This document shows positions 1-40,614 of a stretch of 40,614 bases of DNA, in pieces. The notes below the pieces were generated by a model. That model made no database searches. It saw nothing but the letters and a program-made list of their open reading frames with translations, and was not told where the DNA came from. This stretch comes from Lachnospiraceae bacterium (GTDB lineage Bacteria; Bacillota; Clostridia; Lachnospirales; Lachnospiraceae): positions 1 through 40,614 of the forward strand of contig JAGBEV010000048.1 in assembly GCA_017936785.1 (NCBI GenBank). Direction: 5' to 3'. A program made the position numbers and the translations under genes. How positions within the stretch are numbered: position 1 is the first letter of the stretch; each line of letters opens with the position of its first letter.

Positions 1-67
1 CTAGCTCAGGTGGTAGAGCACTTGACTTTTAATCAAGTTGTCCGGGGTTCGAGTCCCCGGTGGCTCA
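1..67 (+). tRNA. tRNA-Lys (UUU), 5' end cut by the window edge
   Basis: The sequence begins at the last base of the 5' acceptor strand, so about six bases of the gene lie upstream of the window. The D-arm (TAGCTCAGGTGGTAGAGCA) is followed by an anticodon stem CTTGA/TCAAG closing a seven-base loop with anticodon TTT at 28-30. The T-arm is CGGGG-TTCGAGT-CCCCG at 43-59, and the 3' acceptor strand GTGGCTC plus discriminator A ends at 67. CCA is not encoded. A Rho-independent terminator follows, so this is probably the last gene of a tRNA transcript. Confidence 0.96.
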
Positions 68-82
68 CTGGTAAAAATGATG

Positions 83-120
83 CGGAAATCCTTTAAAATT
101 AAAGATTTCCGTTATTTTTA
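83..120 (+). terminator. Rho-independent terminator after tRNA-Lys
   Basis: CGGAAATC at 83-90 pairs with GATTTCCG at 104-111, with further TTTAA/TTAAA pairing inside, and is followed by a T-rich run (TTATTTTTA). Confidence 0.8.
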
Positions 121-309
121 TATTTATTTATATAGAAATAATTTTATACAGTTAAAAGTAAATGTCTGAAATCTGCCTTTAAAATTGTTAATTATGTTCA
201 GTGTGTGACATTAACACTTTTGCTTTTGGATTGATTCTTTTAAGGAAGTTTTTTAAATATTATATAATTATTAAAATATTAAAATTTTCTGATATTTTAG
301 ATATAATTA

Positions 310-337
310 TTGCATATTTTGTAAAAAGAATTATACT
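310..337 (+). promoter_or_regulatory. Candidate sigma-A promoter for the lipoprotein gene
   Basis: TTGCAT (310-315) and TATACT (332-337) are 16 bp apart. The start codon is 44 bp further on. The rest of the 68-381 gap is very AT-rich and holds only the tRNA terminator and several scattered TATAAT-like hexamers without a good -35 partner. Confidence 0.45.
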
Positions 338-381
338 TAATTTCATAAAGTGTTAAAAGAGGACTGAAAGGGGGCGATGAT

Positions 382-858
382 GTGAATAAGTTTAAAAGAA
401 TCATTTTAGGTATGGTATTGATGGTTTCTATGCTTGCTTTACAGGGATGTTCCTATTCGGAATTAACAACGCCTGTAACCAGTCATTCCCTAACAAGTGA
501 TGAATCCAATAATTTTGCATTTCATGTAGAATTAAAGGCAGATCTGACTCAGGGATATAAATGGTATGTCTATGCTACGCAGGAAATCGACGAAGCGGAT
601 TCTAAGTATCATGAGGGACTTTTAAATGATACATATACTTCCAAATATAAATATATTGTGCGTGAATCCGGTGAATTTGATCTGTACTTGATTTTGGTAA
701 AGGATGGCAATTTGGAAACTGCAAGAATATATCCTTATGAAATGACAGTGACGGAAAAAGAAGGAATATCCTTTGAAGAAATGTCCGCATACAATCTGAA
801 TTCAGATACTAAATTGATGAAGACATTGAGCGGAGCTTTGGATATTAAAACTGAATAA
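382..858 (+). CDS. Small secreted lipoprotein, possibly chagasin-like
   Basis: This 158-residue protein has a lipoprotein signal: a basic N-terminus, a hydrophobic stretch and the lipobox LQGC with Cys23, so it should be lipid-anchored on the outer face of the membrane. The start is GTG, because the two ATGs just upstream run straight into TGA; a purine-rich GAAAGGGGG lies 8 bp before it. The mature part looks beta-rich. A segment with TQGYKW near residues 56-61, followed by a GEFDLYLIL strand, faintly resembles the NPTTGY loop of I42 chagasin-type cysteine-protease inhibitors; that is a weak inference. It is a single-gene unit with its own promoter candidate and a strong terminator. Function otherwise unknown. 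Confidence 0.8.
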   Translation: MNKFKRIILGMVLMVSMLALQGCSYSELTTPVTSHSLTSDESNNFAFHVELKADLTQGYKWYVYATQEIDEADSKYHEGLLNDTYTSKYKYIVRESGEFDLYLILVKDGNLETARIYPYEMTVTEKEGISFEEMSAYNLNSDTKLMKTLSGALDIKTE

Positions 859-871
859 TTGAATGATCAGA

Positions 872-899
872 AATGCCGGATGAAAATCCGGCATTTTTT
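872..899 (+). terminator. Strong Rho-independent terminator after the lipoprotein gene
   Basis: AATGCCGGAT (872-881) and ATCCGGCATT (886-895) pair perfectly around a GAAA tetraloop, followed by a T-run. Confidence 0.93.
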
Positions 900-994
900 G
901 TATAGATTAAAAGCCGTAAGAAAAATAAGATTGATTTAGTGAGAGACTTGTTGTATAGGCGTTTAGAGAATGTTTAGATTTTCGGGAAAACTAT

Positions 995-1022
995 TTAGCA
1001 GAAAGTGTTTTTATGGTATAAT
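995..1022 (+). promoter_or_regulatory. Candidate sigma-A promoter for the 1.0-9.2 kb gene block
   Basis: A perfect TATAAT (1017-1022) is preceded by TTAGCA (995-1000) at 16 bp spacing. The first gene starts about 50 bp downstream. The -35 box is weak (4 of 6). Confidence 0.5.
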
Positions 1023-1073
1023 TAAATCCATATATGCGCTAATGTGTAAATGGATTGGGAGATTCTAATATTT

Positions 1074-1568
1074 ATGAGAAATCGAAGGAAGATTTATAGA
1101 ACATTACACAAGTATGGAGAGGATATTCTCAGATCGGATTCTTTTCAGCAGAGCAGGGAGTATGTGCAGCATGGCACTTTTTCTGTTTGGAAACATAGCT
1201 TGAATGTTGCAGAAACAAGTCTGAAAATGAGTTGGGCACTGCCTTTTCGTTTTTCAGAGAAAGAATTGGTAAGAGGAGCATTGCTTCATGATTATTTTCT
1301 ATATGACTGGCATGAAAAAAGAGTAGGAGTAAGAGAGATTAAGGAATTTTATAAAATGCATGGCTTTACTCATCCTGCCATTGCTGCCAGAAATGCCAGA
1401 AGAGATTTTAAGATCGGAAAGCTGGAAAATGAGATCATCTGCAAACATATGTGGCCTTTGACAATCATGCCCCCTATGTGCAGGGAGGCATGGGTTGTGA
1501 CCATGGCAGATAAGTATTGTTCATTGTTAGAAACCTTTCATTTGGTGAAAGGGGATTTGTGTGGATAG
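1074..1568 (+). CDS. HD-domain phosphohydrolase family protein
   Basis: This 164-residue protein has the HD-superfamily metal ligands: His41 in WKHSLN, the His72-Asp73 doublet in ALLHDYF, and Asp146 in MADKY, with another conserved-looking His at 125. Such proteins are metal-dependent phosphohydrolases; the substrate cannot be read from the sequence. I chose ATG 1074 because GGGAG lies 12 bp before it, whereas an in-frame ATG at 1050 has no ribosome site; the longer form would add eight residues. The gene overlaps the start of the decarboxylase-like gene by 8 bp, so the two are probably translationally coupled. It is the first gene of the block led by the TATAAT promoter at 1017. Confidence 0.85.
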   Translation: MRNRRKIYRTLHKYGEDILRSDSFQQSREYVQHGTFSVWKHSLNVAETSLKMSWALPFRFSEKELVRGALLHDYFLYDWHEKRVGVREIKEFYKMHGFTHPAIAARNARRDFKIGKLENEIICKHMWPLTIMPPMCREAWVVTMADKYCSLLETFHLVKGDLCG

Positions 1569-3012
1569 GTTAAGTAACGCATTAAGAGAGCTGAAACAAA
1601 CGGACTTATACCCTTTTCATATGCCGGGGCATAAGAGAAGGGGAATAACAGAAAGCTTAAAAGATATTTGTTTACATGATATCACAGAGATTGACGGTTT
1701 CGATAATCTTCATCATCCTGAAGGAATCATTAAAGAAGAGCAGGAATTTGCTGCAAAGTTGTTTGGCGCAGAAGAGTCATTTTTTTTGGTAAATGGAAGC
1801 AGCTGCGGAATCCTTGCGGCAATAGAGGCAGTGGCATCACATTCCCAAAGCAGGATCTTAATGGGAAGGAATGCTCATAAGTCGGCATATAACGGATTGT
1901 ATCTGGCAAATATCAGGGCGGATTATTTATATCCTGAGAGGATGCCGGGGGTTTCCTTTGTGGGGAAAATTACTGCAGAAAGCATAGAGAGGGCATTAAA
2001 AGATCATACTTCTTATGATGGAATCTTTATTACATCACCTACATATGAAGGGGTCGTCAGCGATATTAAGGAAATTTGCGAGATCGCACATGAAAAAGGA
2101 ATTCCGGTAATTGTAGATGAAGCCCACGGAGCCCATTTGGGACTTTGGGGCGGCGATGGATATTTTCCTGCCAGTGCACTTGCCCAGGGGGCAGATATTG
2201 TCATTCAAAGTCTCCACAAGACGCTGCCATCCATGACACAAACGGCAATTCTGCATGTTCAGGGGAAACTGATCGACCGCCAGAGATTGAAGATGCATTT
2301 GGGCGTTTTTCAATCCAGCAGCCCCTCATATATTTTGATGGAAAGCATGAGTTCCTGTTTACATTTTTGTGAGAAGAACCGGGAGATTCTCATAGAGGGA
2401 TATAAAAAACGTCTGAAAGAATTTTACCGGGAGGGGAAAAAACTTTCCTGCATTGAAATCATAGATACTGATCTGATAAATAGTCTCACAGAGGGAAAAA
2501 TAAATGTTAAAATGGACCCTGGAAAAATAATTATCGGTGTTGGCAAAAGTGGGATGTGCGGAAGGCAGCTTTATGATATTCTAAGGGAAAACTATCATTT
2601 ACAGATGGAAATGTCTGCCGGGGATTATGTGATTGCCATGACAAGTGTTATGGACACAGATGAAGGCTTTCAGAGACTGATAAGAGCATTGAGAGAAATA
2701 GATGCACAGGTGATTCCAACCCTGCAGACTTCTTTTAAGGAGAAAAAGGATATTTTTTTGCCGGAAGTTTTTTATTCCATAGGGGAAGCATTCAGGATGA
2801 AGGAAGAAATAATAGCCCTTGAAGAATCTGCAGGAAGGATCAGCAAAGAATTTATTTATCTGTATCCACCGGGAATACCCGTTATCGTACCGGGGGAAAA
2901 GATCAGCAGAGAACTGCTGGAATATTTACAAGAAGTCAGGGAACTGGGATTGTCAGTTCAGGGACTTCAGGATTATGAGCAAAAAAAGATCTGTTGTATT
3001 AGAAATGAATAA
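1561..3012 (+). CDS. Orn/Lys/Arg decarboxylase-family PLP enzyme (YaaO/SpeA-like)
   Basis: The 483-residue protein is a fold-type I PLP enzyme of the Orn/Lys/Arg decarboxylase major-domain family. Visible motifs are PFHMPGHK at 18-25, the cofactor-binding DEAHGAHLG (Asp186, His189), and SLHKTLP with the Schiff-base lysine at Lys220. It is the shorter Gram-positive form, without the N-terminal wing domain of the enterobacterial enzymes. The expected reaction is decarboxylation of arginine, lysine or ornithine to a polyamine or its precursor; which substrate is unknown. The start is GTG, with GAAAGGGG just upstream, inside the end of the HD-domain gene. In Bacillus the homologue yaaO also heads the block containing yaaR, holB and yaaT, which supports the family assignment. 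Confidence 0.88.
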   Translation: MDRLSNALRELKQTDLYPFHMPGHKRRGITESLKDICLHDITEIDGFDNLHHPEGIIKEEQEFAAKLFGAEESFFLVNGSSCGILAAIEAVASHSQSRILMGRNAHKSAYNGLYLANIRADYLYPERMPGVSFVGKITAESIERALKDHTSYDGIFITSPTYEGVVSDIKEICEIAHEKGIPVIVDEAHGAHLGLWGGDGYFPASALAQGADIVIQSLHKTLPSMTQTAILHVQGKLIDRQRLKMHLGVFQSSSPSYILMESMSSCLHFCEKNREILIEGYKKRLKEFYREGKKLSCIEIIDTDLINSLTEGKINVKMDPGKIIIGVGKSGMCGRQLYDILRENYHLQMEMSAGDYVIAMTSVMDTDEGFQRLIRALREIDAQVIPTLQTSFKEKKDIFLPEVFYSIGEAFRMKEEIIALEESAGRISKEFIYLYPPGIPVIVPGEKISRELLEYLQEVRELGLSVQGLQDYEQKKICCIRNE

Positions 3013-3019
3013 GAACAGA

Positions 3020-3036
3020 TTCAAAATAATTTTGAA
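3020..3036. promoter_or_regulatory. 17-nt palindrome ahead of pyk
   Basis: TTCAAAAT-A-ATTTTGAA is a perfect odd-centred palindrome that ends 24 bp before the pyk start codon. It could be an operator or a weak mRNA hairpin near the ribosome site. No partner regulator is evident. Confidence 0.35.
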
Positions 3037-3060
3037 ATAATAAGACAGAGAGGGAAAGAC

Positions 3061-4473
3061 ATGAGAAAGACAAAAATTATTTGTACCATCGGACCAGCTT
3101 CCGAAAGTGAGGAAAAATTAAGAGAATTAATGCTTGCAGGGATGAACGTTGCCAGATTTAACTTTTCCCATGGCACACATGAAGAGCAGAAAAAGAAACT
3201 GACCAGCGTTTTAAAGGTCAGTAATGAATTGGGCATGCCTATTGCCACTTTGCTGGATACCAAGGGACCGGAAATCCGTTTGAGAGATTTTGAAAACGGA
3301 AAAGCAGAGCTTATTGCAGGTCAGATATTTACATTGACAACTAAAGAAATAATGGGAACGAAGGAACGTGCCACCATTACTTACAAGAATCTGAAAGGTG
3401 ATGTAAAACCGGGAATGACGATCCTGATTGATGACGGTAAAATTGAGATGAATATCGAGAAGATCAGCGATGAGGATATTGTCTGCCGTGTTATTAACGG
3501 AGGCGTGGTTTCCAACCATAAGGGAATCAATGTGCCGGGGGCGGTTTTATCTATGCCCTATATCAGTGATGTGGATTATGAGGATATTAAATTCTGTGCA
3601 CAGATGGGATATGATTTCCTTGCGGCATCTTTTGCAAGAACAAAGGAAGATATTTTACAGGTCCGTAAAATTTTAGATGAAAATAACAGCAAGGCAAAAA
3701 TCATTGCTAAAATTGAAAATATGCAGGGTATTGAAAATCTGGATGAAATCCTGGATGTTTCTGATGGCATTATGGTGGCAAGAGGAGATATGGGCGTGGA
3801 AATTCCTCTGGAGGAAGTGCCCGTTATTCAGAAGGATATGATCAAAAAGGCTGTTGCAAAAGGAAAACATGTTATTACGGCAACGCAGATGCTGGAATCC
3901 ATGATCAGCAATCCAAGACCCACCAGAGCGGAGACAGCGGATGTAGCAAATGCAATTTATGATGGTACAACAGCGATCATGCTTTCCGGAGAAAGTGCAG
4001 CGGGAAAATATCCCGTAGAAGCGGTTATGACAATGGCTAAAATTGCCGAAAGAGCTGAAAGGGATATTGATTACAGCGGCAGAATGAAAAAGACAGATTC
4101 CGCCAAAGGAGCGGATATTACTACAGCTATTTCCCATGCAACGTGTACTACAGCTATGGATCTGAATGCGGCAGCTATCATTACAGTTACCATGTCCGGC
4201 TTTACTGCGGGCATGATCTCCAGATATAAACCGGGATGCCCGATCATTGGCTGCAGTGTAAATCCCAGAGTATGCCGTCAGTTAAATCTTTCGTGGGGTG
4301 TAGCGCCTTTGTTGATCGAGAAGGAAGATACTGCCGATGATTTATTTGATGAAGCATCCAGAGCCGCAGAAAAAGCCGGGCTGGTGAAAAAAGGCGATAT
4401 TGTAGTATTAACAGCAGGTGTACCTCTTGGTACTGCAGGAACCACCAATATGATCCGTGTTATAGAGATCTAA
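3061..4473 (+). CDS. pyk: Pyruvate kinase
   Basis: This 470-residue enzyme transfers phosphate from phosphoenolpyruvate to ADP, the last step of glycolysis, in the cytoplasm. The family signatures are all present: TIGPAS and NVARFNFSHG at the N-terminus, DTKGPEIR, KIENMQGIENLDEI with the catalytic lysine region, VARGDMGVEIP, and ITATQMLESMI followed by PRPTRAE and DVANAIYDGT. The length matches the three-domain form without the extra PEP-utiliser-like C-terminal domain of Bacillus pyruvate kinase. A GAGAGGGA ribosome site lies 6 bp before the ATG. It sits 48 bp downstream of the decarboxylase-like gene and is probably co-transcribed. Its presence inside this otherwise Bacillus-like block is unusual. 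Confidence 0.97.
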   Translation: MRKTKIICTIGPASESEEKLRELMLAGMNVARFNFSHGTHEEQKKKLTSVLKVSNELGMPIATLLDTKGPEIRLRDFENGKAELIAGQIFTLTTKEIMGTKERATITYKNLKGDVKPGMTILIDDGKIEMNIEKISDEDIVCRVINGGVVSNHKGINVPGAVLSMPYISDVDYEDIKFCAQMGYDFLAASFARTKEDILQVRKILDENNSKAKIIAKIENMQGIENLDEILDVSDGIMVARGDMGVEIPLEEVPVIQKDMIKKAVAKGKHVITATQMLESMISNPRPTRAETADVANAIYDGTTAIMLSGESAAGKYPVEAVMTMAKIAERAERDIDYSGRMKKTDSAKGADITTAISHATCTTAMDLNAAAIITVTMSGFTAGMISRYKPGCPIIGCSVNPRVCRQLNLSWGVAPLLIEKEDTADDLFDEASRAAEKAGLVKKGDIVVLTAGVPLGTAGTTNMIRVIEI

Positions 4474-4557
4474 AAAGGACAAAGCCTGAAAGGTCTTTAT
4501 AGTATGACCGTCAGTCAGATTAAATGAGGAGAGGGACAGGGGAGTCCCGATAGGAAT

Positions 4558-5142
4558 ATGGGTAGGATATTTTATCTCATGGGGAAAAGTTCATCGGGAA
4601 AAGATACGATTTATAAGGAGCTTCTGAAAAAAGAAAATCTGAAGCTGCAAAAAATCGTGTTGTATACTACAAGACCTGTCCGTGCCGGTGAAAAGGATGG
4701 TGTACAGTATCATTTTGTTGATGAAGAAGCATCAGAGGCTTTTAAAGCAGCAGGAAAAGTCATTGAAATGCGGGAATATCATACTTTTTACGGATTGTGG
4801 AAGTATTTTACTGTGGATGACGGGCAGATCTGTCTGGATAAAAGCAGTTATCTGATCATTGGAACCATTGAATCCTTTGTGAAAACAAAGGCATATTTTG
4901 GAGAAGAAAAAGTAATCCCCATTATGATAGAATTAGATGACGGAATTCGTTTGCAGCGGGCATTGGACAGGGAAAGAAGCGAAGATAAACCCCGGTATGA
5001 AGAAATGTGCAGAAGATTTCTGGCAGATGCGGAGGATTTTGCAGAGGATAAGAAAAAAGCGGCGGGAATAGATAAAGTTTTTTATAACGAAGATCTGGAA
5101 CGCTGTTTGGATGAAATTCAGTCATACATGCTTTCATTTTAG
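4558..5142 (+). CDS. Guanylate-kinase-like nucleotide kinase
   Basis: The 194-residue protein belongs to the guanylate kinase fold. A P-loop MGKSSSGKDT at 8-17 is followed by YTTRPVRAGEKDGVQYHF, the GMP-binding signature seen in Gmk, and by a segment corresponding to the YG-containing loop (HTFYGLWKYF). The P-loop ends GKD instead of the usual GKS/T, which may affect phosphate binding. GMP phosphorylation is possible, but the substrate is uncertain; the enzyme stands where dTMP kinase (tmk) stands in Bacillus. A small hairpin (GGGAC/GTCCC, 4533-4548) precedes the start, and the AGGA ribosome site at 4552 is unusually close to the ATG. The yaaR-like gene follows after 16 bp. Confidence 0.78.
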   Translation: MGRIFYLMGKSSSGKDTIYKELLKKENLKLQKIVLYTTRPVRAGEKDGVQYHFVDEEASEAFKAAGKVIEMREYHTFYGLWKYFTVDDGQICLDKSSYLIIGTIESFVKTKAYFGEEKVIPIMIELDDGIRLQRALDRERSEDKPRYEEMCRRFLADAEDFAEDKKKAAGIDKVFYNEDLERCLDEIQSYMLSF

Positions 5143-5158
5143 GAAGTGAGGTGCAGTT

Positions 5159-5599
5159 ATGGATATTAAGGTAAATCAGGCGGCACCTGTAACACAGGTC
5201 CGGCAGACAGAAACCAGTCAGGTATCAGATGGCACATTTAAGTTCATATTGGCGAGTAATATCGAAGAGCAGGAATTACAGGCGCGCCTGAGCTCCATGA
5301 TGGAAGAAATAACCAGGCAGGGAGATCGGTTATCCAAAAAGATGGATGTGCGGGATATGAAACGCTATAGAGGTCTGATCAAAGATTTTATGAATGAGAT
5401 CGTCAACCGCAGCCATAAATTTTCCAGAGAAAATTTTCTGGATAAAAAAGGAAGGCACAGGGTTTACGGGATTATCAGACAGGTGGATGATACTCTGGAT
5501 GAATTGGCGCATGAGCTGATGAAGGATGAAAAGGACCATTTGGCTATCCTTGGAAAGATCGGAGAAATCCGGGGACTTCTTTTGGATATTTTTACTTAG
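5159..5599 (+). CDS. YaaR family protein (DUF327)
   Basis: This 146-residue, largely helical and charged protein matches the YaaR/DUF327 family by its general features ([21 protein letters not shown], then [11 protein letters not shown] and a [17 protein letters not shown] helix) and by its position directly before holB, as in Bacillus. Its function is not established. No signal peptide or membrane segment is present. The ribosome site GGAAGTGAGGTG precedes the ATG, and the gene lies 16 bp after the kinase gene. Confidence 0.82.
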
Positions 5600-5602
5600 A
5601 TA

Positions 5603-5632
5603 TTTTCAGAGACGGATAAAACATGATACAAT
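5603..5632 (+). promoter_or_regulatory. Weak candidate promoter ahead of holB
   Basis: TTTTCA (5603-5608) and TACAAT (5627-5632) are 18 bp apart in the 69-bp gap before holB. Both boxes are imperfect; holB may simply be read from upstream. Confidence 0.3.
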
Positions 5633-5668
5633 AATAGTCAGGGCAATGAACGGAAAGAAGGTGGCAAA

Positions 5669-6655
5669 ATGGCAACATTTCAGGATGTGATCGGGCAGGA
5701 ACAGATTGTGGAGCATTTGAGGACTGCCGTAAAGACACAGAAGGTGTCTCACGCATATATTTTGCAGGGTGAGAGAAGTGCAGGCAAGGAATTTATCGCA
5801 AAGGTATTTGCTGCGGCACTGCAGTGTGAAAAGCAGGAGGGAGAGCCCTGTGGGGAATGTCGTTCCTGTAAGCAGGCAGAGAGTGGAAATCAGCCGGATA
5901 TCATTCGGGTAACTCATGAAAAGCCCAATACCATCGGCGTTGAGGATATTAGAAAAATTACAGGGGACATTGCCATTAAGCCTTATAGCAGTGCCAGAAA
6001 GATCTATATCGTCAATGAAGCGGAAAAAATGACGGTGCAGGCACAGAATGCATTGCTCAAGACCCTGGAGGAACCGCCGGAATATGCAGTTATTCTGCTT
6101 CTGACCACCAATGTAGACACATTGCTTCCCACCATTCTCAGCCGTTGTGTGCTTTTGACCATGAAACCTGTAAGGGATGAGCTTGTAAAACAGTATTTAA
6201 TGAAGGATCTGATGATTCCGGAATATAAAGCGGATGTGTGCGTGGCTTTTGCCAGAGGAAATGTGGGCAAGGCGAAGGCGCTTGCATCCAGCGAGGAATT
6301 TGACAATATCAAGTCAGATGCGGTAACTTTATTAAAGTACATCCGGGATATGGAGATCAGTGAAATTGTTCTGGCAATTAAAAAGATCGCTGAATATAAG
6401 TTTGACATCAATGATTATCTGGATATTTTATCTGTATGGTATCGGGATGTATTGTTGTTTAAGGCTACCAATGATGTGAATCATCTGATTTTTAAGGATG
6501 AGATCCAATATATTAAGAAAACAGCAGACCAGAGTGCTTATGAAGGAATTGAAGAAATTCTGGATGCACTGGAAAAGGCGAAAGCCAGATTGAAGGCAAA
6601 TGTTAATTTTGATCTGACCATGGAGCTTTTGCTGTTGACCATAAAGGAGAATTAG
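5669..6655 (+). CDS. holB: DNA polymerase III delta' subunit
   Basis: The 328-residue protein is the delta' subunit of the clamp loader, which opens the beta clamp onto DNA at the replication fork. The order VIGQEQIVEHL, SHAYILQG, a four-cysteine zinc knuckle (Cys53, Cys61, Cys64, Cys67), ALLKTLEEPPEYAVILLLTT and the SRC motif is typical of DnaX/HolB AAA+ proteins. The P-loop is degenerate (GERSAGKE, ending GKE rather than GKT/S), as is usual for delta', which does not hydrolyse ATP in well-studied cases. A helical C-terminal collar domain follows. An AAAGAAGGTGG ribosome site precedes the ATG, and the ricT gene starts 1 bp after its stop. Confidence 0.95.
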   Translation: MATFQDVIGQEQIVEHLRTAVKTQKVSHAYILQGERSAGKEFIAKVFAAALQCEKQEGEPCGECRSCKQAESGNQPDIIRVTHEKPNTIGVEDIRKITGDIAIKPYSSARKIYIVNEAEKMTVQAQNALLKTLEEPPEYAVILLLTTNVDTLLPTILSRCVLLTMKPVRDELVKQYLMKDLMIPEYKADVCVAFARGNVGKAKALASSEEFDNIKSDAVTLLKYIRDMEISEIVLAIKKIAEYKFDINDYLDILSVWYRDVLLFKATNDVNHLIFKDEIQYIKKTADQSAYEGIEEILDALEKAKARLKANVNFDLTMELLLLTIKEN

Positions 6656-6656
6656 A

Positions 6657-7565
6657 ATGCGAAAAATTATAGGAATCCGTTTCCGTACAGCGGGAAAGGT
6701 ATATTATTTTGATCCCCTGGATTTTAAGATAGGAAAAGGCGATCATGTTATCGTGGAGACTGCCAGAGGAATCGAGTACGGAACGGCTGTGGGAGATATC
6801 AGGGAATTGGAGGAGGAAAAGATCAGCCAGCCTTTAAAACCTGTTATCAGGATTGCTACAGAAAGAGATGATAAGCAGCAGGCAGATAATAAAAAGAAAG
6901 AAAAAGAAGCTTTCCAGATCTGTCTGGAAAAGATAAAAAAGCATAATCTGGAAATGAAACTGATCGATACAGAATATACTTTTGATAACAATAAGATTTT
7001 GTTTTATTTTACTGCTGACGGAAGGATCGATTTCAGGGAACTGGTAAAGGACCTGGCTTCAGTATTTAAGACAAGGATCGAGCTGCGTCAGATCGGTGTA
7101 AGGGACGAGACAAAGGTGCTGGGCGGTATCGGTATCTGCGGAAGGGCATTGTGCTGCCATACTTTTCTTTCGGAGTTTGCGCCGGTTTCCATTAAGATGG
7201 CAAAGGAGCAGAATCTATCCCTGAATCCTACGAAAATTTCCGGCGTATGCGGCAGGCTCATGTGCTGTCTTAAAAATGAAGAGGAAACTTATGAAGAATT
7301 AAACAGAAGGCTTCCCAATGTAGGTGACTTTGTAACTACAGATGATGGCTTAAAGGGCGAGGTACACAGTGTCAATGTGTTAAGGCAGCTTGTAAAGGTA
7401 CTTGTAGATACAGGTGATGAAAAAGATATTGTAGAATACCATGTGGACCAGCTTCGTTTTAAACGCCGCCACCGCAAGGATAAAGTAGATGTCAATGATG
7501 CGGAGTTAAAGGAATTGGAGAAGCTGGAGAAACAGGAAGGAAAGTCTAAGCTGGATGATAATTGA
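6657..7565 (+). CDS. ricT: PSP1-domain protein RicT (YaaT)
   Basis: This 302-residue protein carries the PSP1 domain with its characteristic cysteines: GICGRALCC (Cys161, 166, 167) and GVCGRLMCC (Cys198, 203, 204). In Bacillus, RicT is one of three partners of the Fe-S-containing Y-complex that helps RNase Y mature certain mRNAs and that influences sporulation and competence. The cysteine pattern supports cluster binding here; the partners RicA and RicF are not in this window. A lysine- and glutamate-rich tail follows the domain. It starts 1 bp after holB and overlaps the methyltransferase gene by 11 bp, so all three are translated from one message. Confidence 0.92.
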   Translation: MRKIIGIRFRTAGKVYYFDPLDFKIGKGDHVIVETARGIEYGTAVGDIRELEEEKISQPLKPVIRIATERDDKQQADNKKKEKEAFQICLEKIKKHNLEMKLIDTEYTFDNNKILFYFTADGRIDFRELVKDLASVFKTRIELRQIGVRDETKVLGGIGICGRALCCHTFLSEFAPVSIKMAKEQNLSLNPTKISGVCGRLMCCLKNEEETYEELNRRLPNVGDFVTTDDGLKGEVHSVNVLRQLVKVLVDTGDEKDIVEYHVDQLRFKRRHRKDKVDVNDAELKELEKLEKQEGKSKLDDN

Positions 7566-8319
7566 TCTGAAGGAAGGGGAACGGCTGGATGACCTGGGCA
7601 GAAAGGGATATCGGATCATTCAAAATCCGGCAGCCTTTTGTTTTGGAATCGATGCGGTGCTTTTGACAGGATTTGCAAGGATTAAGGAAAAAGCCAGAGT
7701 ATTGGATCTGGGAACGGGAACAGGTATCATTCCTATTCTCCTGGAAGCAAAAACCGAAGCAGAACATTTGACGGGATTGGAAATACAGGAAGAAAGCGCT
7801 GATATGGCAAGGCGCAGTGTTTCCTATAACGGTCTGGAGGAAAAAATAAACATTGTAACAGGTGATCTGAAGGAGGCATCCCGGTTATTGGGCAAGGGTG
7901 TCTTTGATGTTGTGACCTGCAATCCGCCCTATATGATCGGGGAACATGGATTGACGGGGGAAAACAGCAAAAAAACAATTGCCAGACATGAAATTCTCTG
8001 CACTTTTGAAGATGTGGCAAGGGAAGCGGCAGCAGTTCTTAAGCCGGGCGGGATCTTTTATCTGGTTCATAGACCTTTCCGGCTGGTAGAGCTTTTTGGG
8101 ACCATGACCAAATATCATTTGGAGCCCAAAAGGATGAAGCTTGTGCATCCATTTGTGGATAAGGAGCCCAATATGGTGCTGATCGAAGCAAAGAAGGGTG
8201 GAAATTCCCGGATTTCCATAGAAAGTCCTTTGATCGTATACAAAGAACCGGGGATTTATACGGATGAAATCTATGATATTTATAAGCCTGCGGAATATGA
8301 TGACAGAACATGCAGATGA
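7555..8319 (+). CDS. tRNA1(Val) adenine-N6 methyltransferase-like protein (YabB/TrmN6)
   Basis: The 254-residue protein is a class I S-adenosylmethionine methyltransferase. Motif I is VLDLGTGTGIIP near residues 49-60, an acidic end of beta-2 is at GLEIQEE, and motif IV is NPPY at 123-126, the signature of N6-adenine or N5-glutamine methylation. It resembles the YfiC/TrmN6 and Bacillus YabB group, which methylate adenine 37 of tRNA-Val. Its place between ricT and rsmI matches yabB in Bacillus. The start overlaps ricT; GGAAGG lies 13 bp upstream of the ATG. No GIY-YIG gene (yazA) follows, unlike Bacillus. Confidence 0.87.
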   Translation: MIIDLKEGERLDDLGRKGYRIIQNPAAFCFGIDAVLLTGFARIKEKARVLDLGTGTGIIPILLEAKTEAEHLTGLEIQEESADMARRSVSYNGLEEKINIVTGDLKEASRLLGKGVFDVVTCNPPYMIGEHGLTGENSKKTIARHEILCTFEDVAREAAAVLKPGGIFYLVHRPFRLVELFGTMTKYHLEPKRMKLVHPFVDKEPNMVLIEAKKGGNSRISIESPLIVYKEPGIYTDEIYDIYKPAEYDDRTCR

Positions 8320-8364
8320 AATCAGCAGGAAGTATTCAGCAGAAGTAACAGTTAGGGAAATAAC

Positions 8365-9228
8365 ATGAGCGGAACCTTATATTTATGTGCCACTCCCATA
8401 GGAAATCTGGGAGATATGACACCAAGGGTCAGGGAAACCTTAGAGCAGGTGGATTTAATCGCTGCAGAGGACACGAGAAACAGCATTAAGTTATTAAATC
8501 ATTTTAATATTAAAACTCCCATGACCAGTTATCATGAATATAATAAGGTAGATAAGGCAAGGACATTGATCGAAAAATTATCCCAGGGAACGGATATTGC
8601 ATTGATCACTGATGCGGGTACGCCGGCGATTTCAGACCCGGGAGAAGTGCTTGTGGCAATGTGTCAGGAAGCCGGGATTCATGTGACCAGTCTGCCGGGA
8701 CCGGCAGCATGTATAACGGCATTGACTCTTTCGGGGCTGTCTACAAGGCGGTTTTGCTTTGAAGGATTTCTTCCATCGGAAAAAAAAGAAAAAAAGATGG
8801 TATTAGAGGATTTACAAAAGGAGTCCAGAACGATTATTATATATGAGGCACCGCATCATTTAAAGGGGACTTTAGATGATCTGTATGCTGCTTTGGGGGA
8901 GCGCAAGATCACTTTGTGCAGGGAGCTGACCAAGAAATTTGAAGAGGTTTTCCCCACCACATTGGCAAATGCAGTAAAATATTATGAAAAAGATGCTCCC
9001 AGAGGTGAATATGTACTTGTCATAGAAGGCAAAAGCCTTTATGATAGAAAAAAAGAACAACAGAAGGATTGGCAGTCAATATCTGTGGAAGATCACATGA
9101 AAGTCTATGAGGATCAGGGAATGGACCACAAGGATGCCATGAAGCAGGTGGCAAAAGACAGAGGAATTTCCAAAAGAGATGTATATAATTATCTGCTAAA
9201 AACTGTTGACAAACCCGATAGTAGATAA
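8365..9228 (+). CDS. rsmI: 16S rRNA 2'-O-methyltransferase RsmI
   Basis: This 287-residue enzyme methylates the 2'-hydroxyl of C1402 of 16S rRNA using S-adenosylmethionine. The tetrapyrrole-methylase fold motifs are plain: LYLCATPIGNLGDMTPR at the N-terminus, DLIAAEDTRNSIKLL, ALITDAGTPAISDPG and the LPGPAACITAL loop. The C-terminal helical segment (DHKDAMKQVAKDRGISKRDVYN) is also typical. It begins 45 bp after the methyltransferase gene, with AGGGAA upstream. The -35 box of the acpP promoter lies within its last codons, so the two units abut. Confidence 0.97.
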   Translation: MSGTLYLCATPIGNLGDMTPRVRETLEQVDLIAAEDTRNSIKLLNHFNIKTPMTSYHEYNKVDKARTLIEKLSQGTDIALITDAGTPAISDPGEVLVAMCQEAGIHVTSLPGPAACITALTLSGLSTRRFCFEGFLPSEKKEKKMVLEDLQKESRTIIIYEAPHHLKGTLDDLYAALGERKITLCRELTKKFEEVFPTTLANAVKYYEKDAPRGEYVLVIEGKSLYDRKKEQQKDWQSISVEDHMKVYEDQGMDHKDAMKQVAKDRGISKRDVYNYLLKTVDKPDSR

Positions 9229-9234
9229 TATACT
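9206..9234 (+). promoter_or_regulatory. Consensus sigma-A promoter of acpP
   Basis: TTGACA (9206-9211) and TATACT (9229-9234) are exactly 17 bp apart. The -35 box is a perfect match and lies inside the end of rsmI. The predicted start of transcription near 9241 falls in the middle of the FabT-like dyad. Confidence 0.88.
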
Positions 9235-9250
9235 TTGAATGTCAAACTAT
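9230..9250. promoter_or_regulatory. FabT-like operator at acpP
   Basis: A 21-bp dyad of form ATA-N-TTTGA-N3-TCAAA-N-TAT, with a perfect TTTGA/TCAAA core at 9234-9246, overlaps the -10 box and transcription start of the acpP promoter. From memory it matches the recognition pattern of the MarR-family repressor FabT. A FabT-like protein is encoded at 32103-32540. Confidence 0.75.
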
Positions 9251-9279
9251 TTCTGTGAATGAAAAAGGAGAAGATCATA

Positions 9280-9513
9280 ATGTTAGAAAGAGTAAAAGAA
9301 ATTATTGAAGAGCAGTTAAACTTAGACGGAGTTGAAATTACAGAAGAGTCTTCTTTTAAAGATGACTTAGGTGCTGACTCCTTAGATTTATTTGAACTGG
9401 TTATGGCTTTTGAAGAAGAATATGGAATTGAGATTCCATCCGAAGATTTAGAGCAGATCACAACTGTTGGCGCTGTTATCGAATATATGAAGAGCAAAGG
9501 TGTTGAGGCTTAA
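9280..9513 (+). CDS. acpP: Acyl carrier protein
   Basis: This 77-residue acidic protein carries the growing acyl chain on 4'-phosphopantetheine during fatty-acid synthesis. The attachment serine is Ser34 in [22 protein letters not shown]. An in-frame ATG at 9259 would add seven residues, but AAGGAG at 9265-9270 sits 9 bp before ATG 9280, and 77 residues is the usual family length. The gene has its own strong promoter, a FabT-like operator and a terminator, so ACP can be made independently of, and probably in excess over, the fab enzymes downstream. Confidence 0.97.
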
Positions 9514-9561
9514 TTCCTCGCAAAGACCAATGAAATAACAGCGGATTTATATCAGCAATTG

Positions 9562-9592
9562 AGGAGGTCCGAAGATAACGGATCTCCTTTTT
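9562..9592 (+). terminator. Rho-independent terminator after acpP
   Basis: AGGAGGTCCG (9562-9571) pairs with CGGATCTCCT (9579-9588), with one G-U pair, around AAGATAA, followed by a run of Ts. It separates acpP from fabD. Confidence 0.88.
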
Positions 9593-9600
9593 ATAAAACT

Positions 9601-9623
9601 AATATTTTGAATTTCAAAGTATT
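9601..9623. promoter_or_regulatory. FabT-like operator at fabD
   Basis: A 23-bp dyad with core TTTGA-ATT-TCAAA (9606-9618) is broken by only one mismatched pair outside the core and shares the outer ATA/TAT with the acpP site. A TATAAT at 9638-9643 without a clear -35 box lies just downstream; if it is the fabD promoter, the operator covers its -35 region. Confidence 0.72.
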
Positions 9624-9702
9624 ATGTCTGCGAAAAATATAATCTATTCACAAAAATTTATAAAAAGAAGCAAAATGTCAAGAAGCATAGGAGAGGTTGA
9701 GT

Positions 9703-10623
9703 ATGGGTAAGGTAGCATTTATTTTCCCGGGACAGGGATCACAGTATGTAGGAATGGGAAAAGAATTTTATGATAATATTCCTCTTTGTAAGGAAATTTT
9801 TGAAAAGGCAGGCAGGGCAGGAGGAATTGATATAGTTTCCCTTTGCTTTGAGGAAAATGAACAGATACATATTACGGAATATACACAGATCGCCATGGTA
9901 GTAGCAGAGGTTGCAATGTTGAAGGCTTTGGAGGAAAAGGGCATTAAGCCCGATGTGACAGCCGGTTTAAGTCTGGGAGAGTATGGTGCATTAGTAGCAA
10001 GCGGTGTGCTGGATATGGAGAATGCTTTTGCATTGGTGCGCAAAAGAGGGATCTATATGCAGGAGGCTGTGCCGACAGGCGGAGCCATGACAGCAGTTTT
10101 AGGTTTAGATACGGATAAGATCGAGGCAGCATGTGAAAGTACTGAAGGCATTGTTTCCATCGCAAATTATAATTGTCCGGGTCAGACGGTTATTACAGGA
10201 GAGGCAAAGGCAGTGGAAGCGGCAGCAGCAAAGTGCAGCGAAGCGGGAGCTAAAAGATGTGTGCCCCTTAAGGTCAGCGGACCTTTCCATTCGGCAATGC
10301 TTGCAGGGGCAGGGGAAAAGCTGGGAGAAGAGTTGAAAAATGTAGAGATCCATCCCATTGCAATCCCTTATATTGCCAATGTGACTGCAGATTATGTCAG
10401 GGATGAAAGTGAAGTAAAGCCTTTGTTGGAGAAACAGGTTTCTTCTTCTGTCAGATGGCAGCAGACCATTGAAAGAATGATCGGAGATGGTGTGGATACT
10501 TTTATTGAAATCGGACCGGGCAGGACTTTAACAGGATTTATGCGTAAGATCAACCGGGATATGAAGGTTTATAATATAGAAAAGCTGGAAGATCTGGATA
10601 AGGTTGTAGAGGCTTTGGCTTAA
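9703..10623 (+). CDS. fabD: Malonyl-CoA:ACP transacylase
   Basis: This 306-residue enzyme loads malonate from malonyl-CoA onto ACP. FIFPGQGSQYVGMG opens the protein, the nucleophile is Ser90 in AGLSLGEYGAL, and the catalytic histidine is His196 in SGPFHSAML. A GIGPG motif (IEIGPGRTLTG) near the C-terminus is also typical. ATG 9703 is preferred over an in-frame TTG at 9697 because GGAGAGG at 9690-9696 is 6 bp before it. It is the first gene of fabD-fabG-fabF, downstream of a FabT-like operator. Confidence 0.97.
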   Translation: MGKVAFIFPGQGSQYVGMGKEFYDNIPLCKEIFEKAGRAGGIDIVSLCFEENEQIHITEYTQIAMVVAEVAMLKALEEKGIKPDVTAGLSLGEYGALVASGVLDMENAFALVRKRGIYMQEAVPTGGAMTAVLGLDTDKIEAACESTEGIVSIANYNCPGQTVITGEAKAVEAAAAKCSEAGAKRCVPLKVSGPFHSAMLAGAGEKLGEELKNVEIHPIAIPYIANVTADYVRDESEVKPLLEKQVSSSVRWQQTIERMIGDGVDTFIEIGPGRTLTGFMRKINRDMKVYNIEKLEDLDKVVEALA

Positions 10624-10650
10624 AATAACAGATATAAAAAGGAGAAGGTC

Positions 10651-11391
10651 ATGTTAGAAGGAAAAGTAGCACTGGTAACCGGTGCAAGTCGTGGAATCGG
10701 CAGAGAGATCGCTTTAACGCTGGCTTCTTATGGGGCAGATGTGATCGTTAATTATAACGGTTCCCAGGAAAAGGCAAATGAAGTAGTGGCAAGCATCAGG
10801 GAAATGGGACGTAAAGCAGAGGCTATACAGTGTTCTGTTGCGGATTTTGAGGCGTGCGGGGAAATGATCACAAAAGCAATTGAGAAATTTGGTAAAATCG
10901 ACATTTTGGTAAACAATGCAGGAATTACAAAGGATAATCTGTTAATGAGAATGTCTCCGGAGGATTTTGAGGCGGTGATCGATACGAATTTAAAGGGTAC
11001 ATACAATACCATTAAGCATATGTACCGCCCATTTTTGAAACAGAAATCCGGCAGCATTATCAATATGGCTTCCGTAACAGGAATTTTGGGAAATGCAGGT
11101 CAGGCAAATTATGCGGCATCTAAAGCTGGGGTTATCGGTTTGACCAAGAGCCTGGCAAGGGAGCTGGCAAGCAGAAATATTACTGTCAATGCAGTAGCCC
11201 CCGGCTTTATTGCAACGGATATGACTGATGCAATGACCGACGCTGCAAAGGAGGCAACATTACAGCAGATTCCCTTAAAGAGGATTGGAACTCCAAAGGA
11301 TATTGCAGAAACCGTTGCGTTTCTGGCAAGTTCTAAGGCATCTTATATAACAGGACAGGTTATTTCCGTAGACGGCGGAATGGCAATGTAA
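10651..11391 (+). CDS. fabG: 3-oxoacyl-ACP reductase
   Basis: The 246-residue short-chain dehydrogenase reduces 3-ketoacyl-ACP to 3-hydroxyacyl-ACP with NADPH. The cofactor motif TGASRGIG is at 10-17, NNAG at 88-91, and the catalytic residues are Ser141, Tyr154 and Lys158 (YAASK). The C-terminal [14 protein letters not shown] is the usual FabG ending. AAAAAGGAGAAGG precedes the ATG. It is 27 bp after fabD and 21 bp before fabF, in one operon. Confidence 0.96.
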
Positions 11392-11412
11392 AGTGAGAAA
11401 GGCGGAAAGATC

Positions 11413-12648
11413 ATGAGTAGAAGAGTAGTAGTGACCGGAATGGGAGCCATTACACCCACAGGGCTTAGTGTGGATGAATTCTGGGCTTCTGTAAAGGAAG
11501 GGAAAACCGGATTTGGAGTGATCAGTAAATTTGATGCTTCGGAATATAAGTGTCATGTGGCTGCAGAGGTAAAAGGTTTTGTCGGGAAGGAATATATGGA
11601 TTTTAAGGCGGCAAAGAGAATGGAGCTGTTTTGTCAGTATGCGGTAGCAGCAGCTAAGGAAGCATTGGCAGATGCAGCGTTGGATATGGAAAAGGAAGAT
11701 CCTTATATGGCAGGTGTTTCCATTGGTTCCGGTATCGGTTCTTTGCAGACTGTGGAAAGAGAATATGAGAAGATTTTAACAAAGGGACCGGGACGCTGCA
11801 ATCCTCTGATGGTTCCTATGATGATCAGCAACATGGCAGCAGGAAATGTTTCCATTCAGTTTGGGTTAAAGGGAAAAAGCATCAACTGTGTAACAGCCTG
11901 TGCTACAGGAACTAATTCCATTGGGGAAGCATTCCGTACTATTCAGTATGGGGATGCGGATATTATGGTAGCCGGCGGTTCTGAAAGCTGTATTACACCT
12001 GTAGGCGTTGCAGGATTTGGCGCGCTTACGGCATTGACCAGTTCCGATGATCCCCAAAGATGCTGTATGCCTTTTGACAAAGAGAGAAGCGGCTTTGTCA
12101 TGGGAGAAGGTGCAGCAGTTGTTGTGCTGGAAGAGCTGGAACATGCCAAAAAGCGTGGGGCGAAGATTTATGGTGAAGTTGTGGGATACGGATGTTCTTC
12201 TGACGCTTATCATATTACTTCTCCTGCAGAAGATGGTTCCGGTGCGGCAAGAGCTATGACTAATGCGATAAAGGATGCCGGAGTGCAGCCGGAAGATATC
12301 ATTTATATCAATGCTCATGGTACAAGTACTCATCATAACGATCTGTTTGAAACAAGGGCGATCAAACTTGCTTTTGGAGATCATGCAAAGAAAATGAAGA
12401 TCAATTCTACCAAATCCATGATCGGACATCTGCTGGGTGCAGCAGGGGCCATTGAGTTCATTACCTGCGTGAAGGAATTGGAGGAAGGGTATCTCCACCA
12501 GACAGTAGGTTTAAAGGAACCTGATGAAGAATGTGACCTGGATTATTGTATGGAGCCTGTAAAAGGAGAGTTTACTTATGCTCTTTCCAACTCTTTGGGA
12601 TTCGGCGGACATAATGCCACGATCATTCTAAAGAAATATACAGAATAA
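11413..12648 (+). CDS. fabF: 3-oxoacyl-ACP synthase II
   Basis: This 411-residue condensing enzyme extends acyl-ACP with malonyl-ACP. It has the Cys-His-His triad of the KAS I/II family: Cys163 in TACATGTNS, His302 in NAHGTST and His339 in SMIGHLLGAAGA. Also visible are VVVTGMGAITPTG at the start and GFGGHNA near the end. The length is normal. It closes the fabD-G-F group; 120 bp separate it from the fabZ start, and a weak promoter candidate lies in that gap. Confidence 0.97.
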   Translation: MSRRVVVTGMGAITPTGLSVDEFWASVKEGKTGFGVISKFDASEYKCHVAAEVKGFVGKEYMDFKAAKRMELFCQYAVAAAKEALADAALDMEKEDPYMAGVSIGSGIGSLQTVEREYEKILTKGPGRCNPLMVPMMISNMAAGNVSIQFGLKGKSINCVTACATGTNSIGEAFRTIQYGDADIMVAGGSESCITPVGVAGFGALTALTSSDDPQRCCMPFDKERSGFVMGEGAAVVVLEELEHAKKRGAKIYGEVVGYGCSSDAYHITSPAEDGSGAARAMTNAIKDAGVQPEDIIYINAHGTSTHHNDLFETRAIKLAFGDHAKKMKINSTKSMIGHLLGAAGAIEFITCVKELEEGYLHQTVGLKEPDEECDLDYCMEPVKGEFTYALSNSLGFGGHNATIILKKYTE

Positions 12649-12679
12649 GTTGTTGAAAAGAAGATAGAAATATAGGGAA

Positions 12680-12708
12680 TTTTCATGTTGCCTCCGTTTT
12701 GTTATGAT
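12680..12708 (+). promoter_or_regulatory. Candidate promoter for fabZ-fabK-fabH
   Basis: TTTTCA (12680-12685) and TATGAT (12703-12708) are 17 bp apart in the gap after fabF. No FabT-like dyad is present here. Read-through from fabF is equally possible. Confidence 0.38.
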
Positions 12709-12768
12709 AAAAATGGAAACAGATGATGATAGCTTATATATATGTAATGTAGAGAAAAGAGGATGGAT

Positions 12769-13221
12769 ATGTCAGTATTAACAACAAAAGAAATTTTGGA
12801 GATTCTGCCTCACAGACAGCCCTTTATGTTGGTGGACACCATAGAAGAACTGGAACCGGGGATCAAAGCAGTAGGGAAAAAATGTGTTACCTATAATGAG
12901 CCGTTTTTTGCGGGACATTTTCCGGGAGAGCCGGTCATGCCGGGAGTGCTTATTGTTGAAGCGTTGGCGCAGGTAGGCGCAGTGGCGATTTTAAGCATGC
13001 CTGAGAATAAGGGGAAGCTTGTATTCTTTGGAGGAATCAAGGAAGCCCGCTTTAAGGGAAAAGTACTTCCCGGAGATGTGCTCATGATGGAAACGGAAAT
13101 CATTAAAATGAAGGGACCAATCGGTGTTGGAAGCGCGAAAGCTTATGTGGACGGAAAACTGGTTACACAGGCTGAACTGACCTTTGCCATTGGAGCGAAG
13201 GAAAGCCGGGAGAGACTATGA
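12769..13221 (+). CDS. fabZ: 3-hydroxyacyl-ACP dehydratase FabZ
   Basis: This 150-residue hot-dog-fold enzyme dehydrates 3-hydroxyacyl-ACP to trans-2-enoyl-ACP. LPHRQPFMLVD is followed by FFAGHFPGEPVMPGVLIVEALAQ, which gives catalytic His50 and Glu64. ATG 12769 fits the AGAGG ribosome site at 12758-12762; an in-frame ATG at 12763 would touch it. The stop overlaps the start of the fabK-like gene by 4 bp (ATGA), so the two are translationally coupled. Confidence 0.96.
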   Translation: MSVLTTKEILEILPHRQPFMLVDTIEELEPGIKAVGKKCVTYNEPFFAGHFPGEPVMPGVLIVEALAQVGAVAILSMPENKGKLVFFGGIKEARFKGKVLPGDVLMMETEIIKMKGPIGVGSAKAYVDGKLVTQAELTFAIGAKESRERL

Positions 13222-14276
13222 AAATAAAGCCGCTGAAAATTGGAGATCTGACAGCAGAAATTCCTGTAATACAGGGTGGAATGGGAGTTGGTGTCAGTTT
13301 ATCGGGACTGGCAGGCGCAGTAGCAGCCTGTGGAGGCGTGGGAATCATTTCCACAGCCCAGATCGGATACCGGGAGGCTGACTGGGACCAAAATCCCATA
13401 GAGGCAAATTTAAGAGCTATTAAACAGGAAATAGAAAAAGCCCAGGAGATTGCCGGTGGAAGAGGCATGATCGGTGTCAATATCATGGTTGCTACCAGAG
13501 AATATGAGAAGTATGTAAAGGCGGCAGTAGAGGCGAAAGCCGATCTGATCATTTCAGGTGCAGGACTTCCTGTTGATCTGCCCCGGATGGTAATGGGAAG
13601 CAATACAAAGATACTTCCCATTGTTTCCAGCTTAAAATCCGCACAGGTCATTTGCAGGTATTGGGAAAAGAAATATGGCTATTATCCTGATGGAGTTGTG
13701 ATCGAAGGACCTCTGGCCGGGGGACACTTAGGATTTTCCCTGGAACAGCTTGATGATATTGAGGGATTGGACTATGACAATGTTATCAGGAGCATTGTTG
13801 AATATGTGGAAGTTTTTGGGAAAAAGCCGGGCAAAGAAATTCCTGTAATTGCAGCAGGGGGCATTTATGACAGGAAAGATATGGAACATGCCTTTGAATT
13901 GGGAGCATCAGGAGTACAGATTGCAACCCGTTTTGTGACTACTTATGAATGTGACGCGGCAGATGCTTATAAGCAGGCGTATATCAATACAAAGAAGGAA
14001 GATATCATCATTGTAAAAAGTCCTGTAGGAATGCCCGGACGGGCTATATTAAATCCTTTTATGGTAAAAGCAAAGGAAGGGAAAATTCCTCATGGTAAAT
14101 GTCATCTTTGTATTTCTACCTGTAATCCGGCAGAAACACCTTATTGCATTACAGAGGGACTGGTCAATGCAGTAACAGGGAATGTGGATCATGCTTTATT
14201 ATTTTGCGGTGAAAATGCTTATCGTGCTGAAAAATTGGAATATGTAAGGGATATCATGGAGGAATTCAGGATATAA
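13218..14276 (+). CDS. fabK: FabK-type flavin-dependent enoyl-ACP reductase (nitronate monooxygenase family)
   Basis: This 352-residue TIM-barrel flavoprotein belongs to the family shared by FabK and nitronate monooxygenases. The motifs are PVIQGGMGVGVS, the phosphate-binding stretch with EGPLAGGHLGFS, and IAAGGIYDRKD followed by ASGVQIATRF. Its position, coupled to fabZ and before fabH, argues that it catalyses the last step of the elongation cycle, reduction of enoyl-ACP. It is longer than pneumococcal FabK (about 320 residues, from memory) and has a cysteine-rich segment near the C-terminus (KCHLCISTCNPAETPYC), with spacing C-x2-C-x3-C-x7-C, which that enzyme lacks. A nitronate-oxidising or other flavin role cannot be excluded. 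Confidence 0.78.
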   Translation: MKIKPLKIGDLTAEIPVIQGGMGVGVSLSGLAGAVAACGGVGIISTAQIGYREADWDQNPIEANLRAIKQEIEKAQEIAGGRGMIGVNIMVATREYEKYVKAAVEAKADLIISGAGLPVDLPRMVMGSNTKILPIVSSLKSAQVICRYWEKKYGYYPDGVVIEGPLAGGHLGFSLEQLDDIEGLDYDNVIRSIVEYVEVFGKKPGKEIPVIAAGGIYDRKDMEHAFELGASGVQIATRFVTTYECDAADAYKQAYINTKKEDIIIVKSPVGMPGRAILNPFMVKAKEGKIPHGKCHLCISTCNPAETPYCITEGLVNAVTGNVDHALLFCGENAYRAEKLEYVRDIMEEFRI

Positions 14277-14318
14277 GTACGAAATCTACAGTTTTATCTG
14301 GAAAGGAAACAATTGATT

Positions 14319-15281
14319 ATGACAATCAGAATTATTGGAACGGGAAGCTGTCTTCCTGAAAATATAGTAACCAATGATGATTTGGCTAAGATCATGGATA
14401 CTTCGGATGAGTGGATATCCAGCAGAACGGGAATCAGGGCACGCCATCTGGCAAAGGAAGAGACTACAGCGCAGATGTCCGCTAAGGCAGCAAAGCAGGC
14501 TTTGGAAGAAGCGGATATGAAGGCTGAAGATCTGGATCTGATCATTGTGGGAACTTTATCGGGAGATTATGTGACACCATCAACAGCCTGTGAAGTACAG
14601 AGCCTGATCGGTGCAGACCATGCAGTTGCTTTTGATGTAAATGCGGCATGCTCCGGATTTATGTTTGCCATGAATACGGCTTATGCTTATATTCACAGCG
14701 GTATTTATAAAAACGCACTGATCATTGGAGCGGAAACCCTGAGCAAACTGATGGACTGGAATGACAGGAGTACCTGTGTGCTGTTTGGAGACGGTGCAGG
14801 GGCAGCAGTTGTTACGGCGGATGATACCGGACTTATGAAATTTACTCAGGGATCTGACGGTTCTAAAGGTATGGTTCTGGCTTGTAAGAACAGGTTAAAT
14901 AATAATCCGTTGGTACAAAATCCTACAGAACCGGATTATGTATATATGGATGGGCAGGAGGTCTATAAGTTTGCAGTAAGCACTGTTCCTGCCAGCATAA
15001 AAAAAGTATTGGAGGAAGCCGGATTAGAAGTTTCTGATATTAAATATTTTCTGCTGCATCAGGCAAATATCCGTATTATTCAGTCTGTGGCAAAAAGATT
15101 GAAGGCAGATCCTGATAAGTTTCCTACCACACTTGAGCATTGCGGAAACATTTCTGCAGGAAGTGTGCCGATTTTGTTAGATGAGGTAAATAAAAAGGGG
15201 ATGCTTCAAAGAGGAGATAAGATCGTACTGGCGGGATTTGGAGCAGGACTGACCTGGAGTGCCAGTGTGATGGAGTGGTAA
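14319..15281 (+). CDS. fabH: 3-oxoacyl-ACP synthase III
   Basis: This 320-residue condensing enzyme starts fatty-acid synthesis by joining acyl-CoA to malonyl-ACP. The triad is Cys111 in NAACSGF, His247 in LLHQANIR and Asn277 in CGNISAGS. GTGSCLPENIVTNDDL and SSRTGIRARH at the N-terminus are typical. ATG 14319 is preferred over TTG 14313 because GAAAGGA at 14301-14307 is correctly spaced for it. As the last gene of the cluster it ends 35 bp before a bidirectional terminator. No acetyl-CoA carboxylase genes follow, in contrast to many Clostridia. Confidence 0.96.
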   Translation: MTIRIIGTGSCLPENIVTNDDLAKIMDTSDEWISSRTGIRARHLAKEETTAQMSAKAAKQALEEADMKAEDLDLIIVGTLSGDYVTPSTACEVQSLIGADHAVAFDVNAACSGFMFAMNTAYAYIHSGIYKNALIIGAETLSKLMDWNDRSTCVLFGDGAGAAVVTADDTGLMKFTQGSDGSKGMVLACKNRLNNNPLVQNPTEPDYVYMDGQEVYKFAVSTVPASIKKVLEEAGLEVSDIKYFLLHQANIRIIQSVAKRLKADPDKFPTTLEHCGNISAGSVPILLDEVNKKGMLQRGDKIVLAGFGAGLTWSASVMEW

Positions 15282-15315
15282 TAATAGAGTATTGAAAATG
15301 GTAAATGAAAAGTTT

Positions 15316-15380
15316 CGATAAAAAAATCCGGCAAAGAAAGTATGTCTCTGAAATAACTTTCTTTGCCGGATTTTTTATCG
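15316..15380. terminator. Bidirectional terminator between fabH and the DHH gene
   Basis: The arms 15316-15341 and 15356-15380 are near-perfect reverse complements with one extra A on the left; each contains TCCGGCAAAGAAAGT or its complement flanked by an A/T run. It can therefore stop both convergent transcripts. Confidence 0.93.
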
Positions 15381-15396
15381 TTTTAAATTAACACTA

Positions 15397-16317
15397 TTAA
15401 TGATTAGCAAGCTCGCAGAGCTCTTCTAACATTTTGGGAAGTTCTTCATCCATGTTTTCATCGGAGAACTGGCAGGTGCCTACTTTTTTATGTCCGCCGC
15501 CGCCATATTTTAACATCAGGCTTCCTACATTCACATCGCTGGTGCGGTTTAAGATGCTGTAGCCCACTGCTGCAGAGCAGCCTGCGCCGCCTTTGCCGCT
15601 GACAACCCATGCGGAAATGTTCTGCTCAGGGTACATGCTGTAGATCATAAAACGGTTTCCGGTGTAGATAGGATCAACACCTCTTAAGTCGGTAACAATG
15701 ACATTGCCTTTTACCCAGGTGTAGGCTTTAACCATTTCTTTAAATTTCTGGGTCTGTTCATTGTATACTTCAATACGTTCTTTAATATCCGGTAAGGAAA
15801 GGATCTCGTCTGTTGTCATGGTGCGGCACGCATCGATCAATTTCTCCATTAACTGGTAATTGGAAATTGTAAAGTTACGGAAACGACCAAGTCCCGTACG
15901 GGGGTCCATTAAAAATCCGATGAGAATCCAGCCTTTGGGATTCTGGATTTCATCAATGGTCAGATTGCCGGAGTCGACTTTGTCAACAGCTTCCATCATG
16001 TCATCAAACTGGGGAAATTTTTCTTTTCCACCGTAATATTCATAAATGATTCTGGCACAGGAAGGAGTGATACGGCTTTCTCCTTTATATTTGCCTTCTA
16101 ATTGTAATCTTTCGTGTTCGCTGGAGTGGTGATCGAACCAAAGTCCGCATCCTTCTACAAAAGGAACATTGGCGAGACAATCGTCTTCAGTCACCTCAAC
16201 CAGACCATCCTGTATATCTTTGGGATGGGCAAATTTCCAATTGTCGATAATGCCGGCTTCTTTTAATAATGCCCCGCATGCAAGTCCGTCAAAATCTGAA
16301 CGTGTAATTAACCTCAT
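15397..16317 (-). CDS. DHH/DHHA1 family phosphoesterase
   Basis: The 306-residue protein has an N-terminal SDFDG (metal ligands), a central FDHH motif and a C-terminal GGGGHKKVGTCQF, the glycine-rich DHHA1 signature. The family includes exopolyphosphatases, RecJ and oligoribonuclease or cyclic-dinucleotide phosphodiesterases; the short two-domain form here is cytoplasmic, but its substrate cannot be read from the sequence. GAAGGAG lies 8 bp before the ATG on the minus strand, and a TTGAAA/TATAAT promoter lies 77 bp upstream. It is a single-gene unit converging on fabH. Confidence 0.88.
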   Translation of the reverse strand: MRLITRSDFDGLACGALLKEAGIIDNWKFAHPKDIQDGLVEVTEDDCLANVPFVEGCGLWFDHHSSEHERLQLEGKYKGESRITPSCARIIYEYYGGKEKFPQFDDMMEAVDKVDSGNLTIDEIQNPKGWILIGFLMDPRTGLGRFRNFTISNYQLMEKLIDACRTMTTDEILSLPDIKERIEVYNEQTQKFKEMVKAYTWVKGNVIVTDLRGVDPIYTGNRFMIYSMYPEQNISAWVVSGKGGAGCSAAVGYSILNRTSDVNVGSLMLKYGGGGHKKVGTCQFSDENMDEELPKMLEELCELANH

Positions 16318-16393
16318 AATAAACTCCTTCTCATTCTTTATTTTCAGGGCAATGATATGTATTCAATGCCTGCTTATAACCCTGCTAAACTAC

Positions 16394-16422
16394 ATTATAG
16401 ACAATTTCTGCATGTTTTTCAA
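16394..16422 (-). promoter_or_regulatory. Sigma-A promoter of the DHH gene
   Basis: On the minus strand TTGAAA (complement of 16417-16422) and TATAAT (complement of 16394-16399) are 17 bp apart, giving a leader of about 70 nt. Confidence 0.75.
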
Positions 16423-16491
16423 TAATATGAAAAAATAAATGGTGGTATATTGTGTTCAAGCTTACCGGAGATATGGAATTAAAGTCTGGAA

Positions 16492-16546
16492 GATATCAAA
16501 CAAAGGGAATGTGAAGGCAGGCAATGTATTATGGATATCAAACAAA
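16492..16546 (+). repeat. 13-bp direct repeat GATATCAAACAAA
   Basis: Identical copies at 16492-16504 and 16534-16546 start 42 bp apart, about four helical turns. They lie in the gap of about 340 bp between the DHH and DUF3796 genes, upstream of the promoter at 16579. Otherwise this gap holds the two promoters and the half-sites listed separately. Confidence 0.5.
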
Positions 16547-16564
16547 TTAGAAAAGTTACAAAAA

Positions 16565-16629
16565 TATCACTTTTTATGTTGACACCATTATTGGAATGTG
16601 ATATATTTATAACGTGATAAAAATATCAC
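16565..16629. promoter_or_regulatory. Candidate XRE operator: four TATCAC/GTGATA half-sites
   Basis: Half-sites occur at 16565-16570 (TATCAC), 16598-16603 (GTGATA), 16614-16619 (GTGATA) and 16624-16629 (TATCAC). The last two form a dyad with a 4-bp centre just after the predicted transcription start, and the second overlaps the -10 box. The XRE repressor gene in the same operon is the obvious candidate binder (inference). Confidence 0.55.
16579..16607 (+). promoter_or_regulatory. Sigma-A promoter of the DUF3796-XRE operon
   Basis: TTGACA (16579-16584) is a perfect -35 box, 17 bp from TATATT (16602-16607). Confidence 0.85.
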
Positions 16630-16655
16630 ATAAATTGATTATGGAGGTAATGATT

Positions 16656-16997
16656 ATGAAACGTACTTTTCGTATTCCGCCGATTTTGGGTATTCTTGGA
16701 TTTCTGGGCTTGCTGGGCATTTTTTATAACCCGTTTTTTTGCATTTTCTTTGCTTTTTTCAGCTTCTTTTTTTGGGGGCTCTTGGGAAAAGAAGGATCAG
16801 ATGAAAGGTTGGAAGAAAATATCAGCAAGGCCGTCAGCATAGCCGGTCGGTTGGCTTTGATCCTTTGCTTTCTTCTTCTTTTTTCACTGGATAAAAAATT
16901 ACCGGGAGAAAGTGTTGTACTTTGGGGGTCGGTTGCATATGCTGTTATTTTTACACTTGCACCTGCTTTGGCATACTTCCTTGATAAAAGGGGGTAA
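16656..16997 (+). CDS. DUF3796-like small membrane protein
   Basis: This 113-residue protein has two closely spaced hydrophobic helices near the N-terminus (about residues 8-40, rich in Phe, Gly, Leu), a short charged loop (KEGSDERLEENISKA) and two more helices. It resembles DUF3796 proteins, which commonly sit next to small XRE regulators. Function unknown. ATG 16656 fits GGAGG at 16643-16647; ATG 16650 is too close, and the reading frame is open further upstream only into the operator region. Its stop shares one base with the start of the XRE gene. Confidence 0.75.
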   Translation: MKRTFRIPPILGILGFLGLLGIFYNPFFCIFFAFFSFFFWGLLGKEGSDERLEENISKAVSIAGRLALILCFLLLFSLDKKLPGESVVLWGSVAYAVIFTLAPALAYFLDKRG

Positions 16998-17215
16998 TGG
17001 AAATGGCAGATTTTATATGCAGATTGAAGGAGTACCGGCAGGCAGCAGGTCTGACCCAGGAAGAACTTGCGATGAAAGTATCTGTCCGCCGGGAAACGAT
17101 CATTCGTTTGGAAGCGGGAAAATATAACCCATCGCTAAAGATGGCGGTTGATATTTCACGGGCAGTTCATGCACCTATTGAATCTATTTTCATTTTTGAG
17201 GAGGAAAAATCATGA
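16997..17215 (+). CDS. Small XRE-family transcriptional regulator
   Basis: The 72-residue protein is a single helix-turn-helix domain of the Cro/CI type: RLKEYRQAAGLTQEELAMKVSVRRETIIRLEAGKYNPSLKMAVDISRAVHAPIESIF. It has no ligand-binding extension. ATG 16997 overlaps the stop of the membrane-protein gene; ATG 17003 is better spaced from the AAAGGGGG site and may be the real start, giving 70 residues. It probably regulates its own operon through the TATCAC/GTGATA sites upstream. Its stop overlaps the start of the next small gene (ATGA). Confidence 0.9.
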   Translation: MEMADFICRLKEYRQAAGLTQEELAMKVSVRRETIIRLEAGKYNPSLKMAVDISRAVHAPIESIFIFEEEKS

Positions 17216-17361
17216 ATACAAATATGAATTGTTGTCCGGTATGCGGCAGTGAAGAAACTAAGAAAGGAAAATTGCACGGGGTTGCTACATTACATTCATT
17301 GGATTCCCGTGTGGGTGTAGGCGCTCCTGAACATATTTTTCCAACCCTTATCATAAAATAA
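17212..17361 (+). CDS. 49-residue zinc-ribbon remnant
   Basis: This short open frame starts in the ATGA overlap with the XRE gene, behind GAGGAGGAAAAATC, so it has a good ribosome site. It encodes an N-terminal CCPVCGSEE knuckle, then KGKLHGVATLHSLDSRVGVG and stops soon after. A complete zinc ribbon would need a second CxxC pair, which is absent in this frame and not visible downstream. It is probably a truncated relative of small zinc-ribbon proteins found in such operons, though a working small protein cannot be excluded. Confidence 0.6.
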   Translation: MNTNMNCCPVCGSEETKKGKLHGVATLHSLDSRVGVGAPEHIFPTLIIK

Positions 17362-17388
17362 AGGGAATTGATCAGACAAGGGGACCCT

Positions 17389-17985
17389 ATGCTTAACTAT
17401 ATCTGGATTTTTATGATTATCATCGGAATTATCTACGGTTCTTTTACGGGGCAGATGGCGGAAATATCTAACGGTGTCATTGATTCATCCAAGGAAGCGG
17501 TTCAATTGTGCATTACCATGCTTGGTGTGGTTGCCCTTTGGACCGGAATGATGGAAATTGCCAAGGAATCAGGTCTGGTAGACAGCCTCACAAGGAAATT
17601 AAGACCGCTTTTGAGATTTTTGTTTCCCCGCATTCCCAGGGATCATCCGGCAATGTCATATATTTCCCTTAATTTTATTGCAAATATTCTGGGATTGGGA
17701 TGGGCAGCCACGCCGGCAGGTCTGAAGGCTATGGAAGCGTTGACCGATCTGGAGAAAGAACGGGGGAATCCGGAATATGGGGGAACGGCAAGTAATGAAA
17801 TGTGTGTGTTTTTGATCATGAATATTTCTTCCTTACAGCTCATTCCCGTAAATATGATCGCTTACCGCAGCCAGTATGGCAGCGTTAATCCTGCAGTTAT
17901 CATTGCTCCGTCGATCATTGCTACTTTTATGAGCACTCTTGCCGCTATTGTGTATTGTAAAATAAAGGATCGGAAGCATAAATAG
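17389..17985 (+). CDS. spmA: Spore maturation protein A
   Basis: The 198-residue membrane protein has the nucleoside-recognition (Gate) domain layout of SpmA: a first helix IWIFMIIIGIIYGSF, then LCITMLGVVALWTGMMEIAKESGL, PRIPRDHPAMSYISLNFIANILGLGWAATPAGLKAM, and TASNEMCVFLIMNISSLQLIPVNM. In Bacillus, SpmA and SpmB are needed for dehydration of the spore core. ATG 17389 follows AAGGGG at 5-6 bp; an in-frame TTG at 17368 is less likely. SpmB, normally encoded immediately after it, is found 11 kb away at 28903. It lies 27 bp after the small XRE operon and may be read from it. Confidence 0.92.
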   Translation: MLNYIWIFMIIIGIIYGSFTGQMAEISNGVIDSSKEAVQLCITMLGVVALWTGMMEIAKESGLVDSLTRKLRPLLRFLFPRIPRDHPAMSYISLNFIANILGLGWAATPAGLKAMEALTDLEKERGNPEYGGTASNEMCVFLIMNISSLQLIPVNMIAYRSQYGSVNPAVIIAPSIIATFMSTLAAIVYCKIKDRKHK

Positions 17986-17994
17986 GGCATAACA

Positions 17995-18023
17995 TTGCAG
18001 AGTATTTTTTTGCGGGATATAAT
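17995..18023 (+). promoter_or_regulatory. Sigma-A promoter of the AraC-family gene
   Basis: TTGCAG (17995-18000) and a perfect TATAAT (18018-18023) are 17 bp apart; the start codon follows after 65 bp. Confidence 0.8.
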
Positions 18024-18088
18024 CATAATAAATAAGATGAAACAGGCTTACTGGCTGCCAAAGGCAAATAACGATCTGAGGAAAATAT

Positions 18089-18940
18089 ATGGAAGATTAT
18101 CGCTATGAATTTATAGCCCCCAATGAGATGATGGATATTCATTTAGAGTTTTCCATTGATCCGGGGCAAAGTGTTATCAATAAGCATTACCACGACTGGA
18201 TTGAGATTATTTATCTCATTCATGGGGATCTGGAAGTGCAGATCAATAACCGGACTACCAAATTAAAGAAGAATGAGTTTATTGTCATTAACCCTATGAC
18301 CATTCATTCTACCAGGTGTCTGAATGGCAATACGGCAATCTTATTGCAGATTCCGCTGGCTTTTTTGGAAAAATTTGTGCCGGATATCTGGGAGTACAAT
18401 TTCTCTGTGGATCTGGATTCAGAAGATCCCAGGGTGCAGACTAAACTTGGAAATATCCGCAGTACGCTTCAGGATCTTTGGATTACCTACCAGTTTCAGG
18501 TGGAAGGATATATTTTCCGCTGTTATAGTCTGATCTTTGAATTGATCTACATTTTGATCCACTCCTTTTCCCAAAAGGTGGACAGGAAGGAATTAAAGAA
18601 AAATCAAAAGAATCTGGAACGGATTCAATCAATCATTGATTATGTAAAAGAAAATTACAGATCGCCTATCAGTATTCCGGAAATAGCCGGAGAAGTGGGA
18701 TTGAATGAAATTTATTTTTCCAGATTTTTCAAAGCCAATATGGGTGTTACCTTTTTGGAATACCTCAATATGGTAAGATTGGAAAAGATTTACCTGGATC
18801 TGCTCAATACCAATATGAGTATAAAGGATATTCAGGAAAAGCATGGGTTTTATAATGAAAAGGTATTCCGCAGAATGTTTCGTCAGGTGTATGGATGTTC
18901 GCCTCATGAAGCGCGCAGGAGTGATCTAAAGAAAAAATAA
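18089..18940 (+). CDS. AraC-family regulator with cupin sensor
   Basis: This 283-residue regulator has an N-terminal cupin-like sugar-sensing domain (HYHDWIEIIYLIHGDLEVQINN, then FIVINPMTIHST) and two C-terminal AraC helix-turn-helix motifs from about residue 180 (ENYRSPISIPEIAGEVGLNEIYFSRFFKANMGVTFLEYLN and MSIKDIQEKHGFYNEKVFRRMFRQVYGCSPHEAR). It most likely activates the symporter and glycosidase genes downstream in response to their substrate (inference from context). It has its own promoter and a strong terminator, so it is transcribed separately from them. Confidence 0.92.
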   Translation: MEDYRYEFIAPNEMMDIHLEFSIDPGQSVINKHYHDWIEIIYLIHGDLEVQINNRTTKLKKNEFIVINPMTIHSTRCLNGNTAILLQIPLAFLEKFVPDIWEYNFSVDLDSEDPRVQTKLGNIRSTLQDLWITYQFQVEGYIFRCYSLIFELIYILIHSFSQKVDRKELKKNQKNLERIQSIIDYVKENYRSPISIPEIAGEVGLNEIYFSRFFKANMGVTFLEYLNMVRLEKIYLDLLNTNMSIKDIQEKHGFYNEKVFRRMFRQVYGCSPHEARRSDLKKK

Positions 18941-18943
18941 CGG

Positions 18944-18983
18944 ACAGGTCGGCAAACAAAAAGTTTGTATCGACCTGTTTTTT
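18944..18983 (+). terminator. Rho-independent terminator after the AraC gene
   Basis: ACAGGTCG (18944-18951) pairs with CGACCTGT (18971-18978); an inner CAAAC/GTTTG stem caps it, and a run of Ts follows. Confidence 0.9.
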
Positions 18984-18986
18984 CGT

Positions 18987-19014
18987 TTGTATCATAGCTT
19001 ATATTCTTTATAAA
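18987..19014 (+). promoter_or_regulatory. Candidate promoter for the sugar-utilisation operon
   Basis: TTGTAT (18987-18992) and TATAAA (19009-19014) are 16 bp apart. The weak boxes fit an activator-dependent promoter, but no AraC half-sites are certain. Confidence 0.4.
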
Positions 19015-19108
19015 AGTTTAATAAAATAGAACCATAATAAAGGAATTCATGAATACCTGAAACGTAAACAAACAACGAAACAATTATAAAATGAATGGAG
19101 GAATTGAC

Positions 19109-20467
19109 ATGGAAAAGGCAAAAAATAAAGGTCTTTCCATCCTGGAAAGGATATCTTATGGCTGTGGTGACGCAGGATGTAATATTATCTATACAGCCAT
19201 GACTGGTTTTTTACTTTTATATTATACGGACTATGCGGGGGTCAATGCGGCAGCAGTTGGTGTGATCATGCTGATTTCACGTATCTTTGACGGCGTCAGT
19301 GATCTGATCATGGGAAATATCGTGGACAGAACTCATTCCAAATTCGGTAAGGCAAGACCGTGGATCTTAAGAATGTGCATTCCTTTTGCACTGGCAGGTG
19401 TTTTGCTGTTTTCAGTGCCTACAAGCTGGGCGCCCAATGCAAAACTGGTTTATGTATTTATCACATATAACCTGGTTTCCACAGTGATCTATACTGCCAT
19501 CAACGTTCCTTATTCTGCATTGAATGCCTTAATGACTCAGGACCCTTATGAAAGAAGTGTTTTGAGCGTATTCCGAAATCTGTTGGCAACTGCAGGTTCT
19601 TTATTTATCAATACCTTTACATTAAAACTGGTAGAGTTTTTCGGTGATAACGCTTCCGCATGGAGCAAGACCTTTGGTGTATTCGGTTTGATCGCCACCG
19701 TTTTATTTATCATAAACTTTGCAGGTTGTAAAGAAAGAGTAAAACCGGCTGTAAAGGATGGAGAAGAAAAGAACGTTCCCATTAAAGATGGATTTATTTC
19801 TTTGGCAAAAAATAAGTATTGGATCATGGTAACAGTCATGCTTGCGTTGATCTTCATTTCCATGGCTCTTTATGGCGGCGCTACCGTATATTTTGCAAAG
19901 ACGGTTTTGGGAGACAGAAATCTGGTTGCACCTTTGGGCAATGCAGTTTATATTGCCCAGATCGTAGCGATGTTTTTGGTAGCATTTTTTGTAAAGAAAT
20001 TCGGTAAGAGAAATGTTATGATCGCAGGATGTGCCCTTAGTATTGTGGGATTTGGTCTGATGTTGGTTACAACCAATTATTATCTGCTTATGGCATGCAG
20101 TGTTCTCCGCGGAGTTGCGGCAGCTTGTATGGGTGCGACTATGTGGGCTATGGTTTCCGATACCATTGACTATGGCGAATGGAAAACAGGAAACCGTACA
20201 GAAGGTCTTGTGAACAGCGCCTGCAGCTTTGGATATAAGATCGGTAACGGTCTTGGTTCCGCAATCTTAGGATGGATCATTACCTTTGGCGGATATGTTG
20301 ATACGGCAGAAGTACAGTCTGCATCGGCAATTTTTTCCGTAAAGCTTGCCTTTGCCATTATTCCTATTGCAATTTATGTGGTCATTATTTTAATTCTTAT
20401 GAATTACAAGCTGGATAAAGAGTTTGACGGTATTATTGAGGATTTAAAGAAACGTGCAGAAGCATAA
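19109..20467 (+). CDS. GPH-family glycoside:cation symporter
   Basis: The 452-residue protein is a twelve-helix transporter of the glycoside-pentoside-hexuronide family of the major facilitator superfamily. SYGCGDAGCNIIYTAM and GFLLLYYTDYAGV near the N-terminus, DGVSDLIMGNIVDRTHSKFGKARPWIL in the first cytoplasmic loop, and MVSDTIDYGEWKTGNRTEGL in the C-terminal half are family signatures. It should import a short oligosaccharide with a cation. ATG 19109 fits GGAGGA at 19097-19102; an ATG at 19091 would be upstream of that site. The two glycosidases downstream lack signal peptides and would cut what it brings in. Confidence 0.93.
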   Translation: MEKAKNKGLSILERISYGCGDAGCNIIYTAMTGFLLLYYTDYAGVNAAAVGVIMLISRIFDGVSDLIMGNIVDRTHSKFGKARPWILRMCIPFALAGVLLFSVPTSWAPNAKLVYVFITYNLVSTVIYTAINVPYSALNALMTQDPYERSVLSVFRNLLATAGSLFINTFTLKLVEFFGDNASAWSKTFGVFGLIATVLFIINFAGCKERVKPAVKDGEEKNVPIKDGFISLAKNKYWIMVTVMLALIFISMALYGGATVYFAKTVLGDRNLVAPLGNAVYIAQIVAMFLVAFFVKKFGKRNVMIAGCALSIVGFGLMLVTTNYYLLMACSVLRGVAAACMGATMWAMVSDTIDYGEWKTGNRTEGLVNSACSFGYKIGNGLGSAILGWIITFGGYVDTAEVQSASAIFSVKLAFAIIPIAIYVVIILILMNYKLDKEFDGIIEDLKKRAEA

Positions 20468-20499
20468 GCATATTAAGATTCAGAAAGGATTGAGAAGGT

Positions 20500-21675
20500 A
20501 TGAATATAAAAGGTGTAAATCTTGGTAACTGGCTGGTACTGGAAAAGTGGATGAGTCCCTCTTTATTTGCAGGAACGACGGCGGAAGATGAATATTATCT
20601 TCCGACCCAGTTATCCAAAGAGGTGTATGAAGCACGTATTCAGATCCATAGAAGTGAATATATTACGGAACGGGATTTTGCAACGATCCGTTCCTGGGGA
20701 ATGAATGCAGTAAGAATTCCGGTTCCTTATTTTATCTTTGGAGACTGTCCGCCTTTTGTGGGCTGTGTGGAAGAACTGGATAAAGCATTTAACTGGGCGG
20801 AAAAGTACGGACTGCAGATTTTAATTGACCTGCATACAGTGCCGGGAAGCCAGAACGGTTTTGACAACGGCGGTATTTCAGGTGTATGCAAATGGGCACA
20901 GAATCAAGAAAGCGTGGAGTTTGCCTTATCTGTTTTGGAGAGACTGGCTGAAAGATACGGAAAGCGCAAAGGACTTTTGGGAATCCAGATTGTAAATGAG
21001 CCTAATACGGAAAGCTCGTGGAATATTTTTAATGTCAGTGAGCGTTACAAACCCGTAGATCCTGAAATGGCAGCAGGAAGCGGTCCCATTTCCTTTGATT
21101 TTTTGAGAAAATTTTATGTGGAGGCTTATGACAGGCTGCGGAAATATCTGCCTGTGGAAAAAGCGATTGTATTTCATGATGGATTTGATATCTATAAATG
21201 GAAGGATTTTATGCAGGAAGAAAAATTCCAGAATGTTATTCTGGATACCCATCAATATCTGATGATGGCAGAAATGGATGGCTGTCCTCAGACTGTGGAG
21301 GGATATGTTTCCTATGTGAAAGAGCATTATTTTAAAATGATAGAAGAAATGCAGCAATACTTCCCCGTGATCTGCGGAGAGTGGTGTCTCTTCAATTCTC
21401 TGGCATGCGGTGTGGATACTAAGGGCGGACAGTCCGTATTAAACGGAGTGGAAGGAATTCAAAATGAAGTATTCAATGAAGAGGAGAAAAAGGAAATATA
21501 TCGTGCAGTAGCAGATATACAGCTGCAGGCATGGGAAAAGGGCAGCGGATATTTCTATTGGAATTATAAATTGCTGGTGGATACAGTAAATGAGCCGGGA
21601 TGGATCGGCTGGGACGCATGGGATCTTGGCAGATGTGTTGACCAGGGCTGGTTCCCCGTAGAGAGGAGGGGATAA
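20500..21675 (+). CDS. Cytoplasmic GH5-family glycoside hydrolase
   Basis: The 391-residue protein begins GVNLGNWLVLEKWMSPSLF and has the GH5 layout of exo-beta-glucanase-like enzymes. The acid/base is Glu167 in IVNEPN and the nucleophile Glu294 in VICGEWCL; DLHTVPGSQNG and the WAEKYGLQILIDLH strand are also characteristic. There is no signal peptide, so it acts inside the cell on imported oligosaccharides. A beta-glucosidic or beta-xylosidic substrate is inferred from the family and from the GH43 partner; the subfamily cannot be fixed by eye. It is 32 bp after the symporter and 1 bp before the GH43 gene. Confidence 0.85.
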   Translation: MNIKGVNLGNWLVLEKWMSPSLFAGTTAEDEYYLPTQLSKEVYEARIQIHRSEYITERDFATIRSWGMNAVRIPVPYFIFGDCPPFVGCVEELDKAFNWAEKYGLQILIDLHTVPGSQNGFDNGGISGVCKWAQNQESVEFALSVLERLAERYGKRKGLLGIQIVNEPNTESSWNIFNVSERYKPVDPEMAAGSGPISFDFLRKFYVEAYDRLRKYLPVEKAIVFHDGFDIYKWKDFMQEEKFQNVILDTHQYLMMAEMDGCPQTVEGYVSYVKEHYFKMIEEMQQYFPVICGEWCLFNSLACGVDTKGGQSVLNGVEGIQNEVFNEEEKKEIYRAVADIQLQAWEKGSGYFYWNYKLLVDTVNEPGWIGWDAWDLGRCVDQGWFPVERRG

Positions 21676-21676
21676 T

Positions 21677-23323
21677 ATGCTGCATAATCCGATCTTACCG
21701 GGATTTAATCCCGATCCCTGTATCTGCAGGAAGGGAGAAGATTATTATCTGGCGGTGTCTACCTTTGAGTGGTTTCCGGGAATCCCCATTTATCATTCCA
21801 GGGATTTAAAAAACTGGGAATTATATACACATGTTTTGACAGATGATGAACAGGTAGATTTGAAAAAGCTTCCTTCTGCAAAGGGAATCTGGGCGCCCTG
21901 CCTGACCTATTGTGAAAAAGAAGATTTATTTTATGTTGTTTATGGTGTCATGAACTCCATGAATGCCAGGTATTTCGACGTGGATAATTATTTGATCACT
22001 GCGAAGGACATCAAGGGCCCCTGGAGTGAACCGGTATATCTTCATTCCTCCGGATTTGATGCGTCGATTCTTCATGATGACGACGGGCGAAAATGGATTG
22101 TTTCCCTGGAATGGGAAACAAGGGAAGGCTACGAGAAACCGGGTGCCATCTGTATGGTAGAATATTCTCCTGCAAAAAGGGAAATCATCGGCTATCCTAA
22201 GCGGATATGGAGCGGAGGAACAGACAGGGGCTGCATTGAAGCGCCTCATCTGACCAAGCGAGGAGAATACTATTATATCATGTGTGCGGAAGGCGGCACC
22301 GGCTATAATCATTGTGTAACTATGGGACGTTCCCAAAATGTGTGGGGACCATATGAAAAAGATCCTATGAATCCCATTGTAACATCTACTCCCGGTTATT
22401 CCAACGAACGCCATGATCCTGATCATTTAAAGCCCAAATATTACAATCCGGAATCTATTTTGCAGAAATCCGGCCACGGCAGTTATGTGGAAACGCCGGA
22501 GGGAGAAGTTTATCTGGTACATCTGACCTCCAGACCTTTTGTGCCGGAACTGCGCTGTACTTTAGGACGTGAAACAGCCATTCAGAAAATGATGTGGACG
22601 GAAGATAACTGGCTTCGCATGGCAGATGGAAGCAACCTGGCAAAAATCGATGTACCGGAAAGCTCCCTGCCGGAATATCCGGTGGCAAAAATCCCTGATT
22701 TCGATGATTTCGATAAAGATGAACTGGGCAACTGGTATTATGCGCCGAGGATCATGCCCCAAAGATTTGCAGATGTCAAGGCAAGACCGGGATATGTAAG
22801 GCTGAGAGGTCAGGAATCACGTACTTCTTTAAATAAAGTCAGCATTCTGGCAAGGAAGCTGACCAGTGTATATGCAAGGATCACCACCAAAATGGAGTTT
22901 AAACCGGAGGTACACCAGCACAGTGCAGGATTGATCTTATATTATGACAATATGAACTATATCAATCTGCGTAAATATTACAGTGAGACCCTGGGACAGA
23001 GCGCTTTATCCATAATCCATCTGGAAAATGGGGAAAAGACGGAATTTTTGAATACCCGTATTCCTGTGGAAGATTGTGCAGTATATTTGAGACTTTATAT
23101 ACAGGGGCGGCATTCCTGGTTTGAGTGGAGCTATGACGGTGTGAATTATCAGAATATCGGAAGGGTATTTGACACCACCAGATTTTCCGATGAATATTGC
23201 AAGTACGGGGAATTTACCGGAACTATGGTAGGAATTACCTGTGCAGACAGAGTAAAGCACCGGCACTATGCGGATTTTGATTTCTTTGAATATGTGGCTG
23301 ATGAAGGCAGAAATGTGGATTAA
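21677..23323 (+). CDS. GH43-family beta-xylosidase
   Basis: The 548-residue enzyme has the five-bladed propeller of GH43 in residues 1 to about 320, then a beta-sandwich C-terminal domain. The catalytic acids are visible: Asp13 in NPILPGFNPDP, Asp128 in GFDASILHDDDG and Glu188 in GCIEAPHLTK. These features match beta-1,4-xylosidases that release xylose from xylo-oligosaccharides; an arabinofuranosidase activity is also known in the family. It has no signal peptide. GAGAGGAGGGG precedes the ATG within the end of the GH5 gene. A terminator 33 bp after its stop ends the operon. Confidence 0.9.
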   Translation: MLHNPILPGFNPDPCICRKGEDYYLAVSTFEWFPGIPIYHSRDLKNWELYTHVLTDDEQVDLKKLPSAKGIWAPCLTYCEKEDLFYVVYGVMNSMNARYFDVDNYLITAKDIKGPWSEPVYLHSSGFDASILHDDDGRKWIVSLEWETREGYEKPGAICMVEYSPAKREIIGYPKRIWSGGTDRGCIEAPHLTKRGEYYYIMCAEGGTGYNHCVTMGRSQNVWGPYEKDPMNPIVTSTPGYSNERHDPDHLKPKYYNPESILQKSGHGSYVETPEGEVYLVHLTSRPFVPELRCTLGRETAIQKMMWTEDNWLRMADGSNLAKIDVPESSLPEYPVAKIPDFDDFDKDELGNWYYAPRIMPQRFADVKARPGYVRLRGQESRTSLNKVSILARKLTSVYARITTKMEFKPEVHQHSAGLILYYDNMNYINLRKYYSETLGQSALSIIHLENGEKTEFLNTRIPVEDCAVYLRLYIQGRHSWFEWSYDGVNYQNIGRVFDTTRFSDEYCKYGEFTGTMVGITCADRVKHRHYADFDFFEYVADEGRNVD

Positions 23324-23355
23324 AGCCTGGCAGTCTGATCATGGAATTTGATGCA

Positions 23356-23400
23356 GCTGGGATTACTGGAAAATATTTCAGTAATCCCGGCTTATTTTTT
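23356..23400 (+). terminator. Rho-independent terminator of the sugar operon
   Basis: GCTGGGATTACTG (23356-23368) pairs with CAGTAATCCCGGC (23379-23391), with one G-U pair, and is followed by TTATTTTTT. Confidence 0.92.
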
Positions 23401-23402
23401 AC

Positions 23403-23431
23403 TTGCAATATCGAACGTATGTTTGTATAAT
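23403..23431 (+). promoter_or_regulatory. Sigma-A promoter of the radical SAM gene
   Basis: TTGCAA (23403-23408) and a perfect TATAAT (23426-23431) are 17 bp apart. The predicted transcription start (about 23438) coincides with the ATG of the gene. Confidence 0.78.
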
Positions 23432-23437
23432 GAATAT

Positions 23438-24874
23438 ATGAATGAAATTATCAGTGAAATCACATTAGAAGAAAAACTTCATATATTAGCTGATGCTGCA
23501 AAATATGATGTGGCATGTACATCCAGCGGTGTGGACAGGAAAGGGAAGGAAGGATTTTTGGGCAATACCAGAGCATGCGGTATCTGCCACAGCTTTGCAT
23601 CGGATGGACGGTGTATCTCTTTATTAAAGATATTGATGACCAATCACTGCATTTATGACTGCAAGTATTGTATTAACCGCTGTTCCAATGATGTGGTAAG
23701 GACCACCTTTACGCCGGATGAGATCTGCAGACTGACCATAGAGTTTTATAAGAGAAATTATATTGAAGGTCTGTTTTTAAGCTCAGGAGTGTTAAAAAGC
23801 CCGGCATATACCATGGAAAAAATCTGTGAAACTCTACTGCTTTTACGCAATCAATATAAGTTTAACGGCTATATCCATGTAAAAGCAATTCCGGGTGCGC
23901 CTGATGAACTGCTTGCCACAGCAGGCTATCTTGCTGACAGGATCAGCATCAATCTGGAGCTTCCTACAGCGGAAAGTCTGGAAAAACTGGCTCCCAATAA
24001 AAACTTTAAGACGATCTTAAATCCTATGGGAAAGGTAAGCAGTACCATTGCAGCACACAGACTGGCAATCGGCAAGGATGCCAAAATGGAAAGAAGCAGC
24101 GGCAACCGCTATCTGGAAAACAGCATTTTTACAGGTAATGGAATTGAAGAAAATAAAAGTGAAATCGCACCTTTTACCAAAAAAGAAATGCTGCCGGTTT
24201 CTAAATCAGGAGAAAGTCTCACAAGACCCTTTGCCCCTGCTGGACAAAGCACACAGATGATCATCGGAGCAAGCGGTGAATCGGATTTTAATCTCATACA
24301 GACCACCCAGAAGCTGTATCAATCATATGATCTGAAGAGGGTTTTCTATTCAGCATATGTACCCATTAATGAAGATTCCAATCTTCCTCCAATCGGTACT
24401 GCGCCGCCTTTGTTAAGGGAACACCGCTTATATCAGGCTGACTGGCTGCTGCGTTTTTACGGTTTTCAGGCAGATGAGCTGCTTTCCGAGGAAAGACCGA
24501 ACTTTAATGAGCAGCTTGATCCCAAATGTGACTGGGCATTGCGGCATCTGGACTTATTTCCCGTAGAAGTTCAATCGGCACCTTATGATATGATCCTGCG
24601 CATTCCCGGCATAGGTCCCCGGTCTGCAGGCAGGATTATGAAAGCACGCCGCTACGGAAGGCTGGATTTTGACACTCTTAAGAAAATGGGCGTGGTTTTA
24701 AAAAGAGCACACTATTTCATCACCTGCCAGGGGAAAATGATGTACCATATCCCCATAGAAGAACAATACATTACCAGACAATTAACAGCGACTAACTCCA
24801 GGGAAAACTGGCAGATCGCCCATCAGAATAATTATAAACAGATGTCTCTGTTTGACGATTTTGGAGTAGGGTAA
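23438..24874 (+). CDS. Radical SAM protein with C-terminal HhH, putative DNA modification/repair
   Basis: This 478-residue protein has the radical SAM cluster motif C-x3-C-x2-C at Cys71, Cys75 and Cys78 (CIYDCKYC), preceded by further cysteines at 47, 50 and 58. The C-terminal part has a helix-hairpin-helix DNA-binding motif near residues 387-405 (RIPGIGPRSAGRIMKA). It matches the family annotated as putative DNA modification/repair radical SAM proteins (TIGR03916, from memory), whose members occur with a DUF4130 protein, encoded here at 25006. The frame is open to 23348, but that stretch crosses the preceding terminator and the promoter, so ATG 23438 is the real start. It would then be translated from a leaderless message. 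Reaction and substrate are unknown. Confidence 0.87.
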   Translation: MNEIISEITLEEKLHILADAAKYDVACTSSGVDRKGKEGFLGNTRACGICHSFASDGRCISLLKILMTNHCIYDCKYCINRCSNDVVRTTFTPDEICRLTIEFYKRNYIEGLFLSSGVLKSPAYTMEKICETLLLLRNQYKFNGYIHVKAIPGAPDELLATAGYLADRISINLELPTAESLEKLAPNKNFKTILNPMGKVSSTIAAHRLAIGKDAKMERSSGNRYLENSIFTGNGIEENKSEIAPFTKKEMLPVSKSGESLTRPFAPAGQSTQMIIGASGESDFNLIQTTQKLYQSYDLKRVFYSAYVPINEDSNLPPIGTAPPLLREHRLYQADWLLRFYGFQADELLSEERPNFNEQLDPKCDWALRHLDLFPVEVQSAPYDMILRIPGIGPRSAGRIMKARRYGRLDFDTLKKMGVVLKRAHYFITCQGKMMYHIPIEEQYITRQLTATNSRENWQIAHQNNYKQMSLFDDFGVG

Positions 24875-24893
24875 AGCAATAGATTTGTATGCA

Positions 24894-24967
24894 GGGGAAT
24901 AAGAGAGAAGGTGAAAGGGCAGAAAATATCCATGCCCTCTGCCCTTTCACCTTCTTTCATATTCCCC
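24894..24967. repeat. 74-nt long inverted repeat between the radical SAM and DUF4130 genes
   Basis: A perfect 17-bp stem (24907-24923 with 24938-24954) and an outer perfect 8-bp stem (GGGGAATA with TATTCCCC) are separated by a 5-nt internal loop on each side; the apical loop is 14 nt. No T-run follows, so it is not a standard terminator. It may be a mobile repeat, a processing site or a leader structure controlling the second gene. The rest of the 131-bp gap shows nothing else. Confidence 0.85.
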
Positions 24968-25005
24968 GTCCGCCCCCAATTACTTAAAAGGAATGATAAG
25001 ACAAA

Positions 25006-25776
25006 ATGACAGTTTTTACCTGCAATGATGACTTCGAAAGTATGATGACTTGCATTTATGAGGCATGGGCAAGCAGGCTCGGTCACCAAAATGTCAGATT
25101 GGAAAAGGAACCGATAATTCAACCCAATTTGTTTTGTGAATATGTCCATGTAGATGGAGATGCCCACAAGACAGAAATGGTAGTGCGTTCCATTCAGAAA
25201 AAAATATCTTATGAGGCATACGTTCATATGTTTTATGCCTGTCTTTCCAATGCGACCGATGCCCTGGATACAATATACCGGTTTTTAATACGGGGATTTG
25301 CCTATGGCGGGAAAGTCATGTCCATGCTTTCTGATCAGACAGTGATCCGCATGATGGAGTTAAGAAGAAATGTGGGAAGTGAAGCCCATTATTTTCGGGA
25401 ATTTTCTCGTTTTACATCTATTGGAGGAAATGTATATGTCTGTCATTTTGAACCCAAGAATAATGTACTGATGCCCGTTGCGGAACACTTTAAGGACCGG
25501 ATGCCCTCGGAACATTGGATCATGGTGGACGATAACCGTAGGATAGCAGCCATTCATCCGAAGGACGAGGATTTTTACATCCGTTATCTGACCCCGGAAG
25601 AGGCAGAAACTTTGGCAGAGACAGAGAAGGTAGAAGATGAGTATACCCGGCTTTGGCGGACATTCTTTCATACCATTGGCATTGAACAGCGGAAAAATCC
25701 CGCTTGTCAGAGAAATATGTTTCCCATCTGGATGAGGAAGCATGCTACAGAATTTATGGATGAAAAGAATCAGTAA
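25006..25776 (+). CDS. DUF4130 (TIGR03915-type) partner of the radical SAM protein
   Basis: The 256-residue protein matches the DUF4130 family by its layout: an N-terminal FTCNDDFESMMTCIYEAW, a middle RFLIRGFAYGGKVMSMLSDQTVIRMMELRRNVGSEAHYFREFSRF, and a C-terminal LWRTFFHTIGIEQRKNPACQRNMFPIWMRKHATEF. In other genomes this domain can be fused to a uracil-DNA-glycosylase-like domain (from memory), which suggests a DNA-related role; no such domain is present here. It has no membrane segments. The ribosome site is weak (AAAGGA about 14 bp upstream). The pairing with the upstream radical SAM gene is the main clue to its function. Confidence 0.85.
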   Translation: MTVFTCNDDFESMMTCIYEAWASRLGHQNVRLEKEPIIQPNLFCEYVHVDGDAHKTEMVVRSIQKKISYEAYVHMFYACLSNATDALDTIYRFLIRGFAYGGKVMSMLSDQTVIRMMELRRNVGSEAHYFREFSRFTSIGGNVYVCHFEPKNNVLMPVAEHFKDRMPSEHWIMVDDNRRIAAIHPKDEDFYIRYLTPEEAETLAETEKVEDEYTRLWRTFFHTIGIEQRKNPACQRNMFPIWMRKHATEFMDEKNQ

Positions 25777-25793
25777 AAAATTATGAAAAATAC

Positions 25794-25822
25794 TTGACAT
25801 AACAGGTCGATGGTTATAGACT
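25794..25822 (+). promoter_or_regulatory. Sigma-A promoter of the blaI-blaR1-like operon
   Basis: TTGACA (25794-25799) and TAGACT (25817-25822) are 17 bp apart. The -10 box overlaps the first operator dyad. Confidence 0.75.
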
Positions 25823-25849
25823 GGCAGCAAGAGGTCTATAACTATCGAC
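25806..25849. promoter_or_regulatory. Twin BlaI-type operators
   Basis: Two 16-bp dyads of form GTC[GT]AT-N4-AT[AC]GAC lie at 25806-25821 and 25834-25849, centres 28 bp apart, and are also inverted copies of each other (two mismatches in 16). The first covers the spacer and -10 box, the second the transcription start. This is the layout expected for a dimeric winged-helix repressor that regulates its own operon. Confidence 0.75.
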
Positions 25850-25893
25850 CATTTGTTTTTTGAATTGTAGAAATGGAAAATGGAGAGAGTGCA

Positions 25894-26265
25894 ATGGAAA
25901 AGGCTGTGGAAAATTTAAAACTTTGTGACAGTGATTATCGTTTTATGATGATCGTATGGGAAAATGCGCCTATGAAATCCGGTGAATTGGCAGGATTGTG
26001 TAAAGAAAAGCTGGGCTGGAAGAAATCAACTACCTATACGGTCATTAAAAAGCTTTGTGAAAAAGGGTATATACAAAATGAGAATGCCATAGTTTCCGTT
26101 TTGATCCCCAAAGAAAAAGTACAGGCTGAGGAAACGGAGTATTTTGTTGAGCGTACATTTGAAGGCTCCCTTCCCGGATTTCTGGCAGCATTTTTAGGAG
26201 GAAGAATACTGTCGGAAGAAGAGGCAGAGAAACTGAAAAAGATGATAGATGAGCATAAGGAATAG
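25894..26265 (+). CDS. BlaI/MecI-family transcriptional repressor
   Basis: This 123-residue winged-helix protein has the penicillinase-repressor layout: CDSDYRFMMIVWENAPMKSGEL, a recognition helix in KKSTTYTVIKKLCEKGYI, and a C-terminal dimerisation helix ending LSEEEAEKLKKMIDEHK. In the family, the repressor is cleaved after its BlaR1 partner senses an antibiotic. ATG 25894 fits GGAGAG at 25881-25886; an in-frame ATG at 25873 has no ribosome site. The downstream BlaR1-like gene and the twin operators upstream support the call. No beta-lactamase gene is nearby. Confidence 0.92.
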   Translation: MEKAVENLKLCDSDYRFMMIVWENAPMKSGELAGLCKEKLGWKKSTTYTVIKKLCEKGYIQNENAIVSVLIPKEKVQAEETEYFVERTFEGSLPGFLAAFLGGRILSEEEAEKLKKMIDEHKE

Positions 26266-26336
26266 CAAAAGGATTTCATCATGATCATGAATTTACAAAA
26301 ACGAATCCATCTTTCAATAAAGGGAGGGAGATGCTT

Positions 26337-28835
26337 ATGGAATTGGAAAAAATATTCTTACAACTATTGAATATGAGTATTACAGCAGGTTATGTGATCG
26401 TGGCAGTATTAGCAGTCAGGCTGCTGATACGGAGACTGCCTAAGATTTATTCCTATATTCTTTGGAGCATTGTGGCATTTCGGCTGCTTTGTCCTATTTC
26501 TTTTTCTTCTGCCTTCAGTTTTTTTAATTTAAACCTTTTTGAAAATATAGAAAAAGAACAGGGATTACAGTATGTGGCGGTTGCAGAATATGATACAGCA
26601 AATCAGATTAATCCGGTAATGGTTAATGAGATGGTAATAAATACCAAGGAGACGGCAATGCCGGCGGTGGAAAATACCGGGGCAGGAAATGTGGCAGCAG
26701 GTAATACTGCAGAGGGTATAAAGATCATGGGTATTAAAGAAATGATACCTCAAATTGCTGCAATAATTTGGATTTTAGGGATAGGGTTTCTTTTGATTTA
26801 TACCATAATTGCCCTACTAAAGATAAGGAAGCAGACAGCCACAGCAGTATTACTATATGAAAACATCTATGAATGTGAAGGAATTCATTCCCCTTTTGTA
26901 TATGGCATTCTTCGCCCCAGGATCTATATCCCTTTTCGTTTACAGGATGAAGAACGGGAATATATTTTAGGACATGAAAAGCATCACGTTCAAAGAAAAG
27001 ACTACCTCATAAAAGCAGCAGCCTATTTGATCGCAGTGGTATATTGGTTTTCGCCTCTTGTGTGGCTTTCCTATTATCTGATGTGTCAGGATATGGAAAT
27101 GAGCTGTGATGAAAAGGTGATCGGCGGGATGGGCAAAGAAGTGAAGCAGAATTATAGCAGGCTGTTATTATCTTTTGCTACAGGAAGAAGAAAACTGGCA
27201 GGTCCTTTGTATTTTGGAGAAAGTAATGTGGGAAAAAGAATTAAAAATATTCTGAAATACAAAAAGGCAGGGATAGCTGCGGCTTCCCTGGGTGTTGTTT
27301 TGCTGATAGTATTGTGTCTTATATTTGCCACGGATGGAAGGAGTAAGAACAGCATCAGAGTAACCATGACCGATGAAGCTCCGGTTTTATCAAGTACCAT
27401 TCCCATGGAAGAGTCTGTCCGGCATGAATATACTTTAGAGGATAATATAAAAAGCTATCTTGTTTACGGGGATATTTATAGGGAAGGGGTTTATTTGGGC
27501 AGGAAAATCATCGCCTGTCATGATGTATCCAATTATCATGAGGATTTTGCACCTATGACCAGTATCAATATTACGTCCCAGGGTGAAGAAACGGAAGTAA
27601 TGTTTATGTACAATACGGATATGCTCTCCCGTACGGAATCATTTTATATTCCGGAGAAAGCAACGATGTGGGCGGCAGATGTATTGTGGGATGATGGGGA
27701 GAAACGGGAGATCGTTCCTGAAAAGCCTTATATTTATGAAGCTAAATATATAGGAGGAAATGATACAGAGCATTTGGAATGCTTCCGGTGTGAAAATCTC
27801 AATGAGGCAAGTGCTGAAGAATGGGATAACTGTATAAATCAGAATTGTACCACAATTTTGCTTAGTTTTGTCTTTTCTGAAAAGTTGGAGCAGGACTTGT
27901 TAAAAGAATATAAAAGTGATAATGAAGCATATTTAATGGAAGGGATAGAAGAGGAAGCTTCATTGCAGCAAGAAAAAGCAGCTAATAAAGAAAATAGCAG
28001 AGAAGATAATGGGCAGCCGGAATTGAGCTTAACGCAGGTCATGGACCGCGTAGTAGAGGAATGCTGGGATACAGAAGATATAGATGATTTTAATATTGTT
28101 TTGAATGAGCTGAAAAATGAAGAGAAAAATTTGGAAATAAATGGATATACAAGAGACAGGATGGTTCTTCTTGCCCGGTCAGAGGATGGCAAGGTAACTG
28201 CCTATGGAATTATCAGCCCCGAATATGGTAGTAAGGGTATCGTCATGGACTTTGAAAATGAAGGAGACAGCCATAATCATAATTATTTCGAATGGGATTG
28301 GGACCCTTATCGTTTCAGACCATGGATTGAAAAAGCAGATCTTGACAGTGACGGACGAGACGAAGTTCTATTCTTTTTAAATGGTGCTGTAAGCGAGGAT
28401 ACTTATCAGGAACGGCTGATTGTTTTTGAAACCTATGAGACCTGCCATATGGAACCCTATGAATTGATGCTTGATCATATGGAGCCGGATATTGAGAGAT
28501 TATTAAAGACAGAGATCCGGAAAGACAGCCGTACGGTGGATGTTATAGATGGGGAAACAGGAAACACACTGATATCGGGAATATCCTATGATGCAGGCAC
28601 AGAGGTGGAGTTTTCAAAAATGGATTATACCTCGAATATTAGGTTTTTGTATGATAAAAACAGTCCAAGGCTTTTTCTTCGGGTCAGACCGGGAATAGTT
28701 GCAAATAACAGCGGGAAAATAATTTTTGCGGAAGAGGAGATAGCATTTTTGATTGATTATTCTGAAGATATGGAAGGCGGTCATTTTACCCTGACAAATC
28801 CGTCACTGTATCAGGAAAGTGCATATTATGAATAA
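26337..28835 (+). CDS. BlaR1-like M56 metallopeptidase with large unidentified sensor domain
   Basis: The 832-residue membrane protein has an M56 peptidase N-terminal half: two helices (about 12-56), a third (about 135-160), the zinc site HEKHH (His213, Glu214, His217) followed by MEMSCDEKVIG, and a fourth helix near 308-331. The remaining 500 residues would be extracellular. They lack the SxxK/SxN/KTG penicillin-binding motifs of true BlaR1; instead they are acidic, with a DLDSDGRDEV calcium-loop-like motif near 670. The ligand is therefore unknown and probably not a beta-lactam. ATG 26337 is 9 bp after AGGGAGG; ATG 26331 is too close. It follows the BlaI-like gene by 71 bp. Confidence 0.85.
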   Translation: MELEKIFLQLLNMSITAGYVIVAVLAVRLLIRRLPKIYSYILWSIVAFRLLCPISFSSAFSFFNLNLFENIEKEQGLQYVAVAEYDTANQINPVMVNEMVINTKETAMPAVENTGAGNVAAGNTAEGIKIMGIKEMIPQIAAIIWILGIGFLLIYTIIALLKIRKQTATAVLLYENIYECEGIHSPFVYGILRPRIYIPFRLQDEEREYILGHEKHHVQRKDYLIKAAAYLIAVVYWFSPLVWLSYYLMCQDMEMSCDEKVIGGMGKEVKQNYSRLLLSFATGRRKLAGPLYFGESNVGKRIKNILKYKKAGIAAASLGVVLLIVLCLIFATDGRSKNSIRVTMTDEAPVLSSTIPMEESVRHEYTLEDNIKSYLVYGDIYREGVYLGRKIIACHDVSNYHEDFAPMTSINITSQGEETEVMFMYNTDMLSRTESFYIPEKATMWAADVLWDDGEKREIVPEKPYIYEAKYIGGNDTEHLECFRCENLNEASAEEWDNCINQNCTTILLSFVFSEKLEQDLLKEYKSDNEAYLMEGIEEEASLQQEKAANKENSREDNGQPELSLTQVMDRVVEECWDTEDIDDFNIVLNELKNEEKNLEINGYTRDRMVLLARSEDGKVTAYGIISPEYGSKGIVMDFENEGDSHNHNYFEWDWDPYRFRPWIEKADLDSDGRDEVLFFLNGAVSEDTYQERLIVFETYETCHMEPYELMLDHMEPDIERLLKTEIRKDSRTVDVIDGETGNTLISGISYDAGTEVEFSKMDYTSNIRFLYDKNSPRLFLRVRPGIVANNSGKIIFAEEEIAFLIDYSEDMEGGHFTLTNPSLYQESAYYE

Positions 28836-28902
28836 TAAATGAAAGGCATAACTTGCCCACATAAAACATAAATTGTGGTAATGAAGAACTAAAAGGGCAG
28901 TT

Positions 28903-29430
28903 ATGAGCGTACTTGCAAATATATCCAACATCATTATTCCGGTTTTGATCTTCTATATTATTGCTTATGGAATGGCGGCTAAAACACAGGTCTATGAATC
29001 CTTTATCAAAGGGGCAAAGGACGGATTAAAGACGGTAGTGGAAATTACACCTACCTTAATCGGCCTGATGGTAGCTGTAAGCGTATTGAGAGCTTCAGGA
29101 TTCCTGGAGTTTCTGGGAAGCTTGATCGGCAAGGTGACCGATCCGCTGGGATTTCCCGGGGAGCTGGTTCCGCTGACGCTGGTTAAGATGTTTTCATCCT
29201 CTGCGGCAACGGGGCTGGTACTGGATATTTTCAAAAGATATGGGACAGATTCACTTATGGGAATGATCACTTCCTTGATGATGAGTTCCACAGAGACGAT
29301 TTTCTATACCATGTCTGTATACTTTATGGTTGCAAAGGTTCACAAAACGAAATGGACCCTGCCGGGAGCGTTGATCGCAACTCTGGCAGGGACCGTTGCA
29401 AGTATCATATTGGCGGGAATGATTGTCTGA
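28903..29430 (+). CDS. spmB: Spore maturation protein B
   Basis: The 175-residue membrane protein has the SpmB version of the nucleoside-recognition domain: IIPVLIFYIIAYGMAAKTQVYESFIKGAKDGL, TLIGLMVAVSVLRASGFLEFL, ELVPLTLVKMFSSSAATGLVLDIFKRYGTDS and MMSSTETIFYTMSVYFMVAKV. With SpmA it is needed for spore core dehydration in Bacillus. It stands alone here, 67 bp after the BlaR1-like gene and 11 kb from spmA. Its stop is 1 bp from the stop of the convergent Mrr-like gene, with no terminator between them. Confidence 0.93.
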   Translation: MSVLANISNIIIPVLIFYIIAYGMAAKTQVYESFIKGAKDGLKTVVEITPTLIGLMVAVSVLRASGFLEFLGSLIGKVTDPLGFPGELVPLTLVKMFSSSAATGLVLDIFKRYGTDSLMGMITSLMMSSTETIFYTMSVYFMVAKVHKTKWTLPGALIATLAGTVASIILAGMIV

Positions 29431-29431
29431 A

Positions 29432-29893
29432 TCATTTATTTTTTCGACTCTCTTCTAACATAGAGTCAATGTACCCCCTGTCCCACAGCAGAATTTTTAA
29501 TTTCTTTGCAGCTTCCACTGCCGGAGCTGTAAAATACTGGTTGGTCATGACTGCTCCCACCATGCGGTCATAGTAATCCCTGCCCGCATAGGCTTCCTGA
29601 ATTGCTTTTACCCCAACCGGTTCGCTGTAGCGTTTGCACTGGACAGCATAAGTAACGCCTTCTTTTTGCGCCAGAATATCTATGCCGTAATCGCCGCTTG
29701 CTTTTGTTATTTCGACCTCATCAAAACCTCTTTCAGCCAGAAGGGCGGCACAGAATTCTTCAAAATCTGTACCCTCCATCTCATCCATTTCTGACAGCTT
29801 ATAATTTCTGCGGTAATGCTTGCCCAGAATAAATGTGAGGATCAAGGCAGCTAAAAATAATATGCAGAATCCTAAAATATAGTAGATTTCCAT
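29432..29893 (-). CDS. Membrane-anchored Mrr-like restriction endonuclease-fold protein
   Basis: The 153-residue protein has one N-terminal membrane helix (residues 5-24) followed by an Mrr_cat-type PD-(D/E)xK domain: GTDFEEFCAALLAERGF (Glu45/Glu46), ASGDYGIDILAQ (Asp72) and YAVQCKRY (Gln85-x-Lys87), then GAVMTNQYFTAPAVEAAKKL. In this family the nuclease cleaves foreign or modified DNA; many small membrane-tethered members are uncharacterised. All catalytic positions are intact. It is a single gene, read leftwards from a promoter that shares its -35 region with the AEC transporter promoter, and it converges on spmB. Confidence 0.85.
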   Translation of the reverse strand: MEIYYILGFCILFLAALILTFILGKHYRRNYKLSEMDEMEGTDFEEFCAALLAERGFDEVEITKASGDYGIDILAQKEGVTYAVQCKRYSEPVGVKAIQEAYAGRDYYDRMVGAVMTNQYFTAPAVEAAKKLKILLWDRGYIDSMLEESRKNK

Positions 29894-29967
29894 AAAAACC
29901 TCTATTCTGATAATTTCGATTTAGATTTCCCAAAGATAAAAAAATAAATTCCTGATTTTGTTTTTTG

Positions 29968-29996
29968 AGTATATCATATAAGACGATTCTTTACAA
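29968..29996 (-). promoter_or_regulatory. Sigma-A promoter of the Mrr-like gene
   Basis: On the minus strand TTGTAA (complement of 29991-29996) and TATACT (complement of 29968-29973) are 17 bp apart. Confidence 0.72.
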
Positions 29997-30018
29997 TTTT
30001 CGATTCCCCACCTATAAT
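29990..30018 (+). promoter_or_regulatory. Sigma-A promoter of the AEC transporter gene
   Basis: TTTACA (29990-29995) and a perfect TATAAT (30013-30018) are 17 bp apart. The predicted transcription start lies about 3 nt before the ATG. The -35 box overlaps that of the divergent promoter by five bases. Confidence 0.75.
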
Positions 30019-30027
30019 TGAAATACT

Positions 30028-30975
30028 ATGGAACATTTAATTTTTTCACTAAACGCGACGATTCCGGTCTTTCTGACTATGGTCATCGGTTATCTGCTCA
30101 AACAATGCAGGCTGATGGATGAGTCCTTTGTAAAGACTTTGAACAAATTTAATTTTCAGGTTACCCTGCCCGTTATGCTTTTTGAGGATCTGGCTGGTTC
30201 GGATTTTACCGTTGTATGGGATGGAAAATATGTATTATTCTGCTTTGTGGTAACTTTGATCAGCATTGTGGTTATCTGGTGTCTCAGCACCTTATTATTA
30301 AAGGAAAAGGATATTGTAGGGGAATTTACCCAAGGCTGTTACCGCAGCAGTGCGGCAGTATTGGGACTGGCGTTTATCCAAAATATTTACGGTACATCCC
30401 AGATGGCGCCCCTTATGATCATTGGAACTGTGCCTTTATATAATATAATGGCGGTGATCATTCTTTCCTTTACCGGTCCGGGAGAGCATCAGTTAAATAA
30501 GGAAAGTCTGAGAAAATCTGTCATCGGTATTGCCAAAAACCCCATTATTATCAGTATTGTGCTGGGAATTGCCGCATCCTTGCTTCATGTGGATTTTCCA
30601 TTTATCATAGACAAGACCATACATAATTTTGCTGTTATTGCCTCGCCTCTGGCACTGGTTGGACTTGGAGCGGGATTTGAAGGCAGGAAAGCCATCAAAA
30701 AGTTATGCCCTACGGTTATCTGTACGGCTGTAAAGCTTTTTGTACTTCCGGCATTGTTTTTGCCCCTTGCCCTGTATTTGGGCTTTAAAGGAGAAAAAAT
30801 GGTGGCGATTTTAGTCATGTTAGGCTCTGCAACTACGCCAAGCTGCTATATCATGGCAAAAAATATGGGACATGAAGGGACACTGACTTCCAGTACGGTA
30901 GTAGCAACCACATTTTTCAGTTCCATCAGTCTGACTTTTTGGCTTTTTGTGTTAAAATATATGGGAGTTATCTAA
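30028..30975 (+). CDS. AEC-family transporter
   Basis: This 315-residue protein has about ten membrane helices in the two-repeat layout of auxin-efflux-carrier-family transporters. The first helix LIFSLNATIPVFLTMVIGYLLK is followed by KTLNKFNFQVTLPVMLFEDLA, and a YRSSAAVLGLAFIQNIYG segment precedes the second half (NPIIISIVLGIAASLL, then ASPLALVGLGAGFEGRK). Bacterial members export organic acids such as malate; the substrate here is unknown. There is no ribosome site before the ATG, and the promoter's TATAAT ends 9 bp upstream, so the message appears nearly leaderless. A later start would remove the first helix. Confidence 0.88.
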   Translation: MEHLIFSLNATIPVFLTMVIGYLLKQCRLMDESFVKTLNKFNFQVTLPVMLFEDLAGSDFTVVWDGKYVLFCFVVTLISIVVIWCLSTLLLKEKDIVGEFTQGCYRSSAAVLGLAFIQNIYGTSQMAPLMIIGTVPLYNIMAVIILSFTGPGEHQLNKESLRKSVIGIAKNPIIISIVLGIAASLLHVDFPFIIDKTIHNFAVIASPLALVGLGAGFEGRKAIKKLCPTVICTAVKLFVLPALFLPLALYLGFKGEKMVAILVMLGSATTPSCYIMAKNMGHEGTLTSSTVVATTFFSSISLTFWLFVLKYMGVI

Positions 30976-30995
30976 AATAGAACAGGAGATAAAGC

Positions 30996-32015
30996 ATGTA
31001 TAAAGATGATATCAAGATCAGAAGAGTAATCGTACATATTATGGACTCCACTGTGGGAATGCCGGTGCTGTCGGATACGGAAATTGAATTCGGCTCGGAG
31101 TTTGCAGATTTTCTGAAGGAACATATTTACAAGATCATTTCCGGGGACGACTGCAAGATGTGCCAGTTTTATAAAGAAGAATCGGAAGTTTATAAAATGC
31201 TCATACAGTATGATGAGGAATATTTTGTGGATGTGAGCAAGGACATGGCAAATTTCCTGTATCAGATCATGAACAGCAATATTGATATTCCTGCGGCTGA
31301 TCTGGTGGTAGTACGTTTTGATGAACGGGAAAATAAATATCTGGCAGTTTTAAAGATGAATTATAAAGAATTTTATACTCATAAAACCCAGGCGAAAGAG
31401 GATGGAAATGAAAATCAGATCATCAAGTATAAATCCATTCTGCCTACAGAAAGCCAGCGATTGCAGGAAGCTGCTATTATCAATCTTTCTGATCTGAGCG
31501 TTTATGCCATTGAAAAGAAATATGATGTAAATGGAGAGAAGACCAATTATTTTACTTATTTGTTTTTGAAATGCTCCAGCAGGCTTTCGCCTAAATCCAA
31601 GCTGTCCATTGTTACAAAAGCGGTGGAAAGTGTACAAAACGGCTATTATGACGAAACAAAACAATATGAAGCCAATATGAAGGCAAAGAACATCATTCAT
31701 CAGGAACTGGAGGAAAACGGAAGCTTTACGGTGGAAACCATAGCTGATAAGATTTTCGAAGAGAAGCCTGAATTGAAGCAGGAATTTCAGGATAAGATGG
31801 AAAAGTATGACATGGTTCATGAGGAAATCAAACCTCAAAATGAAAAAACCGTCAAAAAATACGAAACCCAGGTGTTAAAAACAGATTCCGGTATTGAAAT
31901 CAAAATTCCCATGAAGGAATATAATGATCCTTCCAGTGTGGAATTTATTACTGAGGCAAATGGAAGCGTGTCAGTGCTCATTAAAAATATCGGATGTCTG
32001 ACAGCCAGGATTTAA
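30996..32015 (+). CDS. 37-kDa nucleoid-associated protein (NdpA/YejK-like)
   Basis: The 339-residue soluble protein matches the NA37 family: IRRVIVHIMDSTVGMPVLSDTEIEF at the N-terminus, ADLVVVRFDERENKYLAVLKMNYKEFYTH in the middle, and a C-terminal part with IADKIFEEKPELKQEFQDKM and EFITEANGSVSVLIKNIGCL. Family members are found on the nucleoid and in some mobile elements; the molecular role is unclear. AACAGGAGAT precedes the ATG, 20 bp after the AEC gene, so the two are probably one transcript. Nothing phage-like surrounds it here. Confidence 0.86.
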   Translation: MYKDDIKIRRVIVHIMDSTVGMPVLSDTEIEFGSEFADFLKEHIYKIISGDDCKMCQFYKEESEVYKMLIQYDEEYFVDVSKDMANFLYQIMNSNIDIPAADLVVVRFDERENKYLAVLKMNYKEFYTHKTQAKEDGNENQIIKYKSILPTESQRLQEAAIINLSDLSVYAIEKKYDVNGEKTNYFTYLFLKCSSRLSPKSKLSIVTKAVESVQNGYYDETKQYEANMKAKNIIHQELEENGSFTVETIADKIFEEKPELKQEFQDKMEKYDMVHEEIKPQNEKTVKKYETQVLKTDSGIEIKIPMKEYNDPSSVEFITEANGSVSVLIKNIGCLTARI

Positions 32016-32044
32016 GGCAGAAAATTTATGATCTGATAATTTCG

Positions 32045-32073
32045 TTGCGGTTTAAGGAAGTTTCCGATATACT
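32045..32073 (+). promoter_or_regulatory. Sigma-A promoter of the FabT-like gene
   Basis: TTGCGG (32045-32050) and TATACT (32068-32073) are 17 bp apart. No TTTGA/TCAAA dyad overlaps it, so autoregulation through that motif is not suggested. Confidence 0.65.
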
Positions 32074-32102
32074 GTGAGTAAAAAGCAAAAAGAGGTATTA
32101 CA

Positions 32103-32540
32103 GTGGACATGAAAGATACGCTGAACCGGCTGTTTGTAGAGCTTTTCAGGGATATCAATAATATTGAAGAGCGGCAGATCAGGACGGGTGAATTTAGCAA
32201 TTTAACATTGAATGATATGCATGTGATCAATGCAATTGGTACGGGCAAGGCAAAAAATATGTCCTCTGTAGCAAAGGCATTGAATGTTACTATGGGAACC
32301 TTGACCATTGCCGTAAACGGATTGGTAAAAAAGGGTTTTGTAGACCGTGTCAGATCCGAAGAAGACCGGAGAGTTGTTTTGGTGTCTTTAACAGCAAGAG
32401 GGAAAAAAGCCTATGCCAGACACGAAAAGTTTCATTCGGAAATGATAGATGCCATTGTAAAGCAGTTGTCTTCGGAGGAAAAAGAAATTCTTGCCAGAAG
32501 TCTGGATAATCTGAATGAATTCTTTTTGAGTTTAAAATAA
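32103..32540 (+). CDS. fabT: FabT-like MarR-family repressor of fatty-acid synthesis
   Basis: This 145-residue winged-helix protein aligns by eye with streptococcal FabT over its whole length: an IEERQIR start, NDMHVINAIG, SSVAKALNVTMGTLTIAVNGLVKKGFVDRVRSEEDRRVVLVSLT and a final NLNEFFLSLK. FabT represses fab genes when bound to long-chain acyl-ACP. Two fitting dyads lie at acpP and fabD, 22 kb away. The start is GTG, 7 bp after AGAGG; ATG 32109 would be 13 bp away. In many Firmicutes fabT heads the fab cluster, so its isolation here is odd. It is a monocistronic gene with its own promoter. Confidence 0.82.
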   Translation: MDMKDTLNRLFVELFRDINNIEERQIRTGEFSNLTLNDMHVINAIGTGKAKNMSSVAKALNVTMGTLTIAVNGLVKKGFVDRVRSEEDRRVVLVSLTARGKKAYARHEKFHSEMIDAIVKQLSSEEKEILARSLDNLNEFFLSLK

Positions 32541-32622
32541 ATGAAAAAATTGCGTAAAAAATAAAAAAAGCCCCCAAACTTACCATATATGGAAATAATG
32601 AGCCTTATAAATACGATATACT

Positions 32623-32654
32623 AAAAACCGACAGTGTAAAAACTGGCGGTTTTT
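32623..32654 (+). terminator. Hairpin with T-run between fabT and the RHS island
   Basis: AAAAACCGACAGT (32623-32635) and ACTGGCGGTTTTT (32642-32654) pair with one mismatch around GTAAAA and end in a T-run. It is most simply the terminator of the FabT-like gene, though it lies 80 bp after that stop and could instead be in the leader of the island operon. A TATACT at 32617-32622 has no -35 partner. Confidence 0.7.
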
Positions 32655-32717
32655 CTTATGCAGTAAACCAGTCCAAGTGGAATGTATCAGAAAAAACACC
32701 GTCAGGGAAAACGGAGA

Positions 32718-33144
32718 ACATACAAATGAGAAAAATAACCAAATGGTACGTCTTAGGAGGATCATTACTGATTCTTCTTACGGGTGCCGTATCCATGACC
32801 TTAGGCATGGGCGGATTCTTTAGGGACGAAATCAACAAAACGATCACAGAAACCACCAGCTCTTTTTTGGGAAGCATCTACCTGGCATTTCTGCTGGGAA
32901 GATTCCGGAAAAAGGAATGGGAACACAAAAAAACTGCACAGGAAATAAAAACTTACATCCTCTTCGGGCTGCTCCTGTTCTCTTTAAGGAGTATCAGCCG
33001 CCTGGTCTTTTGCGCCTTTGACAAGGCGGGGCAGGAACTTTTGGGCTATCTTCTCAGCACAGCCACAGACCTGCTCTGCCTGATCTTTATCTATATAAAA
33101 ATGCCTGCAAAAGAAGAAGGGGAAACATACAAATGAGAAAAATA
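32718..33144 (+). repeat. Duplicated 20-bp start-codon context
   Basis: The identical 20-mer ACATACAAATGAGAAAAATA occurs at 32718-32737 and 33125-33144, each containing the start codon of one island gene and preceded by GGAGA or GGGGA. Both proteins therefore start MRKI. Confidence 0.9.
32726..33136 (+). CDS. Four-helix membrane protein coupled to the RHS gene
   Basis: The 136-residue protein has four predicted membrane helices (about residues 8-28, 44-61, 76-93 and 104-123) and a short charged C-terminus. I do not recognise a family. CGGAGAA lies 8 bp before the ATG. Its stop overlaps the ATG of the giant RHS gene by 4 bp (ATGA), so the two are translationally coupled and probably function together; it could help export, anchor or protect against the RHS protein (inference only). 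Codon use is GC-richer than that of the genes to the left, like the RHS gene. Confidence 0.8.
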   Translation: MRKITKWYVLGGSLLILLTGAVSMTLGMGGFFRDEINKTITETTSSFLGSIYLAFLLGRFRKKEWEHKKTAQEIKTYILFGLLLFSLRSISRLVFCAFDKAGQELLGYLLSTATDLLCLIFIYIKMPAKEEGETYK

Positions 33145-36100
33145 CAAATAAAAAAACAAACGAAAAAAATGCGCAGCATGGCAAAAAGACTATCCAGCCT
33201 GATCCTCTGCATCATCCTTATTTTTACATGGGAAATGCCTGTTCTTGCAGAGAACCTGTCTGAATTGGACAGACGGCTGCAGGTGCAGAAAGAAACGGAG
33301 AAACAGGAAGCAGAACGGGCAGCATGGGAAGAAACTGTTTTTAAAGCAAAAGAAGGCATTACCCTTTCACAGAATGCCCCGGATGACAGGAATAAAAATG
33401 AAAATCAGACAATAACTGAAAAGGAACAGTCACCCGAAAAAGCGGAAGACAGCGTCCTTTACGGGAAGTCCCTGCGGATGCCCGAGGCAGATGAAAATAC
33501 CAGCCCGGAGCTTCTGTATGGGGAACCGGCAGAAACAGGAAAGAATTATAAGACCTTCCGTCTCCCTGACGGGACCTATAAGACCATCTTTACCTCCTAT
33601 GCCAACACTTACACGGAGAACGGAAAAGAAAAACCCATCGACAACACCCTTGTTTCCGAAAACAGCATGAGTGGGGAAAGCTATACCAACAAAGAAAACG
33701 ACATCGACATCACCTTTTCCACAAAAGACCGGAAAGAAGCCTCAGTCAGCATAAGCGGAAATGAAATAGAAGCAGTCTTAGAACCGGCAGAAGGAGATTA
33801 CGGCAGACCCGCAGTTTCAGAAAATGCCATCCGCTACAACGGAGTCTTTGAAAACATTGATATCCAGTATACCATCCAGCCAAACGGCATGAAACAGGAT
33901 ATCATCCTCATGGCGCCCCAGGAACGTACAGAATTTGTTTATCTGTTAAAAAAGGACGGAATACAGGCTGAAATACATAATAACTGTATTTACCTATATG
34001 ACAGTGAAGAGATGGTCAGCGGAAATGAAATGACAGACAGCCATGACCAGGTCAGCGGAAATAATATAACCAATGAACATAACCATGTAAGCGGCAATGA
34101 CATGACAGCAGCAGGCAAAGCAGAGCCATCCATCATCATCAGTGCGCCCAGGATGCAGGATGCTGCAGGGATCAGTTCGGACAATCTTGCCCTGGCAATG
34201 GAAGAAACAGAAGAAGGATATGAGATCACCCTTACGGCAGACAGGGAATGGCTGCAGTCACAAAAACGCAGCTATCCCATTAAGATCGATCCCAGCTTTA
34301 CAGTCCTGAAGGGAGAAATCGACAACCTTACCGTATCCAGCCTGGGAGGAGTGGACAGGGAAAACATCTACAGCTTCAGCGGATACTTTGACGGACTGGG
34401 AAAAGCCAGAAGCTATGTGATCACCACTTTTCTTTACCAGTCCATCCTGAGCGGAACAAAGGGCGTGGATGTGCTGTCCGCCAGGCTGAACATCTACCAG
34501 ACCAATGACAGTACAGGATTTAATATCGGATGCTATAGGCTGAAAGACTCCCTTAATTATGCAAATATCACATGGGAAAATTCTGTAGGGATCGACCGCT
34601 ATGCAGCCGGAGAAGATGCCCTGAAACCGGCAGGAGAAGGATGGCATGATTTTGACGTGCGTGATGCCGTAAACGGATGGATCAACGGGATCTATGAAAG
34701 CCACGGACTTGTGCTGATCGCATCTGACGAAACCCATCCGGGAGCCATGTTTGCCACGGAAAACTATCCGGATGCGGCATATGCCCCCACACTTGTCATC
34801 GAATGGCAGCCTGCAGGGGACGTGCCCACAGACTACAGCCTGGATGACACTACCATCCATCTGCGTCCCATGACCCTGACCTCCACAGACGGGAAGATGC
34901 AGTGCTACGGCGTATTTGCAGACGGCGTGGCAAAGCCCTACGCATTCTTAAACTATGCACTGTCCGATACTACAAAAAACTATCAAGGACTCCTGCTTAC
35001 CGGAAACGAAAAAATCTATCCCGACAGCAGCGCCTTTGAAGCAGCCTTTCCGGCAGGAATCCTCAGATACAAGGATGCAAAATCAAACTGGCAGACAGCA
35101 TATCCCTTTACGGACTTTGAATACAACAGGCTCTATACCATGAATGCCCAGGCGGCATACCGGGATAAGCTGGGCAAAAAAGTCGCCAGTGATGAATTCC
35201 TGATCTATCCTGTGAGCAGATATGACACCATGCAGAAGATCGCAGATTATTACGGAGTCCCCCTTGAAACCCTGCTCTTTGACAACAAAGCGGCGGACAT
35301 GCTTCTGGTGGAAAACAACACCCTTTTTATCCGTAATCCAAAACAGAACAAAGACACACCCTACCAGCCGTCAGAACTGACCGACCAGGAAAAGGCACAG
35401 ATCGACAGCGCCCTTTTAGGAAGGGCAAGACACTGTGAATTCGGATTTGAACCTGTCAACCTGAACACAGGAAACTTCTACCTGGCACAGGAAGACTTCT
35501 CCTACAGTGACAGCCTGGGAACCTTTGCCCTGACACGCTCCTACAATTCCCTTAACGCAGCAAGAGCCGGAAGCTTTGGAAGAGGATTTACCAGCCTTTT
35601 TGATGAAAGCATCAGCGCCCTTTCCGACGGCTCCCTGGTCTACAACAGGGAAGACGGAAGCAGCCTGACCTTTACACAGGAAGGAAATAATACCTACCAT
35701 GCCCCGGAAGGGTATGACCTGGAACTTGTCAGGGAAGTGACCGGAACCGCCACAGCCGAATTTTCCGCCGGGGAACAGAGCTATCAGACATACCGTTATG
35801 TGGTCACAAGGGAAGACGACAGCCGGCACATCTTTGACGGAGGAGGAAACCTCATAGAGACCCGGGGGGAAGATGGGGAAATCCTGACCCTGCACAGAGA
35901 CCTTTCAGGAAAACTTACAGGAATCACCAGGGAAGGAGTCACCATGGGGATAACCACCACACCGGAAGGTTTTATTTCCACCATCACCATGCCAAACGGC
36001 GGGACATTTTGCTATGGATATGACAGTAGCCAGAACCTTGCCACCGTTACCGATCCTTTGGGAGGTGTAAAGCGGTTTTCTTATGATGGAAACCACCGGA

Positions 36101-39100
36101 TGAGTGCATGGTATGACGAAAATGGAACCCGGGTTGTCCTAAATACCTATGATACCAAAGGAAGGGTCATCCGCCAGACCAATGAAACCGGAGGGCAGAT
36201 CATCCTCCGGTATGAAAACGGAAAAACCACTGCCACAGATGCTGCAGGAAACCAAACCACCTATGAATACGACAAAGACTGCCAGACCACAGCAATCCGC
36301 TATCCTGACGGGACCGCCCTATACCGTGAGTACCGGGACCATGAGCTGGTAAAGGAAACAGACCGTGGAGGAGTGGAAACCCAGTTTACCTATGATGAGA
36401 ATGGAAATATTGTCAAAAAAGAAACCGGAGAAATCACCACCACCTATGAATACGACACAAGGGAAAACCTGACTGTCATTACTGATGCAGGCGGGAACAC
36501 CTTCCATGCAGAATATGACCAAAACAATAACCTTATCCGTACAACAGATGAGGAAGGAAACATCATATCCTATGCTTATGACAGCCACAACAGGCTGACA
36601 AGAAAGACTGACACCAACGGAAATACAGAAACCTATAACTATACAGGCAATTACCTGACAGAAATCCGCACAAACGGAAGGGTTACGGACAGGTTTACTT
36701 ATAATGCCCTGGGAAACATAAAAAGCCATACCGACGGGGCAGGAAATACCACCACCTATGAATACGATATCCTGGGAAGGAATATCCTGGTCAGGACCCC
36801 GGCAGGAAATAAAACCTCCATCACCTATGGAAAGACCGGTCTGGTGCAGTCCGTAACGGATGCAGCCGGAGGGACCACCACCTATGCCTACGATAAAGGA
36901 AACAACATCCTCTCCATGACCGATGCCCTGGGAGGCACCTATGAATACACCTATGATGCCAATGAAAACCGTCTGACGGAAAAAGATCCCGAAGGAAACA
37001 GGACAGCTTACAGCTATGATGAAATGGACCGCCTCATAAAAGCTGTGGACGGCATGGGAGGAATATATACTTATGAATACGATGACCATGACAACGTCAT
37101 AAGCTCCACGGACCCCCTGGGAAACCGGATGAGCGCCGTCTATGACCCATACCATGGACTGCCCCTTTCCAGTGTAAACGAAGAAGGGATCAGGACTGAC
37201 TATGAATATGACACCTGCGGGAACCTCCTTTCCGTGACAAAAGACGGAACCCTGCTGGCAGCATATGAATACGATGCCAGGGGACAGCTGACCGGTACGG
37301 AGCTTGCAAACGGTCTAAAAGAAATCCAAAAATATGACGGAAACGGCAACTGCATCCTCAAAACAGACGGGAAGGACCGGACCCTTGCATTTGAATATGA
37401 CGATGAAAACCGCCTCATAAAAGAAACCACTGCAGAAGGCAATGAATACCATTATGCCTATGACGGGGCAGGCAACCTGATCTCCTGCACGGACCCTCTG
37501 GGAAACCGGGAAACTTATACCTATGACGGAGAGGGAAACATCCTCACAAAAACCGACGGGGAAGGAAATACCACAGCCTATGCCTATGACAGGACCGGAA
37601 ACCTCATAACAGAAACCCTGCCTGACGGAATCTGTTATCATTATACCTATGACCTTTTAGGAAGACTGACTGCATCTGCAGACGGGCGGGACTATGTGAC
37701 CACATATTCCTATGATAAAACCGGAAACCTGACAGAAATCACCGATGCCCTGGGACAGAAGACTACCTATGAATACGATGCCCTTTCAAGAAACACCAGA
37801 ACCGTGGATGCCATGGGAAGGGAAACAGCCTGTACCTATGATGCAAAAGGAAACCTCTTGACTGAGACCGCTCCTGACGGCGGCGTGACATCCTATGACT
37901 ATGACAAATGCGGCAGGCTGACGCAGACCACGGACCCCCTGTCCCATTCCACCCTTTATGATTATGATGCCTTTGACAGGATCACCAAAAAAACAGACCC
38001 CCTGGGCGGAATTACCGGCTATGAATATGACAAAACAGGAAACCTGCTTGCAGAAACAGACCCCCTGGGCGGAAAGACCGCCTATGAATATGACCTGTAC
38101 GGAAATATCCTGAGCGAAACCGATGCCGGAGGCAGCCGGACAGAATATGCCTATGACCTGGAAAACCGCCTGACCACAGTAACAGATGCCAAAGGAAACA
38201 AAGCAGAACTATCCTATGACGGAACCGGAAACCTGACTTCCGTCAAAGATCCCCTGGGAGCAGCAGAAAGCTACACCTATGATAAAGCAGGCCGCCTGAC
38301 CGCAGTCAAAGCAGCTGACGGAGGAACCACGTTCTATGCTTATGACAAAGCAGGAAATGTAGTAACTGTAACAGATTCCCTTTCCAGAATAACCGGCTAT
38401 GAATATGACCGGTCCGGAAACCTGACAAAAGTAACTGATCCTAAGGGCAATGAAATATCTTATACCTATGATGCCCTGGGAAGGATGGTCTCCGTCAAAC
38501 ATGAGGATGGTTCAGAGGACCTTTTTGCCTATGACCCTGCCGGAAACCTGACCGCTTCCAAAGAAGGCGGCATAAGAATCACAGAATATACCTATGATGA
38601 AATGGACCGCTGCACCGGCATAAAAGATGCCCTGGGAAATGAAACCGCCTACAAATATGACCTGTGCGGAAACCTTGCAGAAGAAACTGCCCCGGATGGA
38701 AGCCTTACAGCCTATACCTATGATGAAATGAACCGCCTTATAAGCCGTAAGCTCCCCAACGAAGGAGCCTATACCTATGCCTATGACAAAGCCGGAAGGA
38801 TCACAAAGGTCTGCGGTCCCACAGGGCTGACAGCCTCTTACAGATATGACCATGCCGGAAACCTGACCGCTCTTATAAAAGGAGAAACAGACCAGAAAGA
38901 AATCCAGAGGACTGACTACCGGTATGACTGCTTAAACCGGATCGTAGAGATAACAGATGCAATAGGCGGAAAAACAAGCTATACTTATGATGAGGCAGGA
39001 AACATAACAAAAATGACTTGTGCAGACGGAGCCGCCTATGAATATACCTATGACAAAACCGGAAAAGTGACCAGAACAACGGACCCGGCAGGACTTATGA

Positions 39101-40614
39101 GGGAATACATCTATGATACGGAAGGACAGCTCCTGTCAGAAACAAGCGGCACAGCCACAGCAGAAACCACAGCCAATACAGCCGGTGGGGCAGCCAGCCA
39201 TACAGCCGGCACCGCAGAAAACGCCGCCAAACCGGCGGAAACAGCAGCTGAACCAGACGGGGAAGCAGCATTCCCGGAGCCCGATGGACAGCGGACCTAT
39301 ACATACAGTTATGATAAAGCCGGAAACCTGACCGCCGTAACAGACCCTCTGGCTGGAAAGACAGCCTATGCCTATGATGCAAGAAACCGCATGACAAACA
39401 CAGTTTCCCCCAAAGGGACTGCCACAGCCTATGCCTATGACAGCCTGGGAAACCTGACATCCCTTACAGACGGGGAAGGCAATACCACAACCTATGCCTA
39501 TGATGCAAAAGGAAGACTCACCGAAAAGACCACCGCAGAAAGTACCGGCGACCTGACCCCGGGGGAGCAGACCACCACCTATACCTACGACAGCCGTGAC
39601 CGCCTGACCGGTGTGGCAGAAGAAAACTCCCTTGTGACCTACACCTACAACACAGTGGGAAACCTGACCTCTGTCACCGATGCAAACGGAAACACAACAC
39701 ACTACGACTACGACCGGGCAGGAAACCTGACACAGACCCTGGACCCCCTGGGAAACCGGAAACAGTACAGCTACGACGAAGCCGGCAGACTGACAGAAAG
39801 CACAGATGAAAACGGAAACACGACACAATACGACTACGACGCCTTAAACCGCCTGGTAAAAAAAGACACCGGGGAGACCCTTTCCACCGCTTCCTATGCT
39901 TACGATGCCATGGGAAGGCTCACCCTCATGGACGACGTGACCGGGGAAAGCCTCTACACCTATGACCATGCCGGAAGACTCTTAACAGCCACCGACGGAA
40001 ACGGGAAACAGATCACCTACGCCTACGACATTTACGGCAATATCACAGAAGCCACCTACCCGGACGGAAGAAAAGCAGCCTACACCTACGACGCCCTGGA
40101 CCGCATGACCGGCGTCACCACCCCGGAAGGAAAGACCACCCGCTACGAATACGACGCAGACGGAAACATGACAAAAGCAGTGCGGGAAGACGGGGAGACA
40201 AACATCATCTACGACAGACTGGGACGGGTAAAGGCACTTGCCAACACAAAAGACGGACAGATCATCTCCGTTTACGCCTATGCCTACGACGGCAGGGGAA
40301 ACATCACCAGGGAAGAGACACGGATACTCAAAGAAGGAAAACTTACAGAAACCAGCGCCTTCTATACCTACGATGGAAAATCCCAGCTCATAAAAGCAGA
40401 GACCAGGGAAGAAGGACAAAGCCCTGCCACCACCACCTACACCTACGACCCCGCAGGAAACCGCCTGAAAATGGAAACGGAAAAAGGCGGAAAGACCCTG
40501 ACCGTCACCTACACCTACGACGAAGGAGGAAGACTGACCAGGGCGGAAGACAGCGAAGGAGGAGTGACCGCCTATGAATACGACAGGGCAGGAAACCTCA
40601 TCACGGAAAAAGGA
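33133..40614 (+). CDS. Giant secreted WapA/RHS-type YD-repeat protein, 3' end beyond the window
   Basis: A frame of 2494 codons stays open to the window edge. A signal peptide is visible (basic start, SSLILCIILIFTWEMPVLA, likely cut after Ala39). A charged linker, a beta-rich region, a 12-residue repeat (295-325), a DNRLRE/CBM-like module (about 387-557), a LysM-like segment (about 690-736, RYDTMQKIADYYGVPLETLLF), an RHS N-terminal module (about 760-820, GFEPVNLNTGNFYLAQEDFSY) and then YD repeats (TYEYD..GNL type) follow. This resembles Bacillus WapA and other polymorphic toxins, in which the repeats form a shell that delivers a variable C-terminal toxin. The toxin and immunity gene would lie past 40614. 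Base composition is clearly GC-richer than the left side. Confidence 0.93.
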   Translation, partial: MRKIQIKKQTKKMRSMAKRLSSLILCIILIFTWEMPVLAENLSELDRRLQVQKETEKQEAERAAWEETVFKAKEGITLSQNAPDDRNKNENQTITEKEQSPEKAEDSVLYGKSLRMPEADENTSPELLYGEPAETGKNYKTFRLPDGTYKTIFTSYANTYTENGKEKPIDNTLVSENSMSGESYTNKENDIDITFSTKDRKEASVSISGNEIEAVLEPAEGDYGRPAVSENAIRYNGVFENIDIQYTIQPNGMKQDIILMAPQERTEFVYLLKKDGIQAEIHNNCIYLYDSEEMVSGNEMTDSHDQVSGNNITNEHNHVSGNDMTAAGKAEPSIIISAPRMQDAAGISSDNLALAMEETEEGYEITLTADREWLQSQKRSYPIKIDPSFTVLKGEIDNLTVSSLGGVDRENIYSFSGYFDGLGKARSYVITTFLYQSILSGTKGVDVLSARLNIYQTNDSTGFNIGCYRLKDSLNYANITWENSVGIDRYAAGEDALKPAGEGWHDFDVRDAVNGWINGIYESHGLVLIASDETHPGAMFATENYPDAAYAPTLVIEWQPAGDVPTDYSLDDTTIHLRPMTLTSTDGKMQCYGVFADGVAKPYAFLNYALSDTTKNYQGLLLTGNEKIYPDSSAFEAAFPAGILRYKDAKSNWQTAYPFTDFEYNRLYTMNAQAAYRDKLGKKVASDEFLIYPVSRYDTMQKIADYYGVPLETLLFDNKAADMLLVENNTLFIRNPKQNKDTPYQPSELTDQEKAQIDSALLGRARHCEFGFEPVNLNTGNFYLAQEDFSYSDSLGTFALTRSYNSLNAARAGSFGRGFTSLFDESISALSDGSLVYNREDGSSLTFTQEGNNTYHAPEGYDLELVREVTGTATAEFSAGEQSYQTYRYVVTREDDSRHIFDGGGNLIETRGEDGEILTLHRDLSGKLTGITREGVTMGITTTPEGFISTITMPNGGTFCYGYDSSQNLATVTDPLGGVKRFSYDGNHRMSAWYDENGTRVVLNTYDTKGRVIRQTNETGGQIILRYENGKTTATDAAGNQTTYEYDKDCQTTAIRYPDGTALYREYRDHELVKETDRGGVETQFTYDENGNIVKKETGEITTTYEYDTRENLTVITDAGGNTFHAEYDQNNNLIRTTDEEGNIISYAYDSHNRLTRKTDTNGNTETYNYTGNYLTEIRTNGRVTDRFTYNALGNIKSHTDGAGNTTTYEYDILGRNILVRTPAGNKTSITYGKTGLVQSVTDAAGGTTTYAYDKGNNILSMTDALGGTYEYTYDANENRLTEKDPEGNRTAYSYDEMDRLIKAVDGMGGIYTYEYDDHDNVISSTDPLGNRMSAVYDPYHGLPLSSVNEEGIRTDYEYDTCGNLLSVTKDGTLLAAYEYDARGQLTGTELANGLKEIQKYDGNGNCILKTDGKDRTLAFEYDDENRLIKETTAEGNEYHYAYDGAGNLISCTDPLGNRETYTYDGEGNILTKTDGEGNTTAYAYDRTGNLITETLPDGICYHYTYDLLGRLTASADGRDYVTTYSYDKTGNLTEITDALGQKTTYEYDALSRNTRTVDAMGRETACTYDAKGNLLTETAPDGGVTSYDYDKCGRLTQTTDPLSHSTLYDYDAFDRITKKTDPLGGITGYEYDKTGNLLAETDPLGGKTAYEYDLYGNILSETDAGGSRTEYAYDLENRLTTVTDAKGNKAELSYDGTGNLTSVKDPLGAAESYTYDKAGRLTAVKAADGGTTFYAYDKAGNVVTVTDSLSRITGYEYDRSGNLTKVTDPKGNEISYTYDALGRMVSVKHEDGSEDLFAYDPAGNLTASKEGGIRITEYTYDEMDRCTGIKDALGNETAYKYDLCGNLAEETAPDGSLTAYTYDEMNRLISRKLPNEGAYTYAYDKAGRITKVCGPTGLTASYRYDHAGNLTALIKGETDQKEIQRTDYRYDCLNRIVEITDAIGGKTSYTYDEAGNITKMTCADGAAYEYTYDKTGKVTRTTDPAGLMREYIYDTEGQLLSETSGTATAETTANTAGGAASHTAGTAENAAKPAETAAEPDGEAAFPEPDGQRTYTYSYDKAGNLTAVTDPLAGKTAYAYDARNRMTNTVSPKGTATAYAYDSLGNLTSLTDGEGNTTTYAYDAKGRLTEKTTAESTGDLTPGEQTTTYTYDSRDRLTGVAEENSLVTYTYNTVGNLTSVTDANGNTTHYDYDRAGNLTQTLDPLGNRKQYSYDEAGRLTESTDENGNTTQYDYDALNRLVKKDTGETLSTASYAYDAMGRLTLMDDVTGESLYTYDHAGRLLTATDGNGKQITYAYDIYGNITEATYPDGRKAAYTYDALDRMTGVTTPEGKTTRYEYDADGNMTKAVREDGETNIIYDRLGRVKALANTKDGQIISVYAYAYDGRGNITREETRILKEGKLTETSAFYTYDGKSQLIKAETREEGQSPATTTYTYDPAGNRLKMETEKGGKTLTVTYTYDEGGRLTRAEDSEGGVTAYEYDRAGNLITEKG
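34015..34107 (+). repeat. 12-residue tandem repeat (VSGN type)
   Basis: Three tandem units begin VSGNEMT, VSGNNIT and VSGNDMT; the 36-bp units start at 34015, 34051 and 34087, the last partial. They form a hydrophilic His/Asp/Asn-rich linker inside the RHS protein. Confidence 0.85.
35997..40614 (+). repeat. YD (RHS) repeat array
   Basis: From about residue 955 onward the protein consists of degenerate units of roughly 21 residues with a Tyr-Asp pair followed by Gly-Asn/Arg-Leu, for example YEYDKTGNLL and YTYDALGRM. At DNA level short strings such as GGAAACCTGAC recur throughout. The array continues to the window edge. Confidence 0.95.
39127..39297 (+). repeat. Low-complexity Ala/Thr/Glu-rich insertion in the YD array
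   Basis: About 57 residues (near 1999-2055) rich in Ala, Thr, Glu, Gly and Pro interrupt the array between GQLLSE and YTYSYDKAGNL. The frame is kept. Confidence 0.8.

What the first reader, a model, noticed from the sequence alone, without database searches (positions are those of the whole stretch)
23438..25776. Radical SAM/HhH protein with DUF4130 partner: an uncharacterised DNA-directed system
Seen: an intact CX3CX2C motif, extra cysteines, a DNA-binding helix-hairpin-helix at the C-terminus, and the DUF4130 protein as next gene. Known (from memory): these families co-occur and DUF4130 can be fused to a uracil-DNA-glycosylase-like domain. Inference: a radical-based DNA base repair or modification enzyme whose partner recognises or processes the lesion. 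I know of no experimental description of the reaction. This is my best candidate for an undescribed biochemical system in the window.
Basis: partly seen in the sequence, partly recalled or inferred. Interest (0 to 1): 0.78.

Follow-up and report, generated by a model that had tools for sequence, protein, structure and literature searches.

The report
SOS-controlled radical SAM DNA-repair pair
Two neighbouring genes encode a radical enzyme and a partner that almost always accompanies it; they look like a DNA-damage-induced repair machine that docks on the replication clamp, but its chemistry is still unknown.

Summary
Window 23438-24874 encodes a radical SAM/HhH protein (TIGR03916, 692 bits) and 25006-25776 its DUF4130 partner (TIGR03915, 259 bits): a catalogued but uncharacterised pair. 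Four further features emerged. (1) SOS control: a LexA-type box lies between -35 and -10; 30 of 38 related operons have one, and 8 of 8 alpha- and 2 of 2 betaproteobacterial loci examined carry other, lineage-type LexA motifs. (2) A C-terminal sliding-clamp-binding motif, QMSLF here, strict form in 107 of 125 relatives. (3) Three near-invariant cysteines before the radical SAM cluster, suggesting an auxiliary cluster. (4) DUF4130 is predicted confidently to resemble RecJ/Cdc45/DHH folds, without sequence support. Best reading: an SOS-induced, clamp-tethered radical enzyme acting on damaged DNA at stalled forks, DUF4130 holding the strand. Lesion and reaction are inferred, not shown.

The parts
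23355..23392 (+). Terminator-like hairpin that separates the pair from the upstream GH43 gene
   Evidence: 17-pair stem then T-rich tail
23403..23431 (+). Promoter-like site, TTGCAA-17-TATAAT
   Evidence: 10 of 12 matches; promoter-like sites in the stretch are no commoner than in shuffles (7 against 6.5)
23412..23425 (+). LexA/SOS-type box CGAACGTATGTTTG, lying in the -35/-10 spacer
   Evidence: Sequence; CGAACNNNNGTTYG is found at 3 places in this 3.4-Mb genome, which is chance level genome-wide (reversed control 3 and 3); the evidence is the conserved position: box before 30 of 38 related operons
23438..24874 (+). Radical SAM/HhH protein, 478 aa (TIGR03916)
   Evidence: 692.5 bits; the ATG lies 6 nt after the -10 hexamer, so the mRNA may be leaderless
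23516..23614 (+). Cysteine triad C27, C50 (followed by H51), C59: predicted auxiliary metal/Fe-S site
   Evidence: 123, 124, 123 of 125 conserved; all three in 13 of 14 divergent-clade members and 10 of 10 proteobacterial copies
23648..23671 (+). Radical SAM motif C71-x3-C75-x2-C78
   Evidence: 125 of 125
24578..24652 (+). Helix-hairpin-helix (IPGIGPRSAGRI)
   Evidence: HHH_3 in 54 of 55 relatives, the window protein itself below threshold; phmmer to 2duy
24839..24853 (+). C-terminal clamp-binding motif QMSLF
   Evidence: strict motif in the last 60 aa of 107 of 125 relatives against 0.33 expected by shuffling; consensus QL[S/D]LF in PMC12309361 (passages)
24894..24967 (.). Large intergenic hairpin (30-nt arms, 93% complementary) between the two genes
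   Evidence: its 16-nt arm core has no other exact copy in the genome; role not determined
25006..25776 (+). DUF4130 partner, 256 aa (TIGR03915); predicted DHH/RecJ/Cdc45-like fold

Best explanation
The pair is an SOS-induced DNA repair (lesion-processing) enzyme that works at the replication fork. Shown by sequence: a LexA-type operator in the promoter, the radical SAM motif, an HhH, a C-terminal clamp-binding-type peptide on a variable linker, a near-invariant extra cysteine triad, a near-obligate DUF4130 partner. Inferred steps: LexA cleavage after damage derepresses the genes; the QMSLF tail docks the radical SAM protein on the DnaN clamp at a stalled or lesion-bearing primer-template; the HhH and DUF4130, taken as a catalytically degenerate RecJ/Cdc45/DHH-like subunit, hold the single-stranded or flipped-out damaged strand; the [4Fe-4S] cluster cleaves SAM and the 5'-deoxyadenosyl radical abstracts H from the damaged nucleotide, which is reversed or converted to a bypassable or excisable form, with C27/C50/C59 holding a second cluster. 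In Proteobacteria a fused cross-linking UdgX module additionally captures uracil/AP sites for the same machine. Confidence for an SOS-controlled, clamp-docked DNA enzyme about 0.65; for direct radical repair of a base or sugar lesion specifically about 0.35.
For: LexA box inside the -35/-10 spacer. Boxes within 150 bp: 30 of 38 related operons, against 6 of 305 other ATG ORFs of 120 aa or more in the same loci (antisense ORFs included, window left out) and 0.45 of 38 by shuffling; 63 of 80 further loci, shuffle 0.93, and 0 of 78 DUF4130 starts; within 200 bp 13 of 14 divergent-clade operons. lexA genes of the relatives carry the same motif within 300 bp in 29 of 29 scanned (30 loci fetched of 47 genomes with lexA; one had no upstream DNA to scan). 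8 of 8 alphaproteobacterial loci have GAAC-N7-GAAC (shuffle 0.04) and 2 of 2 betaproteobacterial loci CTG-N10-CAG. Box presence goes with LexA presence, 27 of 31 against 3 of 7 genomes, Fisher p 0.025. Clamp motif in 107 of 125 (strict) and 116 of 125 (looser); where strict, 0 to 33 residues (median 16) follow it. HhH 54 of 55. Partner present even when unlinked: G149 (1.57 Mb apart on one contig), G047, G053, G110, G345. DUF4130 model: by my reading (some superfamily assignments recalled) 48 of the 50 VIA rows are DHH/DHHA1 proteins, two are sex-pheromone precursors; of the first 16 viral matches 9 are named exopolyphosphatase, phosphohydrolase, RecJ, NrnB or DHH. A large helicase-type gene follows in 25 of 125 loci, 24 on the same strand; the one member tested is DinG/XPD-like.
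Confidence: 0.6

Rival explanations
1. Uracil/abasic-site system: the radical SAM and DUF4130 serve uracil excision or AP-site protection, the glycosylase being supplied in trans where it is not fused.
For: 10 of 10 fused proteins examined keep the UdgX motif A GEQPG and a [KR]RR[LIM]H loop; PMC8565304 reads the operon as UDG-based base excision repair (passages); 203 of 299 phylum genomes have a sub-cut-off, family-4-like match that could act in trans.
Against: The window genome has no match to the UdgX model at E<=0.001, and 0 of 299 phylum genomes pass its cut-off although 64 have both genes. On plasmids the UDG part also occurs without a DUF4130 match: 26 of the 40 rows shown of 430 records cover only the UDG part. 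Ung-type family 1 was not searched.
Confidence: 0.15
2. Partner-activating radical SAM: the enzyme installs a modification or radical on DUF4130, which is the real DNA enzyme.
For: Near one-to-one pairing even when unlinked; R135, F162, R165, R229, E249 of DUF4130 are invariant in 63 of 63 and in the five-sequence cross-phylum alignment. Three radical SAM copies with a defective cysteine triad have no DUF4130 in the DNA held around them.
Against: HhH and clamp motif sit on the radical SAM protein; no Gly, Cys or Tyr is invariant in the DUF4130 alignment.
Confidence: 0.15
3. SplB-type photoproduct lyase: repairs spore photoproduct or another UV dimer, as the 2013 paper's label implies.
For: Label in PMC3765255 (passages); radical SAM DNA repair has this one precedent (recalled).
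Against: Profile search of PDB chains at E<=1 lists 22 sequences, among them HydG, HydE and HhH proteins, but no spore photoproduct lyase; the VIA rows shown are headed by lipoyl synthase and HydE, which is inconclusive; PMC8565304 lists SplB (COG1533) apart from COG4277 (passages). A clamp motif and a partner are not recalled for SplB.
Confidence: 0.12
4. DNA hypermodification or anti-phage defence rather than repair.
For: The NCBIfam name says modification/repair; copies lie on plasmids (158 records).
Against: No PADLOC match for either protein at E<=0.001; damage-inducible control argues against a constitutive mark; 142 of the 158 plasmid records are typed non-mobilizable.
Confidence: 0.06

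Closest known systems
TIGR03916/TIGR03915 pair (rSAM_link_UDG with SAM_7_link_chp/DUF4130); COG4277 by recall
   Same: Both proteins score far above the curated cut-offs; adjacent, same strand
   Different: Nothing at family level; this genome has no match to the UdgX model
DUF4130-UdgX fusion operons of Alpha/Betaproteobacteria
   Same: Same radical SAM and DUF4130 domains, cysteine triad in 10 of 10, SOS-type box in 10 of 10, clamp-like C-terminus in 9 of 10
   Different: Partner carries a UdgX domain with the cross-linking loop
Spore photoproduct lyase (SplB)
   Same: Radical SAM enzyme that acts on DNA (recalled); SOS-linked in Bacteroidetes (passages)
   Different: No SPL chain found by the profile search; here HhH, clamp motif, cysteine triad and partner
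Lipoyl synthase / HydE (nearest solved folds)
   Different: Here C-x22-C-x8-C with HhH and clamp tail; LipA spacing differs (recalled)
RecJ/Cdc45/NrnA (DHH superfamily)
   Same: Predicted fold of DUF4130
   Different: No DHH motif, no sequence relationship detected

Membership tests
TIGR03916 + TIGR03915 pair | Scores above the curated cut-offs | tested here: met
   692.5 vs 343.5 and 259 vs 112.25 bits
TIGR03916 + TIGR03915 pair | Both genes present together | tested here: met
   Adjacent in window; identical 38-genome sets of 61
Radical SAM superfamily | CX3CX2C motif | tested here: met
   C71, C75, C78; 125 of 125 relatives
Radical SAM superfamily | Radical SAM barrel fold | tested here: met
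Radical SAM superfamily | SAM cleavage, Fe-S content | not testable with these tools
   needs anaerobic biochemistry
SOS (LexA) regulon | LexA-type operator in the promoter | tested here: met
   23412-23425; 30 of 38 relatives
SOS (LexA) regulon | LexA binding and damage induction | not testable with these tools
   needs gel shift or RT-qPCR
Sliding-clamp clients | QL[S/D]LF-type peptide | tested here: met
   QMSLF at 24839-24853; 107 of 125 strict
Sliding-clamp clients | Measured DnaN binding | not testable with these tools
   needs fluorescence polarization or crystallography
UdgX | UDG domain with GEQPG and KRR-H loop in the system | tested here: not met
   No TIGR03914 match in the window genome at E<=0.001
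SplB spore photoproduct lyase | Specific similarity beyond the radical SAM core | tested here: inconclusive
   No SPL chain at E<=1, none in the VIA rows shown; the SplB model asked for is not in the library
DHH superfamily (DUF4130) | DHH/DHHA1 fold | tested here: inconclusive
DHH superfamily (DUF4130) | Sequence relationship and DHH metal motifs | tested here: not met
   hhalign E 0.69 and 0.87; acidic columns over 80% are E11, E19, E126, D164, E169, D175, E249

The most novel reading that the evidence does not exclude
A new class of DNA repair: a radical SAM enzyme with two iron-sulphur clusters, induced by SOS and tethered to the sliding clamp, reverses or rewrites replication-blocking lesions at the fork with a RecJ/Cdc45-like partner, and in some bacteria is aimed at uracil by a covalently self-trapping UdgX module, which would give UdgX its missing cellular role.
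Probability: 0.3. Interest if true: 0.92.

Novelty: new variant of a known kind. Interest (0 to 1): 0.62.

Why it matters
Spore photoproduct lyase is, as far as I recall, the only established radical SAM enzyme that repairs DNA. A second, widespread one (65 of 299 genomes sampled from the phylum pass the cut-off), damage-induced and clamp-docked, would add a fork-coupled mode of direct repair and a physiological setting for UdgX, whose precise role PMC10359453 says remains largely unknown (passages). The LexA box, the clamp motif and the cysteine triad make the question directly testable.

Tried and rejected
Tried and set aside: (a) Phage origin: 10 'phage' records match; of these I looked at the gene content of two, and both carry housekeeping genes (L103 by annotation glyS, glyQ, aroE; L216 a purL-like and other genes by my reading of its ORFs), so they look chromosomal; a third (L215) was fetched and only scanned for boxes. 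Viral contigs gave 2 relatives from 58 candidate stretches. (b) Defence: no PADLOC match for either protein, no PHROGs match for the radical SAM protein; DUF4130 hits phrog_6306 of unknown function. (c) DHH homology by sequence: none; none among the 25 of 34 Pfam families shown for the 63 DUF4130 members. (d) Solved relative of DUF4130: none at E<=10. (e) Cysteine-partner covariation: L102 lacks all three cysteines, L076 lacks C27 and C59, L304 lacks C50, and a DUF4130 profile finds no partner in the DNA held around any of the three (its positive controls L101 and L104 are in the profile). It equally finds none around L057 and L058, whose genomes have the partner on another contig, nor in L185, so three cases are too few for a claim. 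(f) SplB as a reference family: model not in the library.

Errors of mine: searches scanned minus-strand loci on the wrong side and undercounted boxes; replace them. The lexA count (26 of 27) misplaced one start and left out three short loci; one search gives 29 of 29. The script failed after printing its main counts; reran the failed part. Rows dropped: of 130 loci 127 had the radical SAM; L077 (truncated) and L186 (cut by the contig end) were dropped to give 125; the 125 leaves out L006 and L186 instead. In one search L076 and L077 were left out. Of 65 sequences selected, 55 went into the radical SAM alignment and 63 into the DUF4130 one.

Full report
What is there. The best-matching named contigs for the radical SAM protein are Lachnospiraceae (89% identity, L121). 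The radical SAM gene 23438-24874 and the DUF4130 gene 25006-25776 score 692.5 bits for TIGR03916 and 259 bits for TIGR03915. They follow GH5 and GH43 genes and precede a BlaI/BlaR1-like pair, and a terminator-like hairpin at 23355-23392 sets them off from the GH43 gene. Their own promoter-like site, TTGCAA-17-TATAAT at 23403-23431, has the palindrome CGAACGTATGTTTG in its spacer.

The pair is near-obligate. Of 61 relatives exactly 38 genomes pass the cut-off for each family, and they are the same 38. Of 299 genomes of the phylum 65 pass for the radical SAM and 64 of these have DUF4130 at E<=0.001; the exception, G101, is 75% complete and its gene ends 78 bases from a contig end, on the side where the partner would lie. 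Of 68 genomes with DUF4130, four have no radical SAM over the cut-off, and three of the four have a partial one. In G047, G053, G110 and G345 the two lie on different contigs, and in G149 they are about 1.57 Mb apart on one contig. Linkage alone does not explain the co-occurrence.

SOS control. With loci correctly oriented, 30 of 38 related operons have RAAC-N4-GTTY within 150 bp of the start, against 6 of 305 other ORF starts in the same loci and 0.45 of 38 by shuffling. lexA genes of the relatives have the motif within 300 bp in 29 of 29 scanned. In 80 further loci the count is 63, shuffle 0.93, and 0 of 78 for DUF4130 starts. In a divergent clade (about 337-430 bits) it is 13 of 14 within 200 bp. 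Proteobacterial loci carry other motifs: GAAC-N7-GAAC in 8 of 8 alpha (shuffle 0.04), CTG-N10-CAG in 2 of 2 beta (that these are the LexA motifs of those lineages is recalled). Genomes without a LexA match over the cut-off tend to lack the box (3 of 7 have it, against 27 of 31; p 0.025); in one of them, G047, an XRE-S24 LexA-like repressor gene stands directly upstream of the radical SAM gene. Against novelty of this point: PMC8565304 has SOS control of the UDG-type operon in Bacteroidetes and cites it for two other groups (passages); PMC7739468 lists 'a radical SAM protein' in the core SOS regulon of Gram-positive bacteria (passages) and PMC9380542 a radical SAM protein in the Streptomyces venezuelae LexA regulon (passage). 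Whether these last two are this family or SplB I could not tell.

Clamp motif. The protein ends in QMSLFDDFGVG. Q[LMVI][SNDT][LMI][FW] occurs in the last 60 residues of 107 of 125 relatives, against 0.33 expected, with one occurrence elsewhere in all the proteins. A looser form gives 116 of 125, and some misses read QLTLGI, QMSLPL, QLSVF. Its distance from the HhH varies (50-83 residues) and 0-33 residues follow, as for a docking peptide on a tether. Of ten proteobacterial copies three end in QLSLF, six in QLxLL or QLxLI, and one, L207, has none. PMC12309361 gives the consensus QL[S/D]LF, more generally QxxLF, and the PolC motif QLSLF (passages). A search for radical SAM with sliding clamp and SOS listed two papers that look unrelated (listing only).

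UdgX. Ten of ten fusion proteins examined keep GEQPG and a [KR]RR[LIM]H loop, so the module should cross-link itself to abasic DNA as PMC10359453 describes for M. smegmatis UdgX (passages). The window genome has no match to this model, and 0 of 299 phylum genomes pass its cut-off. The core machine is thus radical SAM + DUF4130; UdgX is an add-on.

Mechanism. Committed reading: LexA derepression, clamp docking, strand holding by HhH and DUF4130, radical attack on a damaged nucleotide. The first two rest on sequence features, the third on the HhH and a fold prediction, the last on the superfamily. A large gene of one cluster follows in 25 of 125 loci (24 on the same strand), some loci being too short to show it; the one member tested is a DinG/XPD-like helicase, which fits a fork-related role.

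Verdict.

Noticed in passing
window 25805-25850: 17-nt inverted repeat (94% complementary, 12-nt spacer) overlapping a promoter-like site before a BlaI/BlaR1-like pair (25873-28835): possibly that repressor's operator.
   Followed up: partly
window 24894-24967: Large hairpin with 30-nt arms between the two genes of the pair; its arm core has no other exact copy in the genome; attenuator, processing site or terminator unknown.
   Followed up: partly
window 23426-23438: The -10 hexamer ends 6 nt before the ATG, so the radical SAM mRNA may be leaderless; three same-genus loci (L084, L085, L086) have the box at the same -25 spacing.
   Followed up: no
window 29432-29893: Mrr-type restriction endonuclease domain protein (PF04471) with a hydrophobic N-terminus, weakly like the C-terminus of Zorya ZorD.
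   Followed up: no
L057 7273-7869: XRE-S24 (LexA-like) repressor gene immediately upstream of the radical SAM gene in a genome (G047, 77% complete) with no LexA match over the cut-off.
   Followed up: partly
L216, L103: Records labelled phage (Bacteriophage sp. MT835514, Acinetobacter phage MD-2021a) carry housekeeping genes and look chromosomal.
   Followed up: partly
L076 (G054:C5:33865-34860), L102, L304: Divergent radical SAM/HhH copies with a wholly or partly missing cysteine triad and no DUF4130 in the DNA held around them.
   Followed up: partly
window 1-67: A tRNA cut off by the window's left end.
   Followed up: no
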